Assembly (NCBI GenBank): GCA_012842495.1
Contig: DUSS01000060.1
Coordinates: 1 to 64,000, forward strand
DNA: 64,000 nucleotides
Source: Candidatus Fermentithermobacillaceae bacterium
Lineage (GTDB): Bacteria > Bacillota > Sulfobacillia > Fermentithermobacillales > DUSS01
Reading direction: 5' to 3'
A program made the translations under genes and the position numbers. Of the stretch, positions 1 through 64,000 are shown piece by piece. Every line of letters starts with the position of its first letter. Within the stretch, counting starts at the first letter, position 1. The notes beneath the pieces are model-generated. The model was not told where the DNA came from. It saw nothing but the letters and a program-made list of their open reading frames with translations, and made no database searches.

Positions 1-890
1 CACTGCTGGCGCCGTGCCTGCTGTTCAGCCTTGGTCATCGCAGAAAGCCTCCCCGATTCACGCAAGTTCGGGGAGATTATCCTTCACTCCGCAACGCAAG
101 GCCAGGTGGGGGCAGTTTGACGCTTACAAAACTCCTCCTGAAAAGTCCGGTTCAGTCTCTCCACAGCGCCGTTCAGTTTCGGGGAACGCGGCGGCAACGT
201 GAAAAGCTTGATTACCAACTCCTTACGCGCTCGCTCGAAGTCTCCGGAAAACTCGCTCACGACGAATCTCAAACGGGCTCGCTCTGATGAGTTCCTCCAG
301 AAACTCCCTGGCTAAAGATGACGTCGCCGCGCTCCTCACGTCCGCGAACCCCCATTTCGATACTACATCTTCCGCAGTGAACTGCTTGAAGACATAGCCC
401 GGCTCCGGACGCACGTCCATTGTATCGACCTGCACCAGGTCCCCCGGTTCTTTCACCTCATAGTCCGGAGGCTTGCGTACGGCATAATAGCGCTTCCTCG
501 GAGTCCTCCTGACCTTGACCTTCTTCACCGGCTCCTTCAGCACTCCCCGTCGCTTGAGGTATGCAAGGATTCGCCCCACCGTGGACTCGGAAACCTCAAA
601 GCCTCGCTCCCTTACAAGCACCACAAGTTTCCCCTTGCCCCAGGCCGGGAACTCCTCCCTCAATCTCCTCACCGCTTCGGTGAGTTCCACCGACCATTTG
701 GGCTTGCGGACGTTCTTCGGCCTTCTGCTCCTGTTCTCCAGGCTTTTCAGGTTCCGCGGGTCGAATCTCTTCTTCCACCTGTAGTACGTGGACCGGGATA
801 CTCCGATCCGCCTGCGAAAGCACCTTCTCCCCCTGCCGGAACGTGAGTACGATGTAGCGCACATAACCTATGCCCGGAAACGGTTCCGGA
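1..890 (-). pseudogene. Broken IS481-like transposase
   Basis: On the minus strand the pieces of an IS481/IS3-type transposase can be read in more than one frame. Near 820-750 is a helix-turn-helix segment (VSRSTYYRWKKRF), then a DDE integrase core with VQVDTMDVR around 425 and FAEDVVSKWGF-like text around 360, and finally, in another frame, the C-terminal PRSPKLNGAVERLNRTFQEEF at about 200-100. Frameshifts near 815 and 275 and a stop near 84 separate the pieces, so no intact protein can be made. The start of the gene (around 890) abuts an IS256 remnant on the opposite strand, so one element was probably truncated by recombination with the other. Family assignment is by motif memory; the inactivation is directly visible. 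Confidence 0.75.
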
Positions 891-1680
891 ACCGGCCTCT
901 TGAAGGAGAGCATCCATACATATGGCTGGACGCAAAGGCGCTCAAGGCCCGCATGGATGACCGTGTGGTAAGCGTGGCCGCTGTAATTGCTGTTGGAGTG
1001 CGGGAGACGGGCGAGCGAGAAGTACTGGGGTTTGATGTGGGGGCGGCTGAGACCTACGAGTTCTGGCTGGAATTCCTGAGGGGTCTTGTAGCTCGAGGTC
1101 CAAGGGGGGTGAAATTGGTCATCTCCGATGCCACGAGGGGTTGAAGCGCGCCATCAGCGAGGTGCTGTCAGGGGCAAGTTGGCAGCGCTGCAGGGTACAT
1201 TTCATGCGTAACCTGCTTGCGCGGGTACCCAAGCACGCGCAGTCGGTGGTGGCGGGACTTGTTCGAACGATCTTCGCGCAACCGGACCAGGCGTCAGCCC
1301 GGCAGCAGTTAGAGCGGGTGGCGAGCAATCTTGAGCGTCGGTTTCCGCAGGCAGCCACCATGCTGCGCGATGCTGCCGACGAAGTGCTGACCTACATGGC
1401 GTTCCCGGAAGAACACCGGCGCCGGATACACTCCACCAATGTTTTGGAGCGTCTGAACCGGGAGTTGGGGCGGCGCTGCGACGTCGTGGGGATCTTCCGG
1501 ACGTGAGACCGGCTCTGCGCCTTCTTGGAGCAATACTGGAGGAGCAGCAGGACGAGTGGTTGGTGTCGCGGCGATACTTTAGCCATGAATCCATGTCGAA
1601 ACTTTACGCTGACGCGGAAGACACGAGTCAGCAGAGCGGTGATCTGACCGCCAGGACGGCAACAGCTGTCGCCAGTTAAC
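891..1680 (+). pseudogene. IS256-family (mutator) transposase remnant
   Basis: The reading begins abruptly with EGEHPYIWLDAKALKARM, an internal IS256 motif containing a catalytic Asp, continues through GVRETGEREVLGFDVG and VISDATRG, and then shifts frame at about 1135 where one base of the usual SDAHEGLKRAI motif is missing. The second frame (1141-1506) has RCRVHFMRNLLARVPK and the STNVLERLNRE signature with the catalytic Glu region. Another frameshift near 1500 leads to the C-terminal SRRYFSHESM text. The N-terminal third is absent. It is a dead fragment, joined head-on to the IS481-like remnant at about 890. Confidence 0.8.
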
Positions 1681-1708
1681 ACGCTCTGACCTGAAGGGAG
1701 GGCCAAAT

Positions 1709-1935
1709 TTGCACCTCTTGACGGGACGTGACCGAAAGGCAGTTGAGTTTCCGATCCCTGGAGAATGTCCTGCCCGCAGAAAGAAAGTGAACCTGAAACG
1801 CCATGGATGGTACCAAAGGTACGCAGTAAGACAGGATATCGAAGCACGCGTCTGGATTCCGAGGCTTCTGTGCCCTGCGTGCGGCAGGACCATTTCGATG
1901 CTTCCGTCGTTCTTCATCCCCCGGTTTCAGCGGAC
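1709..1935 (+). pseudogene. DUF6431-type zinc-ribbon protein, truncated
   Basis: About 75 codons resemble the small zinc-ribbon proteins (DUF6431) often encoded next to DDE/ExeA transposons: a half ribbon near KRHGWYQRY followed by CPACGRTISMLPSFFIPRF. The homology stops at about 1935, where sequence identical to the interior of the transposase element (compare 21410-21430) begins in another frame. The family usually continues past this point, so it has been cut. A role in target or transposase binding is an inference from association only. Confidence 0.5.
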
Positions 1936-2915
1936 GACGGGTCCTCCAGGGCAGCGTGGAGGACCGAGACGCGCCGGTAACGGTATTCTACGAATTTCTC
2001 GTGGAGCAAGGAATCTTCAAGGCGGAGGAAGTCTCCTACTCGAGCCTTTACCGGTTCCTCAGAACTCTGGGGCTCGCCGATCCCAAGCAGAGGGAGGAGC
2101 CGGAAAGAAAGAGATTCGTCTACGAAAAGGTCAACGCCATGTGGCAGGCGGACATCTCCTCGGGACCCTACATCAAGATGGGCAAAAAGGTGCCGACGTT
2201 ATTTGCCTTTCTCGACGACGCGTCAAGGCTCGTCCCCTACGCCCTGTACACCCTCGACCAGGGGTTTGATTCCCTCAAGACCGTCTTCAAGGAAGCGCTG
2301 TCCAGGCGAGGTATACCGCAGATAATCTACACCGACGACGGGAAGATCTACACAAGCCAGCAGTTCCAGTGGGTTTGCGCATCCTTGGGTATCGCTCTCG
2401 TCCACACAAAACCCTACGACGCTTCGGCCAAGGGGAAGATCGAGAGATTCTTCCTGTGAGTCAGGCAAAGGTTTCTTTCAACTCTCGATTACGAAGGACT
2501 GACCCTCGATTCCCTCAACCAGTCCTTCCTCGCCTGGCTCGAGAGGGATTACAACTTACGGCCCCACAGCGCCATCGGGATGTCCCCCATCGACATGTAC
2601 ATGCCTCAGTCGAGTTCCCTGAAAATGCTGCACGACCCGTCGATCCTGGAACCCCTCCTCCTTCGAAGAGAGATCCGCAAGGTGCGTCACGACTCCACGA
2701 TATCCGTGCAAAACCATGTCTTCGAAGTATCCCCTGTTCTCATCGGTAAAAGGGTCGAGGTCAGATTCGCCCCGGACGATTTGAGCGAAGTTCTAATCTA
2801 CGACGAAGGCGCGGAGGTAACCAGAACAAAGCCCGTAAGTCTCCACGAAAAGGCCATGGTCAAGAGGGAAAAGCTGGCTGTTCGCCTGTCTGAACTGGAT
2901 GCGGAGGAGGAATGA
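1936..2915 (+). pseudogene. DDE transposase of a transposase/ExeA element, 5'-deleted with an internal stop
   Basis: One frame from about 1956 to 2915 encodes an integrase-core transposase with a C-terminal Mu-type beta-barrel: VNAMWQADISSGPY (catalytic Asp), FLDDASRLVPYALY, IIYTDDGKIYTS (second Asp), SAKGKIERFF (Glu), and near the end HVFEVSPVLIGKRVEVRF. A TGA at 2457-2459 interrupts it just after the catalytic Glu and the same frame resumes immediately (VRQRFLSTLDYEGL). The N-terminus is lost: comparison with the second copy at 21348 shows a deletion joining LQGSVEDR directly to RDAPV. It lies 3 bp before the ATPase gene, as in intact two-gene elements. It could not make a full transposase without readthrough. 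Confidence 0.75.
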
Positions 2916-2918
2916 ATC

Positions 2919-3719
2919 ATGTACAGGGCATTCTACTCACTTTCTCAGGACCCGTTTACCAAGGACATCCGGCCTCAGTACCATTTCCCTTCAAGAGGGT
3001 TCAAAGAAGCCCTGGCCCGCATCAGGTACCTCATCGAAACAAGAGGCATTGGCGTGATTCTCGGTGAACCGGGCTGCGGAAAAACCTACGCCTTGAGGTC
3101 GGTCGCAGAAAGCCTCAATCCCTCCCTCTACAGGACAGCCTACTTATCCCTTTCTACGGGAACCACCATGGACATGTACAGGGCAATTGCAGCCGGTTTG
3201 GGAGAAGAGCCTCGCTTTCGGAAGGTAGACCTTTTTGGCCAGATCCAGAAGGCCGTCGGGCATCTGTACTATGACAAGAAGATTACCCCTGTCTTCATCA
3301 TGGACGAGATGCACATTGCTCGGTCAGAATTCCTCCTCGACCTGGCCATGATTTTCAACTTCTCCATGGACTCAAAAAACCCCTTCGTCCTCATTTTGTC
3401 GGGCCTGCCTTTCTTTCAATCCCGCCTAAGGCTCAACCAAGCTCAGCCCCTGGCCCAGCGCATCATCGTCCAGTACAAGTTCGAGCCCCTGGACAAAGAC
3501 GAGGTCAAGGGGTACCTCGACCACAGGCTCAGGCTTGTCGGTGCCGTGACACCCATCTTCACCGACCAGGCCATCGAAGCCATAGCTTCCCATACAGGTG
3601 GCTGGCCGAGACTCATCAACAACCTGGCATCTACAGCTCTTCTCTACGGCGCTCAACTAAAGAAAAACCCTATCGACGAGGACATTATTCGAATGGCCGC
3701 CGAAGAAACCAGCCTCTGA
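2919..3719 (+). CDS. ExeA-family AAA ATPase of a transposon
   Basis: A 266-aa AAA ATPase starting ATG after GAGGAGGAAT. It has Walker A GEPGCGKT (about residues 50-57), Walker B VFIMDEMH (about 127-134), a sensor-type LILSGLPFF segment and the C-terminal FTDQAIEAIASHTGGWPRLINNL typical of ExeA/TnsC/MuB-like helper ATPases. Proteins of this kind partner with DDE transposases to choose or protect target DNA. The gene itself looks intact, but its partner upstream is broken, so it is likely a relic that is still open. It is the last gene of the element; the right end must lie in the following 200-250 bp. Confidence 0.85.
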   Translation: MYRAFYSLSQDPFTKDIRPQYHFPSRGFKEALARIRYLIETRGIGVILGEPGCGKTYALRSVAESLNPSLYRTAYLSLSTGTTMDMYRAIAAGLGEEPRFRKVDLFGQIQKAVGHLYYDKKITPVFIMDEMHIARSEFLLDLAMIFNFSMDSKNPFVLILSGLPFFQSRLRLNQAQPLAQRIIVQYKFEPLDKDEVKGYLDHRLRLVGAVTPIFTDQAIEAIASHTGGWPRLINNLASTALLYGAQLKKNPIDEDIIRMAAEETSL

Positions 3720-4303
3720 GCCTATCTCAGGCGGCCACCTCTGCGGCCACTCCTCTTCGCGGGTCCGGTCGCCCCAGCCGGACCCCACTGTTTCATCCAG
3801 TCCAATTTGAAAAAGGCCCTCGCCACTACCACACGAGCGTGCAAAACTTCCCTCAGATCCCACCATCCAAAGTGGAAATGGCGAATTGCTGTGGCGTAAG
3901 ACGGCTATTACAGTGTGACAAACGGGGGCGGAGTTAATTCGCAAAATGACACCGGTACGAACCAGTAAGAGCAGGGACTTTTGACGACCAGACCAGGGCT
4001 CTCTATGCCTTCGTGTTTAGTTCGTTCTCGCTTAGGTGTGCCGGCGGCGTTCTAGCCGCGAGGGGTAGTGGCCGGGGTGAGCTTTTCTCGCGAGGCGCTG
4101 TTGGATACCCGGGCAACTCACAGTTGGTTCTCGAAGCAACTTTGCCATCCTGTCAGCTCCCTGCAAGCTGCAGTTTGCACCCACTATTTTTTATCAGCCT
4201 TACTATGCAAGGGAGGATCTGAGTCTCTGTCGTACAGTGTCGGAGCTCACCAGAGACTGACTCGAGAGTCATAGTTACTTGACCGTTCGGAGGAGGATTG
4301 GGG
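3720..4303. other. Intergenic region after IS element, no gene seen
   Basis: About 580 bp between the ExeA gene and the mini-CRISPR. Short open frames here lack ribosome sites and family features. The transposon right end probably falls around 3890-3950, but no terminal inverted repeat could be confirmed because the left end of this copy is deleted. Confidence 0.5.
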
Positions 4304-4334
4304 TTGAATTGCATCGAATTGCGTATAACATAAT
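4304..4334 (+). promoter_or_regulatory. Possible promoter of the mini-CRISPR RNA
   Basis: TTGAAT at 4304-4309 and CATAAT at 4329-4334 are 19 bases apart, with TATAAC at 4324-4329 as an alternative -10. Either would start transcription at about the first base of the upstream degenerate repeat. The match is weak. Confidence 0.3.
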
Positions 4335-4337
4335 GAT

Positions 4338-4446
4338 GATAGACGCCGGAGCCCGAGATAGAGGGTACTGAAATCGGAATTGGGTAGTGGAAGTCTTAAG
4401 TTTGCACCGACCGTTTCCCGATCTATAGGGGGCTTGGAACGGTCGG
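4338..4446 (+). ncRNA. Degenerate two-repeat mini-CRISPR (CreA/CreR-like RNA candidate)
   Basis: Positions 4338-4374 align without gaps to the 37-nt array repeat at 25 of 37 bases, 22 of the last 27, including CCCGAG, TAGAGGG and ACTGAAA. The stem pair at repeat positions 14 and 29 changes from C-G to a G-T wobble, so the hairpin survives. A second degenerate repeat starts at 4401 (TTTGCACCGA, then CCCGA and TAxAGGGG, with a two-base insertion) and sits in a longer hairpin, 4407-4415 pairing with 4438-4446. Between them is a 26-nt spacer, 4375-4400, beginning CGGAATTGGGTAGTGG. Its first 16 bases match 4854-4869 except at position 6, the base that type I Cascade flips out. Partial repeats around a short, partly matching spacer are what is known for CreA and CreR RNAs, which guide Cascade to a host promoter. 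Function here is inferred. Confidence 0.75.
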
Positions 4447-4818
4447 GTTGTGACGCATCATTTGATTGTCCGAGCTCATAAGCTGGGTGGGAGTGGGCTC
4501 GAAGTACTATGGATCGCAAGCTCTTTTGTCCCGCGGGCGCGGGCAGGGTGGCCTTAGCGTTAGAGGGAATTAGAGTACCAAGGGGTAGTCTATGTATTTG
4601 CGTTAGTTGCGGATGTAGCCTGTTACTTACAGGTGAATTGACCAATCGTGGACTTCTTTGCACCGAAACGCTCCTCAGACTAAGACAACGCGTAAGGTAG
4701 CCCCGGTTTGACAGATTAAGACGCGCCAGGAAAACCCGGTTTACTTTGAACGGTACCTACTATTGCCTTGCTGGTTGCTTAGTGACGCCTAGCGGGACCG
4801 ACTGTTGAGAGGAAACAC
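4447..4818. other. Intergenic region between mini-CRISPR and small ORF, nothing identified
   Basis: About 370 bp. Open frames such as the one starting at 4509 lack a ribosome site and family features. If the system contains a separate toxin RNA or mini-ORF it could lie here, but nothing specific can be supported. Confidence 0.4.
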
Positions 4819-4847
4819 TTGGCAAGCCGCTTTGGCTGTGATATGAT
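4819..4847 (+). promoter_or_regulatory. Strong sigma-A-type promoter of the 45-aa ORF
   Basis: TTGGCA at 4819-4824 and TATGAT at 4842-4847 each match five of six consensus bases and are exactly 17 bases apart. Transcription should start near 4853-4857, which coincides with the first base of the sequence matched by the mini-CRISPR spacer. Confidence 0.75.
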
Positions 4848-4850
4848 CAT

Positions 4851-4874
4851 CCCCGGAAGTGGGTAGTGGGAAGC
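4851..4874 (+). promoter_or_regulatory. Partial protospacer with CCC PAM targeted by the mini-CRISPR
   Basis: CCC at 4851-4853 stands in the PAM position on the 5' side of a sequence starting at 4854 that matches the spacer at 4375 in 15 of its first 16 bases. The single mismatch is at position 6; identity falls off after position 16. CCN PAMs are known for several type I-A and I-B systems. Incomplete matches of this kind allow Cascade binding without Cas3 cleavage in known CreA systems. The site directly follows the -10 box, so a bound complex should block initiation. Confidence 0.7.
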
Positions 4875-4895
4875 CAACCGGAAGGAGGTGAATCA

Positions 4896-5033
4896 ATGAG
4901 ACACTCACATTCCGAGGAATTGATCATATTCCGCGCGTCGATAACGACTCCAGATGGCCGGAAAATCTACGCAAAAGATTACGGGAAAAAGCCCTTTATA
5001 CTGCGAATTAAAAGAAGAGTGAAAACCCAGTAG
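4896..5033 (+). CDS. 45-aa basic small protein, candidate target gene of the mini-CRISPR
   Basis: ATG at 4896 follows AAGGAGGTGA with ideal spacing, and the stop is TAG at 5031-5033. The peptide is basic, with a central TPDGRKIYAKDYGKKPF and the ending RIKRRVKTQ. I have a general impression of similar 40-50-aa DGxxIYAxxYGKK proteins in Desulfotomaculum-type genomes but cannot name a family. It has its own strong promoter (4819-4847), and the mini-CRISPR spacer targets the transcription start. By analogy with CreTA it could be the toxin whose repression depends on Cascade; alternatively it is a leader peptide of the cas transcript, since cas3 starts 500 bp downstream on the same strand. Neither is proven. 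Confidence 0.7.
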   Translation: MRHSHSEELIIFRASITTPDGRKIYAKDYGKKPFILRIKRRVKTQ

Positions 5034-5535
5034 CATCGCTTTGGCTAGGTGCGGAGTTGGGCTTACTCCGCTTCGCGGCGCTGAAATCACTCCGGCAAAG
5101 GGGTGACCAGCTATAGTGTCATAAGTGTCGTATGAGCCTTCCCGAGCCAGGATAGCCGGGGCCCGTAAGGCAGCGATCTGTGGATTGTGAAATCATCAAG
5201 AGTTGGCCGGAATGATGTGTAGCGCGCTCACAAAAGGTCTGATCTAGTCCATAGAAATGGAAAACCATCCCTGAGGGTCATGGTCAAGCTACCGAAAACT
5301 GGCCAGGAATCACAATAGGGGAATTACAACACTTGCATAGAAGATGTAGCTTGTTTGATTAGATCCGCGGTATGGCAACAGGGTTCGCTCTACGGAAGGG
5401 TACTGTCGATGAATTCAGGCAGATGACGGGTTTCGAGAAGGCCGAGTATTTAGGTAGATTAGCGAATCGACCACCACGTTTGAAGTGGCCGATTGGAAAC
5501 GAGAAGACTCTCTGATATGCGTTCGGGGGTCGATC
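5034..5535. other. cas3 upstream region, with a possible 47-aa ORF at 5372-5515
   Basis: About 500 bp without a recognised gene. An ATG at 5372 opens a frame to 5515 that has protein-like composition (GTVDEFRQMTGFEKAEYLGR) but no ribosome site; it may be a remnant. No convincing promoter for cas3 was found, which leaves open that cas3 is transcribed from the targeted promoter at 4819-4847. Confidence 0.35.
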
Positions 5536-7911
5536 ATGAAACTCTTTCCTTTTCAACAGCGAACTCTCGAAGCTTTAAAAGGCGGCCGTAACGTGGTTCT
5601 GCGGGCACCCACGGGGGCAGGCAAAACTCGAGCTGCATTGGTTCCGTTCATTTACCATTCAGTATGGTCGACCCCGGAACGCTTTCCGAGTCAGTGTGTT
5701 TATTCGGTTCCCGTGCGGGTCCTGGCGAACCAGTTGGCAGCCGAGTACTACGAAGTCCTCATAGAGGCCGGGCTTCTAGGCCACCCAAAGTTGGGCAAAC
5801 GAGTAACGCTCCAGACCGGGGAACAGCCTGGCGATCCGATTTTTGAGGGCGACCTCGTCTTCACCACAATTGACCAAACCCTCAGCAGTTTGCTGGGGGT
5901 GCCCTACGCGTTGAGTCGTGGTCGGGCCAATCTGAACACAGGTGCAGTCGTCAGCTCCTATTTAGTGTTCGACGAATTCCATCTGTTCCCGCCCGACGGT
6001 GCGTTGAAGACCACCTTGCAAGTGTTGCGCCTGTTGAGGGATATAACACCTTTCGTGCTGATGACGGCGACTTTCTCGTCGACCATGCTCGAAGAGCTGA
6101 AAACAGTGCTAGCGGCTGAGGTGGTCAGCGTCGAGCCAGAGGAACTGTTGAAGATCCCTTCGCAGCAAGAGAAAGTTCGTCGCTTTCACGCGGTCAATGG
6201 TGTACTAACTGCTGAACAAGTTCTCGAGCGCCACGGTCAGCGCTCGATTGCGATCTGCAACACGGTGGAGCGGGCGCAGGAGCTATACAGCGAACTTCGC
6301 GACAAGGTCGGAGAGAACAGGGTAATGTTATTACACAGTCGTTTTACCAGTGAGGACCGGAAAGTTAAAGAAGATCAGGTGCGACGCGAGTTCGGCAAAG
6401 ATAAGGGATCTCGGTTAGCGAGGGATTTAATCCTGGTGGCCACTCAGGTGATTGAGGTCGGGCTCGATATCAGTTGCGAGGTTCTGCATACCGAGGTAGC
6501 TCCGGCAGCCAGCATTTTGCAGCGCGCTGGTCGATGTGCTCGTTTTGCCGGGGAGAAGGGGGATGTATACATTTACAACGTGCCGCCAGATAAACAGGGC
6601 AAGCCGAACTATGCTCCTTATGTCGGCAGGGGGGAACCAGAGCTCTGTCAGAGTTCATGGGTGGTTTTTTGTGAGCGGAATGGGACGATTCTGGACTTTT
6701 ATGGCGAACAAGAAGTAATCGACCGTGTACATACGCCGTTCGACCGGCAGTTACTAAAGGAGATGACTCAAGAAGAGGGCAAAATCTGGATGATGATGAC
6801 TCGAGCCTTGGGGCTGAGTGACCCCTCGGTTCGCCGGGAACTGATTCGCAAAGTGGACAATCGCACCCTTCTCGTACATGATGACCCAGGGAGCTTAGAG
6901 AACCCACTGGGTTGTAATGGCTTTTCGATGTGGCACGGTACGTTGCGTGGTAAACTGGAAGATTTGGAGATATGGCGTAAAGAAAAAGGACTGGACTGGG
7001 CCCTCAAGTATCCCGTAGAAACGGAGGAAGAGGAGGACGCCCGAGCCCCGGTGCGCTACAAGTGGGTACCGGTTCGTTCTGTCGAAGATATCGGAACATC
7101 CTTTCTCTTCGCCGTCCATCCCTCTTTGGTTACGTACGATAACTGCGTTGGCTTCCGTTTCACGCGAGATGGCGGAGGTTATCGTACACAGCCCAGTCAG
7201 CTGCGGGGGAAGGACCATGAGAGCTATACATACCGATTAGAGAGCTATGTTGAACATATCAGGGCTATGATGCAGGTCTATCGATCTGAATTGAGTAAAC
7301 GATTAGGCTACATTATAACTCGTCTGGAACAGAAGGCAGGTTTCCCGGCAGGAGGAATTGACCGGGCGATCCGCTTGGCGATTGCCCTACACGACTTGGG
7401 TAAGTTAAGCGAGCGGTGGCAAGATTGGGCGCGACGTTATCAGGCCAAAGTAGGAGAGCCACTTGAGGACGAGACCTTTATGATCGCTCACACTCACATG
7501 GAAACACCAGAACACCAGGCTGCAGTACGCAGGATCGGCGTCCGACGCCCACCCCACGCTGCAGAGGGAGCTATCGCTGGAGCTAAGATCGCTCATCATG
7601 TGCTCGAAGGCAACGAAGGACTTCGCCGGGCCGTGATCACAGCTGTGGCAAGGCATCACAGTGCTCAGGCAGAGACTTTTCAGGAATATCGGCTACTGAA
7701 TCAGGGTTACGCTGCCCTGAAAGAAGCGCTAGAGGCGGTGGGGCTAGATGGCAACGCAGCAGCAGAGTGGTTGCCTCAAACGCCAGCGACGCGATTGCAA
7801 AATCAGATGCTGCGTTTGCCCCCGGATGATCCATACACATGGTGGCTTGCTTATTTCCTCATAGTACGGACGTTAAGGTTATCAGATGGGAGAGCGCAGG
7901 AGGATGTGTAA
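5536..7911 (+). CDS. cas3: Cas3 helicase with C-terminal HD nuclease domain
   Basis: Effector nuclease-helicase of the type I system; it is recruited by Cascade to unwind and degrade target DNA. From ATG 5536 (after GGGGGT) it is 791 aa. The helicase comes first: APTGAGKT at residues 24-31, DEFH at about 146-149, TATFS near 177, and the motif VI region ILQRAGRCAR near 326. The HD nuclease follows at the C-terminus, with ALHDLGKLSERW placing the His-Asp pair at about 619-620 and later AxxRHHSAQ. Most Cas3 proteins carry HD at the N-terminus, so this order is noteworthy; it is best known in subtype I-G, but the neighbouring Cas7 is of the DevR/Cst2 type. A GTG at 5485 is an alternative start with no ribosome site. 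Confidence 0.92.
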   Translation: MKLFPFQQRTLEALKGGRNVVLRAPTGAGKTRAALVPFIYHSVWSTPERFPSQCVYSVPVRVLANQLAAEYYEVLIEAGLLGHPKLGKRVTLQTGEQPGDPIFEGDLVFTTIDQTLSSLLGVPYALSRGRANLNTGAVVSSYLVFDEFHLFPPDGALKTTLQVLRLLRDITPFVLMTATFSSTMLEELKTVLAAEVVSVEPEELLKIPSQQEKVRRFHAVNGVLTAEQVLERHGQRSIAICNTVERAQELYSELRDKVGENRVMLLHSRFTSEDRKVKEDQVRREFGKDKGSRLARDLILVATQVIEVGLDISCEVLHTEVAPAASILQRAGRCARFAGEKGDVYIYNVPPDKQGKPNYAPYVGRGEPELCQSSWVVFCERNGTILDFYGEQEVIDRVHTPFDRQLLKEMTQEEGKIWMMMTRALGLSDPSVRRELIRKVDNRTLLVHDDPGSLENPLGCNGFSMWHGTLRGKLEDLEIWRKEKGLDWALKYPVETEEEEDARAPVRYKWVPVRSVEDIGTSFLFAVHPSLVTYDNCVGFRFTRDGGGYRTQPSQLRGKDHESYTYRLESYVEHIRAMMQVYRSELSKRLGYIITRLEQKAGFPAGGIDRAIRLAIALHDLGKLSERWQDWARRYQAKVGEPLEDETFMIAHTHMETPEHQAAVRRIGVRRPPHAAEGAIAGAKIAHHVLEGNEGLRRAVITAVARHHSAQAETFQEYRLLNQGYAALKEALEAVGLDGNAAAEWLPQTPATRLQNQMLRLPPDDPYTWWLAYFLIVRTLRLSDGRAQEDV

Positions 7912-7988
7912 TTCTTTATTCCCGAGCAGTCCGCACACAGCAAGAACCATGTGGGCGGCTAAGAGTGAAACCGAGAGGGATGGATAAC

Positions 7989-9725
7989 ATGTATCAGCAA
8001 ACTTACTTTGTAGAAAAAAGTGCCGGCACTTTCTCGGATTCGTTGGCAACGTACGGATTGGCGGCGATTCTCGACGAAATCCTGGCCCAAGCTTTGGGAC
8101 GGGATAACCGGAGGAGAGTTTGGATCCGGGACATTGGGCCCTGCTACACCGTGACATTGGAACAGCCTTTAAGGGCTGAGTGGGTCGAGCAATGCAGCTA
8201 TTTTCCCGGTCCAGCTGCTTACGTGACGACCAGGAGGACTGAATCTCCGCCTGCAAATGTGAATGTGCGAGATGTGGATGAAACGTGGGAACAGTTTCGT
8301 ACTTACCAGGCAGCGCGAGAGAATCTTCGCCAAGTTTCTGATGCGAGCGATGACTTGAGGCGTGAGATTGAGGATGCGCAGCTGCCGCATGATTGGGCTG
8401 TAGTGACCTTGCTTGGTACGCAGCAGATGCAAGCGTTAGCAACGTATAACCAGGCTGTTGCTCAGTGGGCTCTTACGCGGGATCATTTCACCTTTAATCT
8501 ACAGACCATACTCCGCATGACTGCCGCACCCCACGTCGACCTGGAAGCTATTGTGCGCGATTGGCGTCGGACGGTAAGAGTGCCCGGGGTCAAGCACGAA
8601 TTGACGGCCATACAGCTATTGAATCCCCATCAGGGCAAGGGCCAGAATCGGACCAAGGCCAATGACCTGACCATGGTAAACGTGAGCGCGTTCTGGTTAC
8701 TGGAGTACCTGAAGGCTACCGGATTATGGCTGGCTGCTGCACCGCGTACTGTACGAAGTGACACCGATCGCAAGGTATACGTGCTCGCGCCCAAGGACAT
8801 TACCCTTTCTACGCATCGAGCGGTGTTTGAAACGTTCTCGACGAGGCTGTGGAATGAGACGGCTGTGAAGATGGACTGCATCGCAGCTTTGCTCTACACC
8901 GATGCATTGCTCGAACACAGTGAGGGCGCTCAATGTGATGAGTTGAATTTCGAGGGTTACGGGCCAGAGGATGTGGTGTCAGGTTTTTACGTTGTCCAGT
9001 ACAAACTCTTAAGTCGGAACGCGTACACGGCAATCAATCTGGCCTTTCTAGGGCTGCCAGAATGGACGGGAGAATCTCATTCCCGTCAAGACGTTCTCGA
9101 CTTGCGGAAAGTCATCCACGAACACCGGGAGGTGATTGAGAGGATTGAGGAAGCAAGGAGCGACGGGTACAACCTATTGCTCCGCTACAGAGATTTCGTA
9201 TCAGGACAGCGGTGGTACGACTTCTTTGAGTTTGCCTGCGGGTATGGCCAATACGCGATGAGTCGTCTGTCCAAGGGGCAACGGTGGGTTCCCCTGTTAA
9301 CTACCACATCTCTTAGGAGGTTGATTATGGCAACCAATAAACCTTTAGCGGCAATTGTTCAGGATCCCGGGTTTCAGAACGTGGCGTATGCGATACGCCA
9401 CAGCACGATCATCCCTCAGAGCCGTAAGGCGCGAGGTGAAAGCACTCTGTACGATATCCGCTACGGTCTAGGTATGGACCTGAAGCGCAAGGCCACGGTT
9501 CGAGACGACTTTATCGCTGCCCTCGCGGATTTCATGCAGAGCTACAACCAGGAGAACAGTCAAGTTCTAGAGAGCCGGAAACAACAGAAGAGACGTGATT
9601 TACGGTCGAGTGATGTGGAGGCTATAGTGCGCTTGGTGGACGAGTATGGGTCAGAAGTAGTGGCCAATCTGTTGGTGGCTTACGGGTACGCCCGTGAGCC
9701 GCGAGAGGACGCGGAGGCGGACTAG
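7989..9725 (+). CDS. cas8: Cas8-type large subunit of Cascade (Cmx1/Cst1-like)
   Basis: A 578-aa protein between cas3 and cas7, in the position of the large Cascade subunit that reads the PAM. The start at ATG 7989 lies 9 bases after GAGAGGGA. The C-terminal third (RDFVSGQRWYDFFEFACGYG, then AIRHSTIIPQSRKARG and LYDIRYGLGMDLKRKA) recalls Cas8a1/Cmx1 proteins of the Myxan/Tneap branches of type I-B. Identification rests on this remembered pattern, on size and on position. It overlaps nothing and is followed after 43 bp by cas7. Subtype assignment from this protein alone is not secure. Confidence 0.75.
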   Translation: MYQQTYFVEKSAGTFSDSLATYGLAAILDEILAQALGRDNRRRVWIRDIGPCYTVTLEQPLRAEWVEQCSYFPGPAAYVTTRRTESPPANVNVRDVDETWEQFRTYQAARENLRQVSDASDDLRREIEDAQLPHDWAVVTLLGTQQMQALATYNQAVAQWALTRDHFTFNLQTILRMTAAPHVDLEAIVRDWRRTVRVPGVKHELTAIQLLNPHQGKGQNRTKANDLTMVNVSAFWLLEYLKATGLWLAAAPRTVRSDTDRKVYVLAPKDITLSTHRAVFETFSTRLWNETAVKMDCIAALLYTDALLEHSEGAQCDELNFEGYGPEDVVSGFYVVQYKLLSRNAYTAINLAFLGLPEWTGESHSRQDVLDLRKVIHEHREVIERIEEARSDGYNLLLRYRDFVSGQRWYDFFEFACGYGQYAMSRLSKGQRWVPLLTTTSLRRLIMATNKPLAAIVQDPGFQNVAYAIRHSTIIPQSRKARGESTLYDIRYGLGMDLKRKATVRDDFIAALADFMQSYNQENSQVLESRKQQKRRDLRSSDVEAIVRLVDEYGSEVVANLLVAYGYAREPREDAEAD

Positions 9726-9768
9726 CGAGATAACGATACTACCCGATAAACGTGAAGGAGGTAACGTG

Positions 9769-10743
9769 ATGGCAACTTCAGTTTATTCCCTTTCTATCTC
9801 CGGGCGTGTCATTTTGGACATGCACTCCCTGAACAATGAGGGAGGAGAGGGGAATCAAATAACAACGCGGATGGTTAATATCGTGTATAACGACCCCGAT
9901 ACCGGTGAACCCCGTTTAGCTTCTGTGAACGCCATTTCGGGCGATATGTTCAAGCACATTCAGGCGGAGCATCTGTACCTGAAAGCGAAGACCGATGGAT
10001 TGCCTTTGTGCGCTGGCTGCCAGGTGTTCAGCGCGAGCCGGGTGCTCAATGATGAAGAGTTTATGGGAAATCTTCCTCAACGGGACGCTGAAGTGATCGA
10101 CGCCTTGCTACGCCGGTGCGTCATAGACGACTTGGCGGGCAATTTGATTGCTAAAGAACCCCGTTCAATACCCCGCAAGAGTGTTGCAGAGTTTGCATGG
10201 GTGGTGGGGATACCCGAGGTGACTCGCACTGAGAGCTACTTCCATGTGCGCTACGCCGCCGAACGGGGTGAGAGAGTCGAAGGCGAAGAGCGGGTGACTC
10301 AACCTATCTTCCACCGGCCAGCTAGTTCGGGCGTATATGCGACGATAGCCACGTTTGAGATAGCGCGTATCGGATTCAATGATATAAGTCAGACCTACGC
10401 TATTGATCAAGGAGAACGGGAGCGGCGTTATAAAGCTCTGCTGGAGAGCGTGCTATACACGTTCTTAGAGCCCAACGGGGCTATGCGCGGCACACAGAAC
10501 CCACATATCCTCGGGTTTGAGGGAGCGGTAACAATTAGCACCCAGGTGGTACCGGCTCCCGCTCTCAGCCCGCTTGACGACGGCTACATAGACGAGCTCA
10601 AGCGGATAGCAGATGCCATGAACGGAGTGCGAAGCGGTGCTGTGCTAGTGCGCGAGTTTGATTCCATGGGTCGTTTTGCGGAGATCATGCGAGAACTCAT
10701 TGCCGAAACCAAGCCATATTCGCTCTTTGGCGATCGAGGGTGA
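9769..10743 (+). CDS. cas7: Cas7 backbone subunit, DevR/Cst2 family
   Basis: A 324-aa RAMP protein that would form the helical backbone of Cascade along the crRNA. The N-terminus VYSLSISGRVILDMHSLNNE followed by EGNQITTRMV and VNAISGDMFKHIQAEHLYL is diagnostic of the DevR/Cst2 branch of Cas7 found in type I-B and I-A systems. The start ATG 9769 follows AAGGAGGT with 7-base spacing. The stop is followed within 4 bases by the cas5 ATG, so the two are translationally coupled. Confidence 0.9.
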   Translation: MATSVYSLSISGRVILDMHSLNNEGGEGNQITTRMVNIVYNDPDTGEPRLASVNAISGDMFKHIQAEHLYLKAKTDGLPLCAGCQVFSASRVLNDEEFMGNLPQRDAEVIDALLRRCVIDDLAGNLIAKEPRSIPRKSVAEFAWVVGIPEVTRTESYFHVRYAAERGERVEGEERVTQPIFHRPASSGVYATIATFEIARIGFNDISQTYAIDQGERERRYKALLESVLYTFLEPNGAMRGTQNPHILGFEGAVTISTQVVPAPALSPLDDGYIDELKRIADAMNGVRSGAVLVREFDSMGRFAEIMRELIAETKPYSLFGDRG

Positions 10744-10747
10744 TCTC

Positions 10748-11464
10748 ATGTGGCTCATCGTTTACTACCGACCGGTGGGACTTTTTTCCCTCAAGGCGGG
10801 GGCAGCAACATCTACCGGAGCTAAGACTGTGTTCCTGCCCACGCCATTCGCTGTGCGCACGGCGATTCTAGATGCGTCCATCCGCACCCTGGGGGTTGAG
10901 ACGGCACCGGACGTATTCCAGATATTAAAAGCAGTCACCATTGCTGCACTTCCTCCAGAACACGTAGTCGTTACTAATCTGTTCACCAAGGTTCGCAAAC
11001 CGCGACGCCCCGAGGCGCAAAGTTTGGAGCCGATGCAACCCAGTATTTCGTTTCGGGAGTATGCTTACCTAAAGGGTGACTTGGGTTTGGCTTTTCAAGG
11101 TGAAGGCGCGGTTCTTGACCGATTAGATGTGCTACTTCCCCAAATCAATTACTTTGGTAAGCGGGGCAGTTTCTTCCAGTTGGTAGCTTTGCCAAAGCGA
11201 TCGACTGAATTACCGGAGGGATTTGTGGTATTAAGAGGGATATTCGTTAATGGCACCCACCTAACTTGGCAAGCAATGACTCCATGCAAACTCGGGCTCA
11301 TTCAGATGCTTGACGATTGGGGGCCGGACCTTACTTTCGAAAAGCTGAACGTTTACACCGACGATAGCATTCGTCTTGGTCGAGATCGAGTCCGCGAAAG
11401 CGTGATCCTGCCGTACAGCCTGGCACGGTCGAGCAGGAGTTTCAGCTACTACAAACGCATGTAG
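10748..11464 (+). CDS. cas5: Cas5 subunit of Cascade
   Basis: A 238-aa protein directly after cas7, with the ribosome site inside the end of cas7 (GAGGGTGA). Cas5 caps the 5' tag of the crRNA. The N-terminal LFSLKAGAATSTGAKTVFLP and FAVRTAILDASIR are compatible with a Cas5 RAMP fold, and the order cas8-cas7-cas5 is canonical. Similarity is distant, so the name depends mainly on position and size. With no Cas6 in view, this or an unlinked protein may be responsible for crRNA maturation. Confidence 0.75.
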   Translation: MWLIVYYRPVGLFSLKAGAATSTGAKTVFLPTPFAVRTAILDASIRTLGVETAPDVFQILKAVTIAALPPEHVVVTNLFTKVRKPRRPEAQSLEPMQPSISFREYAYLKGDLGLAFQGEGAVLDRLDVLLPQINYFGKRGSFFQLVALPKRSTELPEGFVVLRGIFVNGTHLTWQAMTPCKLGLIQMLDDWGPDLTFEKLNVYTDDSIRLGRDRVRESVILPYSLARSSRSFSYYKRM

Positions 11465-11496
11465 AACTGAGGGTCCCATAAGGCATAACTAGACCG

Positions 11497-11520
11497 AGGC
11501 CTTACCGCAAGGTAAGGCCT
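11497..11520 (+). terminator. Perfect 10-bp hairpin after cas5
   Basis: AGGCCTTACC at 11497-11506 pairs completely with 11511-11520 around a four-base loop. Only a short T stretch follows, so it may terminate inefficiently or act as an RNA processing or stability element between the interference genes (cas3-8-7-5) and the adaptation genes. Confidence 0.55.
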
Positions 11521-11806
11521 TTCGACGTCGTGGATGCCCAAGCCCGCGATGAATTCTATTAGTTGGTACGGAGCTCTGAGTTTTTTCTTTAAGACATATC
11601 TTTCACTCCTCCTTGAAGCGGAGATGAATTCCATCACACTAAACAATTACCGTCTTTTTTACGAAACTTAATATTGCCACCCCTTTGGAATCTGCTTCCG
11701 AAGTCGGGAGGGGATGTGTCGATCGGTGCATCTTAGTTGCAATGGTTAGTAAACGACTGGCAAATGATGGTACCGGATGACAGACATACCTGGGGGTTGA
11801 TTCGCC

Positions 11807-12808
11807 ATGCATCTAGTTGTTTCGGACTTTGGTGTCTTCATTGGGAAGAAGTCAGAACGGCTGACGATTTCGTCGAAAGGGAAGATAATCCAGGAAGTTC
11901 CGCTCAGGGACCTGGAGCAGGTGACCATCGCGTCACGAGGCGTTACAGTTTCCACCGACGCGCTGGCGAGCTGTATCGAGTTCGGGGTCCCCATGAACTT
12001 CCTTACAACCACCGGAAAGCCGTATGCCCTGGTTACATCCCCCGAACTTAACGGCACGGTCCAGACCAGACGAGAACAGCTCAAGGCGTATGACGACAAA
12101 CGCGGAGTCTACCTCGCACGATGTTTCGTCAAAGGCAAGATCGGAAACCAGGCCAGTCTCATCAAGTACTTCGCCAAACACAGAACGGGGGCCGAGTCTT
12201 ACCAGAAGATGATGGACGCCGCTTCCGAAATGGAAAAGCTCGAAAGGGAAGCGGACGAAATCGACGGAGATCACGTGGACCAGGTCAGGCCTTACCTGAT
12301 GAACCTCGAGGGACGAGCGGCGAGTTTGTACTGGGACATCGTTGGCCCTCTCGCCGCAGGCGACGAGTTCAAAGGCCGTGAGCACAGGGGCGCAACGGAC
12401 CCGTTTAACGCCTCTTTAAACTACGGGTACGGCATTCTCTACACGCAGGTTTGGGGTGCTCTGGTCCTCGCAGGTCTCGAGCCATTTGGTGGCTTCCTTC
12501 ATGTGGATAGGCCCGGCAAACCTAGCCTGGTCCTGGACATGGTCGAGGAATTCCGCGCGCCGGTCGTGGACCGCAGTATCATCGTGACCTTTATCAAAGG
12601 GTGGCGACCGGATTTCGATGAGGAGAGTGCCCTGACCCAGGAGTCCCGGCGTCACATTGCCGGTATTGTGCTCGAGCGACTCGAACTCCGGGACAGGTAT
12701 TCGGGCAAGAAGCAGAAACTGGAAGGTATAATCCTGGCTCAAGCGCGGCGCTTGGCCACTTATCTTCGGGGAGAGGGACAGTACAAGCCCTATTCGTTCA
12801 CGTGGTGA
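11807..12808 (+). CDS. cas1: Cas1 integrase
   Basis: Metal-dependent integrase that with Cas2 inserts new spacers at the leader end of the array. It is 333 aa, the usual length. The N-terminal beta domain (MHLVVSDFGVFIGKKSERL) precedes the catalytic helical domain with NLEGRAASLYW (Glu168), GFLHVDRPGKPS (His232) and LVLDMVEEFR (Asp244 and Glu247-248). The start ATG follows GGGGGTTGA. It begins a second block of cas genes (cas1-cas2-cas4-csa1) separated by about 340 bp from cas5, suggesting separate transcription of the adaptation module. Confidence 0.95.
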   Translation: MHLVVSDFGVFIGKKSERLTISSKGKIIQEVPLRDLEQVTIASRGVTVSTDALASCIEFGVPMNFLTTTGKPYALVTSPELNGTVQTRREQLKAYDDKRGVYLARCFVKGKIGNQASLIKYFAKHRTGAESYQKMMDAASEMEKLEREADEIDGDHVDQVRPYLMNLEGRAASLYWDIVGPLAAGDEFKGREHRGATDPFNASLNYGYGILYTQVWGALVLAGLEPFGGFLHVDRPGKPSLVLDMVEEFRAPVVDRSIIVTFIKGWRPDFDEESALTQESRRHIAGIVLERLELRDRYSGKKQKLEGIILAQARRLATYLRGEGQYKPYSFTW

Positions 12809-12987
12809 GATGGAAGGTGTTGCCTTTTCCTACGTTCCATCTCTATGAGTGGGTATGACCATACGTGGTCGAGCGTGTAGCTAGAGCACGGCCCGCGACG
12901 GCGATAACTTGGGGGCCTCGGGTACAACTAAGTTGTGTGGCATGGCGATGGATGTTCCGGCAAAAGCTGGTGAGGAGTGGTCGGACG

Positions 12988-13287
12988 ATGATGGTGTGTA
13001 CGCTGGTCATCTACGACATCGTTGAGGACAAAGCAAGACGGCGGATCGCCGAGGTCTGCAAGGATTACGGCCTCGAGCGAATTCAGTACAGCGCATTTTT
13101 TGGGCTGACCGACAGAAATCGGAGAGAAGAGATGATGCTGAAGTTCCGCCGTATCCTGGGTGACACGGAGGGCAACATCCAGATGTACGTGATTTGTGAG
13201 AAGGACATCAGGTTAAAGAAGGAGCTGAGCGTAAACGGCTATGATCCATACAGAGCAGAAGAACTTCGTACCCGGGCGGCCGGCTAA
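12988..13287 (+). CDS. cas2: Cas2
   Basis: A 99-aa ferredoxin-fold protein that bridges Cas1 dimers in spacer integration. The N-terminal TLVIYDIVEDKARRRIAEVC contains the conserved Asp after the first strand, followed by YGLERIQYSAFFG and MYVICEKD. Two adjacent ATG codons (12988 and 12991) follow GGTGAGGAG. The 3' end overlaps the start of cas4 by 47 bp in another frame. The 180 bp between cas1 and cas2 hold no gene. Confidence 0.95.
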   Translation: MMVCTLVIYDIVEDKARRRIAEVCKDYGLERIQYSAFFGLTDRNRREEMMLKFRRILGDTEGNIQMYVICEKDIRLKKELSVNGYDPYRAEELRTRAAG

Positions 13288-13885
13288 AGTCCCTCCTCCG
13301 TTGCACGGCTTGAGCGAACCCCTGAGAGTATCGGATATCAGGCAGTACGTGTACTGTCCCCGGATCGTCTATTTCAATTACGTGATCCCCGTTCCGCGCG
13401 TGACGACGGTGAAAATGGAAGAGGGGCTTAGGTCACACACCGAGTTCTCTGAACTGGAGTCCAGACGCACCCTGGCTAAGTACGGCCTGGAAGAGGGAAC
13501 GAGGGAGTTCAGAGTTCAGCTGCAATCGCACAGACTGGGAATAGCAGGACGCCTCGACCTTCTAATCACCACGGCATCCAACGTGTACCCCGTCGAATTT
13601 AAGGACACTCACGGCAACCCGGGGCTTCATCACAAGTATCAGCTGGTGGCCTATGCCCTGATGGCGGAAGAGGCCAGAGGAAAACCGGCGAAGGCTGGGT
13701 TCATCTACGTCATTCCAGGGAAAAAGATCTTCAAGATCACCATAGATGAGAGCGCCCGCATGTTCACCCAGAAGATCATTTCAGCGATGGTCAACATCAT
13801 CCGGACGGGCACCATGCCCCAGCGTACCAGGTGGGGCGGGCGGTGTAGGGGCTGCGAGTTCAGGAATTACTGCAGGGATGCCTGA
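13241..13885 (+). CDS. cas4: Cas4 iron-sulfur exonuclease
   Basis: RecB-like nuclease that trims and orients prespacers according to PAM. The iron-sulfur ligands are visible: Cys39 (YVYCPRIVYF) and Cys202, Cys205 and Cys211 (GRCRGCEFRNYC). The nuclease motifs are GRLDLLI (Asp), YPVEFKD (Glu-x-Lys) and HKYQLVAYAL. The start at 13241 overlaps cas2; a later start would still include all motifs. It is one of two Cas4-like proteins in the locus. Confidence 0.92.
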   Translation: MIHTEQKNFVPGRPAKVPPPLHGLSEPLRVSDIRQYVYCPRIVYFNYVIPVPRVTTVKMEEGLRSHTEFSELESRRTLAKYGLEEGTREFRVQLQSHRLGIAGRLDLLITTASNVYPVEFKDTHGNPGLHHKYQLVAYALMAEEARGKPAKAGFIYVIPGKKIFKITIDESARMFTQKIISAMVNIIRTGTMPQRTRWGGRCRGCEFRNYCRDA

Positions 13886-14110
13886 TATGGGGTAACGAAC
13901 CTTGTCTGACCTGCGGTAATTGCAGGATATAGTGCAGCAAGTGACGGGAAATCACTACAAAGAATAGTGGTGCACTTAGTCTGAGCTGCGGTAACCCAAG
14001 GAGGCTTGAAGCAGGCGGCAGCACCGATTCGGGTAAACCGGCGGTCCGCCCGAGCCTATGCTGATCGAACCACGGAGGCCCGTTAGCGGCCGAAATCGGG
14101 AGGGATCATC

Positions 14111-15040
14111 ATGTACTTTCTGACCGAAGAAGAATCGAGATGGCTACTCAAACATTTAATTCCCAGGGCAAGGGAGGAAGGTGTTGCCAATGAACTGCGC
14201 GGGTGGAACTGGCATGACTCGCCCCTGGAGCCACCGTACGACATCAGGTTGACGGTGTCTGAGGTGGCGGGTAAATATTGTCCGACCGGTCGAGACCTGT
14301 TCTTGAAGCGCGTTGAACGCGTTGAATCACAGCCCAGCGCAGCCATGCTGATGGGAACGGCCTGCCACAGCGCCGTCGCCCAGTTGATTGAGCAGGCGAA
14401 GCGGCTCATATACTTAAAGGGCCCGGAGGATCTAGATGGAATTGCTACCGGCCTTCGTAAATTCCAGCCCCAAATCACGCTACCGGAGAATCTGGCCGAG
14501 AATCAGGGCGCTCTCGTCCGGGAGCGAGTACAAAAGATCTGCGATTTTGAGGTGCCCAGAATACTCGGCAAGATTTCCGAAACCCTCGCGAAGCAACCGT
14601 ACTCCGCGTGCGATTCTCTCGTAGCTCAGGCGATTCCGGTGATATGTGAGCAAAAGCTCGACGGCAGGTTTCTGGGCCTAAGTCCTATTCTCAGCTGCGA
14701 TTCCGCTTTCTTTGGCGGAGCGGTGATATACGACGTGAAGTTCGGCCAAAAACGGGACTTTCACAGGTTGGGCGTCACGGCCTACGGGATGGTCATGGAG
14801 AGTCTTTGGGAGTTCCCGGTGGATATCGGATGCATAGTGTACGTGGACCTCAGGGGCTCAGTTCCCGTAATCACCCGCGATTTGTTCCTCATCGACGATG
14901 AGCTTCGGCAGTGGTTTATAGACGAGCGTGACGAGAAGATGAGGATGTTGTATGAGGAGCGGGACCCCGGAGTTGCCGAAGAGTGTCCAGAATACTGCGG
15001 ATACTATGCGCTTTGTCGTGGAGGGGCGAGGGTGCAGTGA
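14111..15040 (+). CDS. csa1: Second Cas4-like protein, Csa1 type
   Basis: A 309-aa protein starting MYFLTEEESRWLLKHL, characteristic of Csa1, the Cas4-like protein associated with type I-A and some I-B loci. It has a Cys at about residue 57 (GKYCPTGRDLFLKR), a nuclease-like DSAFFGG and IYDVKFGQK (Asp-x-Lys), and a C-terminal cysteine cluster EECPEYCGYYALC. In Pyrococcus two different Cas4 proteins fix opposite ends of the prespacer; having both here suggests the same division of labour. The start follows GGGAGGGATCATC. A 225-bp gap with a direct repeat separates it from cas4. Confidence 0.8.
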   Translation: MYFLTEEESRWLLKHLIPRAREEGVANELRGWNWHDSPLEPPYDIRLTVSEVAGKYCPTGRDLFLKRVERVESQPSAAMLMGTACHSAVAQLIEQAKRLIYLKGPEDLDGIATGLRKFQPQITLPENLAENQGALVRERVQKICDFEVPRILGKISETLAKQPYSACDSLVAQAIPVICEQKLDGRFLGLSPILSCDSAFFGGAVIYDVKFGQKRDFHRLGVTAYGMVMESLWEFPVDIGCIVYVDLRGSVPVITRDLFLIDDELRQWFIDERDEKMRMLYEERDPGVAEECPEYCGYYALCRGGARVQ

Positions 15041-15183
15041 ATCCAAGCTCACCGGGCAGGACGCACCCACTTCAAAGCCAAGGTTTACGTACTATCACGC
15101 GGAGGTGGGATGAGGCCAGGGTCACCGGCCAGGACAGACCAATGGCTGGAGACAGGGGGCGACATAACAAGGCGAGGGTAGGT

Positions 15184-15432
15184 ATGCCGCCGGGCCGCGG
15201 GCCCGCGATGGTGGATCGGTTCCAGAATCACCTGGCACGGATACCCTCAGAGGATGCCCTCAAGGGCCCCGGTCAGGGCCTCACGTTGATACCGGTGCTA
15301 GGAGGCTTGTTCCGCTACGATGAGTTCGAGTTGCTACCTTCGCCGTGGAGACACCCATATGTTAAACTCGAGATCGAAGGGGCGACGCTTCGACTCCACA
15401 ACCTCGTGCCTTCACTGAGGTTCGGCGGTTAG
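15184..15432 (+). CDS. Unrecognised small ORF before the leader
   Basis: An 82-aa frame with the C-terminal half GLTLIPVLGGLFRYDEFELL and HPYVKLEIEGATLRLHNLVP, which looks protein-like. A GAGGGTAGG element sits just before ATG 15184; ATG 15142 is an alternative. I do not recognise it. A remnant of a RAMP protein such as cas6 was considered, but no glycine-rich loop or other signature supports this. It may be non-coding. Confidence 0.3.
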   Translation: MPPGRGPAMVDRFQNHLARIPSEDALKGPGQGLTLIPVLGGLFRYDEFELLPSPWRHPYVKLEIEGATLRLHNLVPSLRFGG

Positions 15433-15694
15433 GGGTCCGGCGTGACATCGCCCAAGAATTTTCGACGGAGCGGTCACGATTGCATACAACCGGCGGGGAA
15501 TTCGCAGTCATTAAGGTCACCCAAACGTGCCGATTAGGGGGATAAAAAGGAATGATCTATGGCGAGGAGATTGTCGCCGCTGGTAGCCGATCTGGCGCAA
15601 AATCGTTGGCGTCGACAAATCTGGCGCCTAAACCCAGGCCCATGTCCGCCATTTCCGCAGCACCCGGCCATGGACCCATCGACGCCTAGGCTGG
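15433..15694 (+). promoter_or_regulatory. CRISPR leader
   Basis: About 260 bp between the last open frame and the first repeat. The repeats end in GAAAG on the plus strand and the adaptation genes lie on this side, so the leader with the array promoter and Cas1-Cas2 docking site should be here. An AT-rich patch (GGGGATAAAAAGGAATG) lies at 15537-15553. No clear -35/-10 pair was found. Confidence 0.6.
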
Positions 15695-18600
15695 GTTGCA
15701 GCGAGAACCCCGAGGTAGAGGGGACTGAAAGGCCCATCGCGACCGCGAAGTGCTCACATTCGAAACGTTGCAGCGAGAACCCCGAGGTAGAGGGGACTGA
15801 AAGCTGGCTTGACACCCGTAAAGACAGCATGGGGCGCTAGTTGCAGCGAGAACCCCGAGGTAGAGGGGACTGAAAGTTGGCAGCCTCTAGCACGTCCCCA
15901 CCGTGCCGCCCGTTGCAGCGAGAACCCCGAGGTAGAGGGGACTGAAAGAGTTCAGTTCTGAGCGAGGCCTCCTCCTGCCGTGCGTTGCAGCGAGAACCCC
16001 GAGGTAGAGGGGACTGAAAGCATTGCGCGGTCGAGTGCCATGATCGTCGCGACTAGTTGCAGCGAGAACCCCGAGGTAGAGGGGACTGAAAGGTCAGACC
16101 AAGGCGGGTGTTCAGCATGGCGACCGCAGTTGCAGCGAGAACCCCGAGGTAGAGGGGACTGAAAGGTACGCGACCTTGATGTCCCGAGCCTTGCCTAAGT
16201 GGGTTGCAGCGAGAACCCCGAGGTAGAGGGGACTGAAAGGTAAGGAGATCTGGGTCCGGCGGACCGTGCATTGCGTTGCAGCGAGAACCCCGAGGTAGAG
16301 GGGACTGAAAGCCACCGGCCGGGCTGCAAAGCGTCTCAGCGAAGCAAGTTGCAGCGAGAACCCCGAGGTAGAGGGGACTGAAAGGCGTCCGTGGTTCTTT
16401 TATCGCTGTGCAGGCTGCGGGTTGCAGCGAGAACCCCGAGGTAGAGGGGACTGAAAGTGCCGGGCCGGCCCTGCATCTACGATCCAAAACAGGGTTGCAG
16501 CGAGAACCCCGAGGTAGAGGGGACTGAAAGTTGAACATAACCTTCTTGAAGAGGGGGTCCCCCGAAGTTGCAGCGAGAACCCCGAGGTAGAGGGGACTGA
16601 AAGTTAACCATTGCGCCTTACCACCCGAGATTTTCCCAGGTTGCAGCGAGAACCCCGAGGTAGAGGGGACTGAAAGCGCTTTCTTCCTCAAGTCCTACGC
16701 AAGCAAGACCAGTTGCAGCGAGAACCCCGAGGTAGAGGGGACTGAAAGGGAGTTACCTTCAAGAATCCCTGCCGAGCCCAGGCCGTTGCAGCGAGAACCC
16801 CGAGGTAGAGGGGACTGAAAGGGCACGAATAGCAGCTCCTTTTTTGACTTGGGGCGGTTGCAGCGAGAACCCCGAGGTAGAGGGGACTGAAAGATCCTCG
16901 ACTTCTCCCCCGTCGGCATCGCGGCAGGGTTGCAGCGAGAACCCCGAGGTAGAGGGGACTGAAAGTGGCAATGAGGCCATCAAATGTCCGCTTAAAATTG
17001 GTTGCAGCGAGAACCCCGAGGTAGAGGGGACTGAAAGGCCAACACGTGCGGTAAAGCCGATCTGAGTCAGTTTGTTGCAGCGAGAACCCCGAGGTAGAGG
17101 GGACTGAAAGACAATGCAAAGACCGCCTTCCGGCGGTCGGATTGCGTTGCAGCGAGAACCCCGAGGTAGAGGGGACTGAAAGATGCGGTCAGCGCACGAA
17201 GGCTACGCGACCATCCTCGGTTGCAGCGAGAACCCCGAGGTAGAGGGGACTGAAAGGTAAGTAGTATTAGCCCAATGTGACCATTTTGACCAAGTTGCAG
17301 TGAGAACCCCGAGGTAGAGGGGACTGAAAGCGGAAGACCTTGCCCATAACTGGGTCATCGTACTGAGTTGCAGTGAGAACCCCGAGGTAGAGGGGACTGA
17401 AAGACCTCGTTCCAAAGTCACGCACGGCGCAGGGCGTGGTTGCAGTGAGAACCCCGAGGTAGAGGGGACTGAAAGTCACATTCGGCAGCCCTGAGACTGT
17501 CAAGGTGTTCCGTTGCAGTGAGAACCCCGAGGTAGAGGGGACTGAAAGGGACCCGGTGCCAGATTTCGGGCTCGATAATCGCCGTTGCAGTGAGAACCCC
17601 GAGGTAGAGGGGACTGAAAGCCGAATCAGTGCTCTCAATCTGCCACAGAACCGAACGTTGCAGTGAGAACCCCGAGGTAGAGGGGACTGAAAGAGAACCC
17701 GAGTGGACCGTATCGCTCGAAGGCTTCTTTGTTGCAGTGAGAACCCCGAGGTAGAGGGGACTGAAAGGCAGAAAGACAGCAAAGAAATCAGCCAAGCGCA
17801 GGAGTTGCAGTGAGAACCCCGAGGTAGAGGGGACTGAAAGCCACGGGGTTCTCCGCTATAAGTCTCGATGTTGCTTGTTGCAGTGAGAACCCCGAGGTAG
17901 AGGGGACTGAAAGGTGGGCAGAGGTCTAGCACGAAACGAAGCCCCATCGGTTGCAGTGAGAACCCCGAGGTAGAGGGGACTGAAAGCGGGAGCCCTGACC
18001 TGGGCACTCCAGACCGGTTCGGTTGCAGTGAGAACCCCGAGGTAGAGGGGACTGAAAGCCACCCGCTATACAGACTGAAATTGCGGTTACATACAGTTGC
18101 AGTGAGAACCCCGAGGTAGAGGGGACTGAAAGTCGCAAGAGCAATAACAGCAGCCCGGCGCCGGTAAGGTTGCAGTGAGAACCCCGAGGTAGAGGGGACT
18201 GAAAGAAGTTTACGCCGTGTCTCACGGTTCGCGCGGGGAGGTAGTTGCAGTGAGAACCCCGAGGTAGAGGGGACTGAAAGACACGAATGAACTCTGTTCC
18301 TTGCGGAATTCCATAAGTTGCAGTGAGAACCCCGAGGTAGAGGGGACTGAAAGAACACAAACACGTACCCGCCACTACACACGTCACCGTTGCAGTGAGA
18401 ACCCCGAGGTAGAGGGGACTGAAAGGTAACCGGCCGAGAAGGTCTTTGATAACGTTTGCATGTTGCAGTGAGAACCCCGAGGTAGAGGGGACTGAAAGGG
18501 TCATCTCCGTAATGTCTCTCTTGTACCTGACTCCCCAAGTTGCAGTGAGAACCCCGAGGTAGAGGGGACTGAAAGGTTAGACTAACATCTGATGGTAGGC

Positions 18601-20883
18601 AATACGTCATCGAGTTGCAGTGAGAACCCCGAGGTAGAGGGGACTGAAAGTGAAAGAGAGGTGCCTTTGCCAGTAGGCTTCTCGGTTGCAGTGAGAACCC
18701 CGAGGTAGAGGGGACTGAAAGAGCTTTGGAGCTGGCAGAAAAGTACCGCCTCGAGGGTTGCAGTGAGAACCCCGAGGTAGAGGGGACTGAAAGTTCAACA
18801 GGCCAACCCACTGAATATCGAGGATCCTCGTTGCAGTGAGAACCCCGAGGTAGAGGGGACTGAAAGAAGATAACCTCGGCCGCTTCCACGGCTTTGCGAA
18901 GTTGCAGTGAGAACCCCGAGGTAGAGGGGACTGAAAGGCGACCGGGGCGCAGGGCCCCGGTTTCGCGGTTAGGTTGCAGTGAGAACCCCGAGGTAGAGGG
19001 GACTGAAAGGTCATTGCCTGCGGATCCTTTGGAGTGGACTCGGTAGTTGCAGTGAGAACCCCGAGGTAGAGGGGACTGAAAGAGCGAGTCGGTTCACTGT
19101 GCGGTAACCTCGCCGCGTTGCAGTGAGAACCCCGAGGTAGAGGGGACTGAAAGATTAGAGACAAGATTGAAGCCCTCGCCGACGAGATTGTTGCAGTGAG
19201 AACCCCGAGGTAGAGGGGACTGAAAGATAAACGCACCAAACGCACCAGCTTCGGTCATCTAGTTGCAGTGAGAACCCCGAGGTAGAGGGGACTGAAAGAG
19301 GTATTGAGACAGATTTATCCCCTGCCGGGCAGTAAGTTGCAGTGAGAACCCCGAGGTAGAGGGGACTGAAAGCTGCAAAGCTCCACGCCTTTAACCAGAG
19401 CCACATGTTCGTTGCAGTGAGAACCCCGAGGTAGAGGGGACTGAAAGGCCGGAGATGGCGTCGAACCACTCATACGCAAACGGTTGCAGTGAGAACCCCG
19501 AGGTAGAGGGGACTGAAAGCAAGAGCCATAGCATCACCCCACAAATTCCGTGGTTGCAGTGAGAACCCCGAGGTAGAGGGGACTGAAAGGTTCTGGCCCG
19601 GCTATGGCATCGGGCGGAACCACGGTTGTTGCAGTGAGAACCCCGAGGTAGAGGGGACTGAAAGGTACCAGGACGCCCGGACCCTGGTGCGCCACCGGCG
19701 GTTGCAGTGAGAACCCCGAGGTAGAGGGGACTGAAAGCCTTGCCGAATTGCTTTGATCCGAGCCGCGTTCTCGGTTGCAGTGAGAACCCCGAGGTAGAGG
19801 GGACTGAAAGCGCCAGGTGTTGCAAGGCTGAGAAAAGTGGATGTCGGTTGCAGTGAGAACCCCGAGGTAGAGGGGACTGAAAGTCAGTCTAACTGACATG
19901 AGTTCACCCCCTCGGACCGTTGCAGTGAGAACCCCGAGGTAGAGGGGACTGAAAGCTGGATGATCTCTTCAGCGGTCTCGGGTTTCTTCCGAGTTGCAGT
20001 GAGAACCCCGAGGTAGAGGGGACTGAAAGAGCGTGCTGAACAACCCATCGCTCCGGCGGAACCGTGTTGCAGTGAGAACCCCGAGGTAGAGGGGACTGAA
20101 AGGAATATCCGCCCTTTGCGATTTCGTCAGCGAGGTTGGTTGCAGTGAGAACCCCGAGGTAGAGGGGACTGAAAGTATGACGGGGATCTCTCCCCGATTT
20201 ATCGCCTTGTACAGTTGCAGTGAGAACCCCGAGGTAGAGGGGACTGAAAGTCATGCATGAAATACTTGCGTATTAGCCTTTCAATTTGTTGCAGTGAGAA
20301 CCCCGAGGTAGAGGGGACTGAAAGGGTGTCTATGGTTCGGTAACCTGGGGACATAAACTGTTGCAGTGAGAACCCCGAGGTAGAGGGGACTGAAAGATTT
20401 ATCGAATCGGGGATAAAGAATATGGCGCAGGTTGCAGTGAGAACCCCGAGGTAGAGGGGACTGAAAGCGGATCTTCATGCCGGTACCCAAAGCTTCGACT
20501 CGGTTGCAGTGAGAACCCCGAGGTAGAGGGGACTGAAAGGCCGGGAACACACACTCCGAAAGATCCTCCGCGGTTAGTTGCAGTGAGAACCCCGAGGTAG
20601 AGGGGACTGAAAGCCAGGCGATCTCGTTAAGAGACACGCCCTGGGCGGTTGCAGTGAGAACCCCGAGGTAGAGGGGACTGAAAGCCGTGGGTCGCCTAGG
20701 GACCATACCTTGCCACCTTGGGTTGCAGTGAGAACCCCGAGGTAGAGGGGACTGAAAGCAGGGCGCGATTAAACACAGCGCAGCAAACAACGTGGTTGCA
20801 GTGAGAACCCCGAGGTAGAGGGGACTGAAAGATAGCCTAGATTTCGTGCAACCCCGCCGCTGCACCTGGTTGCAGTGAGAACC
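15695..20883 (+). CRISPR. CRISPR array, 71 full repeats plus one truncated, 71 spacers
   Basis: The 37-nt repeat begins GTTGCAG and ends GGGGACTGAAAG; the first copy is 15695-15731. By direct count there are 71 full repeats and a 72nd cut after 15 bases (20869-20883). Spacers are mostly 34-38 nt, with extremes of 33 (19520-19552) and 40 (18499-18538). Repeats 1-22 (to 17256) have C at position 8; repeats 23 to 72 (from 17294) have T; otherwise they are essentially invariant. Each repeat contains a CCCC/GGGG stem. The distal end runs into an IS110 fragment. The long, uniform array implies an active adaptation machinery until recently. Confidence 0.98.
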
Positions 20884-21066
20884 TGCTTCGTAGCACACTT
20901 CCATCTGGCTGAAGTCGCCTATCTTCCGTAACACGTTCCTTATGTAATCAATCTGGTTGGGTATCTCGCCCAGGTACGGTGCCGGTCCTCGCCCTTCGTC
21001 AGCAACAGCAATAGCGATTTTGTCCTTGGATACGTCTAAGGCAACGTACTTTGTGATATTATCCAT
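20884..21066 (-). pseudogene. IS110-family transposase N-terminal fragment
   Basis: From ATG at 21066 on the minus strand, after GGGGAG, 61 codons match the DEDD N-terminus of IS110 transposases: KYVALDVSKDKIAIAVADEG and MEVCYEAG, the usual CYEAGP motif. At this point the frame passes directly into the truncated CRISPR repeat. The rest of the transposase (over 250 aa) is missing, so a deletion fused the element's interior to the array. Confidence 0.85.
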
Positions 21067-21347
21067 TTGCCGGCTCCCCTTTCGTTTGTGGCTCTGCACC
21101 GTAGTGCGTGCCAACTGCAGTGTAATCCACGTCTAACGACTGCGGGAGCCGGCCTCGTTCATTGTGATTAGAATCTTGCCAATCCCTCCCTCGAGGAAAG
21201 TGATAATTTCTTTTCAGTTTCCTGTGAGAGGAGAACGACTTTGCAGATTCTGTGGAGAGTGACTTCAGGACCGGAACTACGCTCATCGTGTACGCCCGGG
21301 AGTGCCCGGGACCCCACGAAAACGGTTCTGAAGGGAGAGAGAAAGCC

Positions 21348-22087
21348 ATGGACGAGAAAGACCGGGAGGCAGTCGCCCTCTTCCGGTACGGTCTCATTGC
21401 CCCCGTCCTCCAGGGCAGCGTGGAGGACCGGGCGAAGTACATAGCCGAGACCGGCCAGCAAGGATTCACAACGTGCCGTACTACGGAGCGACCGAGTACA
21501 GTCCCAAGAGCATCGCTTCATGGATCTCCAGGTATACGCGGGAAGGATTCGAAGGGTTGAAGCCGCGCAGGCGCTCGGACAAAGGAGAGAGCGGAAAGAT
21601 CCCCAGAGATGTGAGGGAGCGCATCATCCAATTGCGGTAGGAAAAGCGAGACGCGCCGGTCATGGTGTTCTACGAACTTCTCGTGGAGCAGGGAATCCTC
21701 AAGGCCGAGGAAGTTTCCTACTCGAGCCTTTACCGGTTCCTGAAGACTCTGGGGCTCGCGGGTCCGAAACAGAGGAAGGAGCCGGAAAGAAAGAGATTGG
21801 CCTACGAAAAGGTCAACGCCATGTGGCAGGCGGACATCTCCTCCTGGTCCCTTCATCAAGATGGGCAAAAGAAAGGTGCCGATATTCCTCTTCGCCTTTC
21901 TCGACGACGCGTCAAGGTTCGTTTCCGACGCCCTGTACACCCTCGAAGGGGTTCGACCACCCGTGCTGGAAAACACCCGAAGAAGTTCGTTTCGGGGTTC
22001 AAGAGTTACCAGCATGCGGTCTTCGCGACCCTGGACGAAGGGTTGATGCAGGAACGTGCACTTTACCTGGCTTGGACGAATGACTAA
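21348..22087 (+). pseudogene. Second copy of the DDE transposase, heavily degraded
   Basis: ATG 21348 after AAGGGAGAGAG opens MDEKDREAVALFRYGLIAPV, the N-terminus missing from the copy at 1936. A frameshift near 21464, a TAG near 21640 and further frameshifts after 21850 break it; the 3' part including the catalytic Glu region and the ATPase gene is absent. The stretch 21640-21840 is highly similar to 1960-2160. Both copies come from the same element family. Confidence 0.8.
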
Positions 22088-22123
22088 AATACGACTTGGG
22101 TAAGCAGGACTGGAGGTGAGACA

Positions 22124-22465
22124 GTGAAACGCTTGATGGACATGACCGTGGTGCTCGTCGTACTCGCGGCATTGCTCGTAGGATGCTCTTCGGGTAAGTA
22201 CAGGGACGGCACATATACCGGTGAGGCTCAGGGCAACAACGGTCCCGTGAAGGTTAGCGTGACAGTCAAATCAGGCAAAATCACCGACGTAAACGTAATA
22301 AGCCACAACGAGACCCCTGGGCTCTCCGATGCTGCGATCGAGAAGGTTACCAAGGCCATAGTGGAGAAGCAGACCTGGGAAGTTGACACGGTTTCCGGAG
22401 CGACCAACACCAGCAAGGCCATTAAGGATGCTGTTAAGGCTGCCTTAGAAGGCGCCGTCAAGTAA
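22124..22465 (+). CDS. FMN-binding domain lipoprotein
   Basis: A 113-aa exported lipoprotein. The N-terminal signal ends in LLVGCSSG (lipobox, Cys21), followed by a single FMN-binding domain with GTYTGEAQG and, at residues 88-97, DTVSGATNTS. The Thr of the SGAT motif is the residue to which ApbE covalently attaches FMN in this family. Starts GTG after TGGAGGTGAGAC. Such proteins shuttle electrons outside the membrane to reductases such as the FAD lipoprotein encoded at 23145-24728. No ApbE gene is present in the window. Confidence 0.9.
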   Translation: MKRLMDMTVVLVVLAALLVGCSSGKYRDGTYTGEAQGNNGPVKVSVTVKSGKITDVNVISHNETPGLSDAAIEKVTKAIVEKQTWEVDTVSGATNTSKAIKDAVKAALEGAVK

Positions 22466-22488
22466 TGGTCTGGTATGGACTACTTAGG

Positions 22489-22538
22489 GTTTCGAAGGAA
22501 CGAAGTACTATGCTTTTTGTTCCTTCGAAACTTTTTTT
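22489..22538 (+). terminator. Rho-independent terminator
   Basis: A perfect 13-bp stem (22489-22501 with 22519-22531) is followed by seven T residues. It ends the FMN-binding lipoprotein transcript. Confidence 0.9.
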
Positions 22539-22577
22539 GCCGGTATGAGAGATGGTGGAGGAGTAAGGGGTGAGCGC

Positions 22578-22964
22578 ATGGCAAAGATGAATCCTGGCGA
22601 CAGCCGGTCGAGGAAATCGCCTACTTGGTACGTCGCCGGCGCAATCCTCCTGCTTTCGATTGTGGCTCTCCTGCTACCGGGCGTGCTTCGGGCAACCGGT
22701 TTCTCCGGGGGTAATGAGCTCATGCTCGTTATCAGTGCGAAAGGACAGGTTGTATACCGCAAGCCTTTCAAGGATGTTCCAGAGGGGATTATCCCGGTAA
22801 CAGGACCGCTGGGCGTAACGCAGGTTGAAGTGGCGGGCAGAAAGGTCCATGTTCTTCATTCGCCCTGTGACAACCATATTTGCATGAATACCGGGTGGAT
22901 TGCTCAGGAAGGGCAAATAATTGTATGCATGCCAAATCAGGTAGTAGTGCAGCTAACCAAATAG
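22578..22964 (+). CDS. NusG domain II-containing membrane protein
   Basis: A 128-aa protein with one N-terminal membrane helix (YVAGAILLLSIVALLLPG) and an exported NusG-II-type beta domain carrying HSPCDNHICMNTGWIAQEGQ and IVCMPNQVVVQL. The paired Cys and CxPN pattern is typical of the NusG-II proteins that are encoded with FMN-binding, ApbE and ECF-type Gx proteins in Firmicutes. Start ATG 22578 follows AGGGGTGAG. Its neighbours suggest a part in the membrane flavin redox system; the exact job is unknown for the family. Confidence 0.85.
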   Translation: MAKMNPGDSRSRKSPTWYVAGAILLLSIVALLLPGVLRATGFSGGNELMLVISAKGQVVYRKPFKDVPEGIIPVTGPLGVTQVEVAGRKVHVLHSPCDNHICMNTGWIAQEGQIIVCMPNQVVVQLTK

Positions 22965-23052
22965 CATTGCTCGGTGCCGACTAGAGAACCGGACTTTGGA
23001 AAGTATTTTTGTACCAGTCGCATTGTGCTAGCAAACTCAAGACCGCGTCTTG

Positions 23053-23094
23053 AAAAAACCAAGGAGCCAGGCTCGAAGTGCGGCCTAGCTCCTT
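23053..23094 (-). terminator. Terminator of the FAD lipoprotein gene
   Basis: AAGGAGC (23061-23067) pairs with GCTCCTT (23088-23094), with further GG/CC pairing inside; on the minus strand it is followed by six T residues. It lies between convergent genes. Confidence 0.75.
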
Positions 23095-23144
23095 GAATGT
23101 CATACTCCCGGCAATGTTCTATCTGGCTACTGCCATCGCACCGG

Positions 23145-24728
23145 TTACCTGCCCTTTGCGGCGCTCTCTCCCGCTATGCGACCGAAGACGATGATGTCGG
23201 CGAGAGCGTTTCCGCCAAGCCGGTTGCCTGCATGGATTCCGCCGGTTACTTCGCCTGCAGCGTAGAGACCGGGGATAGCCTTGCCTTCGGTGTTTATTAC
23301 CCTCGCCAAAGTATCGATCTTTACGCCACCCATAGTATGGTGAACGGCAGGCGACCTTGGAGTCGCGTAGAAGGGCGGTGTATCGATCTTGTAGTTCCCG
23401 AAATTAGGTTTGTGGAAGTCGGGATCTTCCTGCTTGTCGACGTAAGAGTTGTATTTTGCAATCTCAGCCACGAAATTTTCAACGTTGATGCCGAGCTTCT
23501 GGGCCAGTTCTTCCAGAGTGTCGGCTTTCACAACGTCGCCTTTTTCGAGCATGTTGCTGATGTCCCTATCGCCTACGATCTTCTGGTCGCAGATAATGAA
23601 GAACAAAGCATCTTTCTGCTCGAGCGCAGCCTTGGCCAGGACGTCTCTTTCTGCATATTCGTTAACGAAACGCTTGCCGTCCTTGTTCACAAATACCTGG
23701 GTCTCGGCGCTGCCCCAAACACCTGAGAAGAGGCTGCCGTTCTTCGGATGAGCGCTGGGCATCAACTGGATGAAGCCCATACCGACGAGGTCTGCACCTA
23801 CTGCCTTGGCCATTACGATACCGTCGCCGGTAGCGTGAGGCGAGTTTGTGGTGGGCATATCCAGCGGCAATTCAGGCCAGTAGGTGTTGTACTCCGCGCG
23901 CATCTGGGGGTTTGCGCCGAAACCGCCTGTGGCGAGCACCACGCCCTTATTCGCTCTCAGAATCAGCTCGGAACCATCGGCCTTCTGTGCTTTAACGCCC
24001 ACGACTCTGCCGTTTTCAACGATGAGTTCGGTACCCTTGGTTTCCAGCATTATCTCAACGCCCAGTTTCTTAGCTGCTGAGCTGAGGGTATCGATGATTG
24101 CTTTTCCGCCGCCGGTCGAATGGGTTCTGGGCCACAGTGCTCCCAGAACAGTAGTGATCTTGTCGTCGACCTTCAGACCGTGGCTCTCAAGCCACTTAAT
24201 AGCGTCGAGGGCTCTTGAGCACATGGTCCTGACCAGTTCGAAATCACCTGTAATCGTGTAACCGTTCTGGTCGGTCCTCTTGCCGCCCAAATACGTCTGA
24301 ATCGTGTGAAGCTCAACGCTGTCAAACAGAACGCTGGTATCGCCGGAATTGAGGTAATCTCTGATTTGCTGCTTCAGAGTAGCAAGCGTGGGGCCAAAAT
24401 CGCCGAACTCGCTTTCGTCCATCTCCAGGTAAGATTTAAGTTCTTTAAGAAGGGCATCATTCATAGGTACGTTCTTTTGCCTTTCGGGGTCAACTGCGTT
24501 AAAGGCTCCGCCGGAAAGCAGGGTGTTGCCACCCAAAAAAGATGCCTTTTCAATTAGTATTACGCTGGCCCCGTTTTCCGCAGCAGAAACAGCGGCAGCA
24601 AGCCCGGCTCCGCCTCCGCCGATCACGACAACATCGGCGCTTTTCTCAGGTTGTCGCTTGCCGCAGCCGGCAGCAGTCACCATTAAGACGCCGATCAAAA
24701 GACACACTATTGCGTTTTTCTTGCTCAA
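23145..24728 (-). CDS. Exported FAD-dependent reductase (flavocytochrome c/fumarate reductase-type lipoprotein)
   Basis: A 527-aa protein of the fumarate reductase/succinate dehydrogenase flavoprotein fold. A lipoprotein signal (VLMVTAAGCGKRQ) is followed by the FAD-binding VVVIGGGGAGLAAAVSAAEN and LIEKASFLGGNTLLSGG. The C-terminal half has HHTMGGVKIDTLARVIN and IHAGNRLGGNALADIIVFGR, the closing FAD and substrate-domain motifs of the flavocytochrome c family. Starts TTG at 24728 after AGGAGG. Related enzymes reduce fumarate, urocanate, cinnamate or methacrylate outside the membrane and take electrons from FMN-binding domains, here presumably the separate lipoprotein encoded at 22124. Substrate cannot be predicted. 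Confidence 0.88.
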   Translation of the reverse strand: MSKKNAIVCLLIGVLMVTAAGCGKRQPEKSADVVVIGGGGAGLAAAVSAAENGASVILIEKASFLGGNTLLSGGAFNAVDPERQKNVPMNDALLKELKSYLEMDESEFGDFGPTLATLKQQIRDYLNSGDTSVLFDSVELHTIQTYLGGKRTDQNGYTITGDFELVRTMCSRALDAIKWLESHGLKVDDKITTVLGALWPRTHSTGGGKAIIDTLSSAAKKLGVEIMLETKGTELIVENGRVVGVKAQKADGSELILRANKGVVLATGGFGANPQMRAEYNTYWPELPLDMPTTNSPHATGDGIVMAKAVGADLVGMGFIQLMPSAHPKNGSLFSGVWGSAETQVFVNKDGKRFVNEYAERDVLAKAALEQKDALFFIICDQKIVGDRDISNMLEKGDVVKADTLEELAQKLGINVENFVAEIAKYNSYVDKQEDPDFHKPNFGNYKIDTPPFYATPRSPAVHHTMGGVKIDTLARVINTEGKAIPGLYAAGEVTGGIHAGNRLGGNALADIIVFGRIAGESAAKGR

Positions 24729-24943
24729 AGTAAAGTCCTCCTTCGTTGCCTTCTCTTTCCAAGAACCATCCAGATTCAGCGACTTATGCCTGAATGCAGC
24801 TCTTGCTCGTTCCGGTTCTGGCTCACCTCCTTTTCCTGTTCATAGTAGTTTTGTGAAAGAACGCACAAACCCTTTCTCATATGATGTTAGCATAAGTAAG
24901 GGAAAAGTAAACAGCAAACCGCCAGTTTGGTCCGTGTCAAGAG

Positions 24944-25171
24944 TTAGTAGGCAACCTTTCTTCCTGCTGTGACCCAGATTCCCTTCTTACCCCCTGCGCC
25001 CACCAGGTCTCTCTTCTCCAATCCCGACCTCTCGTCCAGCAAAAACCGCGTCTTCCCCGTAACCCCGTCTTCGTACAACTTCCTCGGTAACTTCATCTCC
25101 CCGGAGGTGGTCACTATCGCCCTCTTCCTGAACCCGGCGACCCTCGGGTTCGGGGTTCTTTCAGGCACCAA
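24944..25171 (-). pseudogene. ISLre2/UPF0236 transposase fragment
   Basis: On the minus strand RAIVTTSGEMKLPRKLYEDG followed by KTRFLLDERSGLEKRD resembles the N-terminal region of ISLre2-family transposases. Only about 70 codons remain. It sits directly upstream of the sigma-54 regulator gene. Confidence 0.55.
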
Positions 25172-25273
25172 CCTTTCATCCGGGGCTTATGTTGTGGATC
25201 TGCTGCGCAAAGAAGGTTTGAGTCCAGAGGGTGTCGAAAAGGAGGTTGAGCAGCACTCCGGGGGGCAAGCGAA

Positions 25274-27250
25274 GTGGGCAAAGTTCGCATAGCAATCATG
25301 GGATACGGAATGATGGCCCGCATGTTTCGGAACCTGGTCTTGCCTGGCGAGTTCCGGGACATTGTTGACCTCTCCGTGTATGACCTTTTCTGGGACGAGG
25401 CGCTTCAAACGGCCAAGCGGCTTGAATCGGAAAAGGCGGTTGACGTATTCATCAGCGGCGGCGCTAACGCCGCGTACATCAGACCCCATTTGGAGACCCC
25501 GGTGGTCTTCATAGACATTACCACTGCGGATCTTGCTTCGGCCATAAGGAAGGCCGCCGGGTATGGCGGTCCGGTGGCAGTGACGAGTTATGCCGAACCC
25601 CTGACGGGACTGGAGGTTCTTAAGGATATCCTGAAACCGAACGTTGTGCCGGTCATTTACGAGGCGTACCAGGAGCTCTGGAATAAGCTGAAGGCATTTA
25701 AGGAACAAGGTGGGCGAGCCGTAGTTGGGGCGAGCCTGGCATGCGAGCTGGCTACCCAGCTAGGGCTCGAAACCGTGCTGGTTTACTCGGAAGACAGCTT
25801 GCACCTTGCAGTCAGGCATGCCGTCGAGATTGCTCAATCGAGGCTTCGTGAGGTGCAGCGCACCGAAAGCCTTCGCAAGGTTATCGAGTTCACGTATACG
25901 GGTATTCTCGTAACGGACGAACGGGGAATAGTGACGGTTTTTAATCCCGCCGCGGAGAGAATTCTCGGGATGCCGGCAAGGCAAGTCATCGGTCGTGAGG
26001 CAGAACAGATATTCGCGCCTCTCAGGGTCAAGGAAGCCCTGGCCGGAGGAAAATCGGAGGTAGGCTGCATACAAGAGGTGCGCGGGGTAAAGATCGTGTC
26101 CAACACAGTACCCATTACCGGAAAGGGAGATAGGATTTTGGGCGTCGTGGTCACTTTTCAGGACTCCGCCTCTATTAAGAGAGTATCCGACGAAATGAGA
26201 AGCGCTCAGTATAAGAAGGGCTTTATTGCAAAAAGTAAGCTATCCGATATCAAATATGGAAGCAGGTCGATGCGCGACCTCGTTGAGGTAGCGAAGCGGT
26301 ACAGCAGAACCGATCTTCCGGTTTTGATTCTCGGAGAAAGCGGCACTGGAAAAGAACTCTTCGCGCAGGGAATTCACAATGAAAGTCTCCGGAGTAACGG
26401 CCCGTTTGTCGCAGTCAACTGCGCTGCCCTTTCGGAATCGCTTCTTGAGAGCGAACTGTTCGGGTACGAGGAAGGTTCTTTCACGGGTGCCAGGAGGGGC
26501 GGCAAAGAAGGACTGTGCGAACTGGCCAATCGGGGAACCCTGTTCCTTGACGAGATCGCAGAGATATCGCCGCAGGTCCAGGCGCATCTCCTCAGAGTCC
26601 TCCAGGAAAGGGAAGTGCTCCGGGTGGGGGGAACGCGGGTGATCCCCGTGAATATACGCATCATTGCGTCGACCAACAAGGATCTGTGGTCCCTGGTTCA
26701 GGCGGGACTGTTTAGGGACGACCTGTACTACAGACTCAACGTGCTTTGCATAAGGATCCCTCCCCTCCGTGACAGGCCCGAGGACATACCGGTGCTGGTA
26801 CGGGAATTCGTGGGGCGACACCCGGCAGCAAACAAGACGTTGCTGGAAGAGGACAGGCTTGGTGCCATCTGTAAACCGTTGCTCTCGTATACGTGGCCTG
26901 GCAATGTACGGCAGCTCGAAAACCTGTTGGAACGGCTCATAGTCGTACTCGAGGGCGAGGCTCCGTCGCCGTCAAACCTGAGGGCGCTCGTTGAAGGGTT
27001 GCTTAAAGAGGCGTGTGAGGAATGGGGGACGGCCCCCAGCTCCCCTGAAGAACCCGATGCGGTTTTCGAGCGCACCATGAGTGAGAGACTGAGGGAAGCG
27101 AAGATCGCCGCCGCCAGAGAGGCGCTGTCCCGCTTTTCCGGTAACAAATCCCAGGCCGCACGAAGTCTGGGGATCAGCAGGAGTACCCTTTGGAGAATGC
27201 TGAGAGACGAACGGTCATCACGCTGTTCCGGGAGGGGGCCCGTTCAGTAG
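25274..27250 (+). CDS. prpR: Sigma-54-dependent activator, PrpR type
   Basis: A 658-aa regulator. Residues 1 to about 190 form a PrpR_N sensor domain (VRIAIMGYGMMARMFRNLVL), which binds small carboxylates in characterised members. A PAS domain follows (TYTGILVTDERGIVTVFNPA), then the AAA+ domain with GESGTGKE, the sigma-54-contacting loop GSFTGA, and GTLFLDEIAEI; a Fis-type helix-turn-helix closes it (NKSQAARSLGISRSTLWRML). GTG at 25274 is the start; AGGAGG lies rather far upstream. It stands just before the operon it should control, whose promoter at 27416-27432 is of the -24/-12 class. Confidence 0.92.
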   Translation: MGKVRIAIMGYGMMARMFRNLVLPGEFRDIVDLSVYDLFWDEALQTAKRLESEKAVDVFISGGANAAYIRPHLETPVVFIDITTADLASAIRKAAGYGGPVAVTSYAEPLTGLEVLKDILKPNVVPVIYEAYQELWNKLKAFKEQGGRAVVGASLACELATQLGLETVLVYSEDSLHLAVRHAVEIAQSRLREVQRTESLRKVIEFTYTGILVTDERGIVTVFNPAAERILGMPARQVIGREAEQIFAPLRVKEALAGGKSEVGCIQEVRGVKIVSNTVPITGKGDRILGVVVTFQDSASIKRVSDEMRSAQYKKGFIAKSKLSDIKYGSRSMRDLVEVAKRYSRTDLPVLILGESGTGKELFAQGIHNESLRSNGPFVAVNCAALSESLLESELFGYEEGSFTGARRGGKEGLCELANRGTLFLDEIAEISPQVQAHLLRVLQEREVLRVGGTRVIPVNIRIIASTNKDLWSLVQAGLFRDDLYYRLNVLCIRIPPLRDRPEDIPVLVREFVGRHPAANKTLLEEDRLGAICKPLLSYTWPGNVRQLENLLERLIVVLEGEAPSPSNLRALVEGLLKEACEEWGTAPSSPEEPDAVFERTMSERLREAKIAAAREALSRFSGNKSQAARSLGISRSTLWRMLRDERSSRCSGRGPVQ

Positions 27251-27270
27251 ACCGCGAAGGGAAACACCTC

Positions 27271-27288
27271 CCGGAAACCAGCTTCCGG
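27271..27288. promoter_or_regulatory. Palindrome, possible activator site or weak terminator
   Basis: CCGGAA and TTCCGG flank six bases, inside a wider CCTCC...GGAGG pair. It lies about 130 bp upstream of the sigma-54 promoter, the usual distance for an enhancer site of the PrpR-type activator, and just after that gene's stop. No T tract follows. Confidence 0.4.
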
Positions 27289-27415
27289 TTCGGAGGCAGG
27301 AGTTGCATAAGTGATACACCTCGTCTCGCCTCTGCAACACTACCGCCACCTTTTTGGTGCCCCACAGGGGATACATAACGCCCAGTAGACGACCATCTTC
27401 GGAGGTAAAGCCGGG

Positions 27416-27432
27416 TTGGCACAGCTATTGCA
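27416..27432 (+). promoter_or_regulatory. Sigma-54 (-24/-12) promoter of the carboxylate operon
   Basis: TTGGCAC-N5-TTGCA with the invariant GG (27418-27419) and GC (27430-27431) exactly 12 bp apart. It matches the sigma-54 consensus almost perfectly, stands about 80 bp before the lyase gene and is preceded by a sigma-54 activator gene. Confidence 0.88.
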
Positions 27433-27511
27433 TTCCTAGCTTTCCGACAGCTCTGGCGCCGGGCAGTTTCCCAGCCTGAAGCTGATCTTTTCGAGGAAAG
27501 TGAGGATTATC

Positions 27512-28387
27512 ATGCAGAACACAAGGAACAGACGCATGAGAGAACTTCTGTCCAAAAAGGAAATCATCGTAGCAACGGGTGCGTTCAACGCGTTCACCGC
27601 AAAGATGATCGAACAAGCAGGTTTCCCCGTTGTTTACGTCACCGGTTACGGGGCGTCCGCAGATCTCCTCGGGGCACCTGACTACGGTCTCTTGACTCTT
27701 ACCGAGATGGCAAACCACTGCGAACGCATCGCGCAAGCTGTGAACATTCCGGTGATTGCGGACGGCGACACGGGTTACGGTAACGCGATTAACGTCCGCC
27801 GGATGATAAGGGCCTATGAGCGTGCTGGTGTCTCGGCGGTGCACATAGAGGATCAGGTTACTCCCAAAAGATGCGGGCACATGGAAGGCAAGGAGGTGAT
27901 AAGCGCAAAGGAGTACATTAAGAAGATCGAAGCAGCGGTAGACGCCAGAACGGACCCGGACTTCGTAATCATAGCGCGGACAGACGCGCGGGCCGTTCAC
28001 GGACTGGATGAGGCAATAAGGCGGGTGCAGATGGCGCTTGAGGCGGGCGCCGACGTCGGTTTTGTGGAGGCGCCCCAGAGTGTAGAGGAACTGAAGAAGA
28101 TAGCCGGCAGCATCAACGCCCCCGTGCTCGTGGGCATGATAGAGAACGGGAAAACCCCGTTGCTTACCGCCAAGCAGCTACAGGACCTAGGATTCAAGAT
28201 AGTAGTCTTCCCGCTTTCCACCCTATATGCGGCCGCTTATGCCGTCAGGCGGCTCGTGTCGACGCTGAAGGCCGACGGAATCACCACTGCAAGGATGGAA
28301 GAAATGCTCACCTTCCACGAGTTCAACACCTTCATCGGGCTACCGGAGTACCAGGCTCTTGAAAAGAAGTACGCGGTGTCGGAATGA
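27512..28387 (+). CDS. Methylisocitrate/2,3-dimethylmalate lyase family protein
   Basis: A 291-aa (alpha/beta)8 enzyme of the PEP mutase/isocitrate lyase superfamily. Mg-binding acids are seen in IADGDTGYGN (Asp84, Asp86) and HIEDQ (Glu113, Asp114); the catalytic loop is KRCGHMEGK with Cys121. Such enzymes cleave 2-methylisocitrate to pyruvate plus succinate, or 2,3-dimethylmalate to pyruvate plus propionate. No methylcitrate synthase is nearby, while a LeuCD-type hydratase and PrpF-type isomerase are, a combination also found in the nicotinate pathway of Eubacterium barkeri. ATG 27512 is chosen because GTGAGG precedes it; GTG 27500 is possible. Confidence 0.85.
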   Translation: MQNTRNRRMRELLSKKEIIVATGAFNAFTAKMIEQAGFPVVYVTGYGASADLLGAPDYGLLTLTEMANHCERIAQAVNIPVIADGDTGYGNAINVRRMIRAYERAGVSAVHIEDQVTPKRCGHMEGKEVISAKEYIKKIEAAVDARTDPDFVIIARTDARAVHGLDEAIRRVQMALEAGADVGFVEAPQSVEELKKIAGSINAPVLVGMIENGKTPLLTAKQLQDLGFKIVVFPLSTLYAAAYAVRRLVSTLKADGITTARMEEMLTFHEFNTFIGLPEYQALEKKYAVSE

Positions 28388-28420
28388 CCGGCAGTTTGAG
28401 ATTCGGGGAGGGAGACCTCG

Positions 28421-29584
28421 ATGCATCCTCAGATGGAGATGGTAAGGTGCGTTCTCATGCGGGGCGGCACCAGCAAGGCCGTCTTCCTTTACGCCAACGA
28501 CCTGCCGTCTGATCCAAAAGTAAGGGACCGGGTCATCTTGTCCATTTTCGGTAGCCCGGATCCGAGGCAAATCGACGGTCTCGGCGGGTCGGATATGCTT
28601 ACCAGCAAACTTGCGATCATCGCGCCCCCTTCGAGACCCGACGCGGACGTGGATTACCTTTTTGCGCAGGTCGGCGTGTCGGAGCCGGTAGTAGATTTCT
28701 CGGGAAACTGCGGCAACATTTCGTCGGCTGTAGGACCGTTTGCGGTGGACGAAGGTTTGGTTCGGGCAACCGAGCCGGTCACGAAAGTCCGCATCCACCA
28801 GGTCAATACCAAGCGTCTTATCATCGCTGAGGTCCCGGTTGCAAATGGGAAGGCGCTTGTCGAAGGCGATTTTGCGATTGATGGCGTACCGGGAACGGGA
28901 GCTCCCATATTCCTTGACTGGTCCGATATGGCCGGTTCTATCACAGGAAAGCTCCTGCCTACGGGTCACGTGGTCGATTCCGTCAGCGTTGGAGGCCGGC
29001 AGTACGAGATATCGATTGTCGATGCCGGCAATCCGCTCGTGTTTGTGCGTGCGGAATCGCTCGGCATAAAGGGTACCGAGTCCGCGGATGAAATAGAGAA
29101 CAACAAGCCGCTCATGGATCTCGTGGAGAAGATCCGGGGAGTGGCGGCCCACATGTTGGGTTTTGTGGACGATCCGGCCAAGTCGCGCGAAAAGAGTCCG
29201 TACCTGCCGTTCTTTGCGATCGTTTCTCCGCCGCAAGCGTACAGGGCGGCGATCAGGAATACCGACATCACCCCCGACATGATCGATATCACGGCGAGAA
29301 TGATCTCTTTTCTTCATGCCCACAAGACTTATCCGGGAAGCGGCACCGTGTGCACGGGTGTCGCTTGCAAGATCCCCGGCTCGGTAGCAAACCAGGTGTT
29401 GCGTCCGGAGGCCCGGTCGCGTGTTCGCATCAACATCGGTCATCCGGCCGGCATAATTCCGGTGGAAGCGGAGGTGGTGCAGGAGGGCAAAGAAATCAAG
29501 CTGACGCGGGCGGCCATTATCCGAACCGCTCGTCGGCTGATGGAAGGGTATGTCTACGTCAGGAAGTCAGTTTACGCGTCATAA
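28421..29584 (+). CDS. PrpF-family isomerase (methylaconitate/methylitaconate type)
   Basis: A 387-aa protein of the PrpF/DapF-like fold. Conserved family segments are CVLMRGGTSKAVFL near the N-terminus, GLGGSDMLTSK, SGNCGNISSAVGPFA (Cys97) and PGSGTVCTGVACKI. Known members move a double bond by proton transfer: PrpF (2-methyl-trans- to cis-aconitate), methylitaconate delta-isomerase and 4-oxalomesaconate tautomerase. Between a lyase and a hydratase of matching chemistry, it most likely prepares an unsaturated branched acid for hydration. Confidence 0.88.
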   Translation: MHPQMEMVRCVLMRGGTSKAVFLYANDLPSDPKVRDRVILSIFGSPDPRQIDGLGGSDMLTSKLAIIAPPSRPDADVDYLFAQVGVSEPVVDFSGNCGNISSAVGPFAVDEGLVRATEPVTKVRIHQVNTKRLIIAEVPVANGKALVEGDFAIDGVPGTGAPIFLDWSDMAGSITGKLLPTGHVVDSVSVGGRQYEISIVDAGNPLVFVRAESLGIKGTESADEIENNKPLMDLVEKIRGVAAHMLGFVDDPAKSREKSPYLPFFAIVSPPQAYRAAIRNTDITPDMIDITARMISFLHAHKTYPGSGTVCTGVACKIPGSVANQVLRPEARSRVRINIGHPAGIIPVEAEVVQEGKEIKLTRAAIIRTARRLMEGYVYVRKSVYAS

Positions 29585-29628
29585 CCGGATTGACCTGAGG
29601 CGCGACAGTCTGTTCCCGGAGGAGGAGT

Positions 29629-30975
29629 GTGACGACGATGTATGCGGTAGACGATCTGGTGCGTTATGCTGTGGGCTTAAGCCCCGGCTCTTTGCCCGAA
29701 GATGTCAAAGACGTCGCCAAGCGTGCCATCTTGGACACTCTGGGCGTCTGTTTGGTAGGAAGCCGTAGCGACTCCGGAGCCATTCTCCTGAAGGAGCTAC
29801 CTTTCCTGGGTAACGCTCCCGGGCAGGCAACGGTTTTCGGCACCGCCGTCAAGACCTCGCCAACCGCGGCAGCCCTCGTCAACGGTACCAACGGCCACGC
29901 TTACGACTTCGACGACGTACAGAGGGAAATGCAAGGGCATCCGAGCGTAGGAATCGTGCCCGCGGTTCTCGCCCTGGGCGAGGCACTCGGAGTGAGCGGC
30001 GAGACGGTGCTGGCGGGTTACGTCGCCGGAGTAGAATCGGACGTTGTTCTGGGCAAAGTTATGAATCCCGGACACTACGCCAGAGGTTGGCACGCTACGT
30101 GCACCATCGGCACGCTGGGGGCAACGCTTGCTGCGGCCAGGGTAGCCGGACTGTCGCACGAACAAGCCTTGAGGGCGTTGGGCGTCGCGGGCTCTCTGGC
30201 TTGCGGCATTCAGGCCAACTTCGGTACCATGACAAAGCCGCTCCATGCCGGAATGACGGCGTGGAACGGCGTCTTTGCGGCTTCACTGGCGAAGCTGGGT
30301 TGGACGGCGAACCCGGGCTTTTTCGAGAACAAGGTCGGCTACCTGGCGGCGTTCGGATCCCAGATGGGGGCGTCCGCTCTCAGCGGGTTCGTGGGCAAAG
30401 AGTTTGCCACGCGGACGCTGCAATTTAAGAAGTACCCGTCTGCCGCGGAGACGCATCCTCCCATCGAGGCGGCTCTTAAGATATGGCGAAAGCACAAGCC
30501 CGACCTGAGCCAGATCGAAGAAGTGGACTGCCTCGTCAACGGGCTCACGGATCAGGTGTGCGCCTACCTCGTGCCAAAAGAGCCTCTTGAGGGGAAATTC
30601 AGCGTCCCGTATTGCGTGGCCTACGCTCTGGTACACGGCGAAGTGGGAATGAAAGCTTTCATGCCCGAAGGTTTCAAGGATGAGGCGGTTCAGGCGCTCG
30701 TGCGAAAAACCAAGAAAAGCCTTGCGTTCAAGGAAGTCCTTCCGGCATTCGGCCCCGCCGAGGTGCATGTACGCCTGCGGGACGGCACGGTCCTCGTAGG
30801 CCGCGAGGAAGCGGACAAGGCCGGCCCCCTCGAGTGGGACGACGTCATCGTAAAGTTCCGGGACTGCGCGGCAGGTGTGATCTCGAGGGAAGCGGCGGAG
30901 AAGACCGTTTCTACGGTGCGACATCTCGAGTCGGTCAAAGACATCAGGGAGTTAACGGCGCTTCTTGCGGGATAG
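29629..30975 (+). CDS. MmgE/PrpD family dehydratase
   Basis: A 448-aa member of the MmgE/PrpD family, whose characterised enzymes dehydrate 2-methylcitrate, decarboxylate cis-aconitate or act on related acids. Typical segments are RAILDTLGVCLVGS, NGTNGHAYDFDDV, HPSVGIVPAVLALGE and KPLHAGMTAWNGVFA. GTG 29629 lies 6 bases after GGAGG; ATG 29638 is an alternative. Within the operon it offers a second dehydratase or isomerase activity besides the LeuCD-type enzyme, so the imported substrate could be a hydroxy acid that must first lose water. Confidence 0.88.
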   Translation: MTTMYAVDDLVRYAVGLSPGSLPEDVKDVAKRAILDTLGVCLVGSRSDSGAILLKELPFLGNAPGQATVFGTAVKTSPTAAALVNGTNGHAYDFDDVQREMQGHPSVGIVPAVLALGEALGVSGETVLAGYVAGVESDVVLGKVMNPGHYARGWHATCTIGTLGATLAAARVAGLSHEQALRALGVAGSLACGIQANFGTMTKPLHAGMTAWNGVFAASLAKLGWTANPGFFENKVGYLAAFGSQMGASALSGFVGKEFATRTLQFKKYPSAAETHPPIEAALKIWRKHKPDLSQIEEVDCLVNGLTDQVCAYLVPKEPLEGKFSVPYCVAYALVHGEVGMKAFMPEGFKDEAVQALVRKTKKSLAFKEVLPAFGPAEVHVRLRDGTVLVGREEADKAGPLEWDDVIVKFRDCAAGVISREAAEKTVSTVRHLESVKDIRELTALLAG

Positions 30976-31104
30976 GAGTCAGACGGCTTTTTGGGGTTCT
31001 TACGGTGAAACCGGATACGCATCCGCCGGTGATCTGATATATCGCCGAGGTCGCGATTCGGTTGGTGCCCGAACTAACACTCATCGAGAGGAGGTCGTTA
31101 ACAA

Positions 31105-32085
31105 ATGAAGAGGGCGGTCTCGCTGGTGGTCGCGCTCGTGTTGCTGGCATCGTTCGTCGCAGGGTGTTCACAGCGTCAGCAGGCCACGATGACGTTGAGA
31201 TTCGGTCACGAGCAGCCTGAGGATCACCCATATCACCTTTCTGCCGTCAAGTTTGCGGAGCTGGTGGAACAGAAGAGTAAGGGCAGAATCAAGGTTGAAG
31301 TATATCCGAATTCTCAATTGGGAAGCGCCAAGGCGATGAACGAAATGGTCGCGACCGGGCAACTCGATTTCGACTGGACGTGGTCAGGGGTTCTCGAATC
31401 GTACGATAAGAACCTCGGAGTGATCGTGCTTCCATATCTCTTCCGGGATTGGGACCACGTTTGGAAAGTCATGGACGGACCGATTGGTGCTGAGCTGTTC
31501 AAGGGGCTTGAAGAAAAGGGCATTAAGGTCATCGGGGTCGGGTTGAACGGACTGGATAACTTCTTTTCACGCGTCCCGGTACAGCACCCCGGCGACATAA
31601 AGGGGCTGAAGGTAAGAACGCAGCAGGCACCGTGCATCTCGGAGATGATGTCCCTCATGGGCGCCGTGGTAACCCCCATGGCGATGGGCGAGGTGTACAT
31701 GGCGCTGCAGACGGGTGCAGTTGACGGACAGGTGCAGACTCCGACGAACATGGTCAAGAACAAACTCTACGAGGTGTCGAAGTACTGCGTGGAAACCCAG
31801 TTCTACTACATGGTCCAGTGTCTTTGCATGAGCAAGAAGCTTTACGACTCCCTGTCGCCCGGCGACCGGCAGATCATCCTGGACGCAGCCCGTGAGGCGG
31901 TCGAGTGGCAGCGCCAGTATGGTGAGGAAGAAGAGGCCAAGTGCGTTGAGTTCATGAAGAGCCCGGAATCTGGCATGACCTGGTACGCAGCCGACAAGAA
32001 GGAATGGGAGACAGCCATGTCGGTCATCTACGATGCTCATCCCGAGTGGGCAGATCTGATCGCGAGGATTAAAGAGGTGAAGTAG
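31105..32085 (+). CDS. dctP: TRAP transporter substrate-binding lipoprotein (DctP)
   Basis: A 326-aa solute receptor of a TRAP transporter. The signal ends in LLASFVAGCSQ (lipobox), so it is tethered to the membrane as expected in a Gram-positive cell. Family motifs include LRFGHEQPEDHPYH, GRIKVEVYPNSQLG and GLKVRTQQAPCI, where the Arg normally salt-bridges a substrate carboxylate. Start ATG follows GAGAGGAGG. It is the first of three transporter genes inside the carboxylate operon, which indicates an organic acid ligand. Confidence 0.93.
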   Translation: MKRAVSLVVALVLLASFVAGCSQRQQATMTLRFGHEQPEDHPYHLSAVKFAELVEQKSKGRIKVEVYPNSQLGSAKAMNEMVATGQLDFDWTWSGVLESYDKNLGVIVLPYLFRDWDHVWKVMDGPIGAELFKGLEEKGIKVIGVGLNGLDNFFSRVPVQHPGDIKGLKVRTQQAPCISEMMSLMGAVVTPMAMGEVYMALQTGAVDGQVQTPTNMVKNKLYEVSKYCVETQFYYMVQCLCMSKKLYDSLSPGDRQIILDAAREAVEWQRQYGEEEEAKCVEFMKSPESGMTWYAADKKEWETAMSVIYDAHPEWADLIARIKEVK

Positions 32086-32099
32086 GAAGCAAGACCCCC

Positions 32100-32139
32100 G
32101 GGGGCAGGGTCCCGAAATATGGGGCGAACCCTGTCCCCG
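32100..32139 (+). terminator. Intercistronic stem-loop after dctP
   Basis: GGGGGCAGGGT around 32099-32109 pairs with ACCCTGTCCCC around 32129-32139 with one mismatch. There is no T tract. Such loops often stabilise the abundant receptor mRNA relative to the permease genes. Confidence 0.5.
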
Positions 32140-32177
32140 GTCGACCCTGTAGCGCATGAAGGGAGGTTACTCAACGA

Positions 32178-32660
32178 ATGGCGGCCCTGGCCCGCTTCAA
32201 TGAAAAACTCAGCAAAGCCGTGGACGTAGCCTGCGCGGTTCTTATCTTCGTCCTGTTCGCCCTCGTTACCTTTCAGGTTTTGAACAGGTTCATCCTCAGG
32301 CTGCCTGCGATCTGGACAGAAGAGTTTGCCCGGTACCTGTTCGTCTGGACTTCGCTATTCGGTACCGTGAAAGGATTCCGCTCCAAGTCCCATCTGGGCA
32401 TTGACATGTTGACCATGAAGTTAAAGGGTAAAACCAGTTCTTCGGTGGCTTTCCTGGCTTATCTCCTGGTGCTTGTGTTCTTCGTTCTGCTCGCGGCAAC
32501 CGGCCTGCAGTATGCGATCCGAAGCATTCCCAACAAGAACGATACAGGGGCTATTTCGATGTTCTGGGTGTACTTGGGGATACCCGTATCGAGCGTGTTG
32601 TGTATTTCCTTCGTCCTGCAGGATCTCGCGGATAAGGCGAAGGAGGTGTTTAGCCGTTGA
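32178..32660 (+). CDS. dctQ: TRAP transporter small membrane subunit (DctQ)
   Basis: A 160-aa protein with four hydrophobic helices, the standard size and topology for DctQ. LNRFILRLPAIWTEEFARYLFVW is the signature segment of the family; LGIDML and the closing VSSVLCISFVLQDL follow. It pairs with DctM, whose start overlaps its end by 4 bp. Start ATG follows GGGAGG. Confidence 0.92.
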   Translation: MAALARFNEKLSKAVDVACAVLIFVLFALVTFQVLNRFILRLPAIWTEEFARYLFVWTSLFGTVKGFRSKSHLGIDMLTMKLKGKTSSSVAFLAYLLVLVFFVLLAATGLQYAIRSIPNKNDTGAISMFWVYLGIPVSSVLCISFVLQDLADKAKEVFSR

Positions 32661-33943
32661 TCGTTATGCTCGTGGTTCTGGCCATCACCATGGCGATAAA
32701 CGTACCCATTGCGGTGTCTCTGGGGCTTGGAGGAATCGCCTATCTCGTAGCCAAGGGGCAGACCGATCTCCTATCCATCGTGGCGCCGCGAATGTTCGCC
32801 GGAATGAACTCGTTTGAACTCCTCGCCATACCCATGTTCGTGCTCTCCGGGGACATCATGTACCAGGGGCGCGTGTCAAAGGCCCTCGTCGACCTCGCCA
32901 GAGTGTTCGTGGGGAGAATTAAGGGAGGTATGTCAGCGGTCACGACGCTCGCGTGCATGTTCTTCGGTGCCGTATCCGGCTCGGGACCAGCTACGGCATC
33001 AGCCATCGGATCCGTCGTGGCACCTGACATGAAGGAAGAAGGATACCCTCCCGAATATACCGCGGCCGTGATTTCGGCATCAGGGCCGCTGGGGGCACTG
33101 ATACCGCCGAGCATCATGATGGTGACCTTTGGCGCCACTACCAATACCTCGGTAGGCAAGCTTCTGTTGGGCGGAGTAGGGGCAGGCGTGCTCTTCGGAG
33201 CATTTACGATGATCCACTCCTGGTGGACGTGCGGGAAGAGGGGTTTCGGGGTAGTAAGGCGCGAAAAACTCACCCTCCGCGGAATCCTGCGGGCCTTCCG
33301 GGAAGCTGCGTGGGCTCTGGTCACCCCGCTCATCATCCTGGGAGGGATTTACGGCGGGATCTTCACGCCCACCGAAGCGGCAGCCGTCTCGGTGGCGTAC
33401 AGCCTGTTTCTGGTACTGGTGGTGTACAGGAGCGTCAAACTGAGAGATCTTCCTGCGCTACTCGCAAGGAGCGCGGAGACCGCCGCCGGTGTGATGTTCG
33501 TGGTGGGAGCGGTCGCCGTATTCGGGTGGGTGCTCACCCGCGAGCAGATCCCACAAATGCTGGCACGGGCGGCCATCGAGCACAACCTCAGTCAGCTTAC
33601 GCTTCTCGTAATCATCAATATCGCTTTCCTGATCGCCGGAATGTTCATGAACGGCTCGGCAGCCATCCTGCTCTTGATGCCGGTATTTATGCCCATCGTG
33701 AGCGCCATGAAAATAGACCCCGTGTTCCTGGGTGTCATGGTCGTGGCAAACCTGTGCATAGGGATGATGACGCCTCCGGTGGCGCTCTCTCTTTACGTTG
33801 CGTGCCGCATCACGAAAGCCCAGATGTCCGGCGCGATTCGCGAAACTATCCCGTTCGTATTCGTACAAGTCGTTGCTCTTGCGGTCCTGGTTTTGTGTCC
33901 GCCTATCGCAACTTACCTGCCAGCTCTGCTGTTCGGCAAGTGA
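32657..33943 (+). CDS. dctM: TRAP transporter large permease (DctM)
   Basis: A 428-aa polytopic membrane protein of the DctM family, the channel-forming subunit of the sodium-coupled TRAP importer. About a dozen hydrophobic helices; typical segments are ELLAIPMFVLSGDIM, GAVSGSGPATASAIG and ISASGPLGALIPPSIMMV, with a repeat-like second half (GMFMNGSAAILLLMPVFMPI and MTPPVALSLYVAC). Starts TTG overlapping dctQ. Confidence 0.95.
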   Translation: MIVMLVVLAITMAINVPIAVSLGLGGIAYLVAKGQTDLLSIVAPRMFAGMNSFELLAIPMFVLSGDIMYQGRVSKALVDLARVFVGRIKGGMSAVTTLACMFFGAVSGSGPATASAIGSVVAPDMKEEGYPPEYTAAVISASGPLGALIPPSIMMVTFGATTNTSVGKLLLGGVGAGVLFGAFTMIHSWWTCGKRGFGVVRREKLTLRGILRAFREAAWALVTPLIILGGIYGGIFTPTEAAAVSVAYSLFLVLVVYRSVKLRDLPALLARSAETAAGVMFVVGAVAVFGWVLTREQIPQMLARAAIEHNLSQLTLLVIINIAFLIAGMFMNGSAAILLLMPVFMPIVSAMKIDPVFLGVMVVANLCIGMMTPPVALSLYVACRITKAQMSGAIRETIPFVFVQVVALAVLVLCPPIATYLPALLFGK

Positions 33944-33973
33944 GATCGAGACAGTACAAGGGGGTGATGGAAA

Positions 33974-35224
33974 GTGGGCATGACTCTTACAGAAAAGATT
34001 CTCGCTAAAGCCGCCGGGCGAAGTTCCGTGAAGCCGGGTGACATCGTCGAAGCCTCCATCGATCTGGCTATGCTGCACGATGCCCTGGGCTCCCTGACTT
34101 TCCCAATAGTGCGTGACCTGGGGATACGAATATGGGACAGTGACAAGGTTGTCGTCGCGATTGACCATGCTGCGCCTCCGAGTAGCCTGGGCCACGCGGA
34201 GTGGGTTGCCGATACAATTCGCTTTGCCCGCGAGTACAAGATCAGGCACTTCTACAACATGCAGGGAGTAGCGCACCAGATCATTCCGGAAGAGGGGCTC
34301 GTGAGGCCGGGGATGGTGGCTGTCGGAACAGACTCTCATACGTGCACGTACGGCGCCCTGGGTGCGTTTGCCACTGGCATAGGGTCGACCGAGATGGCAT
34401 GGGTTCTGGCGAAGGGCAGCCTGTGGTTCAGAGTCCCCGCGACCATAAAGGTCGTTGTCGACGGTTCTCTTCCGGCCCGGGTGATGGCGAAAGACGTGAT
34501 GCTGAAGGTCCTGTCGGTGCTGGGTGTGAACGGTGCGACCTACAAGGCCCTGGAGTTCACGGGCGAAGCGATCCGGAGGATGAGCATGGACGGCCGTCTC
34601 GCTCTGTGCAACATGGCGGTGGAGACAGGTGCCAAGAACGGCATTGTTGAGCCGGACGAGGTGACCTGGTCTTATCTCAAAGAGCGGTATTGCGGCCCCA
34701 TGGAGCCGGTGAGTCCTGATGAGGATGCTGTCTACGACCGTGTGATCCGGATCGATGCCTCGGGCCTATCACCCATGCTGGCCTGCCCGCACAGCCCGGG
34801 CAACGTGGTGCCCGTGAACGAGGTAGCGGGAACAAAAGTGGACCAGGTAGTGATAGGCACGTGCACCGGGGGCCGGATGGAAGATTTCAGGGCTGCAGCC
34901 GAGATAATCAGGGGTCGAAAGGTACCTCCATTTGTGAGGTGCCTTGTCATACCCGCTTCGGCGAAGATCTACCGCCAGCTGCTGGAGGAAAACCTCATCA
35001 AGGTGTTCCTGGACGCAGGTTGCGTCATGTGTAATCCCCAGTGCGGTCCGTGCGCAGGGCTGCATTACGGGCTCCTTGCTCCTGGAGAGGTGTGCGTGGG
35101 AACTCACAACCGGAATTTCATGGGCCGCATGGGCAGCCCGCTGGCCCAGGTATACCTTGCTTCGGCGGCCACAGCTGCCGCGGCCGCGGTAACGGGCAAA
35201 ATCGTCGATCCTAGGGACATGTAA
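33974..35224 (+). CDS. LeuC/homoaconitase-type hydro-lyase large subunit (DmdA-like)
   Basis: A 416-aa aconitase-superfamily catalytic subunit. The [4Fe-4S] ligands lie in IGTCTGGR and AGCVMCNPQCGPCAG, and the substrate-binding GTDSHTCTYGALGAFA is present. The short, separate-subunit form is shared by isopropylmalate dehydratase, methylcitramalate and 2,3-dimethylmalate hydro-lyases. Because leucine genes are absent and a PrpF isomerase and lyase are co-transcribed, hydration of a branched unsaturated diacid (dimethylmaleate, methylaconitate or similar) is more likely than leucine synthesis. GTG 33974 follows GGGGGTGATGG. Confidence 0.85.
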   Translation: MGMTLTEKILAKAAGRSSVKPGDIVEASIDLAMLHDALGSLTFPIVRDLGIRIWDSDKVVVAIDHAAPPSSLGHAEWVADTIRFAREYKIRHFYNMQGVAHQIIPEEGLVRPGMVAVGTDSHTCTYGALGAFATGIGSTEMAWVLAKGSLWFRVPATIKVVVDGSLPARVMAKDVMLKVLSVLGVNGATYKALEFTGEAIRRMSMDGRLALCNMAVETGAKNGIVEPDEVTWSYLKERYCGPMEPVSPDEDAVYDRVIRIDASGLSPMLACPHSPGNVVPVNEVAGTKVDQVVIGTCTGGRMEDFRAAAEIIRGRKVPPFVRCLVIPASAKIYRQLLEENLIKVFLDAGCVMCNPQCGPCAGLHYGLLAPGEVCVGTHNRNFMGRMGSPLAQVYLASAATAAAAAVTGKIVDPRDM

Positions 35225-35273
35225 GGGGCCTGACGGCCCTCGAAAAAGGTTTTCCACGGGGAGGGGTGCTCGA

Positions 35274-35786
35274 TTGAAGATGCTACGCGGGAAGGTTCTC
35301 GCCAAGTTCGGGAATGACATCAGTACCGACGACATGGCGTCGTCCAAGTACGTGACGAGTGCAACGCCGGAAGCTCTCGGGAAAATCTGCATGCGCGACG
35401 TAGATCCGGATTTTCCGAAGAAAATGGCCGAAGGTGGATTTATAGTCGCGGGGACCAACTTCGGGTGCGGCTCGAGCAGGGAATGGGCTCCCGTAGCGCT
35501 GAAGGCTGCCGGCACGAAGGCGGTTATTGCAGAGGAAATAGCGAGGATATTCTACAGAAATGCCCTTAACCTCGGGCTCCCAGTGATTGAGATTCCGGGG
35601 ATCACCAAGAACGCAAACGTGGGGGATGAACTCGAAATTGATCTCGAATCCGGATCGGTAAAGAACCTGACCACCGGTGTGGCGTTGAAGGGTATTCCCA
35701 CGCCGGAATTCCTCACAAAGATCATGGAAGCAGGCGGGCTTGTCGAGTTCCTGAAAATCGATCTGGCAAAATCGCGGGGAAAGTAA
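35274..35786 (+). CDS. LeuD-type hydro-lyase small subunit (DmdB-like)
   Basis: A 170-aa swivel-domain subunit, partner of the preceding large subunit. The signature GTNFGCGSSREWAPVAL near residue 60 carries substrate-binding residues; FGNDISTDDMASSKYV opens the protein. TTG 35274 is chosen since GGGGAGGGG lies at the right distance; ATG 35280 is possible. It is separated from the large subunit by 49 bp containing a small GGGCC hairpin. Confidence 0.9.
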   Translation: MKMLRGKVLAKFGNDISTDDMASSKYVTSATPEALGKICMRDVDPDFPKKMAEGGFIVAGTNFGCGSSREWAPVALKAAGTKAVIAEEIARIFYRNALNLGLPVIEIPGITKNANVGDELEIDLESGSVKNLTTGVALKGIPTPEFLTKIMEAGGLVEFLKIDLAKSRGK

Positions 35787-35801
35787 GAGGAGTGGACTGC
35801 G

Positions 35802-36362
35802 TTGAAGGAGATTCGCATTCACGGTCGTGGCGGCCAGGGTTCAGTTGTTCTGGCGGAACTCATAGCCATGGCCGCGTGGAACCAGGGCAAGTTCTCTCAG
35901 GCCTTTCCGTACCTTGGCGGGGGAGGGGAGCGACGGGGCGCACCGGTCCAGTCATTTGCAAGAATATCGGACAAGCCAATCCGGTTGCGTTGCCGGGTCC
36001 AAACACCGGACTACGTGATAGTTCAGGATCCTGCGCTGGTGGAGCTCGTCGACGTCACGCGCGGTCTTAAACCGAATGGCCTTGTCCTCGTTAACGGTGC
36101 GGTGGTGCCCGCAAAACTGCTGAACGCGGGGTTTCGGGTATACGCCGTTCCCGCTTCGGAAATGGCGCTGAAAGAAACCGGCAGAGGTATTCCCAACACG
36201 CCGATGCTGGGAGCTTTCGCGCGGGTGACGGGTGAGCTGTCGCTCGATTCCGTTCTAGCGGCCGTGGGACAAAAGTTTTCCGGCGAAATAAGGCGCATCA
36301 ACGAGATCGCGGTGACGGTAGGCTACAACTCCGCACCGGGTCTCGGGAGGGAGGGCGAGTAG
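35802..36362 (+). CDS. porC: Pyruvate:ferredoxin oxidoreductase gamma subunit
   Basis: A 186-aa subunit of the four-subunit 2-oxoacid:ferredoxin oxidoreductase. The family opening IRIHGRGGQGSVVLAEL and GGGGERRGAPVQSFARIS are present; the latter is the form seen in pyruvate-type enzymes. Starts TTG 35802. With the next three genes it would oxidise the pyruvate released by the lyase to acetyl-CoA, passing electrons to ferredoxin. Confidence 0.92.
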   Translation: MKEIRIHGRGGQGSVVLAELIAMAAWNQGKFSQAFPYLGGGGERRGAPVQSFARISDKPIRLRCRVQTPDYVIVQDPALVELVDVTRGLKPNGLVLVNGAVVPAKLLNAGFRVYAVPASEMALKETGRGIPNTPMLGAFARVTGELSLDSVLAAVGQKFSGEIRRINEIAVTVGYNSAPGLGREGE

Positions 36363-36367
36363 CAGAT

Positions 36368-36667
36368 ATGAGAGGCGACATCCCCCTGGCGGCGGTGGAT
36401 CAACCCGGGACGTCAAGGGCCTATCATACCGGCGCGTGGAGGCTCGTAAGACCGCTCGTCCAGGAAGAAAAGTGCACCGGTTGCGGGCTGTGCAACCTCT
36501 ACTGTCCTGATGCGGCGATACAGGTGGTAAAGAGCGAACGCGGTTCCAGGAGAGTTGCGCGGTTCAACCCTCTGTATTGCAAAGGATGCGGGATCTGTGC
36601 AGCCGAGTGCAAAGCCGGTGCGATCACCATGGTAACGGAAGATAACGCAAGGGAGGCGGCAAAGTGA
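36368..36667 (+). CDS. porD: Pyruvate:ferredoxin oxidoreductase delta subunit (2x[4Fe-4S])
   Basis: A 99-aa ferredoxin-like subunit with two cluster motifs, CTGCGLCNLYCPDAAI and CKGCGICAAECKAGAI. It conducts electrons from the TPP site to external ferredoxin. The 3' end overlaps the alpha subunit start by 4 bp. Confidence 0.95.
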   Translation: MRGDIPLAAVDQPGTSRAYHTGAWRLVRPLVQEEKCTGCGLCNLYCPDAAIQVVKSERGSRRVARFNPLYCKGCGICAAECKAGAITMVTEDNAREAAK

Positions 36668-37857
36668 GACCGGCGAGGGTCATGTATGGGTCACATGCGG
36701 TGGCCGAAGCTGTTGCTGCCTGTCGACCCGGGGTCATCGCAACGTACCAGATCAGCCCCCAGACTCACATCGTGGAGAGACTGACGTATCTGCGAGCCTC
36801 GGGGCAGCTTAATTCAGAGATCGTGCGTGCCGAGTCCGAGCATTCCGCGTTTTCCGTGGCGCTGGGCGCGAGCCTTGCCGGCGTGCGCGCTTACACGGCC
36901 TCGGCATCGCAAGGGGTTCTGCTCGCCACGGAAGTGTTCTACACCATGGCGGGCATGCGGCTTCCTGTTGTGATGACGATAACCAACCGTACGGTATCAA
37001 CTCCGCTGAGCATACAGCCGGATCACCAGGACAGTATGGCCATTCGCGATGCGGGACTGATCCAGTTCTACGTCGAGAGTCTGGAGGAGGCCTATGCGAC
37101 GCACATTCAAGCGTTCCGGGTGGCCGAAGACCCGGACGTTCTGCTACCCGCGATGGTTTGTATGGACGGGTGGATATTGACCCATTGCTATGAACCCATT
37201 CAAGTTCCGACCGCAGAGGAAGTGGACTCGTATCTTCCGCCGTTCCGTCCGGTCCAATCGCTTGACCCCGACCGTCCGTTGAGCTGGGGAGCTTTCGTGG
37301 ACGACGACAGTTACATGGAGTACCGGTGGAGCGTCGTGGAAGCTATGGAAAGGGCAAAAGCCAAGATCAGAGAGGTCTCCCGAGACTATGCTGCAAGATT
37401 CGGCAGGTCTTACGGTGAGCTCGTCGAGCCTTACTGCGCTGAGGATGCCGAGATCGTCCTGGTGGCCATGGGGTCGGTAGCCGGGACGATGAAAGAAACT
37501 GTGGATGCTCTCATCGCAAGGGGCAGGAAAGTCGGCCTGGTGAGAATCCGGTGCTTCCGTCCGTTTCCCTGGGAAGATATCGTTTCAAGCGCGCCGCGGG
37601 CGAAGGTATTTGCAGTCCTGGACCGCAGCGTTTCCCTGGGCGGGCAAGGACAGATCGCTGCCGATTTGCGGGGTTACCTGCACGGCCAGAAGTCACCGGC
37701 GGTAATAGGCTTCATCGGCGGTATAGGCGGGCGGGACATATCTCCAAAAGCGGTCGAAGATATGGTCGCCCTCACCGAAAGGTTCCTGGACGAGGGAAAG
37801 ATTCCTCCGGCACCCGTCCCGCTCGGCCTCAAGACGGAGGTGAGTTCCAATGGCTGA
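36664..37857 (+). CDS. porA: Pyruvate:ferredoxin oxidoreductase alpha subunit
   Basis: A 397-aa subunit with the pyrimidine-binding domain of TPP enzymes. It has the typical AESEHSAFSVALGASLAGVR, TASASQGVLLATEV and RTVSTPLSIQPDHQDSMAIR, and a C-terminal domain with VLDRSVSLGGQGQIAADL. Starts GTG and overlaps its neighbours at both ends, so all four subunits are translated together. Confidence 0.95.
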   Translation: MRPARVMYGSHAVAEAVAACRPGVIATYQISPQTHIVERLTYLRASGQLNSEIVRAESEHSAFSVALGASLAGVRAYTASASQGVLLATEVFYTMAGMRLPVVMTITNRTVSTPLSIQPDHQDSMAIRDAGLIQFYVESLEEAYATHIQAFRVAEDPDVLLPAMVCMDGWILTHCYEPIQVPTAEEVDSYLPPFRPVQSLDPDRPLSWGAFVDDDSYMEYRWSVVEAMERAKAKIREVSRDYAARFGRSYGELVEPYCAEDAEIVLVAMGSVAGTMKETVDALIARGRKVGLVRIRCFRPFPWEDIVSSAPRAKVFAVLDRSVSLGGQGQIAADLRGYLHGQKSPAVIGFIGGIGGRDISPKAVEDMVALTERFLDEGKIPPAPVPLGLKTEVSSNG

Positions 37858-38794
37858 TACAAAGGTTGACCCGCGGTCGCGCGATGTACGTGATGATGAG
37901 ATTCTCGCTCCGGGCCACAGGGCTTGCCCCGGTTGTGGAACGGCTATTGCCATACGCACGGTCATGCGGGTGGTCGGAAGGCGAGTGATCGTGGTGACTG
38001 CCACGGGGTGTCTCGAAACATTCACCAGCCCGCATGGTTACTCTGCGTGGGAAGTCCCGTGGGTGCACTCCCTTTTCGAGAATGCCCCCGCAGTTGCATC
38101 CGGCGTCGCGGCCGCCCTCAGGTACCTGGGCCGCACCGGCGTGCCGGTTGTCGCCATCGGCGGTGACGGATCGAGTTTTGATATCGGCTTCGGAGCGCTT
38201 TCGGGCATGCTGGAACGCGGCGACGACGTGCTCTACGTGTGTTACGACAACGAGGGCTACATGAACACCGGTTTTCAGCGATCCGGCGCGACTCCTTATG
38301 GCGCATCCACCAGCACAACACCGGCTGCGGCAGGGTCTTTGGGAAAGACGGAGCATAAGAAGGATTTGGCGAGGTTGGTGCTGGATCACGATATTCCGTA
38401 CGTCGCCACGGCATCGATTGCGTTTCCGGCCGACCTGATGGCAAAAGTCAGAAGGGCCCTCGCGATCAAAGGACCCAGGTACATCCAGATACATTGTCCG
38501 TGTTGTCTGGGATGGGGCTTTGATCCGTCCGAAACCGTGAGGATTGCCAGATTGGGCGTGCAGTGTGGGCTCGTACCCATCTGGGAGCAGGAAAGGAACA
38601 CGCCCCGGAAGAGTCTTGCGGTAAGGAATCCAGTGCCGGTCGAAGAGTACTTGAGGGCACAGAAAAGATTCTCTCACCTGTTCGACGGCTCTGAGGAAGG
38701 GCGGCGGGTAATAAGGGAAATTCAGCTGATAGCGAACCGGAATCTTGAAGATATGTCGGCGAGCTTGAGCGGCGCCGGAACGAGCGAGGGCTGA
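37850..38794 (+). CDS. porB: Pyruvate:ferredoxin oxidoreductase beta subunit (TPP-binding)
   Basis: A 314-aa TPP-binding subunit with the pair GHRACPGCGTAIAIR (cluster Cys), the TPP motif GDGSSFDIGFGALSGM and CYDNEGYMNTGFQRSG, characteristic of pyruvate synthase. CCLGWGFDPSET near the C-terminus carries further cysteines. It follows the alpha subunit with an 8-bp overlap. Confidence 0.95.
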   Translation: MADTKVDPRSRDVRDDEILAPGHRACPGCGTAIAIRTVMRVVGRRVIVVTATGCLETFTSPHGYSAWEVPWVHSLFENAPAVASGVAAALRYLGRTGVPVVAIGGDGSSFDIGFGALSGMLERGDDVLYVCYDNEGYMNTGFQRSGATPYGASTSTTPAAAGSLGKTEHKKDLARLVLDHDIPYVATASIAFPADLMAKVRRALAIKGPRYIQIHCPCCLGWGFDPSETVRIARLGVQCGLVPIWEQERNTPRKSLAVRNPVPVEEYLRAQKRFSHLFDGSEEGRRVIREIQLIANRNLEDMSASLSGAGTSEG

Positions 38795-38838
38795 GCAATC
38801 CGTTTGACCGTCAGACCGTATAACAGGGGGTTCTCGAT

Positions 38839-40284
38839 ATGAAAACAGCCAGGGAGTATGTGCAGAGTCTCGGGCAGCTCCATCCGGTGGTGTATGCATT
38901 TGGCGAGAGGATCGAAAACGTAGTTGACCATCCTCTTACAAGGCCGCACGTAAACGCCGCGGCCATGACTTATCACCTTGCGACCCTGCCCGAATACAAG
39001 GATTTGATGACCGCGACTTCCCACCTGACGGGAGCGACGATAAACCGCTTTACCCATATTCACCAAAATACAGATGACTTGATTAAGAAAGTCAAGATGT
39101 TACGGCTCCTCGGACAACGTACGGGCAGCTGCTTTCAGAGGTGCGTGGGGCTGGACGCTCTGAACGCCTTGTACAGCGTCACGTATGAAATGGATCAGGC
39201 TTTCGGAACCGAGTATCACAAGAGGCTCGTTAAGTATCTCAGGAAGGTACAGGACGAGGACCTTATGTGCGCCGGTTCGATGACCGATCCCAAAGGAGAC
39301 CGGTCTCTTTCTCCGCATGAGCAGCCGGACCCGGATATGTATGTCCACGTGGTCGAGCGAAGGTCCGACGGAATAGTGGTGTCCGGGGCCAAGGCTCATC
39401 AGACGGGCATCGTCAACTCTCATGAATTCATATGCCTTCCGACCGTGGCCATGGACGAAGAGGATAAGGATTACGCGCTAGCCTTTGCGCTTCCGGTGGA
39501 CGCTCCCGGGGTTATTCACGTATTCGGGCGCCAGTCCAACGACACGAGGAAGCTAGAAGACAGTCTGGATCAGGGTAATGCAAGGTTCGGTACGGTCGGA
39601 GGAGAAGCCCTGACGATCCTGGACAACGTATTCGTGCCCTGGGACAGGGTTTTTATGTGCGGGGAGTACCAGTTCACCCGCGATCTAGTGGAGAGGTTTG
39701 CGTCCTATCACCGCCAGAATTACGGTGCTTGCAAGGTCGGCGTAGCGGATGTCATCGTCGGAGCTGCGGCTGCCATAGCCGAGTGCAACGGCGTAAACAG
39801 GGCATCTCATATACGCGACAAACTCGTGGAGATGTGCCATCTTTCCGAGACCCTTTACTGCGGTTCGATAGCCTGCTCGTGCGAGGGTGCGAAGACCCCT
39901 TCAGGCGCGTATGTCGTAGACTCCATGCTCGCAAACGTGACGAAGCAAAACGTGACCAGACTGATGTACGAGATTTGCCGGTTGTGTCAGGACATCGCCG
40001 GGGGGTTCATTGCTACCCTGCCGTCAGAGCGAGATCTGAAGAACCCGGAAATCGGCAAATACGTGCAGAAGTATTTCAGGGGTTCTGTCAGTTACACAAC
40101 CGAGTATCGCTTCAGGATGGCGCGCTTAATAGAAAACCTGACCGCAGGCACGGCACTGGTAGAGTCGATGCACGGTGCCGGATCTCCGCAGGCCCAGCGC
40201 ATCATGATCTACCGCCAGGCCAACCTCGCGCAGAAGAAGAAGCTGGCGGAGGCCATTGCCGGCATTACCGGAGCCCCGGAATAG
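38839..40284 (+). CDS. abfD: 4-hydroxybutyryl-CoA dehydratase/vinylacetyl-CoA isomerase family enzyme
   Basis: A 481-aa radical FAD/[4Fe-4S] enzyme. The four unusual cluster ligands of the Clostridium aminobutyricum enzyme are all here with identical spacing: Cys98 and Cys102 (CFQRC) and His291 and Cys298 (HRQNYGAC). This separates it from flavin hydroxylases of the same superfamily. Known members convert 4-hydroxybutyryl-CoA to crotonyl-CoA. Start ATG follows AGGGGGT. Its place between pyruvate oxidoreductase and thiolase suggests that the operon also handles a C4 acid or CoA ester; the enzymes linking it to crotonyl-CoA breakdown are not in the window. Confidence 0.92.
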   Translation: MKTAREYVQSLGQLHPVVYAFGERIENVVDHPLTRPHVNAAAMTYHLATLPEYKDLMTATSHLTGATINRFTHIHQNTDDLIKKVKMLRLLGQRTGSCFQRCVGLDALNALYSVTYEMDQAFGTEYHKRLVKYLRKVQDEDLMCAGSMTDPKGDRSLSPHEQPDPDMYVHVVERRSDGIVVSGAKAHQTGIVNSHEFICLPTVAMDEEDKDYALAFALPVDAPGVIHVFGRQSNDTRKLEDSLDQGNARFGTVGGEALTILDNVFVPWDRVFMCGEYQFTRDLVERFASYHRQNYGACKVGVADVIVGAAAAIAECNGVNRASHIRDKLVEMCHLSETLYCGSIACSCEGAKTPSGAYVVDSMLANVTKQNVTRLMYEICRLCQDIAGGFIATLPSERDLKNPEIGKYVQKYFRGSVSYTTEYRFRMARLIENLTAGTALVESMHGAGSPQAQRIMIYRQANLAQKKKLAEAIAGITGAPE

Positions 40285-40297
40285 TCCGGGGCCCCGG
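40268..40297 (+). terminator. Strong GC hairpin at the end of the dehydratase gene
   Basis: Arms 40268-40280 and 40285-40297 pair over 13 positions with one mismatch, the loop holding the stop codon. No T tract follows, so it may protect or attenuate rather than terminate; the thiolase starts 62 bp after the stop. Confidence 0.5.
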
Positions 40298-40346
40298 TAG
40301 GGGATACGGGTACGACCCAGCCTTAAAATAAGGGGGAAGAACTCCT

Positions 40347-41525
40347 GTGAAGCGAGCCTTCATCATGAGTGCCGTGAGGACTGCCATCGGAACCTTCGGG
40401 GGAACCCTGTCGAGTATTCCCGCAACCGATCTGGGGGCGCTGGTAATCAAAGAGGCGCTGAGAAGGGCCCGCGTGGAGCCGGGGGCAGTGGATGAGGTCA
40501 TAATAGGCAACGTTCTTCAAGCAGGACAGGGTATGAATGTGGCGAGGCAGGCCGCAGTAAAGGCCGGTATTCCCGTAGAGGTTCCGTGCACCACCGTGAA
40601 CAAAGTGTGTGGTTCCGGATTGAAAGCGGTGACCCTCGCTGCCCAGGCCATTGCGTGCGGCGACGCTGAGATCGTCGTGGCCGGCGGGACCGAGAACATG
40701 GATATGGCCCCCTACCTTATACCAAAGGGACGTTACGGCTACAGGATGGGCCACGGCGAACTCATCGACTCAATGATAAAAGACGCTCTCTGGTGCGCCT
40801 TCGGCGACGTTCACATGGGCATGACAGCGGAAATAGTTGCGGAGCGGTGGGGCATAACCAGGGAGATGCAGGATGAGTACGCGTGCATCAGCCAGAACAG
40901 GGCAGAGGCGGCGATCAAATCCGGTCGTTTCAAAGATGAGATCGTGCCGGTAGAAGTGCCTCAAAAGAAGGGACCTCCGATCCTTTTTGAGCAGGATGAA
41001 CACCCCCGGTTTGGGACCACCGTGGAAAAGCTCTCCCAGCTCAGACCGTCTTTCAAAAAGGATGGAACGGTGACGGCCGGCAATGCCTCCGGAATAAACG
41101 ATGGTGCCGCGGCCCTGGTGCTGGTCGCCGAAGAAACCGCGGCCAGGATGGGCGTCGATCCCCTGGCCTCAGTCGTCGCATACGCATCGGCGGGTGTAAG
41201 TCCCGAGATAATGGGCACCGGGCCTGTTCCGGCAACGCGAAAAGCTCTGGGAAAAGCGGGTCTCAGGCTCGAAGACATAGACCTTTTTGAGATCAACGAA
41301 GCTTTTGCGGCCACAAGTCTGGCCGTCGGGAAGGAACTGGACCTTGATATGGCCAAGGTAAACGTCAACGGCGGGGCGATCGCTCTGGGTCACCCCGTGG
41401 GGGCGAGCGGAGCGAGGATTCTGGTGACGCTGCTCCACGAAATGAAAAAGCGTGGCTCGAAGAGGGGCCTCGCCTCGTTGTGCGTGGGCGGAGGGATGGG
41501 GATAACCCTCATCGTCGAGAGGTAA
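40347..41525 (+). CDS. thlA: Acetyl-CoA C-acetyltransferase (thiolase)
   Basis: A 392-aa biosynthetic or degradative thiolase. The nucleophilic Cys88 is in [11 protein letters not shown]; the catalytic His is in [16 protein letters not shown] and the second Cys in [10 protein letters not shown]. Starts GTG after AGGGGGAAG. It would split acetoacetyl-CoA to two acetyl-CoA or condense the acetyl-CoA formed by the pyruvate oxidoreductase. It is most plausibly the downstream partner of the crotonyl-CoA-forming dehydratase. Confidence 0.95.
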
Positions 41526-41600
41526 AGGGCAGAAGGAACAGGCATGTCTTGCGTGAAGATGTCTCAGCAATAGGAGCTGGAAAGGTCGTCGAGGAACCAT

Positions 41601-43028
41601 TTGAGGAACCAGTACTTGGAGCGGTCATTGCGGGTATTAAAGTCGCTTGTGTTTTCGAGCCTGGTCGTATTCGTGGCGCTCATCCAGTTCTGGAAGGTGC
41701 CCGTAATCTCAACGGCCGTCCAGGTACTGGCGTTCCTGTCGTGGATTCTGGCCCTGAAGGACTCCGACAGGATGTCGAGAAGTGTTTCCGTGATTCTCGT
41801 CGCAACCGGCGCGGTCCTGTTCATTTTAACTGGCGTCCCGGTGTTCAAAGCGCTCTCAACGTTCTCCGATAACACCCAGATACTGATGGTAATGGTGCTC
41901 GTCCCCTTGCTGGGAACGGTCATTGACATGGGTGGTTACTCGGAATCTTTGAGCATCGTATGTCAGGGCCTGCGAAACCCGTTTCTATTGCATTTCGTAG
42001 CTTCGTTTCTCGCATATGCCACGGGGTCGGTTTTGCTGAATGCAGCTATCGCGCTGGTCTGGGCTGTAATGGTGCCGGTCGTGCGGAGGGCGGTGGACGA
42101 TCCGGAAACCTTCCTGGCTTCGAGCGTTCCGAGGGGCTACAATGCGTCTCTCCTGTGGACTCCGGCCAGTCCCTGCATGGCGGTGGCCCTGAGCCTCACC
42201 GGCATCCAATGGAGTTCTCTTTTTAATCCCGGGCTGCTGCTGAGTCTCGTGATGCTGGCCTTAGCAACCCTGGTACAGTGGAGAGACCCGCTGGTGACCG
42301 GCGGGAAATCACCGCCCGGTGACTTGCTGCAAACGACGCCTTTCGGGGAGTCTCTCGACCCGAGTTTTCTGGATAGGCGAAGAGCTGTATTGAAAACTGG
42401 AGCTCTTGCATTGGGCCTCGCTTCTTTCATAGGGGGCGTAATCTGCTTAGAGGCAGCCGGTTTTACCGCCATCCAAGCCGTGGTGCCTTGCATCGTGGTC
42501 GCAGTTCTGGTTTGGTCCCTGTTTCTCCGCAAACTAAGGGAAGCGGTAAAGGCGTCAGTCTCTTACGTGTCTGAGAAAATACCAGGTCTTTCTAGACAGT
42601 ACCTTCTGATGACGACGGCAGGCTTCATAGGGACCGCGGCTAAGCTATTTGCCGGTTCAAATTTCGCAAGCAGCATACCCTCGGTGCTGCCCTGGTCTGA
42701 GCAAGCCAATAAGCTCGCTTTCACGCTTTTGACGTCGCTCTTGATATGGCTTATCTCGATATTGGGGATACACCCCCTGATTGGCATGTCGGTAACCTAT
42801 TCTCTGGTCTCTCGTCTGGCCTCGGCTTACACGGGGCGGCACGTTACGCTGACTCTTCTCCTGGGCTCTGCCCTCGGGTTCAACATTTCACCCGTTTCGG
42901 CGACCATGCTGGTCACGTCGTCGTGTTGTGGTAGGAACACTTTTGACACCGGTATCAAGCTCCAGTGGCGATTTGTGCTCTGCATGTGGGTTGTAGGTTC
43001 GTTTATCCTGAGTCTGTTGAATGTCTAA
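41601..43028 (+). CDS. Multi-span membrane permease, ion-transporter superfamily
   Basis: A 475-aa protein with about eleven hydrophobic segments, interrupted by one long hydrophilic loop (around residues 225-260). Short helices such as GSVLLNAAIALVWAVMVPVV and SPVSATMLVTSSCCGRNTF recall the re-entrant hairpins of ArsB/DASS/DUF401-type carriers, but I cannot place it in a family. TTG 41601 has GAGG at suitable distance. As the last gene of the operon it may export a product acid or import a second substrate. Confidence 0.65.
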   Translation: MRNQYLERSLRVLKSLVFSSLVVFVALIQFWKVPVISTAVQVLAFLSWILALKDSDRMSRSVSVILVATGAVLFILTGVPVFKALSTFSDNTQILMVMVLVPLLGTVIDMGGYSESLSIVCQGLRNPFLLHFVASFLAYATGSVLLNAAIALVWAVMVPVVRRAVDDPETFLASSVPRGYNASLLWTPASPCMAVALSLTGIQWSSLFNPGLLLSLVMLALATLVQWRDPLVTGGKSPPGDLLQTTPFGESLDPSFLDRRRAVLKTGALALGLASFIGGVICLEAAGFTAIQAVVPCIVVAVLVWSLFLRKLREAVKASVSYVSEKIPGLSRQYLLMTTAGFIGTAAKLFAGSNFASSIPSVLPWSEQANKLAFTLLTSLLIWLISILGIHPLIGMSVTYSLVSRLASAYTGRHVTLTLLLGSALGFNISPVSATMLVTSSCCGRNTFDTGIKLQWRFVLCMWVVGSFILSLLNV

Positions 43029-43081
43029 CCGGCATACCCGCTGGGTCTCCTCCAGGACTTTGCAGGTCACTATGCCCGGTC

Positions 43082-43936
43082 TTAGGGCGGTGGGAATCCG
43101 TAATATAGAGCTATGGACGCAACGATCATGGCCGCAGTGACGAGTCCGGTTAACCAGATGGGCCAGTCTCTATCGAAATTCGCGGCCGGACTTTGAGCTG
43201 GCAACCGGCTCAACCAGAGATGAGATGCTACTGCTGTTAGTACCAGGAGAAGGCTGGCCACGTGAGCGATACTGAAAGGGCCCCAGACCATGGGGTTTAT
43301 CCGGAAGAACTCCACCACACCCCGCGCCATGGAAAATAGAAACAGATATTCGACAAACAACTGACCCTCGTATTTAGTCCTGTTTCTATGGCTCCAGAGA
43401 AAAGCGAATATGAGGTAGTCTAGCAGGAATTCGTAGACCTGCGTAGGATGGAGAATGAGCCCTCCTACGTAAACACCCCAGAAGGCGGGCCTTGCCATCG
43501 GGTAACCAAACACGTCGCACCCGATTCTTCCAATCGCTTGTCCGAGTATAAGGCCTGGTGCCACGGCATCTGCTAAACGCCAGAAAGATATTTTTTGGCG
43601 ACGGCTGAACCAGATACCTGCTGCAGTCCCTCCAAATATTGCACCGTGAACCGACAATCCTCCCAGGTCTACCCTTAGCACCTCAAGAGGGTGGGCAGCA
43701 AAGTAAGTCGGGTCCGAGGTGAGAACATAAGCAACTCGTGCACCCACCAGTCCGAGGATCAGTGCACAAAGCGAAAACTCCAGGAATTTATCCGGGTCCA
43801 TCTTCTTACGTTTAGCCTCGCTGTAAGCCACGAGGATAGCGGCTATCATGCCGAGAGCCATAAATACTCCGAAGGTATAAAGCTTGAATATGCCCACCTC
43901 TAGCAATACCCTGCGCACAGTGATACCTACTCTCAT
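43082..43936 (-). CDS. lgt: Prolipoprotein diacylglyceryl transferase
   Basis: Attaches diacylglycerol to the lipobox Cys of prelipoproteins; three lipoproteins in this window (22124, 23145, 31105) are clients. 284 aa, about seven helices. Signatures: GLVGARVAYVL, GGLSVHGAIFGG, GQAIGRIGCDVFGYPM and HPTQVYEFLLDY. The ATG at 43936 has no ribosome site; GTG at 43918 follows GAGTAGG and may be the true start. A promoter and a CTAC-N8-GTAG site lie just upstream. Convergent with the permease gene. Confidence 0.93.
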   Translation of the reverse strand: MRVGITVRRVLLEVGIFKLYTFGVFMALGMIAAILVAYSEAKRKKMDPDKFLEFSLCALILGLVGARVAYVLTSDPTYFAAHPLEVLRVDLGGLSVHGAIFGGTAAGIWFSRRQKISFWRLADAVAPGLILGQAIGRIGCDVFGYPMARPAFWGVYVGGLILHPTQVYEFLLDYLIFAFLWSHRNRTKYEGQLFVEYLFLFSMARGVVEFFRINPMVWGPFSIAHVASLLLVLTAVASHLWLSRLPAQSPAANFDRDWPIWLTGLVTAAMIVASIALYYGFPPP

Positions 43937-43941
43937 TAGTA

Positions 43942-43957
43942 CTACGCTGTATCGTAG
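43942..43957. promoter_or_regulatory. CTAC-N8-GTAG operator in the lgt leader
   Basis: The palindromic half-sites CTAC (43942-43945) and GTAG (43954-43957) are separated by eight bases, just downstream of the lgt promoter. Four other sites of the same spacing occur in this window. Confidence 0.5.
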
Positions 43958-43969
43958 CTCCGTCTAAGT

Positions 43970-43999
43970 ATTGTAGAGTGCACCGTCGGTCGCGGTCAA
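43970..43999 (-). promoter_or_regulatory. Promoter of lgt
   Basis: On the minus strand TTGACC (43999-43994) and TACAAT (43975-43970) are 18 bases apart. Confidence 0.65.
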
Positions 44000-44099
44000 G
44001 GTGTCCTGACAGGCGGATGCTGGCACCGGTTTTGTGAGGCGCCGCTACTGCAGGTGTTCCCTCAGTTTGGTTTGGGACACGATGGATTTGTCTTTCTGT

Positions 44100-44135
44100 C
44101 TACTATTGACCGTAGTGGTCGCCCAGCCCTATAAT
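44100..44135 (+). promoter_or_regulatory. Promoter and operator of the blaI-M56 operon
   Basis: TTGACC (44106-44111) and TATAAT (44130-44135) are 18 bases apart. CTAC at 44100 and GTAG at 44112, eight bases apart, flank the -35 box, so a bound repressor would block polymerase. Half-sites TAC/GTA are typical of BlaI/MecI/CopY repressors, suggesting autoregulation. Confidence 0.7.
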
Positions 44136-44155
44136 GCGGTTTGAGGTGGCGGAAA

Positions 44156-44581
44156 GTGGGCAGGTTTTCAGAATTCAAGCCGCACGAGCGAGGACTTGAG
44201 AAAGTTCTCGGAGGCCTCGAGTCTAAGGTCATGAGCACCGTGTGGTCGATCGGTAGATGCACAGTGAGAGAAGTATACGAACGTCTGCGGTCTGATAGAA
44301 ACCTGGCCTATACCACTGTCATGACAGTGATGTCGCGGCTCGCGACCAAAGGATTGCTCAAAAGAGAACTCGTCGACGGGAGCTATTACTATGAACCGGC
44401 CATGTCTCAAGAGGAATTTAAGAAGACTGTGGTTAGTGAGGTGCTCGACGGCCTCCTGGACTCATTTTCTGAGCAAACTATAGCTCATCTCGTCAGCGAG
44501 ATATCGAAACGCGATGACGCAAAGCTTGAGCAACTGGAGAAGGTCATAGCTGAACTGCGAAAGGGAAAGGGGCGTAAGTAG
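44156..44581 (+). CDS. blaI: BlaI/MecI-family transcriptional repressor
   Basis: A 141-aa winged-helix repressor. LGGLESKVMSTVWSIG, CTVREVYERL and AYTTVMTVMSRLATKGLLKREL are hallmark segments of the BlaI/MecI/CopY family; the C-terminal half forms the dimer and cleavage region (EVLDGLLDSFSEQTIAHLV). GTG 44156 is preferred because GAGGTGG precedes it; TTG 44141 is possible. Followed with a one-base overlap by an M56 protease, the usual partner that inactivates the repressor. Its operator is likely CTAC-N8-GTAG (see 44100). Confidence 0.92.
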   Translation: MGRFSEFKPHERGLEKVLGGLESKVMSTVWSIGRCTVREVYERLRSDRNLAYTTVMTVMSRLATKGLLKRELVDGSYYYEPAMSQEEFKKTVVSEVLDGLLDSFSEQTIAHLVSEISKRDDAKLEQLEKVIAELRKGKGRK

Positions 44582-45519
44582 TGTACTTTTTGCCTGCCAC
44601 TCTCTTAGTGCATCTCGCCCTGGCATCTTTTGCAGGATACTTATCAGCCGTCGCTGCCGTGCGGTTATTGCGGATCCAGCGCGCAGCCACAAAATCCTAT
44701 CTTTTTGCAGGGGCTCTTCTGATCCCGTTAGGTAGTTTCGTGACTCATCTCCTTTTCTCTCAACCGTGTGGGATATACGCATCTTCCGGTTTCCTTCTGC
44801 ACTGGGCTTGCAAGATTGGTTCAAAGATCGAGAATGGCGGTATTCTGCTCATTTCTTTGAGTTTCGGAATAGCGGTCTCTCAGGTGCTCGTATCCTCGTG
44901 GGCGACGAGGCGGGCATTGCGGGAAGCGAGTCCGGTTAGTGACCAGGAGTTGCGGTTTATCCCGCAATTGAGGGAGATCTCCGAGAAGGCAGGCATTCTA
45001 CCACCGAAGGTCTTCGTTACTCGCCGGCGCGGGGTCCTATGCACAGTCGGCGTGTTGAGGCCTTCGATCCTGATCTCAAGTGAACTGCTGGAGACGCTCG
45101 ATCCGGATGAGATGAAGGCGGCTCTAGCGCACGAAATAGCACATATCGTAAGGAATGATAATGTTTTGGGGACGGCAGCCGGAATTGTGCGGTGGCTCAC
45201 TTTCTTCTCTCCGGTGTCGCACTTTGCGATGAATGTTTACCTCAACGAGCGGGAGAAAGCCGCAGATGATTTTGCAGTTGAACTCACTGGAGACCACCTT
45301 GCCCTGGCGTCAAGCATAATAAAGGTGTTGAAAGACAGAAGAAGAGTTCTTTCCGGCGAGTTTGCCGGCGTCTCGTTTGCGCTCCGGGAGAAAGTCTCTG
45401 ACAGAATTGAAAGGCTCTTGGCTTCCAAGAATGCGGTTTCCGAGGGCAGCTTCACATATCGCCTGATATCTTGCGTGACGATAATGGGGATGATCCTCAC
45501 TATTCTTGCTCTATGTTGA
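44581..45519 (+). CDS. BlaR1-like M56 family membrane metalloprotease
   Basis: A 312-aa membrane protein with N-terminal helices and a zinc protease motif ALAHEIAHIVRNDN (HEIAH). Unlike BlaR1 and MecR1 it has no C-terminal penicillin-binding sensor domain, so the signal it senses is not a beta-lactam bound covalently to such a domain. A downstream Glu in YLNEREKAADDFAVEL completes the zinc site. It overlaps the repressor gene (TAGTG), implying coupled translation and a two-gene sensor-repressor switch. Confidence 0.9.
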   Translation: MYFLPATLLVHLALASFAGYLSAVAAVRLLRIQRAATKSYLFAGALLIPLGSFVTHLLFSQPCGIYASSGFLLHWACKIGSKIENGGILLISLSFGIAVSQVLVSSWATRRALREASPVSDQELRFIPQLREISEKAGILPPKVFVTRRRGVLCTVGVLRPSILISSELLETLDPDEMKAALAHEIAHIVRNDNVLGTAAGIVRWLTFFSPVSHFAMNVYLNEREKAADDFAVELTGDHLALASSIIKVLKDRRRVLSGEFAGVSFALREKVSDRIERLLASKNAVSEGSFTYRLISCVTIMGMILTILALC

Positions 45520-45550
45520 TTTCTCCCGGATGAAATATTTTTGCGTATGT

Positions 45551-45583
45551 CTACTACACCGGATAGTACTGTTGTAGTATACT
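45551..45583 (+). promoter_or_regulatory. Operator and -10 region of the small-protein pair
   Basis: CTACTAC-N5-ATAGTACT at 45551-45570 contains a CTAC-N8-GTAC site (45554-45569). It is followed by TATACT at 45578-45583, a plausible -10. A wider inverted pair TACTACA/TGTAGTA (45552 and 45573) surrounds it. Confidence 0.55.
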
Positions 45584-45652
45584 ATTAGCGGTAGTACGCG
45601 TACCGGTAGTTAAGCCACAAAGATACCGTGTGAGGGGAGGGAGATCAGACTG

Positions 45653-45904
45653 ATTGGACAATCCAGGCTGACAAAGGTGGTTCTCTTGTGTGTAGTGCTC
45701 TTCGCAATCGGCGTGGGGCTCAACCGTCTCGGGGTGCTCGGGGGGCTCGGTTCTGCCGCCGTATTTCTCCTTTGCCCGTTGATGCACGTGCTGATGATGT
45801 TCGGCATGGGACGTGGCTGCCACGGACACGGTCACGGAAATCACGGCGACGATAAAAATAGGCACCCGGGCCACCGGGTGCCGAGCCAGCAAGAGGAGGT
45901 GTAG
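45653..45904 (+). CDS. Small membrane protein, DUF2933-like, His-rich tail
   Basis: About 83 aa: two hydrophobic segments (VVLLCVVLFAIGVGLNRLG and a second ending FLLCPLMHVLMMFGMG) and a His-rich end CHGHGHGNHGDDKNRHPGH that could bind metal. LLCPLMHxxMM resembles DUF2933 proteins. The start is uncertain: GGGGAGGGAG suggests CTG 45650 or ATT 45653, with GTG 45677 as the first standard codon. Next to a copper ATPase and an LDCC-type protein, it probably belongs to metal handling. Confidence 0.6.
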   Translation: MGQSRLTKVVLLCVVLFAIGVGLNRLGVLGGLGSAAVFLLCPLMHVLMMFGMGRGCHGHGHGNHGDDKNRHPGHRVPSQQEEV

Positions 45905-45908
45905 AATT

Positions 45909-46094
45909 ATGGCTTCTAAGCCCAAGAAGAAGACCTGGTTATCGCGCTGGCTGGAAAGGCTGGCAGAGGTAAATGAACGAGAGTTCGGGGGGAAGGTACC
46001 CGACTGCTGCGCCGGGAGGCGCCAGCTGCCCGAACAGGTAACTTTCTCGGCAAAGGAACCGGCAGAGAAATCTGCTCCTCGTACTGGGAAGTAA
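45909..46094 (+). CDS. LDCC-motif-type small metal-binding protein
   Basis: A 61-aa soluble basic protein: SRWLERLAEVNEREFGG followed by VPDCCAGRR. This matches the small LDCC-motif proteins found beside DUF2933 and metal genes in Firmicutes, with VPDCC in place of LDCC. ATG 45909 follows GAGGAGGTG, 4 bp after the previous stop, so the two are one operon. Metal binding by the Cys pair is inferred from the motif. Confidence 0.65.
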   Translation: MASKPKKKTWLSRWLERLAEVNEREFGGKVPDCCAGRRQLPEQVTFSAKEPAEKSAPRTGK

Positions 46095-46232
46095 CTCATC
46101 TGACGCTCTAAAGATAGCAGTCATCTCGTAACACCGTGCATCATGTGAGAAATGCGGGGAACGGGTGGCTGGCTCCGTTCCCCGAGCGGCAAAGCGATGC
46201 GGTCCGACAATTGATGACCTGGGGCGCAGCAC

Positions 46233-46262
46233 TTGACAAAAGTTGGTACATAATGATACCCT
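46233..46262 (+). promoter_or_regulatory. Possible promoter of copA
   Basis: TTGACA at 46233-46238 is perfect; an extended -10 (TG at 46254-46255, then TACCCT at 46257-46262) lies 18 bases away. GGTA/TACC inverted bases surround the region. No CTAC-N8-GTAG site is present here. Confidence 0.35.
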
Positions 46263-46319
46263 CCCATGGCATCATACCCGGTAGAGATATACGGTGCGCC
46301 TGGAATGGAGGTGCAGGAT

Positions 46320-48824
46320 GTGGGCACAAAAGTCTTAAAGAAGGCCACATTGAAACTCGAGGGCATGACCTGCGCAGGTTGCGCTGCTGCTATCGAGAAA
46401 GCCTTAAGCCGGACGAACGGAGTGGAAAAAGCTCAGGTTAATTTCGCTACGGAAAAGGCTTATGTCGAATACGACCCAGATGTGACCGACAAGGAAAGAC
46501 TGGTCGAAGTAGTCAGAGCCACTGGCTATGAGGTTAGGGATGAGAGGGAAAGGGCGGTCTTCAGAATCGGCGGCATGACGTGCGCAAGTTGCGCAGCGGC
46601 GATAGAAAGGGCCCTGAAGAAGGCCGACGGTGTCTACAGTGCAAGCGTGAATTTTGCTTCCGAAAAGGCGGCTGTCGAGTACGATCCCGCTGTCCTCACC
46701 AGGGAAGACCTAAAAAAGATCGTCGAAACCACTGGATATGAGGTCATCGGCGCCGGCGAGGACGAAAAGACACAGGCGGAAGAGGACGAAGAACTGAAGA
46801 AGGTCAGGCAGGCCAGGAATCGAATGTGGGGTTCGTGGGCTTTCACCATTCCGATAATAATCTGGATGATACCAGAGATGTTCTACGGTATCGCATGGCC
46901 CAGTCACATGGCCATGCAACTCGGTTTAATCATCCTCGCTATTCCGCCGCTATTCGTATTTGGACGGAACACGTTCAAGACTGCTTACAGGGCAGTCGTA
47001 CACCGCGGGACCAACATGGACGTGTTGATCGCTATAGGGACGGGGACGGCGTTCGTCACCGGACCCGTGTCTTTCTTTGCTCCGATAGCGAACTATGCAG
47101 GTGTCGCGGCCATGATAATGTCCTTTCACCTCACGGGGAGGTATATTGAAGAAACAGCCAAAGGGCGAGCATCTCAGGCAATCAAGAAGCTACTTGAGCT
47201 CGGCGCGAAGACGGCGACGATCGTCATAAACGGGGAAGAGAAACAGGTTCCCATCGAAGAAGTGAAACCGGGGGACATCATGCTGGTGAAACCGGGCGAG
47301 AAAATACCGACCGACGGAGTGATCGTAGAAGGTAAAACCAGCATCGACGAGTCCATGGCCACCGGTGAATCGATGCCTGTGGAAAAAGGACCCGGTGACG
47401 AGGTTATAGGCGCTACAGTCAACCAATACGGGCTGATTAAAGTAAGAGCAACTAAAGTCGGCAAGGATACTTTCCTGGCTCAGGTCGTAAAACTGGTCGA
47501 AGAGGCCCAGGGAACCAAAGTGCCTATTCAGGAGTTTGCCGACAGAGTCACCGGGATCTTCGTACCTTCGGTCCTCGTTGTGGCCAGCCTCACACTTATC
47601 GCGTGGCTGATTTTCCCCGGTGCCATGCGAGGTATTCTCGTTTGGGCCGCAAGAGTCGTGCCCTGGGTTGACCCGGCACTTGGAACCATTACGCTGGCCC
47701 TGTCTTCCACCATCTCTGTACTCGTCATAGCCTGCCCCTGCGCACTCGGCCTTGCAACCCCAACGGCGCTTATGGTTGGAAGCGGAATCGGTGCCGAAAA
47801 CGGCGTTCTGATCCGCAAGGGCGAGGCGATTCAGACCATGAAGGAAGTAAAAGTAATCGTCTTCGACAAGACCGGGACGATCACAAAAGGCCAGCCGGAG
47901 GTCACGGACATAGTCACGGCAAACGGATTCAGCGAAGCCGAGGTTTTAGAGTTTGCAGCGAGTGTCGAAAGCGGTTCGGAGCACCCGTTAGGAGTGGCTA
48001 TCGTCAAAGGTGCAAAAGATCGTGGAATTAGAGTCGGTGAACCTAAAGACTTTAGCGCTATTGCTGGCAAAGGTGTGAAGGCGACGGTAGGGGACAAAGA
48101 GGTTCTGGTGGGTAGCCGTCGTTTGATGAGTGAGACGGGCATAGACATAAGCCCGGTGGAAGATGAAGTTCTACATCTGGAAGAAGAGGCCAAGACGGCT
48201 ATGCTTGTGGCGGTGGATGGAAAGATCGCAGGCGTTGTAGCGGTCGCAGATGCTCTCAAAGAAGACTCCATCGCTGCAATCAACGAACTGAAAGAAATGG
48301 GTCTTGAGACGGCGATGATCACCGGCGACAATCAAAGAACGGCCAAGGCGATAGCCAGGAAAGTTGGTATCGAGCATGTTCTGGCTGACGTCCTCCCTGA
48401 GGGCAAGGTGGACGAGGTGATCAAGCTTCAAGAGAGGTTTGGCACGGTCGCCATGGTCGGAGACGGGATAAACGACGCGCCCGCCCTGACCCAGGCAAAC
48501 GTAGGGATCGCCATCGGAACCGGAACCGATATTGCAATCGAATCTTCCGACATTACCTTGGTGAGAGGGGATCTATCCGGCGTTGTAACTGCGGTGAAAC
48601 TATCGAGGGCCACGTTCAGAAAGATCAAAGAGAACCTCTTCTGGGCGTTTATTTATAACACTGTAGCGATTCCCATCGCGATTTTGGGTCTGTTACACCC
48701 GGTAATCGCCGAGATTGCCATGGCCACAAGTTCTATTAGCGTCGTGACGAACGCAAACCTCCTGCGGAAGGTTAATATTCGGCCTAAATACGCGCGGGAC
48801 CGCGAAGTCAAGGTGCGCGCATAG
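46320..48824 (+). CDS. copA: Copper-exporting P1B-type ATPase
   Basis: Exports Cu(I) using ATP. With GTG 46320 (GGAGGTG 6 bases upstream) it has 834 aa; ATG 46266 is an alternative without ribosome site. Two N-terminal metal-binding domains carry [14 protein letters not shown] and [14 protein letters not shown]. The membrane metal site is [11 protein letters not shown], the phosphorylation site [17 protein letters not shown], the nucleotide domain [11 protein letters not shown] and the hinge [12 protein letters not shown]. Preceded by small proteins with metal-ligand motifs. Followed by a GC hairpin at 48854. Confidence 0.95.
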
Positions 48825-48853
48825 TCAAAATCTGGTTAGGGAATTGTTCCGGA

Positions 48854-48876
48854 GGGGGCCTCCCTGAGAGGCCCCC
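48854..48876 (+). terminator. GC-rich hairpin after copA
   Basis: GGGGGCCTC (48854-48862) pairs perfectly with 48868-48876 around a five-base loop. No T run follows. Confidence 0.6.
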
Positions 48877-48967
48877 GGTGGTACCCAGGTTATCCTTTCT
48901 GCCAGCAGCCCTATCCAAGCACCCACACGCCATAGGTGAGCGGCGTCTCAGATTTGACTTGTCTTTA

Positions 48968-49117
48968 CTGAGAAACGTGTAGTTGCGCCCCCTATACTTG
49001 GTTTGCGCGATCTGCAGGACCTTCTCTCGTACCTGGTTTGTGAGACCTCGTTTGAGATCGCATGGCCTGGTTAGGCGAGTTTCAGGGTGACAATATCACA
49101 GCACGTTCACGGCGGAG
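48968..49117 (+). repeat. Dispersed repeat, copy A
   Basis: Begins CTGAGAAACGTGTAGTT and ends GGTGACAATATCACAGCACG... It is roughly 85% identical to 52624-52757 apart from an extra 14 bases near 49030, which look like a local duplication of the following GACCTCGTTTG segment. The two copies flank the Rrf2-nifS-nifU-mnmA block in direct orientation, each upstream of a gene. Confidence 0.85.
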
Positions 49118-49129
49118 GTGTTGGGCGGC

Positions 49130-49158
49130 TTGACAGGCAAGTGGTCTCCGGCTATTCT
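49130..49158 (+). promoter_or_regulatory. Promoter of the Rrf2-nifS-nifU-mnmA operon
   Basis: TTGACA (49130-49135) and TATTCT (49153-49158) are 17 bases apart. The Rrf2 protein encoded next probably represses from this region, as IscR-type regulators do. Confidence 0.75.
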
Positions 49159-49206
49159 AAAATCGACAAAGCCGAGCGGATTACTTGGGATTTAGGAGGT
49201 AAGGTA

Positions 49207-49671
49207 GTGCGGCTTTCAACGAAAGGGCGTTACGGTATGCGGGCAATGCTAGCTTTAGCTCGCCGCTACGGTGAGGGTCCGGTGCCGCTCAAAGAGATAG
49301 CGGAAGGGGAGGGCCTTTCCGAGGCCTACCTGGAGCAGCTCATGAGCGAGCTGCGCAAGGCCGGTCTGGTGCGGAGCGTGCGTGGGGCACAGGGAGGTTA
49401 CCTCCTCGGGCGGGAGCCGGCCGCCATCACTGCGGGGGACATAATTCGCGTGCTGGAAGGGCCGATTGGCCCGGTGCAGTGCGTTATAGAAATTCCTGGC
49501 GGGGAAGTTTGCCACCGCGCCGAGTATTGTGTGGAGCGTATTCTCTGGGAGCGCTTGCGTGACAGTATCGCCCAAGTCCTTGACGGCAGTACCCTGGCCG
49601 ACCTTCTGGTAGAAGAAAAAAAGATTGCGCTGGCAAGTGGTGGGTGGGAGCGAAGCTGCCAGCCTAGCTAA
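49207..49671 (+). CDS. iscR: Rrf2/IscR-family iron-sulfur-responsive regulator
   Basis: A 154-aa winged-helix regulator starting GTG 49207, six to seven bases after GGAGGT. RLSTKGRYGMRAMLALARRY and GGYLLGREPAAITAGDIIRVLEG are typical. Three cysteines at 92, 102 and 108 (QC, VC and YC) are spaced like the cluster ligands of IscR-type proteins, so it probably senses Fe-S status. First gene of an operon with cysteine desulfurase, scaffold and tRNA thiolase. Confidence 0.93.
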   Translation: MRLSTKGRYGMRAMLALARRYGEGPVPLKEIAEGEGLSEAYLEQLMSELRKAGLVRSVRGAQGGYLLGREPAAITAGDIIRVLEGPIGPVQCVIEIPGGEVCHRAEYCVERILWERLRDSIAQVLDGSTLADLLVEEKKIALASGGWERSCQPS

Positions 49672-49761
49672 TTAAGCCGGGGCGCTTCCTGAGTTCTTAA
49701 TCCCGCCGCGAGGCTTTCGTGGGTGCGTCGAAAGAAACTATTTTGCGAGGGAGGTAAAAGA

Positions 49762-50940
49762 ATGCGGCGAGTCTACCTGGACCACGCGGCTACTACTGCT
49801 GTTCACCCTGAAGTGTTGGAAGAGATGCTGCCGTACCTTAAAGAAGAGTTTGGTAACCCTTCGAGCATCTACAGCTGGGGCCGGGAAGCCAAAGCTGCGG
49901 TGGAGAAGGCCCGCGCCCGGTTGGCCCATCTCTTGGGGGCACATCCGGCGGAGATCGTCTTTACGAGCGGCGGAACCGAGTCGGATAATTTTGCCCTGCG
50001 CGGAGTGGCGGCAGCCAATAGCCAAAAGGGCAATCACATCATCACTACAAAGATCGAACACCACGCGGTTTTGCACACAGCCGAGCAATTGGAGAAAGAG
50101 GGATTTCGGGTTACTTACCTGCCCGTAGACAGAGATGGCCTTGTACGCCCAGAGGACTTGGAAGAAGCGCTTACCCCAGATACCGTCCTGGTAAGTATAA
50201 TGTTCGCCAACAACGAAATCGGTACCATAGAGCCCATTGCTGAGCTCGCGCGCATCGCCAAGAGCAAAGGAGTAATCTTCCATACCGACGCCGTGCAGGC
50301 GGTAGGAAACATTCCCATCGACGTTAAAGAATTGAATGTCGATCTACTTTCTCTTTCCGGACACAAGATCTACGGCCCTAAGGGAACCGGTGCCCTCTAT
50401 ATCCGCCGCGGCACGCGCATCGAGCCCCTTCTTCTGGGTGGAGCACAAGAACGTAAGTGGCGGGCTGGTACTGAGAACGTTCCCGGCATCGTCGGCCTCG
50501 GCAAAGCAGCGGAACTGGCGGAAAAAGAGCTTCCGCAGCGCATGAAGCACCTGACGGAGCTTCGGGACCTTCTTATCAACGGTGTAATGGAAAGGATCGA
50601 TCATGTGCGCCTGAACGGGCACCGTACCCAACGCCTGCCGGGCAATGCCAGCTTCTGCTTCGAGTTTGTCGAAGGCGAATCGCTCCTTCTCAACCTCGAT
50701 CTTGCCGGAATTGCGGCTTCAAGCGGTTCGGCCTGTACTTCCGGATCTCTTGAGCCTTCCCACGTGCTTATGGCTTTAGGAATTCCGCCGGAGGTGGCGC
50801 ACGGCTCTCTGCGCCTAACCTTAGGACGCGACAACACTCGGGAGGACGTTGAATACGTTCTTTCTGTGTTGCCAGACATCGTGGCCAGACTGCGCGCCAT
50901 CTCACCCTTGGCGCCAGGGGGAGTGAAAGAAGATGTATAA
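49762..50940 (+). CDS. iscS: Cysteine desulfurase, NifS/IscS type
   Basis: A 392-aa PLP enzyme that releases sulfur from cysteine as an enzyme-bound persulfide. MRRVYLDHAATTAVHPEVLE opens it; the PLP Lys is in SLSGHKIYGPKGTGAL; the persulfide Cys is in SSGSACTSGSLEPSHVL. ATG 49762 follows GGGAGGT. Sulfur is passed to the scaffold encoded next and to MnmA for tRNA thiolation. Confidence 0.96.
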   Translation: MRRVYLDHAATTAVHPEVLEEMLPYLKEEFGNPSSIYSWGREAKAAVEKARARLAHLLGAHPAEIVFTSGGTESDNFALRGVAAANSQKGNHIITTKIEHHAVLHTAEQLEKEGFRVTYLPVDRDGLVRPEDLEEALTPDTVLVSIMFANNEIGTIEPIAELARIAKSKGVIFHTDAVQAVGNIPIDVKELNVDLLSLSGHKIYGPKGTGALYIRRGTRIEPLLLGGAQERKWRAGTENVPGIVGLGKAAELAEKELPQRMKHLTELRDLLINGVMERIDHVRLNGHRTQRLPGNASFCFEFVEGESLLLNLDLAGIAASSGSACTSGSLEPSHVLMALGIPPEVAHGSLRLTLGRDNTREDVEYVLSVLPDIVARLRAISPLAPGGVKEDV

Positions 50941-51304
50941 CGAAAAAGTCATGGACCACTTCATGCACCCGCGCAACGTAGGCGAGATTGAAAACCCCGA
51001 CGGCGTAGGCCAAGTCGGCAATCCCGTTTGCGGAGACATCATGAAGATCTTCCTGCGCATCAAAGACGGGCGCATCGAAGACATTAAATTTAAGACTTTT
51101 GGCTGCGGTGCCGCCATTGCCACGTCAAGCATGATCACGGAGCTTGTGAGGGGCAAGACCTTAGATGAAGCTATGACCATAAGCAACAAGGTGGTGGCCG
51201 AAGCATTAGGTGGACTGCCACCGCAGAAGCTGCACTGCTCTAACCTGGCTGCCGACGCCCTGCACGCGGCCATTGAGGATTACAAGAGGAAAAGGGTAAG
51301 TTAG
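50933..51304 (+). CDS. iscU: Fe-S cluster scaffold NifU/IscU
   Basis: A 123-aa scaffold with Cys33, Asp35, Cys58 and Cys102 in the classical positions (NPVCGD, FGCGAA, LHCSNLAA). Overlaps the desulfurase gene by 8 bp. Assembles [2Fe-2S]/[4Fe-4S] clusters before transfer. Confidence 0.95.
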   Translation: MYNEKVMDHFMHPRNVGEIENPDGVGQVGNPVCGDIMKIFLRIKDGRIEDIKFKTFGCGAAIATSSMITELVRGKTLDEAMTISNKVVAEALGGLPPQKLHCSNLAADALHAAIEDYKRKRVS

Positions 51305-51316
51305 GCAGGTGGTGGT

Positions 51317-52414
51317 ATGGCGCCCAAGCGCGTGGTGGTGGCGATGAGCGGCGGCGTGGATTCATCCGTGGCTGCTGCCCTCCTTAAGGAGCAAGGTTAC
51401 GACGTCATAGGTATTACCATGCAGATCTGGCCCAAGGCTCAGGAGAATCCTGCTGAGGAAAACCCGGGTGGGTGTTGCTCTTTAAGCGCGGTAGAAGACG
51501 CACGTGCAGTGGCCTACGAACTCGGTATCCCTTATTACGTCGTCAATTTCCGCGAAACCTTCGAACGCGAGGTTATCGATTACTTCTGCCACGAATACGC
51601 AAGCGGACGGACGCCCAATCCGTGCATCGTGTGCAACCACCGCCTCAAGTTTGCGGCCTTGCTGGAAAAAGCCCTCGCCTTGGGCGCCGATTACGTAGCT
51701 ACCGGCCACTATGCCCGGGTGCGCTATGATAAAGGGCGGGGCCGCTTTCTCCTGCTCAAAGGTGTGGACGAACACAAGGACCAGAGCTACGCACTCTACG
51801 GCCTTACCCAATATCAGCTGGCGCACACGCTTTTTCCTCTGGGGGAGCTGACCAAAGACGAAACACGCCGCATTGCCGCCCGCTTGGGTTTGCCGGTGGC
51901 GGCGAAGGAGGACAGCCAGGAGATCTGCTTTGTGCCAGATAACGATTACCGGGGTTTTCTGCGGCGGCACATTCCCGACAAGATTCGGCCCGGCCCTTTC
52001 CTGGATCGCACTGGTCGGGTTCTCGGTATGCACAAAGGCCTGCCCTTCTATACTATCGGGCAGCGCCGGGGGTTGGGAGTAGCCGGCCGGGACCGGCTGT
52101 ACGTAACCGGCCTTGACCCTGAGCGCAATGCCGTCATTCTAGGGCCGTCCGAAGATCTATACCGCACAGGGCTTAGGGCGGAGGCTGTGAACTGGGTGAG
52201 CATAGCGCCGCCGGTGTCACCTTTAGCGGCGGCGGTAAAGGTGCGCTATAATGGCCCGGAAACGCCAGCAGAGGTTGTCCCGGCAGGGGAAAACGAGGTG
52301 GTTGTGCGCTTTCGGCAACCGGTCCGGGCAGTGGCCCCCGGGCAGGCAGCTGTCTTCTACCAAAAAGCTGAAGTGCTGGGTGGAGGTGTTATCGCCTCCG
52401 CCGGGGTAACGTGA
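51317..52414 (+). CDS. mnmA: tRNA-specific 2-thiouridylase
   Basis: A 365-aa enzyme that thiolates U34 of Lys, Glu and Gln tRNAs. The ATP-binding PP-loop is AMSGGVDSSVAAALL; catalytic cysteines are in NPCIVCNHRLKF and DSQEICFVPD; GQRRGLGVAGRDRLYV is the central domain. It takes sulfur from the desulfurase encoded two genes upstream. Followed by a rho-independent terminator. Confidence 0.96.
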   Translation: MAPKRVVVAMSGGVDSSVAAALLKEQGYDVIGITMQIWPKAQENPAEENPGGCCSLSAVEDARAVAYELGIPYYVVNFRETFEREVIDYFCHEYASGRTPNPCIVCNHRLKFAALLEKALALGADYVATGHYARVRYDKGRGRFLLLKGVDEHKDQSYALYGLTQYQLAHTLFPLGELTKDETRRIAARLGLPVAAKEDSQEICFVPDNDYRGFLRRHIPDKIRPGPFLDRTGRVLGMHKGLPFYTIGQRRGLGVAGRDRLYVTGLDPERNAVILGPSEDLYRTGLRAEAVNWVSIAPPVSPLAAAVKVRYNGPETPAEVVPAGENEVVVRFRQPVRAVAPGQAAVFYQKAEVLGGGVIASAGVT

Positions 52415-52418
52415 ATCC

Positions 52419-52444
52419 AGCATCCTTGGTAAGGGTGCTTTTTT
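52419..52444 (+). terminator. Rho-independent terminator after mnmA
   Basis: AGCATCCTT (52419-52427) and AAGGGTGCT (52431-52439) form a 9-bp stem with one G-T pair, followed by a run of six T residues. Confidence 0.9.
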
Positions 52445-52623
52445 AGTCAGTGTGGGGAAACGATCGGCCAGGCATACTGAGTGGAGAACCTGCAAGGAGG
52501 CGAGAGGGTGCGGGCAGTACGGGCCTGCCAGCAGGCGTTATCCCTCGGAGTCCTCCATAGGCCAGAAGCAACCGGCAAGAAGGCTGCCGGTAGCGTCACC
52601 GGTGGCAGCACGCAGGCGTAACC

Positions 52624-52757
52624 TGAGAAACGTGTAGTTACACCCCCTATACTTGATTTGCGCGAGCTGCAGCACCTTCTCTCGGACCTCGTTTGGGATC
52701 CCGCGGGCTGGTTAGACGAGTTTCAGGGTGACAATACCACGGCACGTTTACATCGGA
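52624..52757 (+). repeat. Dispersed repeat, copy B
   Basis: Shares CTGAGAAACGTGTAGTT, CCCCCTATACTTG, GCACCTTCTCTCG-like and GAGTTTCAGGGTGACAAT with copy A (48968-49117), lacking A's 14-base insertion. The 180 bp before it, after the mnmA terminator, contain no recognised gene. Confidence 0.85.
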
Positions 52758-52775
52758 CGGTTAAATGGTTGAAGC

Positions 52776-52795
52776 CTACTACGGATTATAGTACT
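52776..52795. promoter_or_regulatory. Operator upstream of the spermidine-synthase-like gene
   Basis: CTACTAC-N5-ATAGTACT at 52776-52795, the same spaced motif as at 45551-45570, containing CTAC-N8-GTAC (52779-52794). It lies about 80 bp before the next start codon. Confidence 0.55.
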
Positions 52796-52871
52796 ATAAA
52801 CGTTAGGGGCGATTGCGCTCCTGGTGTTGGATTAGAACGAAAGTACACGGCACCGCCGGGAGGAATGTTTC

Positions 52872-55145
52872 GTGAGAAATAGCCTGCACTCTGTCGTTAA
52901 GCTGCCACCGGAGCCACGAGCCCCTATCCTGTTTGCGGTGGTTTTTATTGTGTCAGGTTCTCTTTTCGCCCTCGAGTTTCTCTTGACGCGGATCTTCTCT
53001 TATTTGCTGTGGTACCACTATGTTTTCATGGTAGTCTCCGGCGCGGTCCTCGGCCTGGGATTGGGAGCGCTCTGGGTGCAAAGAAGGATGGCTGGTTACC
53101 ATCGTGGTAGGGTTTCTCTTCTTACGCTTGGAATGGCGCTGATGATGTCTTATGTCGTCATTATCGCGGTACTGTACCTGAACTTATTCGGCTTCTTCCC
53201 ACTTGTGTACATGCTCCTGGCTATGGTACCGTTTGCGGTTGGGGGCGCCATAACCTCCGCCATTTTCACTGTCTTGGCTTCCCGGGCCCACGGGGCGTAT
53301 TTTCTCGACCTTCTGGGAACGGCGGCGTTCACGTTTGCCTCTCTCTTCGTCCTTAATAACTATGGGATGGTAGCCTCGTTGCTTTTCTTACTGGCTGCGT
53401 TTGCATTGATGGAGGTACTCTTATGCCTCTTAGAGAACAAGAGAGGTTTATGCTTCCTCTTCGCCGCAGTCGCAGCCGGAGCTGTATTTACGGCCTCTTT
53501 GAAGTGGCCGGTCGTGGAACAAAACTTTGGATACCTCTTGAAGAGCCAAAAACTTGGGCTTTACGTTCAGGGTCAGGGGGAAAATACCAGGATCGAGTTT
53601 ACGAAATGGGATTGGTTCTCCCGAACGGATGTGGTTGAAGCCGGCGATGTGGAGAAGAAAGGGATTCTCATGGATGGTGGGTCTCTTTCCCTCATGTACA
53701 GGTTCAACGGTGATCTGACTATGGTTTCCAAGCTGAAGGATACAGCCGCTTTCTTGCCCTATGTCCTGCAAAACCGACCGAAGGTCCTCGTGATCGGTTC
53801 CGGCGGCGGACGCGACATCTTGCTGGCCCTTCTGGCGGGCAGCTTGGACATAACGGCGGTAGAGATCAATCCAGGTGCCGTAGATGCGGTAACGCGGTTT
53901 GCGTCATACAGCGGCGACCTATATAACCTCCCGCAGGTTAAGACCATCATAGGCGATGGCAGGAACTACATCGAAATCACCGACGATTACTACGACACTA
54001 TCTATCTTTCTTTGGTGATGACACAAGCTGCGGGTGCGGGCGGTCTCGCCTTGTCGGAGAACTACGTTTTCACCAAAGAGGCTATTGCTGCGTACCTGGA
54101 ACACTTGAGAGACGACGGGCAACTGGTGTTCCTGGTCCACGATGAGGATTACATGACGAGGATTGTGGCGACGGCCCTTGTAGTATTTGAGGATATGGGC
54201 ATTCCATATAGGGATGCGATCAAACAGATGAGCATAGTTGCGAGTCAACCGGAAACTTCGCTTCACTATGAAGGTCACGCCCACTATCCAGTCGTCATCA
54301 TCCGGAAACAACCTTTCACCGAAGGCGAGATAAGAGTACTGAGCGAAACAGCCTCTAGAAACGGACTTGCGCCCGTGTACGTGCCGGGCAGGTTCGAAAG
54401 CCAGTTTCTTCCCCTGTCTAGTTACTCTGGGGCGCGGGACCTCATACGGGCTACCAGGGCCAATGTCTCTCCCACTACTGATGACCGTCCGTTTTTTTAT
54501 AACTTTCAGCGCGGGCTGCCGTTCCCCATTTACGTTGTATCGGGACTGGCTCTGTATATTGTCATGAAGCTGTTTCTGCCTCATTACAAAAGGCTCAAAA
54601 CAGGCGAAAGGAAACTGGCTAACTATTTCTTCCTTCTCGGTGTGGGCTTCATGACGGTAGAAGTCGCGCTAATCCAAAAAAACGCTCTTCTTCTCGGCCA
54701 CCCTACAAGAGCCTTTGTGATTACTGTGCCTCTGCTGCTGGCTAGCAGTGGACTTGGAAGCCTATGCAGCAAGAGACTATCATGCAGGACAGAGTCTCTC
54801 ACTGCGCTCCTGTCAACGGAGATCCTTATTTCTGCCGGGTTATACCGCACTGTGCTCTATAAAAACTTGCTGTTGCCGGAGTCCAAGGCCTTTGTCGCAG
54901 CAGTTATTCCGCTATCCCTGGGTTTTCTTATGGGTATGCTTTTCCCCCGAGGGATCACAAAGTTGCATCTGTCCGGCCGTTCAACTCTGGTTCCCTTCAT
55001 GTGGGGAGTAAACGGAGTGGCTTCCCTGCTGGGGTCGTGCCTCGCCATGGGGTCCGCCATGTACTTTGGCTTCACTTTCTCGTTGCTCCTTGCATCAGGT
55101 GTATATTACCTGGCGGGAAAGTCGTTTGAGACGGAGCGTTGTTAA
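52872..55145 (+). CDS. Membrane-embedded spermidine-synthase-like protein
   Basis: A 757-aa protein in three parts: about six N-terminal helices (residues 20-215), a Rossmann methyltransferase-like domain of the spermidine synthase type (VLVIGSGGGRDILLALLAG, then ITAVEINPGAVDAVTRF, IIGDGRNYI), and about six C-terminal helices after residue 550. GTG 52872 follows GGGAGGA. Spermidine-synthase domains fused to such helices are widespread but uncharacterised; DDRPFFYNF is a recurrent motif in them. Aminopropyl transfer is not assured. Its promoter carries the CTAC-N8-GTAC motif shared with the next operon. Confidence 0.8.
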   Translation: MRNSLHSVVKLPPEPRAPILFAVVFIVSGSLFALEFLLTRIFSYLLWYHYVFMVVSGAVLGLGLGALWVQRRMAGYHRGRVSLLTLGMALMMSYVVIIAVLYLNLFGFFPLVYMLLAMVPFAVGGAITSAIFTVLASRAHGAYFLDLLGTAAFTFASLFVLNNYGMVASLLFLLAAFALMEVLLCLLENKRGLCFLFAAVAAGAVFTASLKWPVVEQNFGYLLKSQKLGLYVQGQGENTRIEFTKWDWFSRTDVVEAGDVEKKGILMDGGSLSLMYRFNGDLTMVSKLKDTAAFLPYVLQNRPKVLVIGSGGGRDILLALLAGSLDITAVEINPGAVDAVTRFASYSGDLYNLPQVKTIIGDGRNYIEITDDYYDTIYLSLVMTQAAGAGGLALSENYVFTKEAIAAYLEHLRDDGQLVFLVHDEDYMTRIVATALVVFEDMGIPYRDAIKQMSIVASQPETSLHYEGHAHYPVVIIRKQPFTEGEIRVLSETASRNGLAPVYVPGRFESQFLPLSSYSGARDLIRATRANVSPTTDDRPFFYNFQRGLPFPIYVVSGLALYIVMKLFLPHYKRLKTGERKLANYFFLLGVGFMTVEVALIQKNALLLGHPTRAFVITVPLLLASSGLGSLCSKRLSCRTESLTALLSTEILISAGLYRTVLYKNLLLPESKAFVAAVIPLSLGFLMGMLFPRGITKLHLSGRSTLVPFMWGVNGVASLLGSCLAMGSAMYFGFTFSLLLASGVYYLAGKSFETERC

Positions 55146-55247
55146 AATGTCGTCCTCTCGCCCCCGGTCCTAGCCAATCACCGCGAGCTCTTTGGAAAAA
55201 CAGCATCACAAGTTTTAGGGAACCTCTGGTGAACTAGTACATCTTTC

Positions 55248-55276
55248 TTGACATAGCAACGAACTTGTTGTACATT
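55248..55276 (+). promoter_or_regulatory. Promoter of the DUF2318-FtsX-ABC operon
   Basis: TTGACA (55248-55253) and TACATT (55271-55276) are 17 bases apart. Confidence 0.75.
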
Positions 55277-55284
55277 GGCGAATG

Positions 55285-55300
55285 CTACTAGACTACGTAG
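55285..55300. promoter_or_regulatory. CTAC-N8-GTAG operator of the DUF2318 operon
   Basis: CTAC (55285-55288) and GTAG (55297-55300) are eight bases apart, over the expected transcription start. Confidence 0.55.
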
Positions 55301-55319
55301 TACTATCGGAGGTGATAGC

Positions 55320-55883
55320 ATGGCGAAGTTTTCAGATAAGCGTTCCAGAGTGGAGCGAGGGGGAAAGAGGCCGGGCGTGTGGTTAGTCGTGATCCTCGTT
55401 GCAGCAGGGATCTTAGCTGGGGCCGCATGGTTTGCCCTCCGCCCTGCAGGCGGCGCTGTTCAACTCGGTCCATGGAAGGGGCAGGAGACAGCGGGCAGAC
55501 CCAAGGTAATCGGCATGACCGACATCGAAGCCCGCACGGAAGGCGGCAAGATCGTCGTTCCCCTCACCTCTGTCAAGGAGAAAGGCCTGGTTGCCTTCAA
55601 GTACAAGGGCAAACAGGAGATTACTCTGCTTTCCTACATCGCGCCTTCCGGCAAGGTTGTAACCGCGGTCAGCTTATGTGAACCGTGCGCGTCCACACGT
55701 TTCTTCATTCAGGATCGCAGTATAGTCTGCGCGACCTGCTATTCGCAGTGGGACCTTGAAACCCTCAAGGGCATCCGGGGAGGTTGCCTCAAGTATCCGC
55801 CCGACCCGATCCCAAATTCGGTTGAAGGAGGAAACATCCTCATCGATGAGTCGGCCGTGGCTCAGTGGAAGCCGCGAGTCTAA
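55320..55883 (+). CDS. DUF2318 domain protein (membrane-anchored, cysteine-rich)
   Basis: A 187-aa protein with one N-terminal helix (VWLVVILVAAGILAGAAWFA) and an exported DUF2318 domain: SLCEPCASTRFFI, IVCATCYSQWDLETL and GGCLKYPPDPIPN. The two CxxC pairs suggest metal or cluster binding. ATG 55320 follows CGGAGGTG. In Campylobacter-type iron uptake loci a DUF2318 protein is encoded with FtsX-like permeases and an ABC ATPase, the same companions as here. Confidence 0.85.
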   Translation: MAKFSDKRSRVERGGKRPGVWLVVILVAAGILAGAAWFALRPAGGAVQLGPWKGQETAGRPKVIGMTDIEARTEGGKIVVPLTSVKEKGLVAFKYKGKQEITLLSYIAPSGKVVTAVSLCEPCASTRFFIQDRSIVCATCYSQWDLETLKGIRGGCLKYPPDPIPNSVEGGNILIDESAVAQWKPRV

Positions 55884-56002
55884 CATCTACCTGAGCACCC
55901 GACATCTATCACCGGTCCCGCCTGTTGAAGCGTTTGAGCTATCTCGGGAAAGGCAGGCTCCTGGAACTGCGTCAGATATCCTGGGAAAAGGGGGGGTGTG
56001 AA

Positions 56003-57160
56003 GTGAGGCTCGTCGACATAGCGTTCGGCAATATCAGGCGACGCAAGTCCAAGGCTTCGCTCGTTGTGATGGGGTTGGCTCTGGGGGTGGCCACCGCTGT
56101 GGCGCTAATAGCTGCCAACCAGGCAATGCACTATGAAATCGGCACAAAACTGGACGAATACGGGGCAAATATCGTTGTGGTTCCCAAGACCCAACAATTC
56201 TCCCTTTCTTACGGCGGCATTACCGTTCCAGGAGTAACCGTGGGTACTCCGGAGTTCAGTGAGGACATATTGGCCAAGATCAATTCGATCGAGCAGAAGG
56301 ACAGCCTTAACGTGATTGCGCCGAAGCTGGTAGGTGTAGCGAAAGTGCAGGACCAGCCCGTACTTCTGGTGGGCGTCCGCTTCGATGCGGAACTCAAAAT
56401 GAAAAAATGGTGGAGCCTGCAGGGGAAACGGCCCTCGAGTCCCATGGAAATCATACTGGGAAGCGAGGTTGCATGGCGCCTGGGGAAGCACCCCGGGGAA
56501 CAGCTCGACCTCGAAGGGACGCGGATGGACGTCGCCGCCGTTCTGGCCCCGACAGGGGGGCAAGAGGACTATCTAATATTCGCCGATCTGGCACGAGTCC
56601 AATCCATGCTGGGCAAACCTGGGAGGCTGACTTTCGTCGAGGTCAGCGCCTACTGCAATACCTGTCCGATCGAGGAGATCGTATCCCAGATATCCGCATC
56701 TGCCCCCGAGGCAAAGGTGACTGCGCTGAAACAGAGCGTCCAGGCCCGGGCCGACATGGTCCGCCGTTTCAACGCTTTCGCCGTCGCGGTCTCCGCAATC
56801 GTGCTGCTTGCCGGAGGCATGGCCGTTTTCACAACGATGCTCTCTTCGGTTAACGAACGGACCAGGGAAATCGGGATCTTTCGCGCCATCGGATACCGCA
56901 GGTTCCACATCTTCTACATCATGCTGAGCGAGGCCGCTTTCCTCAGCTTCATCAGCGGTGTTTTAGGATATCTGTCCGGCCTGGTTCTGGCGAGGATTGT
57001 AACCGCACGGGTCGTCGAATCGTCCATCCAGGCTCCCTGGGATCCCGCCCTGATAGGGATAGCCCTTGGCCTTGCGACTGCAGTAGGTATGATTGCCGGG
57101 GCCTACCCTGCGTGGCGGGCGTCGCGCATAGATCCCGCCGAAGCCCTCAGATTCATTTGA
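56003..57160 (+). CDS. FtsX/MacB-like ABC transporter permease
   Basis: A 385-aa permease with one N-terminal helix, a large exported domain (about residues 45-250) and three C-terminal helices ending PAWRASRIDPAEALRFI, the classic MacB/FtsX tail. VNERTREIGIFRAIGYRR is the coupling segment. GTG 56003 follows GGGGGGTG. A CNTC pair in the exported domain (near residue 219) is unusual and could bind metal. Works with the ATPase encoded at 57225. Confidence 0.9.
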   Translation: MRLVDIAFGNIRRRKSKASLVVMGLALGVATAVALIAANQAMHYEIGTKLDEYGANIVVVPKTQQFSLSYGGITVPGVTVGTPEFSEDILAKINSIEQKDSLNVIAPKLVGVAKVQDQPVLLVGVRFDAELKMKKWWSLQGKRPSSPMEIILGSEVAWRLGKHPGEQLDLEGTRMDVAAVLAPTGGQEDYLIFADLARVQSMLGKPGRLTFVEVSAYCNTCPIEEIVSQISASAPEAKVTALKQSVQARADMVRRFNAFAVAVSAIVLLAGGMAVFTTMLSSVNERTREIGIFRAIGYRRFHIFYIMLSEAAFLSFISGVLGYLSGLVLARIVTARVVESSIQAPWDPALIGIALGLATAVGMIAGAYPAWRASRIDPAEALRFI

Positions 57161-57224
57161 AGCATACGTTGATCTGGATTAAGGGTTCATCTAAACTGAC
57201 TTGACTTACACAGGGGGATGCGCA

Positions 57225-57893
57225 TTGGACCTCATAATACTCGACAATATCTCGAAGAAGTACCGCGCCGGAGATGAGGAAGTGACTGCACTCCACCCAA
57301 CCAGCCTGCGCATAGCTGAAGGCGACTTCGTCGCCGTCGTCGGGCCGTCCGGTTCCGGTAAGAGTACGCTGCTATCGATTCTCGGTGCTATGAACTCTCC
57401 GAGCGGTGGCAGATTGATTGTCGATGATATCGACGTATACAGCCTCAGTGACGAGAGTCGGGCCGACTTCCGAAGGGAATACGTCGGGTTCGTTTTTCAA
57501 CACCTGCAGCTCATACCTTACCTGACGGCAAGGGAGAACGTCATGCTGCCCTTGGCAATCACCGGTCTCGGCAGGAAGGAGCAGTTGGGGATGGCGGATC
57601 GTGCGCTCGAATCCGTCGGCCTCAAAGGAAAGGAGTCACGCCTGCCCAACGAACTCTCGGGGGGAGAACAGCAGCGGGTGGCTATAGCGCGTGCGATCGT
57701 TAACAACCCGCCTATTCTTCTCGCTGACGAGCCCACTGGGAACCTCGATACGCGCACGGGTGAGAGCATAATGGCCACTTTCTCAAAACTGAGAAATGAG
57801 GGCAGAACCATAGTAATGGTCACTCACAACCCAGACAACTGCCGGTGGGCCACACGTGTTCTCGAAATGGTGGATGGGCGTCTGACGGATTAG
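57225..57893 (+). CDS. ABC transporter ATP-binding protein (LolD/MacB type)
   Basis: A 222-aa ATPase with Walker [12 protein letters not shown]-loop [17 protein letters not shown], signature [14 protein letters not shown], Walker [13 protein letters not shown] and the switch His in VTHNPDN. TTG 57225 follows AGGGGGA. Partner of the FtsX-like permease; together with DUF2318 it resembles an iron or redox-linked mechanotransmission system rather than a simple importer. Confidence 0.93.
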
Positions 57894-57991
57894 AATTCCT
57901 CGCGTCGTCGGTACGTTCTTCGTACTGTCTGTACACACCATTGCCACCGCTGGCATCACTGGCACCACTGGTGTATCCTGCACTTGAGGTG

Positions 57992-58158
57992 ATGGCTTTG
58001 AGGAGGACCAATGTGACAATCTCGGACGACCTCTATTCGATGATTGTGCAGCTGTCCCTCGGGCTGAGTGTGGCCCAGGGGGGCGCAGAATAAGCCGGAA
58101 TGAAGTCATAGTTGAGTTGGTTCGGGAAGGTTTGGAAGCTGTTTTCGCGCAAACCTGA
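57992..58158 (+). pseudogene. Ribbon-helix-helix (CopG-like) protein with a frameshift
   Basis: ATG 57992 after GAGGTG starts ALRRTNVTISDDLYSMIVQL, a typical ribbon-helix-helix opening. In frame it ends early at TAA, but a shift at the run of six G (about 58077-58082) continues as RRISRNEVIVELVREGLEAV to TGA at 58156. The conserved second half argues for one original gene. Either a recent mutation, a slippage site or a sequencing error in the homopolymer. Confidence 0.65.
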
Positions 58159-58247
58159 GTGGCAAAATGCTCTTGCCCAGACCAGCAGCATTGCTCCCGG
58201 AAACGTCTAGCGCTCGATTTGATGCTTCCGAAAGGCGGGTCAAGGAT

Positions 58248-59459
58248 ATGCAGGGGTTCACCAGAGAGGTTAACGGTTGCACTGCATGTCTTTATGTGGC
58301 AAGCAGCGAACACATGGTTCAACTACCCGACGAGTCTGTAACGCTGACCGTGACCTCGCCCCCATACTGGAATGCGGTTGATTACGATAGGCACGCCGCG
58401 AATCCTGAACAGTCGTATCGAACGCGTCAGTACAAAAGTGGTTTCGACGACTACTACTCCTACTTAACCTGGGTCACGAATATTTTCTCGGAAGTGCTCA
58501 GGAAAACTCGGCCCGGCGGTTTCCTTGCGGTTGTCGTCGGCACTGTGCTTTACGAGGGCGTGTTATACCCGGTGCCGTTTGACCTCGTGTCGAGCCTGAC
58601 GAAATCGGGGTGGCTCTTCCACCAGGACATAATCTGGCACAAAGTTACTGCCGGGGTGAAAAGGGCGGGTGTCTTCATCCAGCATCCCTACCCAGGTTAT
58701 TTCCACCCGAACATAATGAACGAGTACATACTTATCTTCCGCAAACCCGGCGATCCAATTTACCGCACAGCCACGGCTGAGCAAAGAGAAGGTGCCCGGT
58801 ACGTAATAGGGGCGCTCTTCACCAAGGAAATAGCCAATAACGTTTGGCACATCGCGCCGGTGCCGCCCGGAACTCTCAACCACCCGTGCCCCTTCCCGGA
58901 AGATATCCCGTTCCGCTTGATCCAACTGTACTCGTACCCTGGCGGTACCGTGCTGGACCCGTTCCTCGGCTCAGGGCAAACAACAAAAGTAGCTCTGGCG
59001 CTCGGCAGGAATACTGTTGGCTATGACGTAGTAGAGGAATATGTCAGGTATGCCCTTGCGCGGCTGGACGAACCTCTGGCGGTGCGGGATAAGCAGTTGG
59101 TTGCCGAATACGTACATGTTGAATTGAATGCACCTCTCGGAGCACTCGGCAGAACAAGAAATCAAAGGACGCGCCACGGTGCGGGGCTTGCCGCAAAGAA
59201 GAAAGAAGAGAGAGCCAGGGAAGGGATAGGGAGCCATCTAAACATCTTGAGGAAAGGCGGGGAATTCAATGCACAAAGATCCTGGAGAAACGCAGGGCCT
59301 GCTCATGGCGGCACAACTCATGTGTCTGTCTGCAAGGACGGCTCCGAAAGCAGCGGGCAAGGACTATGTCAGCACAAGGATACTTTCGGGCGAGATACTG
59401 AACCGGCTTGCAGACGAGATGATTGCGTACGGACGGACTTCCGGCAAGAAGAACTTTGA
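58248..59459 (+). CDS. Orphan DNA methyltransferase (N4-cytosine/N6-adenine, beta class)
   Basis: The catalytic motif IV TSPPYWNAVDYDRH near residue 40 precedes the SAM-binding motif I region GGTVLDPFLGSGQTTKVAL near 230, the beta-class order. ATG 58248 follows GGCGGGTCAAGG. From about 59269 the frame overlaps the DUF2148 gene and the last 60 codons are atypical, so the true stop may have been lost by a frameshift near 59200-59260. No restriction enzyme gene is adjacent, suggesting a regulatory or solitary methylase. Confidence 0.8.
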   Translation: MQGFTREVNGCTACLYVASSEHMVQLPDESVTLTVTSPPYWNAVDYDRHAANPEQSYRTRQYKSGFDDYYSYLTWVTNIFSEVLRKTRPGGFLAVVVGTVLYEGVLYPVPFDLVSSLTKSGWLFHQDIIWHKVTAGVKRAGVFIQHPYPGYFHPNIMNEYILIFRKPGDPIYRTATAEQREGARYVIGALFTKEIANNVWHIAPVPPGTLNHPCPFPEDIPFRLIQLYSYPGGTVLDPFLGSGQTTKVALALGRNTVGYDVVEEYVRYALARLDEPLAVRDKQLVAEYVHVELNAPLGALGRTRNQRTRHGAGLAAKKKEERAREGIGSHLNILRKGGEFNAQRSWRNAGPAHGGTTHVSVCKDGSESSGQGLCQHKDTFGRDTEPACRRDDCVRTDFRQEEL

Positions 59460-59808
59460 CAGGGACGGTGAAAACGTAAGGAACTCCGGGGCAGTGGTTT
59501 TGATCGGTCTCAAGGATGCAGAAACGGCGGGATTGAACTGCGGTGCCTGCGGCTACAGCACTTGCTCGGAACTCGAGATGCGGAAGGGTACTGAGTTTGA
59601 TGGACCCGTATGTGCCTGGCGGCTGCTCGATCTCGGTATTGCAGTCGGATCTGCAGTCAAGACCGCTTCGATGCTGAACGTAGACAACCGCATCATGTAC
59701 AGGGTGGGAGTAGTAGCGAAAAAGATCGGGCTGTGCGACGACGAGATCGTGGTCGGGATTCCGTTGAGTGCGACGGGAAAGAGCATCTATTTCGATAGGG
59801 GGCGTTAG
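59269..59808 (+). CDS. DUF2148 ferredoxin-like protein
   Basis: A 179-aa protein with GAVVLIGLKDAETAGLNCGA then CGYSTCSELEM and a later VCAWRLLDLGIAVGSAVKTA, matching the DUF2148 family, in which clustered cysteines probably bind an Fe-S centre. ATG 59269 follows AGGAAAGGCGGGG. Found in many anaerobes; function unknown. Confidence 0.85.
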   Translation: MHKDPGETQGLLMAAQLMCLSARTAPKAAGKDYVSTRILSGEILNRLADEMIAYGRTSGKKNFDRDGENVRNSGAVVLIGLKDAETAGLNCGACGYSTCSELEMRKGTEFDGPVCAWRLLDLGIAVGSAVKTASMLNVDNRIMYRVGVVAKKIGLCDDEIVVGIPLSATGKSIYFDRGR

Positions 59809-59966
59809 CTGGAGCGTAGCGCGGTAACCGGTGCCCCGACGGGATTTGACGGGCGGTTTGCCCAGCTGTGTATTGCCTGCAGTTACGCTGGCCCCAAAAG
59901 TTCCAGTCGAACGGCCGTAAGGAACAATCTAGCTTTCCCCGGTCACGTGAACTGATTTGAGGCAAT

Positions 59967-60070
59967 CGTCCTGACTTCGGCTAGGTATTTCGTGACCGCA
60001 GGATGTGTTTTGTGACTCCGAGAGGCATTTCGTGACTTCAGGGGGCCATTATTGAGTTCGGGAGGTATTT
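59967..60070 (+). repeat. Degenerate tandem repeat upstream of the EamA gene
   Basis: About five imperfect units of 19-24 bp resembling GTGACTTCGGGAGGTATTT, starting near 59971, 59991, 60012, 60031 and 60052. The last unit contains the ribosome site of the following gene. Confidence 0.55.
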
Positions 60071-60074
60071 CCGT

Positions 60075-60500
60075 ATGTCGTGGTTCTCATGGGCGGTAAT
60101 TGCGGCGGTATTCTGGGCTCTCGGGCCAGTCTTTGCCAAGCTAGGGCTGGTCAAACCGGACCCTCTAACAGCGCTGACGATTCGAACCATGGCGGTCATG
60201 GTTATCCTCCTGGTGTGGGGCGCCGCGAGAGGTGGATTGCTTGTTAAGCTCCGGGAAGTCGATCCCAAGACCTGGGTGCTTCTGTGCCTTGAGGGGGCGT
60301 TCGCTTCGGTCATAGCTCACTTTGCATACTTCACCGCTCTCAAGATGGGAAACGTCGCTAACGTAGTGCCGGTAACCGCGTCGTATCCGATGATCGCCGC
60401 CATTCTCGCTGCCATTGTCTTAGGCGCGAAGATAACCCCGATGAAACTCGTGGGCATCTTGCTGACGGTTGCCGGGGTATACATCCTGCACCGGTACTAG
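60075..60500 (+). CDS. Single-domain EamA/DMT-family transporter
   Basis: A 141-aa protein with five helices, one EamA repeat: WAVIAAVFWALGPVFAKLGL at the start and MKLVGILLTVAGVYILHRY at the end. Normal DMT exporters have two repeats; half-size members dimerise. ATG 60075 follows GGGAGG. Substrate unknown. Confidence 0.88.
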   Translation: MSWFSWAVIAAVFWALGPVFAKLGLVKPDPLTALTIRTMAVMVILLVWGAARGGLLVKLREVDPKTWVLLCLEGAFASVIAHFAYFTALKMGNVANVVPVTASYPMIAAILAAIVLGAKITPMKLVGILLTVAGVYILHRY

Positions 60501-60595
60501 CTGATCCGTCCCACGGCAAAGACGGCGAGGTCCCGACAGCTGGGATGTAGAATACCTCTAGTGTCTTGCAAGCTCGGCAATTGGGGTGGTTGCGG

Positions 60596-61153
60596 ATGAT
60601 TACGAGGAAATTGGCGTTTGGTGGGTTATTTATCGCACTGGCGACTGTTTTGCCCGTAATGTTCCATGTAGTTGGACTAGGGAAGGTGTTCTTGCCGATG
60701 CATATCCCCGTATTGCTGGCGGGGTTCTTCTGCGGGCCGGTAGTAGGTATGTTGGTCGGCATGGTAAGTCCGCTACTCAGCGCGTTTCTAACCGGTATGC
60801 CGCCCCTCACGCCGCCTGTGGCGCAGATGATGGTTTTCGAATTGGCACTGTATGGCCTTCTAACTGGACTTCTATACGAGAAGCTGCATCTTGGAGGGTA
60901 TGTTTCACTCATCGGCGCTATGGTCGGCGGGCGAGTGGCGTATGGTATTCTGGGCTACTTGGTCTTGCCCCTCTTCGGTTTTGAGAAGGTCCCGTTGTGG
61001 GCACCATTGCTCGGAGCTATCGGTCAATCCCTTCCCGGCGTGATAATCCAGCTTGTTGGTGTCCCCTTGGTGCTGTCGCTATCGAAGCGTGACTGGCGGG
61101 TGCTCTTTCCTGAGAAGAGAAGCCTGACTCCGGGAGGTCTTCACCATGGGTAA
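60596..61153 (+). CDS. ECF transporter S component-like membrane protein
   Basis: A 185-aa protein with about six helices. LAFGGLFIALATVLPVMFHV, FLPMHIPVLLAGFFCGPVVG and GMVSPLLSAFLTGMPP are typical of ECF-type S components for vitamins or metals. ATG 60596 follows GGGGTGG; TTG 60566 is possible. The methyltransferase gene overlaps its end by 8 bp. Substrate cannot be assigned; no riboswitch was recognised upstream. Confidence 0.82.
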   Translation: MITRKLAFGGLFIALATVLPVMFHVVGLGKVFLPMHIPVLLAGFFCGPVVGMLVGMVSPLLSAFLTGMPPLTPPVAQMMVFELALYGLLTGLLYEKLHLGGYVSLIGAMVGGRVAYGILGYLVLPLFGFEKVPLWAPLLGAIGQSLPGVIIQLVGVPLVLSLSKRDWRVLFPEKRSLTPGGLHHG

Positions 61154-61742
61154 TCGTGACGAGGAGAGGGCGTTCTTTGATGCACTGGCGGGTTCATGGG
61201 ATGAGACAGTAGATCCCGTCAGAATAAGGAACATTCTGGCTGCGGCGGAAGTCGGATTCGGCCATACGGTCCTGGACGTAGGTTCCGGTACAGGTATCCT
61301 TCTCCCGTTTCTTCTGGAAGCTGTTGGACCTGAGGGCCGGGTATTTGCCCTCGATATCTCCCCGGCCATGCTTGAGCGTTCGAAAGGTAAGGGGTTTAAG
61401 GGGGTCGAGTACATTTGCGCGCCAGCCGAAGCAATACCACTGGAGGACAACACGTGCGACGTAGTGGTTTGTTACCGCGCATTCCCACACTTTGCGGACA
61501 AGCTAGCTGCTGCGAGGGAGATGAGTCGTGTCCTGGTACCCGGCGGACGTATGGTGATCGCTCACCCGCAGAGTCGGGAGGATCTTAACGAATTCCACCG
61601 ACACATGGATGGGCCGGTTCGCGGTGATTTTCTACCGGATGACGACACCATGATGATGCTGATGAAGTCCGCTGCCCTTATGAATGTGCGGATTTACAAT
61701 GGTCCTTCCGATTATATGCTACTCGCAGTTAAACCAGCCTGA
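61146..61742 (+). CDS. Class I SAM-dependent methyltransferase
   Basis: A 198-aa Methyltransf_11-type enzyme: HTVLDVGSGTGILLPFLLEA (SAM-binding motif I), VFALDISPAMLERSKGK and the post-motif VVVCYRAFPHFADKLAAARE. Unknown acceptor. Overlap with the ECF component implies a shared operon, so a cofactor or vitamin-related substrate is possible. Confidence 0.9.
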   Translation: MGNRDEERAFFDALAGSWDETVDPVRIRNILAAAEVGFGHTVLDVGSGTGILLPFLLEAVGPEGRVFALDISPAMLERSKGKGFKGVEYICAPAEAIPLEDNTCDVVVCYRAFPHFADKLAAAREMSRVLVPGGRMVIAHPQSREDLNEFHRHMDGPVRGDFLPDDDTMMMLMKSAALMNVRIYNGPSDYMLLAVKPA

Positions 61743-61944
61743 GTGGCTCAGTCCATCTGTGTAGCTCAGTTTGATTTGCCGGGTGCCCGGCCTTCACTTT
61801 GGGGGCTGGTTCGATTTTCTCTGATACTCTACGCAGCTTCGTCATGTCCGGACACGGCTGGAAGATCACCCCATAAAGGCGAGGCAGGAGGTATATTTCG
61901 GCCCCAGGACTCCGTCGCGTTTAGAACTGTATTTGGAGGACTGA

Positions 61945-62118
61945 ATGAACACCCTGGATGCACATCCCAAACCAGGGTGGACATGGCCTATACAAAGCAC
62001 TCCTCTTCGGGTTATTCTCTGGGAGAACGTAAGCGCAAGAATCGACCCGCGGTCCAGGTCCGGGGTGAGCCGGCCCGGGTATGAAGGAGCTTCCGACAAA
62101 GGATGGATGTATGAGTGA
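61945..62118 (+). CDS. Possible 57-aa ORF coupled to the TPR gene
   Basis: ATG 61945 has GGAGG six bases upstream and the stop TGA overlaps the GTG start of the next gene (GTGA). The peptide is Trp- and Arg-rich (GWTWPIQSTPLRVILWENV) and unrecognised. The strong ribosome site and overlap argue for translational coupling; composition gives little support. The 200 bp before it hold nothing recognised. Confidence 0.35.
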   Translation: MNTLDAHPKPGWTWPIQSTPLRVILWENVSARIDPRSRSGVSRPGYEGASDKGWMYE

Positions 62119-64000
62119 ACGGCAAACGACTTGATTCGCCCGAGCGGGGACTGCTCGATGACATGCTGAAGCGGGCGCTTGACCGCGTTGGGTGCGGTGA
62201 AAGCGGGCGAGCACCGGACGAGCAGCAGGACGCAGGTCCAGGGCGTCAAACGCGGCCCCCGGTTATCCTGTTCCAGCGACCGGGTTCTACCAGCATTCGT
62301 ATGGCCGAATCGACCACGATGGAGATAGCCAACGTCGCCGCGCGGATGAAGTTCAAGTCCAGTGAGGAATTGAAAGCCTTTTTTGAGCCGTACAAGAAGG
62401 CCGGTAAGGTCCCGACCGTCGAGCCGAGTTCCCCGTTTTTCGATGCGCAGAGGATCATATACAAGACCGTCGGGGCCGGTCCAAAGAGGCAGATCAAGCT
62501 GGCCAAAGAAGCTTTATCTGTCTACGCTAACTGCGCCGACGCATACACGATACTGGCAGGTTTTGAGGACGACCCGGAAAAGAAGAGGAGCCTCCTGGAG
62601 CGGGCTTGCGAGGTCGGAAAAGCCGCTCTCAAAGATGAGGGAATCCTTATCGAAGAAGAACAACGAGACCTGTGGTCCGTACTCCCCGGTCGTCCGTACT
62701 TGCGGGCCAAACTCGCTCTGGCCAATTTTCTCTACGAGACGGGTGAAAAGCGCGAAGCGCTCTCATTATACGAAGAAATCCTTCGTTTGAATCCCGGGGA
62801 TAACCAGGGCGTACGGCACATTTTGATCGCCCTGTATCTCGAACTCGGCATGCTCGAGGAGGCGCGCAAGTTTCTCCGGGAGCGACGTGACGATTTTCCC
62901 GCTTGGGACTACGCCGAAGCCTACGTGACATACAGAGAAAAAGGGGACTGTCCTGCTGCAAGGGGGGCCTTGCGGAGGGGTTTTTACAAGAACCCCCGCA
63001 TCGCGCGTTACCTCCTGGGTGAGGAAAGGTTGCCGGAGCACCTCCCCGAAAGCAGCGCGGCAGGAAGCGATGAGGAGGCTCAGATCATATCCTCGCTCAT
63101 CATGCCATACTGGCGTCAGACAGCGGCGGAGACTTCCTGGACCGCGGATACCCTTGACGAAGCAACCGGGCTGTTCCCGAATCCGTACTCGTGGCTCGAG
63201 GATGTGATCGAGGAGACGACGGCGGGGCTTTGGCCGGTCGAGGCCCTGGACACACGGCGCATGCGGGAGAGGATTAGCGTAGTTTGGGAGAAAGTCATCG
63301 GTAAGCGGCGTATTAAGAAAGATGACCTTTTCCTCGCTGGAATTCTCGAAAGGCACTCCGAATTCGACCCGGTATTCTTTTTGAGCACATCCCCGTCTCA
63401 CCTGAGGTTCCTCATCGATAGCATGGACCCCGTCGGCCACGTTGTGGCTCACTGCGTCGTCGAAGACTTGCTCGGGCGGGAAGACCTCGTGGGCGCCGAA
63501 TTGAGAAAAACTCTCGATATTTTGCGGAATACCGGCCTCGGAAGGCACGAAGCCATCCACCTGCTGGTGCAGGTCTATTTACGCGAGTGGACCACAGGAG
63601 ATTCGCGTAACCAACCCTTCAGTGTGGAGTCTTTTCTTTCGAAACTCCGTTTTGTGCAGAACGTGGCTGCAGGCGGGTTTCCGAGGTTGTTGAAGGGCGG
63701 CCCTTCCCGGAACGACCCCTGTCTCTGCGGCAGCGGGCGGAAATTCAAGAAATGCTGCGCTAGAGAGGATTCCTGGCCTCTGGATACACTCTGGATACTT
63801 GCAGAGGAGTTGAAGTTTGGTGGAGGAAAGCTCACGTCGCCGGGGTGCCCGGGTCTGACGGTGGTCCTTTGGGAAAATTCGCGCTACGTCGATACCATGA
63901 TAGAGCTCGGTCAGGATCACCCTATCCTAAGGATTCTGAACGCTTTTGCGGTCGTCGAGAGTTTGGCCGACGAGGGACATCTGGACGAGGCGGCACTCGG
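62115..64000 (+). CDS. Large TPR protein with SEC-C motif, 3' end outside window
   Basis: An open frame from GTG 62115 to the window edge (over 628 codons). Residues about 110-290 contain TPR-like helices (RAKLALANFLYETGEKREAL, SLYEEILRLNPGDNQGVRHI, LYLELGMLEEARKFLRER). Around residues 531-552 is a SEC-C zinc motif, RNDPCLCGSGRKFKKCC, as at the end of SecA. The region following it is unique. SEC-C proteins bind zinc and often ribosome or protein partners; the combination with TPRs suggests protein-protein interaction. No function can be named. AAGGATGG precedes the start. Confidence 0.8.
   Translation, partial: MNGKRLDSPERGLLDDMLKRALDRVGCGESGRAPDEQQDAGPGRQTRPPVILFQRPGSTSIRMAESTTMEIANVAARMKFKSSEELKAFFEPYKKAGKVPTVEPSSPFFDAQRIIYKTVGAGPKRQIKLAKEALSVYANCADAYTILAGFEDDPEKKRSLLERACEVGKAALKDEGILIEEEQRDLWSVLPGRPYLRAKLALANFLYETGEKREALSLYEEILRLNPGDNQGVRHILIALYLELGMLEEARKFLRERRDDFPAWDYAEAYVTYREKGDCPAARGALRRGFYKNPRIARYLLGEERLPEHLPESSAAGSDEEAQIISSLIMPYWRQTAAETSWTADTLDEATGLFPNPYSWLEDVIEETTAGLWPVEALDTRRMRERISVVWEKVIGKRRIKKDDLFLAGILERHSEFDPVFFLSTSPSHLRFLIDSMDPVGHVVAHCVVEDLLGREDLVGAELRKTLDILRNTGLGRHEAIHLLVQVYLREWTTGDSRNQPFSVESFLSKLRFVQNVAAGGFPRLLKGGPSRNDPCLCGSGRKFKKCCAREDSWPLDTLWILAEELKFGGGKLTSPGCPGLTVVLWENSRYVDTMIELGQDHPILRILNAFAVVESLADEGHLDEAAL

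What the first reader, a model, noticed from the sequence alone, without database searches (positions are those of the whole stretch)
4338..4446. Mini-CRISPR with degenerate repeats upstream of cas3, resembling a CreA/CreR guide RNA
Seen directly: 37 bases at 4338-4374 match the array repeat at 25 positions (22 of the last 27), with stem pairing kept by a wobble; a second degenerate repeat with the same TTGCA, CCCGA and AGGGG blocks begins at 4401; a 26-nt spacer lies between. The spacer starts CGGAATTGGGTAGTGG and matches 4854-4869 in 15 of 16 bases, the only mismatch being position 6, which type I Cascade does not pair. Known: CreA and CreR RNAs have partial repeats and short partial matches that lead Cascade to repress a promoter without cleavage. 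Inference: this is a new CreTA or cas-autorepression RNA for a Cas3-HD/DevR-type system.
Basis: partly seen in the sequence, partly recalled or inferred. Interest (0 to 1): 0.95.

Follow-up and report, generated by a model that had tools for sequence, protein, structure and literature searches.

The report
CRISPR-guided repressor RNA beside cas3
A decayed two-repeat mini-CRISPR next to a bacterial type I-A CRISPR-Cas operon very probably makes a guide RNA that parks the Cas complex on a neighbouring promoter to switch it off, and about fifteen loci in other genomes carry a similar arrangement, many of them in front of one previously unnamed small protein.

Summary
4338-4374 is a degenerate copy of the array repeat (25/37; 20/23 at the 3' end) and the only off-array match found in the genome. 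A weaker second repeat follows. The 26-nt spacer matches 4854-4869 at 15/16 bases, with the mismatch at position 6. The target has a CCC PAM and starts 6 nt after the -10 of a TTGGCA-N17-TATGAT promoter. That promoter precedes a 45-aa ORF with a very strong ribosome-binding site (4896-5033); cas3 lies 500 nt further on. The Cas genes are type I-A.

Comparison gives the strongest support. About fifteen loci in other genomes carry solitary degenerate repeats whose spacers match a CC-PAM site near a cas-operon promoter, with mismatches concentrated at positions 6 and 12 (16 of 24). Most are divergently oriented. About ten precede a shared, unannotated ~90-aa protein, in both type I-A and I-B loci; others precede an LPD3-domain gene, other small ORFs, or cas8 itself.

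This is a CreA/CreR-type guide RNA, with no earlier type I-A case in the literature I could read. Whether the repressed gene is a toxin (CreTA/CrePA-like) or repression serves cas autoregulation (CreR) is open. Transcription and repression are inferred, not shown.

The parts
4324..4334 (+). possible -10 region (TATAACATAAT) of the guide-RNA gene, just upstream of psiR1
   Evidence: sequence only; not found by the promoter scan; weak
4338..4374 (+). psiR1, first degenerate repeat; would give the 8-nt 5' handle ACUGAAAU
   Evidence: 25/37 to own array repeat against 22/37 to the other arrays of the genome; only off-array hit genome-wide; CM 22.9 bits; stem fold -9.3 kcal/mol, z -2.5
4375..4400 (+). 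guide (pseudo-spacer), 26 nt; first 16 nt match the target except position 6
4401..4440 (+). psiR2, second degenerate repeat (core 4417-4439)
   Evidence: 15/23 core match, local chance about 0.005
4407..4446 (+). hairpin CCGACCGTT...AACGGTCGG enclosing the psiR2 stem; possible 3' end of the RNA (compare the terminator around psiR2 in L107)
   Evidence: fold, though the whole 109 nt folds no better than shuffles (z -1.1); L107 sequence
4819..4847 (+). target promoter TTGGCA-N17-TATGAT with extended -10 (TG)
   Evidence: only promoter-like site on either strand of 3720-5600 (1.2 expected by chance, so its position relative to the match is what counts)
4851..4853 (+). PAM CCC
   Evidence: sequence; the well-supported relatives have CCN or NCC
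4854..4869 (+). target (protospacer) starting 6 nt after the -10, i.e. about +1
4896..5033 (+). 45-aa ORF with SD AAGGAGGTGA; first gene after the target promoter; AGA codons at 2, 40 and 41
   Evidence: sequence; small homologues elsewhere in the phylum; codon use
5536..7911 (+). cas3 (helicase-HD)
   Evidence: TIGR01587, Cas3_HD
7980..9305 (+). cas8a
   Evidence: PADLOC Cas8a E=7e-33; no Pfam or NCBIfam hit
9327..9725 (+). cas11a (small subunit)
   Evidence: PADLOC Cas8a C-terminal part E=2e-26 and Cas11a E=5e-5
9769..10743 (+). cas7a (DevR/Csa2)
10748..11464 (+). cas5a
   Evidence: PADLOC Cas5a E=5e-57
11807..12808 (+). cas1
   Evidence: TIGR00287, PF01867
13000..13287 (+). cas2 (start codon not settled)
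   Evidence: TIGR01573, PF09827
13241..13885 (+). cas4
   Evidence: TIGR00372
14111..15040 (+). csa1 (Cas4-like)
   Evidence: TIGR01896, PF06023
15695..20831 (+). CRISPR array, 71 repeats GTTGCAGYGAGAACCCCGAGGTAGAGGGGACTGAAAG

Best explanation
4338-4446 is a gene for a crRNA-like guide RNA of the CreA/CreR kind. Inferred working: the transcript is trimmed by Cas6 (encoded elsewhere in this genome, contig C6) at the degenerate repeats and loaded into the neighbouring type I-A Cascade. Its 16-nt seed match directs Cascade to the start of the promoter at 4819-4847. The match is too short for a full R-loop, so Cascade blocks transcription instead of triggering Cas3 cleavage. The promoter drives a 45-aa ORF and, as no terminator was found, perhaps cas3 and the genes beyond. 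When Cascade is lost, inhibited by an anti-CRISPR protein or busy with other crRNAs, the promoter is released. Shown: repeats, match, PAM-like triplet, promoter geometry and recurrence in other genomes. Inferred: transcription, processing, repression and purpose.
For: Genome-unique degenerate repeat and a spacer-target match beyond chance. The target sits 6 nt after the -10. In cas3-linked regions of other genomes plus the window, 7 of 32 ACTGAAA handles are followed by a sequence with a CC-PAM partner (>=13/14 outside positions 6 and 12), against 408 of 216,912 background positions; P=3e-13. A wider scan with the repeat profile gives 14 credible elements including the window; the reversed profile gives 142 candidates and 0 hits. 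With an unmasked criterion, 14 CC-PAM matches carry 24 mismatches, 16 of them at positions 6 or 12 (counted from the list), the bases that do not pair in type I targeting (PMC8501985). Targets mostly lie at TTGACA/TATNNT-like promoters. psiR2 is visible in the relatives.
Against: No transcript data. psiR2 is weak. The orientation and the 480-nt guide-target spacing differ from the relatives, which are mostly divergent with targets about 90-170 nt away. The nearest relative, with 72% identical Cas3 (Bu31, L036), has no such element. The second type I-A-like locus of the same genome has none either. The 45-aa ORF has homologues away from CRISPR.
Confidence: 0.86

Rival explanations
1. CreTA/CrePA-like purpose (a sub-reading of the best explanation): the repressed 45-aa ORF, or its mRNA, is toxic, so the cell depends on an intact Cascade and dies or stops growing when Cascade is lost or inhibited.
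For: In relatives the targeted promoter precedes small ORFs, several with strong ribosome-binding sites; one ~90-aa family recurs in type I-A and I-B loci together with the guide; one locus carries an LPD3-domain gene (L112). The window ORF has a 10-nt perfect SD (three occurrences of AAGGAGGTGA in 64 kb) and 3 AGA among 45 codons (P about 0.006), reminiscent of tRNA-sequestering CreT.
Against: No toxicity data. Homologues of the 45-aa ORF occur without any nearby mini-CRISPR. Two of the three AGA codons are at the 3' end.
Confidence: 0.42
2. CreR purpose (the other sub-reading): autorepression of the cas operon; the small ORF is a leader or bystander.
For: In most relatives the small ORF is followed closely by cas8; in L085 no small ORF was found and the target lies directly upstream of cas8. 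No terminator between 5033 and cas3. No WYL regulator was found upstream of cas3 in the window and Bu31, unlike most relatives.
Against: In the window cas3 starts 500 nt beyond the ORF; parts of 5150-5450 are conserved with Bu31, which lacks the module, so cas3 may have its own promoter. A small-protein family moving with its guide between CRISPR subtypes is not expected of pure autoregulation.
Confidence: 0.42
3. A decayed two-repeat CRISPR array remnant whose spacer happens to match a nearby promoter.
For: Degenerate repeats; psiR2 weak; no homologue in the nearest relative.
Against: The match begins exactly at the first base after the repeat, mismatches only at position 6, has the PAM-like triplet and starts 6 nt after a promoter; other loci repeat the pattern.
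Confidence: 0.07
4. A self-targeting spacer tolerated because the type I-A interference machinery is inactive.
For: A CCC PAM and a seed match in the own genome.
Against: Only 16 of 26 nt match, its repeats are decayed while the 71-repeat array is near-perfect, and the Cas genes are open.
Confidence: 0.04

Closest known systems
CreTA (type VIII toxin-antitoxin; CreA guide RNA; PMC8501985, PMC9458426)
   Same: Two divergent degenerate repeats; seed pairing at 1-5 and 7-11 with position 6 free; PAM; target in the promoter of a short ORF with a strong ribosome-binding site; lies beside the cas genes.
   [quoted passage not shown] here type I-A. Longer match (15/16). Toxicity untested; the ORF encodes a small protein with homologues. 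The guide gene lies upstream of its target gene.
CreR (cas-regulating RNA; Liu et al. 2023, as summarised in PMC13131331 and PMC12737573)
   Same: crRNA-like RNA from a mini-CRISPR with partial complementarity to a cas promoter.
   Different: Reported for types I-B, I-E and V-A in one review and for 'Type I' broadly in another; here I-A, with a small ORF between the target and cas3. The primary paper was not readable here.
CrePA (Shu et al. 2025, as summarised in PMC12737573)
   Same: Cascade-guided repression of a protein-coding gene; the window ORF and the L112 gene have matches (weak and significant, respectively) to phage protein families.
   Different: CreP typically carries a KilA-N domain; none found here.
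scaRNA-Cas9 of Francisella (named in PMC9458426; details from own knowledge)
   Same: Degenerate-repeat RNA with a short match used by a Cas effector for transcriptional repression.
   Different: Class 2 (Cas9), distant lipoprotein target.

Membership tests
CreA/CreR guide RNA (general) | one or two degenerate copies of the co-resident CRISPR repeat outside the array | tested here: met
   psiR1 25/37, unique genome-wide; psiR2 weaker
CreA/CreR guide RNA (general) | seed complementarity at spacer positions 1-5 and 7-11 with a PAM | tested here: met
   15/16, mismatch at 6, CCC; PAM supported by relatives, not by virus matches (no match)
CreA/CreR guide RNA (general) | target within a promoter linked to the cas locus | tested here: met
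   (promoter by consensus only)
CreA/CreR guide RNA (general) | transcribed and processed by Cas6 into a crRNA-like RNA | not testable with these tools
   needs small-RNA sequencing; a Cas6 gene is present at C6:27196
CreTA | repressed gene is toxic when released | not testable with these tools
   strong SD and AGA codons are only suggestive
CreR | repressed promoter drives cas genes | tested here: inconclusive
   45-aa ORF, then 500 nt to cas3; no terminator found
CrePA | CreP protein, typically with a KilA-N domain | tested here: not met
   no Pfam or NCBIfam hit for the 45-aa ORF
type I-A CRISPR-Cas | Cas8a, Cas5a, Cas7a (Csa2), Cas11a, Cas3, Csa1 | tested here: met
   PADLOC Cas8a 7e-33, Cas5a 5e-57, Cas7a 1e-32, Cas11a 5e-5; Csa1

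The most novel reading that the evidence does not exclude
Bacterial type I-A (and some I-B) systems carry a recurring Cascade-repressed small-protein module: a degenerate mini-CRISPR plus the promoter of a small protein, including a new ~90-aa family (ten to eleven loci) that travels between CRISPR subtypes with its guide. It acts as a protein toxin or alarm released when Cascade fails and at the same time derepresses the Cascade operon.
Probability: 0.4. Interest if true: 0.88.

Novelty: new variant of a known kind. Interest (0 to 1): 0.77.

Why it matters
If right, guide-RNA repression by Cascade, known in a few CRISPR subtypes, extends to type I-A and recurs in its bacterial branch. The small proteins behind these guides become a list of candidate protein toxins or immune alarms that can be tested one by one. 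The convergence of guides onto promoter starts, with mismatches at positions 6 and 12, also gives sequence-only evidence that this type I-A branch uses a CC-type PAM.

Tried and rejected
Decayed-array remnant: unlikely. A homologous element upstream of cas3 in the nearest relatives: Bu31 and Ammonifex do not have this one; Ammonifex has a lone repeat upstream of cas6 but no target was found. A mini-CRISPR in the second type I-A-like locus of the same genome: none. PAM from phage matches of the array spacers: no match. Structure of the ~90-aa family: moderate model (pLDDT 79), no significant PDB match, best an XPB structure at E=0.09. The concentration of mismatches at 6 and 12 was first seen with a search that ignores those positions, so it was recounted with an unmasked search. 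Searches failed on wrong coordinates of mine; replace the first four, and the NCBIfam scan was not repeated.

Full report
What is there. The window carries a type I-A CRISPR-Cas locus: cas3 (5536), cas8a, cas11a, cas7a, cas5a, cas1, cas2, cas4, csa1 and a 71-repeat array. Cas6 is elsewhere in the genome (C6:27196). Between an ORF ending at 3719 and cas3 lies 1.8 kb with no other recognised gene. In it, 4338-4374 is a degenerate copy of the array repeat. It matches at 25/37 positions, keeps the stem (GCCC/GGGU) and the handle ACTGAAA, and is the best off-array match in the window and the only one in the genome at the tested stringency. A 26-nt spacer and a weaker second repeat follow (core 4417-4439, 15/23, local chance about 0.005), the latter inside a hairpin.

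The target. The first 16 spacer bases match 4854-4869 except at position 6. In the 1.8-kb region this is the only 14/14 pair outside positions 6 and 12, and 0 of 5000 shuffled spacers do as well. The site is preceded by CCC and starts 6 nt after the -10 of TTGGCA-N17-TATGAT, the only promoter-like site on either strand there. A promoter-like site alone is expected by chance about once in such a region; its position relative to the match is what counts. Next comes a 45-aa ORF (4896-5033) with a 10-nt Shine-Dalgarno match (AAGGAGGTGA, three occurrences in 64 kb).

Relatives. A scan for cas3 relatives gave 79 loci from public genomes; 57 of 396 genomes of one class have a related cas8. A profile of the repeat 3' half built from 18 repeats found solitary degenerate repeats beside cas genes. 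Well-supported cases with a CC PAM and at least 13/14 matches outside positions 6 and 12 are L069, L075, L081, L083, L085, L091, L107, L185, L189, L231, L234 (=L135), L235 (=L133) and the window. L100 (12/14), L112 (different repeat type), L134 (degenerate handle, CTC PAM) and L071 (8 of 9 seed bases) are further likely ones. They lie in enlarged cas3-cas8 gaps or upstream of cas operons, mostly on the strand opposite to the cas genes, with a second repeat visible downstream. The target usually starts 1-24 nt after the -10 of a TTGACA-like/TATNNT promoter on the cas strand. L235 (upstream of the -35) and L231 (overlapping the -10) differ, and for L189 and L091 the scan placed no such cas-strand promoter.

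Statistics. In cas3-linked regions, 7 of 32 handles against 408 of 216,912 positions have a CC-PAM partner, P=3e-13 (related loci are not fully independent, and the window itself is one of the seven). The reversed profile gives no hit. With an unmasked 13/16 criterion, the 14 CC-PAM pairs carry 24 mismatches, 16 at positions 6 or 12 (my count from the list; the printed test there pools CC-PAM and other pairs, 22 of 57). One of the 14 (L090) is probably chance. Published work shows that CreA needs positions 1-5 and 7-11 but not 6 and 12 (PMC8501985).

What is repressed. In L107, L069, L100, L063, L091, L081, L133, L134, L135 and L231 the ORF after the target belongs to one ~90-aa family (A5). 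The members tested have no credible Pfam or PHROG hit. L232 is a weaker member without a detected guide, and in L063 the guide-target match is poor. L231 lies beside a Cas8 that is type I-B by PADLOC (Cas8b E=2e-212); the Cas8 next to L133 and L135 looks the same by eye but was not scanned. So guide and small gene occur together in two CRISPR subtypes, which fits a module better than plain autoregulation. In 396 and 400 genomes searched, the family was found at few other places. L112 has an LPD3-domain ORF (E=2e-19). L083, L071, L185 and L073 have other small ORFs. L085 has none and is a plain CreR layout. The small gene is usually close upstream of cas8, so repression could act on both.

The window's own ORF is different. 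Small homologues (up to 58% identity over 33 aa) occur in other genomes of the phylum, without a nearby mini-CRISPR; some neighbours look like mobile-element genes, by reading only. It is therefore probably a real small protein but not dedicated to CRISPR. AGA codons are over-represented (3/45, P about 0.006), which recalls CreT, but weakly.

Mechanism. Most likely a guide-loaded Cascade binds at the promoter start and represses transcription; Best explanation marks what is shown and what is inferred. I cannot decide between a toxin-type (CreTA/CrePA-like) and an autoregulatory (CreR) role for this window; the two are not exclusive, so their confidences are sub-readings of the best explanation.

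Novelty. The reviews I could read list CreR in types I-B, I-E and V-A, or 'Type I' broadly, and CreTA in I-B and perhaps others. None of the passages read names type I-A. The primary CreR and CrePA papers were not available, so an I-A case there cannot be excluded. I call it a new variant of a known kind.

Noticed in passing
L107:2816-3091; L069:7507-7779; L100:5973-6239; L091:4930-5217; L133:1462-1719; L134:1501-1749; L135:1498-1770; L081:12622-12870; L063:6016-6297; L231:3738-3980 (-): Unannotated ~90-aa protein family behind guide-targeted promoters in type I-A and I-B loci; moderate-confidence model, weak resemblance to part of archaeal XPB.
   Followed up: partly
L112:3884-4288: LPD3-domain (PF18798) ORF in a cas3-cas8 gap of a Chlorobiota genome, with a guide-like match (mismatch at position 6 only, CCA PAM) 72 nt away.
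   Followed up: partly
L034:5035-5071: Solitary near-intact repeat directly upstream of the cas6-WYL-cas3 genes of Ammonifex thiophilus; no target found. Might be a Cas6 site in the operon leader.
   Followed up: partly
L123 (G000:C25:58000-77999): Second type I-A-like locus in the same genome with a 37-repeat array; its cas1 reading frame looks broken. No mini-CRISPR found upstream of its cas3.
   Followed up: partly
window 5150-5450: Patches conserved with Bu31 (L036) upstream of cas3, not clearly coding; may hold the basic cas3 promoter or be gene remnants.
   Followed up: partly
L034, L035 and most of L037-L104: Most relatives have a WYL-domain-type regulator gene directly upstream of cas3; none was found there in the window and Bu31.
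   Followed up: partly
window 1-3719: Stretch of transposase-like ORFs, some interrupted (for example a stop at 2457-2459), and an ATPase-like ORF at 2919-3719.
   Followed up: no
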